Part shown: positions 1-11,057 of the stretch, one piece after another
Position numbering within the stretch: the stretch's first letter is position 1
How the letters are laid out: each line of letters opens with the position of its first letter
Source: an uncultured Bacilli bacterium
Lineage (GTDB): Bacteria > Bacillota_I > Bacilli_A > RF39 > UBA660
Direction: 5' to 3'
Length of the DNA: 11,057 bases
Assembly (NCBI GenBank): GCA_947630515.1
Contig: CANRHY010000023.1
Location: 1 to 11,057, forward strand
Notes under the pieces: model-generated
Told to the model about the DNA's origin: nothing
Databases searched by the model: none
The model's input: the letters and a program-made list of their open reading frames with translations, nothing else
Translations under genes and position numbers: made by a program

Positions 1-353
1 GTAAGTTAAGTGGAGAAGTTCCTTATACAGTATTTCACGCTAAGAAAAGCTATATTAAAAATAATAAAAATGTTATAAAAGGTTTTGTTAAGGCTATAGG
101 AAGGGGACTTGAGTATGTTAAAAATAATACAAGTGAAGATATAGCTAAAGTGATTGAAAGTGAATTTCCTGATACTTCTTATAATGATTTAGTTAAATCT
201 ATAGAAAGATATAAAAATGCTGATAGTTGGTGGGATACTACATATATTAAAGAAGACGCATATAATAATTTACTTGATTTAATGGAATATAATGGTGCTT
301 TAACTAAGAGAATAGATTTTGATTTGATAGTAGATAATAGTTTTAATGAATAG
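1..353 (+). CDS. ABC importer substrate-binding protein, NMT1/THI5-like (5'-truncated by the window)
   Basis: This is the C-terminal part of a periplasmic-type binding protein, which in a Gram-positive cell would be a membrane-anchored lipoprotein delivering a small solute to its permease. The frame is open from base 3 to the TAG at 351-353, giving about 116 residues; the signal peptide and first lobe lie outside the window. The segment beginning VPYTVFHAKKSYIKNN and the tail RYKNADSWW...AYNNLLDLMEYNGAL...LIVDNSFNE match the pattern I know from NMT1/THI5-like (ThiY/SsuA) binding proteins: a helix after the 'target residue' strand, an aromatic-rich turn and a conserved VD-x-SF-x-E ending. The gene overlaps the ATPase by 8 nt, so it is operonic with 346-1089 and 1082-1864. 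The substrate (thiamine pyrimidine precursor, sulfonate, nitrate-like or other) cannot be read from this fragment. No start can be chosen. Confidence 0.85.
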   Translation, partial: KLSGEVPYTVFHAKKSYIKNNKNVIKGFVKAIGRGLEYVKNNTSEDIAKVIESEFPDTSYNDLVKSIERYKNADSWWDTTYIKEDAYNNLLDLMEYNGALTKRIDFDLIVDNSFNE

Positions 354-1089
354 TAATATTTTATCTATTAGAAATTTATGTAAAAGTTATAATAGTTTAA
401 ATGGAGAAGTTCTAACTATTGATAACTTTTCTCTCGATGTTAAAGAAAAGGAATTTATTTCTATTATTGGGTCAAGTGGGTGTGGAAAATCAACTCTTCT
501 TAATATTATAAGTGGACTAGATAAAGACTATACAGGTAGTATTAGATTTAAAGATAGTGTTAAGACAAGTTATATGCTTCAAGAAGATGCACTTCTTCCA
601 TGGCTTAGTGTTTATGAAAATGCTATTTTAGGTTTAAAATTAGAAAAGAAATTAGATAATAGTAGTTTAAATTATGTTAAATATCTTTTAAATAAGTATG
701 GTCTTAATGGTTTTTTAAATAAAAAAGTTAGTAGTTTGTCAGGGGGTATGAGACAAAGAGTCGCGCTTATTAGGACTATTGCTACTAAACCTGATTTGAT
801 TTTTCTAGATGAGCCATTTTCAGCACTTGATTATCAAACTAGACTTAAGGTAAGCGATGATATTTATTCTATTATTAAGGAAGAGGGAATAACTGCGATT
901 ATGGTTACTCATGATATTGCTGAAGCAATTAGTATGTCTGATAGAGTTGTAGTTTTATCTAAAAGACCAGCTAAATTAAAAAGTATATATGAAATTAATT
1001 TAACAGATAAAAAAAATCCTATACATAATAGAAAAGCTAAAGAATTTACAGAATATTATGACCTATTATGGAGGGATATTGATGAGTGA
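346..1089 (+). CDS. ABC transporter ATP-binding protein, SsuB/TauB/ThiZ type
   Basis: A cytoplasmic ATPase of 247 residues that powers import through the neighbouring permease. All ABC motifs are intact: Walker A GSSGCGKST at about residues 42-50, Q-loop Gln79 in YMLQEDALLPW, signature LSGGM at 131-135, Walker B LIFLDEP at 151-157 with catalytic Glu156, D-loop SALD at 159-162, and switch His189 in MVTHD. The Q-loop form LQ-x-D-x-LLPW and the C-terminal half (EAISMSDRVVVLSKRPAK) are typical of the nitrate/sulfonate/taurine/thiamine-precursor subfamily. The ATG lies inside the end of the binding-protein gene (8-nt overlap) and has no strong Shine-Dalgarno of its own, which suggests translational coupling. 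It ends in TGA, 8 nt inside the permease gene. The substrate is not predictable from the ATPase. Confidence 0.95.
   Translation: MNSNILSIRNLCKSYNSLNGEVLTIDNFSLDVKEKEFISIIGSSGCGKSTLLNIISGLDKDYTGSIRFKDSVKTSYMLQEDALLPWLSVYENAILGLKLEKKLDNSSLNYVKYLLNKYGLNGFLNKKVSSLSGGMRQRVALIRTIATKPDLIFLDEPFSALDYQTRLKVSDDIYSIIKEEGITAIMVTHDIAEAISMSDRVVVLSKRPAKLKSIYEINLTDKKNPIHNRKAKEFTEYYDLLWRDIDE
1070..1075 (+). promoter_or_regulatory. Shine-Dalgarno deciding the permease start
   Basis: GGAGGG lies 6 nt before ATG 1082 and downstream of the alternative in-frame ATG at 1058. It supports the 260-residue permease rather than the 268-residue version. Confidence 0.85.
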
Positions 1090-1864
1090 GAAACAAAAAG
1101 CGTTTGTTAAAAAATATAAAAGAGATAAAGTTTTAATAAGATTTTTTCAAATATTTATAGGGGTTATTATTCTTATTTTATGGGAAGTACTTGCTAAATG
1201 TGGTGTTATTAATACTTTTATTACAAGTTACCCTTCAGCTATTTTTAAAACTATATTTAATTTAGCAAAAAGTGGAGAATTAGTTAAGCATATTTTGGTT
1301 ACGTTAAAAGAAACAGTATTAGCATTTAGTATTACTGGGATTATTAGTATTTTATTTTCAATTATTCTTTATGAAAGTGAAACTTTAGCAAAAATAGTAG
1401 AACCTTATTTAGTTTTAATAAATAGTTTACCTAAAGTAGCGCTTGGGCCAATTATAATTATTTGGGTGGGCGCTAATGGGAAAAGTATTATTTTGATGGC
1501 TGTGTTAATTTCTTTAATAGTAAGTATTGAAAGTATTTATGTAGGATTTAAGAATACTAATAAGAGTATGTTAAAACTTTTTAAGAGTTTTAATGCTAGT
1601 CAAAAAGATATATTAACTCTTTTGGTTATTCCTAGTAATGTTAAAATAATAATTAATACTTTTAAAATAAATATTGGTTTATGTTTAATTGGTGTTGTGA
1701 TGGGTGAATTTCTTACAAGTAAAGCTGGTGTTGGATATTTAATTCTTTATGGAAGCCAAGTATTCAATTTAACTTTAGTTATGAGTGGCATTATAATATT
1801 ACTAATTCTTTCTATAGTTTTATATTTAATTATTAGTTTAATTGAAAAACATTTAGATTATTAG
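1082..1864 (+). CDS. ABC transporter permease, SsuC/ThiX-like (BPD_transp_1)
   Basis: A membrane permease of 260 residues, completing the importer of binding protein, ATPase and permease. It shows an N-terminal membrane segment at about 22-38 and further hydrophobic stretches near 80-97, 108-127, 135-153, 195-212 and 232-254. The cytoplasmic coupling (EAA-like) loop lies at about 169-184, reading SFNASQKDILTLLVIP, followed by the usual GEFL and GVGYLI motifs at about 208-221. The start is ATG 1082: the six-base GGAGGG at 1070-1075 sits 6 nt upstream. An in-frame ATG at 1058 would add eight residues but lies upstream of this ribosome binding site, so I rejected it. The gene overlaps the ATPase end by 8 nt, the same overlap as at the previous junction. 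The stop codon is in the loop of a shared terminator hairpin. Confidence 0.93.
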   Translation: MSEKQKAFVKKYKRDKVLIRFFQIFIGVIILILWEVLAKCGVINTFITSYPSAIFKTIFNLAKSGELVKHILVTLKETVLAFSITGIISILFSIILYESETLAKIVEPYLVLINSLPKVALGPIIIIWVGANGKSIILMAVLISLIVSIESIYVGFKNTNKSMLKLFKSFNASQKDILTLLVIPSNVKIIINTFKINIGLCLIGVVMGEFLTSKAGVGYLILYGSQVFNLTLVMSGIIILLILSIVLYLIISLIEKHLDY

Positions 1865-1876
1865 TCTAAATGTTTT
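1846..1876. terminator. Bidirectional intrinsic terminator between convergent genes
   Basis: A perfect 12-bp inverted repeat, AAAACATTTAGA (1846-1857) and TCTAAATGTTTT (1865-1876), encloses a 7-nt loop. The stem ends in A/T runs on both sides, so each strand yields a hairpin followed by U residues. It closes the + strand ABC operon, whose TAG stop is in the loop, and the - strand gene 1875-2594, whose TAA stop overlaps the end of the stem. The stem is AT-rich, so strength is uncertain. Confidence 0.8.
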
Positions 1877-2594
1877 ATTCTTTAGGTACTTTTTCCTCTG
1901 GTAAGTATTCACCTTTAGCACTTATTTTTGTTACAAAGTATTTTCCTTGAGCTGCATTATTAGCATCATTTCTTAGCCATGCGTATAAATGGAAAGTTTT
2001 TTCATTATTAGCTTCTATTAATATGTTTTTAGTAAGTATATGTTTTTCAGTTCCTTCTACTTTTTCTATTTGGCCAAATATATTAGTCGTTGGAGTTTCA
2101 ACTCCATCTTCTCCAATTGCTACTTTAATTTGGTCATCATCTACAGCAACGTTATATTTATTTTCAAATTCATAGCCATCTTTACTTGTATTTGTTGTAA
2201 ACTCTAATCCAGAGGTTGTATCTTTTTCTAAATATAGAGTTACATATAATGGTAAAGAGCCTGTATTTTTTAGTTTAAATGTATAAGGGTCTAATGCACT
2301 CCACTCTTCTGGAGTAGTCGGATCTGTTTGTGGATATATTGGTACATAAGAAGTACTTCCATCTTCATTTTTCTTTGTTCCTATAATGTTATCCACATTT
2401 TCTTCTAGTCCTGTATCACAAGTCTCGTCTATACAAAAAGACATAGCTATATTACCAAAAGTTATTGTTTTTGCTTCTCCTTCAGCGTCTACTTTAAAAA
2501 TTGCATATGAAAAAGATATAAATAATAGAACTACTATTAAAACTGTAACTATAGTTATACTAATTTCTCTTTTTATCAATTTTTCTAATTTCAT
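1875..2594 (-). CDS. TasA/camelysin-like SipW-dependent secreted protein, paralogue A
   Basis: A secreted, probably fibre-forming or surface protein of 239 residues. The N-terminus is basic (KLEKLIKRE), followed by a hydrophobic segment at about 11-29 ending in SYA, then IFKVDAEG and the strand TITFGNIAMSF. This layout (small-x-Ala site, an F-x-x-[DN] motif, then a T-F-x-x-G strand) is that of SipW-type signal peptides in TasA and CalY; cleavage after Ala31 is likely. The mature part is hydrophilic and beta-rich, with FKLKNTGSLPLY and LYLEKDTTSGL at about 106-130 and LTKNILIEA and LYAWL near 187-207, close to the TasA/camelysin 'NNGSL' pattern. Cys54 and Cys59 form a C-x4-C pair. The start is ATG 2594, 6 nt after AAAGGTG (2601-2607); the upstream in-frame GTG is part of that ribosome binding site. 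The gene has its own promoter. It is a close paralogue of 2717-3457. Fibre formation is inferred, not seen. Confidence 0.85.
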   Translation of the reverse strand: MKLEKLIKREISITIVTVLIVVLLFISFSYAIFKVDAEGEAKTITFGNIAMSFCIDETCDTGLEENVDNIIGTKKNEDGSTSYVPIYPQTDPTTPEEWSALDPYTFKLKNTGSLPLYVTLYLEKDTTSGLEFTTNTSKDGYEFENKYNVAVDDDQIKVAIGEDGVETPTTNIFGQIEKVEGTEKHILTKNILIEANNEKTFHLYAWLRNDANNAAQGKYFVTKISAKGEYLPEEKVPKE

Positions 2595-2600
2595 TTTATT

Positions 2601-2607
2601 CACCTTT
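2601..2607 (-). promoter_or_regulatory. Shine-Dalgarno deciding the start of paralogue A
   Basis: On the - strand this reads AAAGGTG, 6 nt before ATG 2594. Its last three bases are an in-frame GTG that lengthens the open frame by three codons; as part of the ribosome binding site it is unlikely to be the start. Confidence 0.8.
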
Positions 2608-2630
2608 TGGTTTTTTATCCTACAATTATT

Positions 2631-2659
2631 ATTTTAACTTATTTTTTAGATTTAATCAA
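2631..2659 (-). promoter_or_regulatory. Sigma-A-type promoter of paralogue A
   Basis: Read on the - strand: -35 TTGATT (2654-2659), 17-bp spacer, -10 TAAAAT (2631-2636), with the start codon 36 nt beyond the -10 box. It aligns base for base in spacing with the promoter of the neighbouring paralogue (3484-3512). Confidence 0.75.
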
Positions 2660-2682
2660 GGCTTAGTATTAGTATTTAACAA

Positions 2683-2711
2683 AAAAATTTAGATTTTTGG
2701 TCTAAATTTTT
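2683..2711 (-). terminator. Intrinsic terminator of paralogue B
   Basis: An 11-bp inverted repeat AAAAATTTAGA / TCTAAATTTTT with a 7-nt loop lies just after the TAA of the gene ending at 2717. On the - strand it runs into further U residues. The arms (TTTAGA / TCTAAA) are the same as in the terminator of paralogue A at 1846-1876, in keeping with duplication of the whole unit. Confidence 0.75.
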
Positions 2712-2716
2712 AATTT

Positions 2717-3457
2717 TTATCCATTTTCTGAAGTTGGCTTTAATTCTTCTGGTAAGTATTCTCCTCTTGCGCTTATTTTTGTTACAAAATATTTTCCTTG
2801 AGCAGAATTTTCTGCGTCTTCTTTTAGCCATGCATATAATTTAAATGTTTTTTCTCCATGAGCTTCTATTAGTATATTTTTTGTAAGTATGTGTTTTGTT
2901 TCATTTCCAATTTCTTCAGCTGTTTCGTTATATGTTTTAATTGTAGGTGAAATGTATTCACCTTCAACTGTTTCTCCAATTGCTATTTTAATTTGGTCGT
3001 CATTTACTGGAGTATTATATTCAACTGTCGTAGATTCGAAGCCTTCTTCACTTCCAGTATTGTAAGTGTAACTTAATCCAGAAGTTGTATCTTTTTCTAA
3101 ATATAGGGTTATATATAAAGATAAGGAACCTGTATTTTTAAGTTTAAATATATATGGGTCTAATGCATTCCATTCTTCAGTTGTGCTTGGGTCTTTTTGT
3201 GGATATATTGGAACATATTGAGTTTCTCCATTAACTAATTTTTTACCTATTACATTATCTACATTATCTATTGCTTCATCACATTGTTCATTTACACAAA
3301 ATGAAAGGGCTATATCTCCAAATGTTATTGTATTAGGTGTTCCTTCTGCGTCTACTTTAAATATTGCATAAGAAAAGGCTGTAAAAAGTATTGCTACTAA
3401 GATTACGGTAACTATAGTTATACTAATTTCGCGTTTAATTAATCCTTCTAATTTCAT
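2717..3457 (-). CDS. TasA/camelysin-like SipW-dependent secreted protein, paralogue B
   Basis: A protein of 246 residues with the same architecture as its neighbour 1875-2594: basic N-terminus, hydrophobic segment at about 11-29, SYA cleavage site (likely after Ala31), IFKVDAEG, the strand TITFGDIALSF, and C-x4-C at Cys54/Cys59. Shared blocks include YVPIYPQ, FKLKNTGSL, LYLEKDTTSGL, DDQIK-[IV]-AIGE, LTKNILIEA and AQGKYFVTKISA. The main differences are a longer insert at about residues 160-187 and a different C-terminal tail (PTSENG). The start is ATG 3457, 6 nt after AAAGGTG at 3464-3470; the in-frame GTG inside that motif is rejected. It has its own promoter and terminator. By family it should be exported and processed by the signal peptidase at 4155-4775, then assembled or displayed outside the cell. 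Whether A and B co-assemble or are alternatives cannot be told. Confidence 0.85.
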   Translation of the reverse strand: MKLEGLIKREISITIVTVILVAILFTAFSYAIFKVDAEGTPNTITFGDIALSFCVNEQCDEAIDNVDNVIGKKLVNGETQYVPIYPQKDPSTTEEWNALDPYIFKLKNTGSLSLYITLYLEKDTTSGLSYTYNTGSEEGFESTTVEYNTPVNDDQIKIAIGETVEGEYISPTIKTYNETAEEIGNETKHILTKNILIEAHGEKTFKLYAWLKEDAENSAQGKYFVTKISARGEYLPEELKPTSENG

Positions 3458-3463
3458 ACTCTT

Positions 3464-3470
3464 CACCTTT
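3464..3470 (-). promoter_or_regulatory. Shine-Dalgarno deciding the start of paralogue B
   Basis: AAAGGTG on the - strand, 6 nt before ATG 3457. The GTG at its end is in frame three codons upstream and explains the longer open frame, exactly as in paralogue A. Confidence 0.8.
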
Positions 3471-3483
3471 ATATCTTATATAT

Positions 3484-3512
3484 ATTTTAACCCATTTTAT
3501 AAGTTTTATCAA
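3484..3512 (-). promoter_or_regulatory. Sigma-A-type promoter of paralogue B
   Basis: On the - strand: -35 TTGATA (3507-3512), 17-bp spacer, -10 TAAAAT (3484-3489). The -10 box is 26 nt from ATG 3457, so the leader is very short and contains little beyond the ribosome binding site. Confidence 0.75.
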
Positions 3513-3520
3513 GATTAAAA

Positions 3521-3549
3521 GAAAAAATATAGAATAACTATATTTCTTC
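3521..3549 (-). terminator. Intrinsic terminator overlapping the end of the 175-aa gene
   Basis: On the - strand GAAGAAATATAG pairs with CTATATTTTTTC (one G-U pair) around a 5-nt loop and is followed by more U residues. The left arm contains the last three codons and the TAG stop of 3538-4065, so the hairpin is partly coding. Confidence 0.65.
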
Positions 3550-4065
3550 AACTAAAAAGTCTATATCTAAAGTTTTATTTAATTCTTCTTCTGTTGTGTT
3601 TTCATCTAAGTATAAGTGTAGTTTATGTGTATTTATAGTATAAGGTTTTATTTTATCTGTAGTTATTACATAATATGTGCTTGCCCCTTTTGTAAATTTA
3701 TCTAAGTCTTTTAATTTTAATATTTTATTATCTATATTTATTTTTATGTTATTATCTTTTAATGTGCTATTTATGTTGTATTTTAAATAAAGTGTGTACT
3801 CTTTTTTCATATTGATATTATTGTTTACTTTTAGAGTTATTGTATTTTTATTATATGTATTTTTGTCTTTTTCTATAGCAATGGAACCAAGGCTACTATT
3901 AACATCTAATTCTAGTTTTTCGTCTAAGTGTGAATATGCGTATGCTATATCTCCATATTTTTTAGCGTCTGTTTTTAGAAATATTACAAATGACACCATG
4001 ATAAATATTAATATAAAAATTATCTCACAATATAATTTTATTATTTGATTATGAATTTTTTTCAC
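3538..4065 (-). CDS. Divergent TasA-like membrane/secreted protein, possible anchor or minor subunit
   Basis: A protein of 175 residues of no named family that I recognise. It has a membrane segment at about 13-30 and then an extracellular-type hydrophilic, Lys/Asn-rich, beta-rich domain. Aligned by eye with the two paralogues downstream it keeps their landmarks: SFVIFLKTDA against SYAIFKVDA, YGDIAYAYS against FGDIALSF, ITLKVNNNINMKKEYTLYL against FKLKNTGSL..YITLYL, IKINI against IKIAI, and HLYL against KLYAWL near the end. It lacks the C-x4-C pair and has Val instead of Ala at the expected cleavage position. It may therefore stay in the membrane, or be cut later at AYA (41-43). The start is GTG, since the next Met is residue 23, inside the membrane segment; GGGGG lies 9 nt upstream. 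It has its own near-consensus promoter. A TapA-like anchoring role is inference from context only. Confidence 0.75.
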   Translation of the reverse strand: MKKIHNQIIKLYCEIIFILIFIMVSFVIFLKTDAKKYGDIAYAYSHLDEKLELDVNSSLGSIAIEKDKNTYNKNTITLKVNNNINMKKEYTLYLKYNINSTLKDNNIKINIDNKILKLKDLDKFTKGASTYYVITTDKIKPYTINTHKLHLYLDENTTEEELNKTLDIDFLVEEI

Positions 4066-4092
4066 AACCTATACCCCCTTAAAACTAATATA

Positions 4093-4121
4093 ATTGTACC
4101 ATAAAAAGTCTTTTTTGTCAA
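4093..4121 (-). promoter_or_regulatory. Near-consensus promoter with extended -10, 175-aa gene
   Basis: On the - strand: TTGACA (4116-4121), 17-bp spacer, TACAAT (4093-4098), preceded by TGG, which makes an extended -10. The -35 box is a perfect consensus, making this the strongest-looking promoter in the window. It sits about 30 bp upstream of the GTG start. Confidence 0.85.
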
Positions 4122-4141
4122 GTTTTCTTCCTTTTTAAAAT

Positions 4142-4167
4142 AAAAAAACACCATTTAGTGTTTCTTT
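4142..4167 (-). terminator. Intrinsic terminator overlapping the end of sipW
   Basis: On the - strand AAAGAAACAC pairs with GTGTTTTTTT (6-bp core AAACAC/GTGTTT plus a G-U and A-U extension) around a 6-nt loop, and U residues follow. The TAA stop of 4155-4775 falls at the stem/loop boundary. The -35 box of the next gene begins only 21 bp downstream. Confidence 0.75.
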
Positions 4168-4775
4168 AATTTTTTATCTTCTTCTTCAATTTCGTGTGCT
4201 TCTTCTATTTTATTTTTTACTTTAATTAATTTTAATAGTTTTACTATATCATATGCAACTATACCTAATGCTGGAATTAATATTACTATGAACCAACCTC
4301 CTCGACTAGCTAAGAAGAATTGTATTCTTCCAAGTTGAGGAATTTTAAATCTTACTGTTCCTATTACACTACTAGAAGCAATGATTTCGTCATCTACTGA
4401 TTGATTTGCGTCTCCTTTTGTTCTGAATGTTATTCCATTATTAGTTGTAAACTTTTCAACTACTCTGTGTGTTACTGGAGTATGACCTAAACTTTTTTTA
4501 GTACTATAATAAGAGATTATGTCACCTACTTCTATATCTTCTGGATCTTTACGTACCACAAATACTACGTCATATACTTTTATTTTTGGTTCCATGCTTC
4601 CACTTATTATTGTGTATAGCCCAAGTGGGGGATTTTTTCCTTTAATCTCTGCTACTTTGTTTATTCCAATATAGGTAATTAAAAAACCTGCAATGGTAAG
4701 TAGTATTGCCATTACACCCCAAGATATAAGTTTCATTATAAAATTGAATAACTTAAACCCGTCTTTATTCTTCAT
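4155..4775 (-). CDS. sipW: SipW-type (ER-type) signal peptidase I
   Basis: A membrane serine protease of the S26B branch that removes signal peptides from SipW-dependent exported proteins; 206 residues, near the usual size. The nucleophile is Ser60 in SGSMEP (58-63). The general base is His103 in VTHRVV, where bacterial SipS-type enzymes have lysine, which identifies the archaeal/ER branch. Asp122 in TKGDAN and the acidic VDD at 127-129 complete the conserved boxes. Membrane segments lie at about 15-37 and 161-180, so the catalytic domain faces outside and a charged tail (EEAHEIEEEDKKLKKH) lies in the cytoplasm. The start is ATG 4775, 5 nt after GTAGGTG. It has its own promoter and terminator. 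The natural clients are the three membrane-segment proteins encoded directly downstream (3538-4065, 2717-3457, 1875-2594), as in Bacillus tapA-sipW-tasA. Confidence 0.93.
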   Translation of the reverse strand: MKNKDGFKLFNFIMKLISWGVMAILLTIAGFLITYIGINKVAEIKGKNPPLGLYTIISGSMEPKIKVYDVVFVVRKDPEDIEVGDIISYYSTKKSLGHTPVTHRVVEKFTTNNGITFRTKGDANQSVDDEIIASSSVIGTVRFKIPQLGRIQFFLASRGGWFIVILIPALGIVAYDIVKLLKLIKVKNKIEEAHEIEEEDKKLKKH

Positions 4776-4795
4776 ATTTTCACCTACTATTATTA

Positions 4796-4824
4796 ATTAT
4801 AATAAAATTTTTGATTTTATACAA
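4796..4824 (-). promoter_or_regulatory. Sigma-A-type promoter of sipW
   Basis: On the - strand: -35 TTGTAT (4819-4824), 17-bp spacer, -10 TATAAT (4796-4801, perfect consensus). The -10 lies 20 nt before ATG 4775. Confidence 0.75.
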
Positions 4825-4831
4825 GATATTT

Positions 4832-4863
4832 TACTATTTTTAGTTTTATTTTATACTATTTTT
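4832..4863 (-). repeat. Direct repeat upstream of the sipW promoter
   Basis: The decamer AAAAATAGTA on the - strand occurs at 4832-4841 and 4854-4863, a 22-bp period (about two helical turns). It lies just upstream of the sipW -35 box, and the distal copy runs into the end of queH. It could be an activator site, but the DNA is so AT-rich that chance is a real alternative. Confidence 0.3.
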
Positions 4864-5452
4864 GTTTTGAATAGTTACATCCACAGTAGTTTTGTCTATA
4901 TAAGTTATATTCTTTAGATAATTCTATGGATTTTTTGTATCCATCTTTTTTCTTAAAGTCTGAATATAAGAATTTTATATTAGTAGAGTTTTCTATTAGG
5001 CTACCTAATTCATTTATTACTTCACTATTTTTATATGGGCTTACTGTTAGAGTTGTTCCAAAATATTCAAAATTATTTTCTTTTGCTAACTTTGCTGTTT
5101 TTTGTAGTCTTAGGTTATAACAAGCATGACATCTAATGCCACCTTCTTTACAATCTTCTAAACCAGTTGAAATTCTTTTAAATTCTTCATTTTCATAGTC
5201 GCAATCTAGAAATTTTATGTTTTTATCTATTTCTTTTATTAATCTTTTTTGTTCTTCTTTTCTTTTTATGTATTCTTCGTATGGCTCGATATTTGGGTTA
5301 TAGTAAAGAATGGTTATGTCAAAATAAGGATATAATCTTGTTATTACACTAGAAGAACATGGGGCACAGCAAGAGTGAAGAAGTAATTTTGGTTTTCTTC
5401 CACTTTCTTTTTTTATTATCTCTTCTAGTATTAAGTCATAATTCTTTTTCAT
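4856..5452 (-). CDS. queH: Epoxyqueuosine reductase QueH
   Basis: A cytoplasmic iron-sulfur enzyme that reduces epoxyqueuosine to queuosine in the wobble base of tRNAs with GUN anticodons, the last step of the pathway and non-homologous to QueG. The protein has 198 residues, typical for QueH (DUF208). Motifs in order: LLLHSCCAPCSS at about 23-34, YYNPNIEPYEEY at 50-61, DCDY at 83-86, GGIRCHACYNLR at 104-115, GTTLTVSPYKNS at 132-143, and the C-terminal YRQNYCGC at 185-192. Together they supply the conserved cysteines (28, 29, 32, 108, 111, 190, 192) from which the cluster ligands come. The start is ATG 5452, 5 nt after AAAGGAG. It lies 32 bp downstream of typA, behind a terminator-like hairpin and with no visible promoter of its own. 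No clear terminator follows. No other queuosine genes are in the window, so the cell may salvage queuine or encode the pathway elsewhere. Confidence 0.95.
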   Translation of the reverse strand: MKKNYDLILEEIIKKESGRKPKLLLHSCCAPCSSSVITRLYPYFDITILYYNPNIEPYEEYIKRKEEQKRLIKEIDKNIKFLDCDYENEEFKRISTGLEDCKEGGIRCHACYNLRLQKTAKLAKENNFEYFGTTLTVSPYKNSEVINELGSLIENSTNIKFLYSDFKKKDGYKKSIELSKEYNLYRQNYCGCNYSKQK

Positions 5453-5465
5453 TTATGCTCCTTTG

Positions 5466-5486
5466 GAAAAAGCCCTTAGTGGGCTT
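5466..5486 (-). terminator. Intrinsic terminator or attenuator between typA and queH
   Basis: On the - strand AAGCCC-ACTAA-GGGCTT followed by UUU then CC. This has the most GC-rich stem of the hairpins in the window. It contains the last two bases of the typA TAA stop and ends just before the queH Shine-Dalgarno (5458-5464). Confidence 0.8.
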
Positions 5487-7293
5487 ATTTTCTTGCATCT
5501 TGTTTTTTTCTTAATTCTGTGTTTAGTATTTTCTTTCTAAGTCTAAAACTCTTTGGTGTTACTTCTACTAATTCATCATTATTTATATAATCTAGTGCAT
5601 ATTCAAGTGTTAATAATCTAGGTCTTTTTAATACTACTGTATGGTCTTTGCTTGCACTTCTTGTGTTAGTTAGGTTTTTAGATTTTACTACGTTTACTGC
5701 TAAGTCATTATCTTTGTTGTTTTCACCTACTATCATACCCTCATATACATCGACACCAGGTTCAATAAACATAACACCTCTGTCTTCTAAAGCTCCTAGG
5801 GCATAAGAGGTAGATTTTCCATTTTCCATTGATACTAATACTCCTAGTTTTCTTTCACCTACATTAGTGCTAGTTATAGGACCATATTCTTTAAATGTAT
5901 GGTTTATTATTCCATATCCTTTTGTTAGTATTATAAATTCATTAGTAAATCCAATTAAGCCACGTGATGGAACAACATATTCAAGTTTTGTTGTAGTTTC
6001 ACCTGCAGTCATGTTAGACATTACGCCATTTCTTTGGGCTAAGCTTTCTATAACTGCGCCTACTGTATCATTTGGTGCTTCTATTAACACATCTTCATAA
6101 GGTTCTTGTTTTTGGCCATCTATTTCTTTTATGATTACTTCTGGCTTTGATACTTGTAATTCGAAGCCTTCTCTTCTCATGTTTTCTATAAGTATTGATA
6201 AGTGAAGTTCTCCACGGCCACTTACTACAAAGCTTTCACTATCATTTGGTTTTACTCTTAATGCTACATCTCTTTCTAGTTCTTTTTTTAGTCTTTCTTC
6301 TATTTTTCTAGCGGTTAGTAAAGAGCCTTCTTTACCTGCGAAAGGGCTAGTGTTAACTCCAAATGTCATTTGTAGTGTTGGTTCTTCAATTTTTAGTATT
6401 GGTAAGGCTTCTTCTTTTCCTATTTCACATACAGTTTCACCTACTTCTATGTCAGGTAAGCCTGATACACCTACTATTTCACCAGCAGAAGCACTTTCTA
6501 TTTCAGTTTTCTTTATTCCAACAAATCCAAATAGTTTTTGTACTCTAAATTGTTTTATACTTCCATCTAATCTTACACAACTTACCATTTGACCTACTTT
6601 GATAGTTCCATTTGAAATAGTTCCAATACCCATTCTTCCTACATAATCGTTATAGTCTAATAAGGCAGGTTGGAATTGCAAAGGTGTCTCTTTGTCTCCT
6701 TTTGGAGCTGGAACTGATTCTATTATTGTTTCAAATATTGGATCCATTGTGTGAGTTTGTGTACTTAAGTCTTCACTGTAACTTGAAGTTCCGTTTATTG
6801 CACTTGCATATATTACTTTAAAATCTATTTGTTCATCAGTTGCTCCCAAATCAATGAATAGTTCTAATACTTCGTCTATTACTTCACTAATTCTTGCGTG
6901 TTCTTTATCTACTTTGTTTATTACAACTATTGGTTTTAGTTTTGCTTCTAATGCTTTTTTTAATACAAATCTAGTTTGAGGCATTGTTCCTTCTCTTGCA
7001 TCAACTAAAAGAATTACACCATCTACCATGTGCATTATTCTTTCTACTTCTCCACCAAAGTCAGCGTGTCCTGGTGTGTCTACTATGTTTATTTTGTAAC
7101 CTTTGTATGTTACACCTGTTGTTTTTGCAAGTATTGTAATTCCTCTTTCTCTTTCTATATCATTAGAGTCCATTACTCTTTCTTCATGTGTTTCATTTTC
7201 TCTAAATGTTCCACTTTGTTTTAGTAATTCGTCTACTAATGTTGTTTTACCATGGTCTACATGCGCGATTATGGCTACATTTCTTATATTCAT
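5485..7293 (-). CDS. typA: Ribosome-associated translational GTPase TypA/BipA
   Basis: A translation-factor GTPase related to EF-G and LepA that binds the ribosome and supports ribosome assembly and stress or cold adaptation. The length of 602 residues is typical. The GTPase motifs are complete: P-loop AHVDHGKTT at 10-18, switch I RGITI at 50-54, DTPGH at 72-76, NKVD at 126-129 and SAING at 164-168. Then come the EF-Tu-like domain 2 (about 200-295), the EF-G-like domain ([19 protein letters not shown]) and the TypA-specific C-terminal domain with [12 protein letters not shown] and the tail [12 protein letters not shown]. The start is ATG 7293, with AGAGGGTG 7 nt upstream (7301-7308). It has its own promoter at 7328-7356. 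A strong hairpin lies at its stop codon, followed 32 bp later by queH. Nothing is unusual in the protein. Confidence 0.98.
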
Positions 7294-7327
7294 TTTATTT
7301 CACCCTCTTTTTAGAAAAACCTTATGT

Positions 7328-7356
7328 ATTATATCAAAAGAAAAAAGAGTTGTAAA
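7328..7356 (-). promoter_or_regulatory. Promoter of typA with extended -10
   Basis: On the - strand: TTTACA (7351-7356), 17-bp spacer, TATAAT (7328-7333), preceded by TGA, forming the extended -10 TGATATAAT. The same nonamer occurs in front of the P-type ATPase at 11033-11041. No clear terminator was found between the antiporter stop at 7383 and this promoter, so read-through into typA is possible. Confidence 0.8.
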
Positions 7357-7382
7357 GAAAAATTGTAACAAATCTAATACGT

Positions 7383-8339
7383 TTAGTTTAGTATCATGTA
7401 TATATAATATATTATGAATAAAGATACCATTAAAATTCCTTCTCTTCTTGATAGTTCTTTATCACTTCTTCCAAAGATATAAAAGATTATTGCTGAAATT
7501 AGTACTACTAAGTTATCAATTACTGTGAAAGATGCAGTAGATACACTTCCATATATTAGTATAGGTAAGCCTAGAACAATACATATATTAAATATGTTAG
7601 TACCTATTATGTTTCCTACTGCCATGTCAAATTCACCTTTTTTAGCTGAGGAAACTGTCATTATTAATTCTGGGAGGCTTGTACCTATTACTATGATTGT
7701 CATTGATATTATTTTTTGGCTTATTCCTAAACATTCAGCAAGTACTACAGCATTATCTACTACTATATCACTTGCAACTACTACTCCAACTAAGCTTATT
7801 ATTATTAGAATTACCGATTTTTTTAGTGAAAATTTAGCAACAGAGATGTGTTCTTTTGGACTGTGTTTTGCAGTCATTATGATATAGTATAAGAAAAAGG
7901 CAAACCAACCAAGTAGTACTATCGCGTCTGCTCTTGATAAACCGTCAACGTGAGCATGATTAAATAGTGAATCACATATTAGTATAAAGAAACTAAATGT
8001 TATAAAAACTAATATTGGTAATTCTTTTTTTGTTGTTCTTGTTTTTACTTTTATTGGTTTTACTATCGCGGCAAGACCTACTATGAGAAGTATGTTTACT
8101 ACAGAACTACCTATTACGTTAGCTAGTGTCATATCAACGTTTCCTGTTCTTATGCTGTTAAATGAGATAGCAAGTTCAGGGGCGCATGTTCCAAAGGAAG
8201 CTATGGTAAGAGCAATTAGCATTTTAGGTACTCTTAGTCTTATTGATAGAGAACTTGCTGCATCTACAAATATATCAGAAAAATATATTAGTATAAATAG
8301 ACCAAATAATAGTAATGTTAAACATGAAAGTATCATCAT
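7383..8339 (-). CDS. CaCA-family cation/Ca2+ exchanger (YrbG-like)
   Basis: A membrane antiporter of 318 residues, the usual size for bacterial Na+/Ca2+ or H+/Ca2+ exchangers, which exports Ca2+ in exchange for Na+ or H+. It has about ten hydrophobic segments in two inverted halves. Alpha-1 repeat: SFGTCAPELAISF at about 48-60, with Glu55, then ANVIGSSVVN at 73-82. Alpha-2 repeat: VIGTSLPELIMTVSS at about 217-231, with Glu223, then GNIIGTNIFN at 242-251. The cytoplasmic loop between halves (about 155-172) is short, as in prokaryotes. In alpha-1 the usual Ser of GTS-x-PE is Cys52, and the second-half position that is Asp in the Methanocaldococcus exchanger is Asn251. The start is ATG 8339, overlapping the TGA of the upstream P-type ATPase by 4 nt (ATGA), with AAGGAG about 12 nt upstream. 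The coupling indicates a joint cation-extrusion operon. Ion specificity is inferred. Confidence 0.9.
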   Translation of the reverse strand: MMILSCLTLLLFGLFILIYFSDIFVDAASSLSIRLRVPKMLIALTIASFGTCAPELAISFNSIRTGNVDMTLANVIGSSVVNILLIVGLAAIVKPIKVKTRTTKKELPILVFITFSFFILICDSLFNHAHVDGLSRADAIVLLGWFAFFLYYIIMTAKHSPKEHISVAKFSLKKSVILIIISLVGVVVASDIVVDNAVVLAECLGISQKIISMTIIVIGTSLPELIMTVSSAKKGEFDMAVGNIIGTNIFNICIVLGLPILIYGSVSTASFTVIDNLVVLISAIIFYIFGRSDKELSRREGILMVSLFIIYYIYMILN

Positions 8340-11008
8340 ATATTTTGTCTTCTCCTTTTCATTCTTTCAAATAATTTATATAGTTCTGATACAATTATTA
8401 GTGGTAAAGTTAGAAGTAGTAGCATGATTATGTGTGATAGTTTTATGCTTGTTGTTCCTAAGAAGTTAGCTAAGAAACTGTTTTCTACTACAATTAATTG
8501 TAATATTAGTACTGCACTTATTCCATATAAAAGCATTTTGTTTTCTTTAAGTGGCTTTTTAAATATACTTTCTATTTCACTTCTACAGTTAAAGCAATGT
8601 ATGTTTTGTAAAAATACCATAAGTAGTAATATGTAACTTCTCGCTTTTGTTATGTCAAATTTTAAATAGTCTATTAAGTAAACCCATACTCCAAATACTA
8701 TTATACCCATTATTAGTCCAAGAAGTGCGATTTCATTTATTAGCATTTTGTCAAATAGGCTTTCTTTTGGGTTTCTTGGTTTTTCTTTCATTATTCCTTT
8801 TTCTTTACTTTCAAAGGCAAGGGCTACGTCTTGTATTCCATCTGTTACTAGGTTAAGCCATAGAAGTTGGATAGCTGTTAGTGGTATTTCATAGTTTAAC
8901 CATATAGATAATACATAGAATATTACTTCACATACAGCACAAGAAAGCAGCATATATGTTACTTTTCTTACGTTATTATAAGCATTTCTTCCTTCTTCTA
9001 CTCCTGTTACTATTGTTGAAAATTTGTCATCTGTTATTATTAGTGAGCCTGTTTCTTTTGCTACATCTGTTCCAGAGCCTACTACAATTCCAACATTTGC
9101 AGCTTTTAGGGCTGGAGCGTCATTTACACCATCTCCTGTAACGGCAATAAATTCACCAAGTCTTTTATATGACTCGACTATTTTTAGTTTTTGTATTGGT
9201 GTTACTCTTGAAAATACTTTTTTTGTACTTATGAATTTATCAAATTCTTTTTCTCCTTTTAGTAATTCGTTATCTATAGTAGACCCTGTTACTACTTCTA
9301 TTTTATTTGTAGCAATTTCTAAATCTTTAGCTACTGAAAAAGCTGTTAATGGGTGGTCTCCTGTTATCATTACTACTTTTATTCCAGCACTTACACATTC
9401 ACGCACAGCTTCTTTTGCATCAGGCCTGATTGGATCTAGAAATGCTACTAATCCTAAGAATGTTAGAGGTGGTATATCACTTTCGTTATATTTTTCTTTT
9501 TCTTTAAAGTCTTTATATACACCACTTGCAAAAGCTAATACTCTGTAACCATCTTTTGCTAAAGCTTCGTTTTGTTCTTTTATTTTTTCTATATCTAGTT
9601 TTTTTGTTTTTCCGTTTTCTAACATATTTTTAGAAAATGATAGTATTTTTTCTAATGTTCCTTTTACTGCAACTTTTATTTGTTTTTCTTCTTTATAAAA
9701 TGCTACACTGTATCCTGCATCTGATTCGTAAGGAATTCTTCCTACTACTTTATTTTTTAAGTCTTCTATATTTATATTTGCCTTGTATGCTAAAGATAAA
9801 AGTGCGATGTCCATAGAGTCTCCATAACTAATCCAATCTTTTTTTACTTTTTCTAGGTGAGACTCGTTATTGTATACACCATCTTTTATTAGGGGTAGTA
9901 CTTCTTCTATATTACTAGCGTTTATTTTTCCTATGCCATTATAACCATTTCCTGTTATTTCGTATGTTTTTTGATTAGGTAATACTATTTTTTTAGCATT
10001 TTGTTCGTTCATTGTTAGTGTTCCTGTTTTATCACTTGCGATTACTGTAGCGCTTCCTAGGGCTTCAACTGAGTTTAGTTTTTTTACAAGAACGTTTTCT
10101 TTTGCCATTTTATTAGAGGCTATTGAAAGAGAAAGTGTAAGTACTACCGGAAGACCTTCTGGTATTGCAGAAACTGATAAGGCTACTACTAAGAAGAATA
10201 TTTCTCTTGGAGCATAGTTTTTATAGTAAAGTATCACTGCGATTATTAAAGCAATTACTCCAACTAAAATTCCTAACTCTTTTGTGAATTTTTTCATTCT
10301 TATTTCTAAAGGAGATTCTGTGTCTTCTTTTGTTAGTACTTCTTTAGCTATTTTTCCTATTTCAGTATGAGCACCTGTTTCTACTACTACGCCTATCCCT
10401 CTTCCTCTCATGACTACGGTTCCTACATAGGCTATGTTGGATCTATCATTTATCACTACTTCTTCATTTATTGTTTCACTTGTTTTTTCTCTAGCTATAG
10501 ATTCACCTGTTAATACGGACTCGTCTATACTTAGGTTTTGTACTTCTGTTAGTCTTAAATCTGCTGGTACTTTACTACCTGATTCAATTAAAACTATATC
10601 ACCTTTTACTAAGTCTTCTGAAAGTATTTCTGTTTCAATTCCATCTCTTATTACTTTAGCTTTTACTTTTATTAAATTTTTTAGTGCTTCAGCATTTTTA
10701 TTACTTTTCCATTCTTGTACTGCACCTAGTAAGGCATCAAGTACTACTACTAAAAATATAAATGTTCCATCTACGTATTCCTTTACTATAAATGATAAAA
10801 CCATAGTAATTAATAATATTATTACTATTGGGCTTTTAAATTCACCTATAAATACTTTTAGAAATGTTTTCTTTTTTCCTTTAGGAAGAATATTTTTTCC
10901 GTCTTCTTTTAGTCTTTTGGAGGCTTCTAGAGTGCTTAGTCCATTACTACTCGTGTTTAATAATTTGTATGTTTCTTTAATAGTAGTTTGATACCAATCT
11001 TTTTTCAT
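8336..11008 (-). CDS. P2-type cation (probably Ca2+) transporting ATPase
   Basis: A membrane pump of 890 residues that exports a cation, most likely Ca2+, at the cost of ATP. It has an N-terminal cation-ATPase domain (about 4-60) and M1-M2 at about 60-98. The actuator domain carries TGES (167-170), M4 has AIPEGLP (281-287), the phosphorylation site is DKTGT with Asp326, and the nucleotide domain has KGTLE at 449-453. Hinge motifs are TGDHP (549-553) and TGDGVNDAP (624-632). M5-M10 run from about 683 to 875, with NLVTDGIQDVALAFE (719-733) in M6. Against SERCA, M4 Glu309 and M6 Asn796/Thr799/Asp800 are kept (Glu284, Asn719, Thr722, Asp723). In M5, Asn768 becomes Ala691 while Glu771 is kept as Glu694; in M8, Glu908 becomes Gln801 (by-eye alignment). 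The start is ATG 11008 behind AGGAGG. A further in-frame ATG at 11023 lies upstream of that site and is rejected. Confidence 0.95.
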   Translation of the reverse strand: MKKDWYQTTIKETYKLLNTSSNGLSTLEASKRLKEDGKNILPKGKKKTFLKVFIGEFKSPIVIILLITMVLSFIVKEYVDGTFIFLVVVLDALLGAVQEWKSNKNAEALKNLIKVKAKVIRDGIETEILSEDLVKGDIVLIESGSKVPADLRLTEVQNLSIDESVLTGESIAREKTSETINEEVVINDRSNIAYVGTVVMRGRGIGVVVETGAHTEIGKIAKEVLTKEDTESPLEIRMKKFTKELGILVGVIALIIAVILYYKNYAPREIFFLVVALSVSAIPEGLPVVLTLSLSIASNKMAKENVLVKKLNSVEALGSATVIASDKTGTLTMNEQNAKKIVLPNQKTYEITGNGYNGIGKINASNIEEVLPLIKDGVYNNESHLEKVKKDWISYGDSMDIALLSLAYKANINIEDLKNKVVGRIPYESDAGYSVAFYKEEKQIKVAVKGTLEKILSFSKNMLENGKTKKLDIEKIKEQNEALAKDGYRVLAFASGVYKDFKEKEKYNESDIPPLTFLGLVAFLDPIRPDAKEAVRECVSAGIKVVMITGDHPLTAFSVAKDLEIATNKIEVVTGSTIDNELLKGEKEFDKFISTKKVFSRVTPIQKLKIVESYKRLGEFIAVTGDGVNDAPALKAANVGIVVGSGTDVAKETGSLIITDDKFSTIVTGVEEGRNAYNNVRKVTYMLLSCAVCEVIFYVLSIWLNYEIPLTAIQLLWLNLVTDGIQDVALAFESKEKGIMKEKPRNPKESLFDKMLINEIALLGLIMGIIVFGVWVYLIDYLKFDITKARSYILLLMVFLQNIHCFNCRSEIESIFKKPLKENKMLLYGISAVLILQLIVVENSFLANFLGTTSIKLSHIIMLLLLTLPLIIVSELYKLFERMKRRRQNI

Positions 11009-11010
11009 GC

Positions 11011-11019
11011 TACCTCCTC
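11011..11019 (-). promoter_or_regulatory. Shine-Dalgarno deciding the P-type ATPase start
   Basis: On the - strand AGAGGAGGT lies just before ATG 11008 and is near-perfectly complementary to the 16S rRNA tail. The alternative ATG at 11021-11023 is in frame upstream and would translate the ribosome binding site as RGG. Confidence 0.85.
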
Positions 11020-11032
11020 TCATTCTTTATTC

Positions 11033-11041
11033 ATTATATCA
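11033..11041 (-). promoter_or_regulatory. Extended -10 promoter element of the cation-export operon
   Basis: On the - strand TGATATAAT: a perfect -10 hexamer with TG one base upstream. The -10 lies 24 nt before ATG 11008. The -35 region would fall mostly beyond the right end of the window, so the promoter is only half visible. Confidence 0.65.
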
Positions 11042-11057
11042 TACCGCAGACAATGTC

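Follow-up and report, generated by a model that had tools for sequence, protein, structure and literature searches.

The 11,057-nt window (the whole stretch of DNA that was analysed) is likely to hold the central genes of a surface system of the SipW/TasA-like kind, the SipW-like signal peptidase of which probably also serves N-domain lectins rewritten by a diversity-generating retroelement (DGR). The locus itself is real and conserved; its layout is TasA-like, and its function probably so. Its genes lie on the minus strand in the order queH, sipW-like, w5, client A and client B, with the following features:

4796..4824, minus strand: promoter-like block of sipW, TTGTAT-17-TATAAT, the same by eye in 7/7 sequences and below the cut-off of the script
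4155..4775, minus strand: sipW-like gene, ER-type signal peptidase I of 206 aa with Ser60/His103/Asp122 (from TIGR02228, these residues and matches to SEC11A/SEC11C)
4093..4121, minus strand: promoter-like block of w5, TTGACA-17-TACAAT (11/12), found by the script at 5/7 homologous places
3538..4065, minus strand: w5, 175 aa, with a hydrophobic N-terminal helix (2-31) and then a small beta-sandwich predicted by the model
3484..3512, minus strand: promoter-like block of client A, TTGATA-17-TAAAAT, with the same hexamers and spacing in 5/5 other genus members
2717..3457, minus strand: client A, TasA-like, 246 aa, with the signal segment FSYAIFK and a beta-sandwich model
2631..2659, minus strand: promoter-like block of client B, TTGATT-17-TAAAAT
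1875..2594, minus strand: client B, 239 aa, a second TasA-like protein, paralogous to client A and in tandem with it (67% identity)

The promoter-like blocks are consensus matches only. TTGATA-17-TAAAAT precedes the tasA-like gene in six of seven places, the exception being client B (TTGATT), and the conservation of a block for each gene suggests separate transcription units; judged from these motifs, the locus is probably a cluster rather than a single operon. For clients A and B the ATG was taken as start, because the GTG alternatives, nine bases upstream, overlap the likely ribosome-binding site. The window gave no Rfam match at gathering scores and an empty tRNA scan. Its plus strand carries, at 3-1864, ABC transporter genes convergent with the locus, namely the end of a binding-protein gene (assigned by eye), an ATPase and a permease, and these are also kept close to the locus in several genus members.

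A survey of the gene neighbourhood, which the original prediction had proposed as a check, bears the locus out: every genus genome with a contig spanning it, six in number, has the order queH-sipW-w5-tasA-like (own, G001, G002, G003, G006 and G007, where sipW-w5-tasA-like is complete). In G004 and G005 the contig ends before the set is complete, and G008, the genus genome in which no sipW was found, has a contig that begins at the tasA-like gene. sipW is present in the own genome and 7/8 other genus genomes, and in 27/40 genomes searched (own included). In all eight genus genomes with sipW it adjoins queH, with an insertion between the two in G001 that contains a template-like copy as well as a lectin-gene 3' end.

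The product of the sipW-like gene reaches 98.3 bits against TIGR02228 (cut-off 51.85) and has Ser60, His103 and Asp122 as catalytic residues (Ser-His-Asp instead of Ser-Lys), which we take to be the ER-type triad, so that the ER-type signal peptidase originally read from these three residues is confirmed. Solved chains matched by the protein are SEC11A and SEC11C, and identity within the genus is 65-71%. As its score against the Bacillus SipW equivalog NF046067 (85.2 bits) is below the cut-off of 190, we filed it as an ER-type peptidase and not as a Bacillus SipW equivalog. Further sipW genes were seen elsewhere: a second sipW, 44% identical, lies beside a 1061-aa protein in G002 (L205, G002:C66, 81-4121), and in G019 and G020 the neighbour of a sipW is likewise a long protein, one that has a hydrophobic segment. 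Large loci with two or three SipW-matching genes each in G013, G010 and G024 (L037, L038 and L039), which also encode numerous short proteins bearing a signal segment and conserved-looking proteins of ~510 and ~380 aa, are possibly another multi-gene surface system.

Using client A as query, we obtained a weak match to the N-terminal part of another own-genome frame, 561 aa long (E 8e-4), and the N-domain of this frame matched 23 own-genome places at E <= 1, including client A (0.0018) and client B (0.013). The N-domains are homologous to the clients (hhalign of 12 N-domains against 58 clients and relatives: probability 90%, E 1.4e-6). At E <= 0.001, the N-domain profile matched 27 times in the own genome and 15, 30, 1, 31, 13, 4, 7 and 12 times in G001 to G008, or 140 times over the nine genus genomes; these counts, like the 23 places and the family-wide counts given below, include pieces of one gene. 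The own assembly (74% complete) holds 26 distinct frames with the N-domain at E <= 1e-5, counted in fetched stretches only and with three duplicates dropped; 14 of them also carry lectin motifs, nine consist of the N-domain alone and three are cut by contig ends. Nine further own frames have lectin motifs only, and eight of these begin at a contig end. A search for relatives of one lectin gave 1098 at E <= 1e-10 among 7995 candidates scored; among the 120 of these 1098 that were listed, four (P0104, P0109, P0110 and P0135) match PF12389 above cut-off over residues 1-75, the first three with DUF6273 above cut-off at the C-terminus. DUF6273 scored 19.9 against a G002 target, below 23.5, and the one full-length own lectin tested matched neither PF12389 nor DUF6273. 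A second genus-shared locus encodes tandem arrays of stand-alone N-domain proteins of ~200-280 aa, many starting with MGDNRGQTIFLSVIGIATLLV (L202, L203, L204, L206 and L208, in G000:C12, G000:C17, G002:C4, G001:C13 and G004:C22), with a protein of 580-980 aa alongside in three of the five stretches.

Eleven of the lectin ends are rewritten copies of one DGR template. The ends (WWTMSP...RPVVSLKSC) vary in NNC/NNT codons, in a fixed frame, in 5/12 lectins, the other seven lying outside the template frame (older or other copies); over the variable part of all 12, C occupies 40% of third bases, against 9% over genes. A search for the variable-repeat (VR) pattern, with fixed non-adenine letters and at most two mismatches, was positive in 5/9 genus genomes, with none in the reversed control, and found 13 own-genome places. 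One of them, the template, is intergenic (C37, upstream of a helicase-like gene, recD2 by eye) and its core variable codons are all AAC. Compared with the 84-base template core, 11 VR copies on 11 contigs differ at 168/297 adenines and at 16/627 other bases (0-3 non-adenine mismatches each, under a listing limit of 16; Fisher 3e-81, for sites that are not independent and copies selected by the pattern); a twelfth non-template match (C88) needed gaps and was left out. All five VR genes that show their N-terminal part have the N-domain, partly deleted in one, and the other six run off their contigs. In G002, three copies differ from the purest template-like copy at 12-13/27 adenines and 0-3/71 other bases, and a fourth (L150) fits poorly (16/27 and 14/71).

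An Avd-like gene, a reverse transcriptase (RT) with LPIGNMTSQ, the GxxxSQ motif of which we take as DGR-type, and a third gene occur together in 6/9 genus genomes (G001-G004, G006 and G008). In G004, the only genome where the Avd-like gene was so compared, it matches NF033474 (6.7e-8) and PF22296 (2.9e-7) below the cut-offs, and the cassette has RVT_1 and MutS domain I above cut-off. The latter belongs to the third gene (L184 2142-2552; PF01624, 25.8 bits, cut-off 20.6, G004 only), and a matching MutS-like gene follows the RT in L180-L183 and L185. The DGR RT was absent from the own assembly, 74% complete as it is. The one RT found in the own genome (G000:C28, 8272-9558, L112) was rejected as the DGR enzyme: it has TPQGG and YADD with a domain-V-like stretch after it, sits where an mnmE-like gene begins (both named by eye) and is presumably of the group II intron type.

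We surveyed 98 genomes of the family (97 genera), 45 of which have the N-domain and 50 SipW (E <= 1e-25). The original prediction had named missing co-occurrence of such proteins with the signal peptidase as a finding that would speak against it; SipW occurs in 42/45 genomes with the TasA-like N-domain and in 8/53 without (p 5e-16). The SipW cut-offs were set with the data already in view, and p ranges from 2.4e-5 to 2.4e-18 over the four used (1e-8 to 1e-30). This co-occurrence suggests that SipW is probably the peptidase for hypermutated lectins as well as for TasA-like subunits. The DGR enzyme (28/98 genomes at E <= 1e-40) showed no association with SipW or the N-domain across the 98 genomes (p 0.79 and 0.66; with SipW at E <= 1e-25, 13/28 vs 37/70, p 0.66). 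Since the N-domain tracks SipW and the DGR is independent, hypermutation would be an addition in some genera, the window's included. The same independence could also mean that the locus is just another SipW/TasA matrix cluster and the DGR lectins an unrelated surface system sharing its export signal, and the clients are indeed only borderline matches in the search with the lectin N-domain, but we hold this to be somewhat unlikely given the 90% hhalign probability between clients and N-domains, the strong N-domain/SipW co-occurrence and the lectin-gene end with template-like copy inserted between queH and sipW in G001.

The protein w5 is only 27-40% identical to its genus homologues, against 65-71% for SipW, which indicates fast divergence, and a search through 5.8 billion proteins brought up, apart from w5 itself, a single listed relative. 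It has no Pfam or NCBIfam match above cut-off, no TasA-type signal site and, next to the hydrophobic helix, no cleavage site that is conserved; hhalign against the clients gave a probability of 14.5%, and the structural matches of its model were tied with unrelated sandwiches, with none from Foldseek at E <= 0.001. TapA and CapP were absent among the listed matches, an absence that excludes neither. Most likely w5 remains membrane-bound and serves to nucleate, cap or anchor fibres, a likeness to CapP or TapA in role and not in homology. That it is instead a third structural client appears rather doubtful in view of the missing conserved cleavage site, the fast divergence and the weak profile match. 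The original prediction had described a peptidase followed on the same strand by three clients with a TasA/camelysin-type N-terminus; the peptidase, the shared strand and the TasA-like nature of clients A and B stand, and, as w5 lacks the TasA-type signal site, three clients are unproven. In the same way, its picture of an own fibre or surface-layer system with two major subunits and a divergent member is partly supported, as probable for the TasA-like pair with SipW and less so for w5 as a client.

Client A scores 12 bits against PF12389, below the gathering score of 22.5, and client B has no match; we therefore call both "TasA-like" and do not file them as TasA/camelysin members. Pfam, NCBIfam and PDB sequence searches gave nothing above cut-off or convincing for either, and the SipW-type signal peptide model TIGR04088, originally suggested as a check, matched neither. 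Structure prediction, another such check, returned for client A a beta-sandwich; the matches listed for it are headed by TasA in its filament form and include bundling pili, though none from Foldseek reached E <= 0.001. Conservation extends to the residues that follow the signal site, with G47 invariant in 58 sequences (alignment A1, 58 of the 82 proteins from the client search). In a tree of 35 of the same 82, clients A and B are sisters (support 95/84), and the five other spanning genus genomes have one tasA-like gene each at the locus, so that the pair arose by a lineage duplication, which its 67% identity indicates is not very young. The clients could be monomeric camelysin-like surface proteins or pieces of an S-layer, a reading we find unlikely because filament TasA heads the structural matches, bundling pili are listed too and the stretch after the signal site is conserved. 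Some relatives of the clients (P0080-P0082, and P0076 by eye) have a dockerin-like insert after the TasA-like part (PF00404, precomputed, for P0080-P0082).

Cleavage of the lectins by canonical signal peptidase I, and not by SipW, has in its favour that this enzyme is above cut-off in 8/9 genus genomes and that the own lectin P0085 lacks a TIGR04088 match, but it is improbable, since one relative (P0135) reaches TIGR04088, four reach PF12389, and the N-domain tracks SipW across genera (the canonical enzyme was surveyed within the genus only).

In the system that we propose, clients A and B would be exported by Sec and then lose their signal segment to SipW, and the freed N-terminal strand (ITFGDIALSF region) would probably insert into the next subunit, as in TasA, to give fibres, while w5 would stay in the membrane and nucleate, cap or anchor them. 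The same SipW would probably also process the dispersed N-domain proteins, which have a related signal segment (26 frames, 14 visibly fused to a DUF6273-like lectin domain), the lectin ends of eleven genes would be renewed from the one DGR template, and lectins may be displayed on or beside the fibre. A bolder form, in which the clients build a TasA-like filament and the SipW-processed lectins are inserted into it by donor-strand exchange, with DGR-rewritten tips in an antibody-like display, is quite unlikely as a whole. On the main reading, a single export route may serve fibre subunits as well as binding proteins whose repertoire keeps changing. This would join SipW/TasA matrix biology with targeted protein hypermutation and offer a testable explanation of how certain DGR lectins come to the surface of the cell. 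SipW, so far part of a small biofilm gene group, would become an export pathway for tens of candidate clients, in genomes of ~1 Mb.

Among known systems, the sipW-tasA, capP (bc1280) and calY region of B. cereus (available text of PMC4292775 and PMC13082335) is a closer layout than tapA-sipW-tasA of B. subtilis, for which donor-strand filaments and the role of TapA are described (available text of PMC9674648 and PMC10151520). As far as these texts go, the B. cereus region shares with the window SipW, two TasA-type paralogues (61% identical to each other, against 67% in the window), a single additional gene and genes that are not all on one transcript (here from promoter-like blocks); by contrast, in the window the extra gene, w5, directly follows sipW, with no CapP link found in an indirect comparison, each of four genes has a promoter-like block, the neighbours are typA-queH and the sequences are far divergent. 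With B. subtilis the window shares an ER-type SipW together with a minor partner and a client whose beta-sandwich is TasA-like, but it probably has no single operon and has no recognisable tapA, another gene order and a second client from lineage duplication. The original prediction had proposed a possible undescribed variant that differs clearly from the Bacillus operon; the likeness of the locus to the B. cereus layout is greater than it had assumed. Archaeal bundling pili, filaments structurally related to TasA according to the available part of PMC9674648, are among the listed client A matches (7ueg).

DGR targets with a C-type-lectin VR are treated in PMC8144416, the available part of which states that, in the 24 main target clusters, 71% of sequences have no known domain outside the variable region. 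The available part of PMC10743442, on tentaclins, describes the DUF6273 of phage DGR targets as C-lectin-like and gives eight as the highest number of targets, for Treponema denticola and Stenotrophomonas; the "signal peptidase" passage in the available part of PMC4159848, also on DGRs, concerns signal peptidase II. The literature collection searched, a partial one, gave nothing joining DGR with SipW, TasA or camelysin. Like the C-type-lectin DGRs of these texts, the present system has an RT with GxxxSQ, an Avd-like gene, a template with variable repeats, adenine bias and a C-terminal VR. Unlike the DGRs described there, its targets have a TasA/camelysin-like N-domain, at least 11 target genes occur in an incomplete genome, and template-like arrays lie on other contigs than the RT or ~24 kb away. 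What is new is the setting, a specialised peptidase with many candidate TasA-domain clients, many of them lectin-tipped and at least 11 DGR-rewritten. The arrays consist of apparently non-coding template-like copies at ~300-570-base spacing, with ends unlike those of coding VRs: at least nine in L148 (G001:C6, 4085-7850), at least five in L147 (G001:C12, 3151-4409) and at least six in L149 (G002:C45, 3743-6189). One template-like copy of G002 differs from the purest at 7/27 adenines and 0/71 other bases, as if templates were themselves rewritten.
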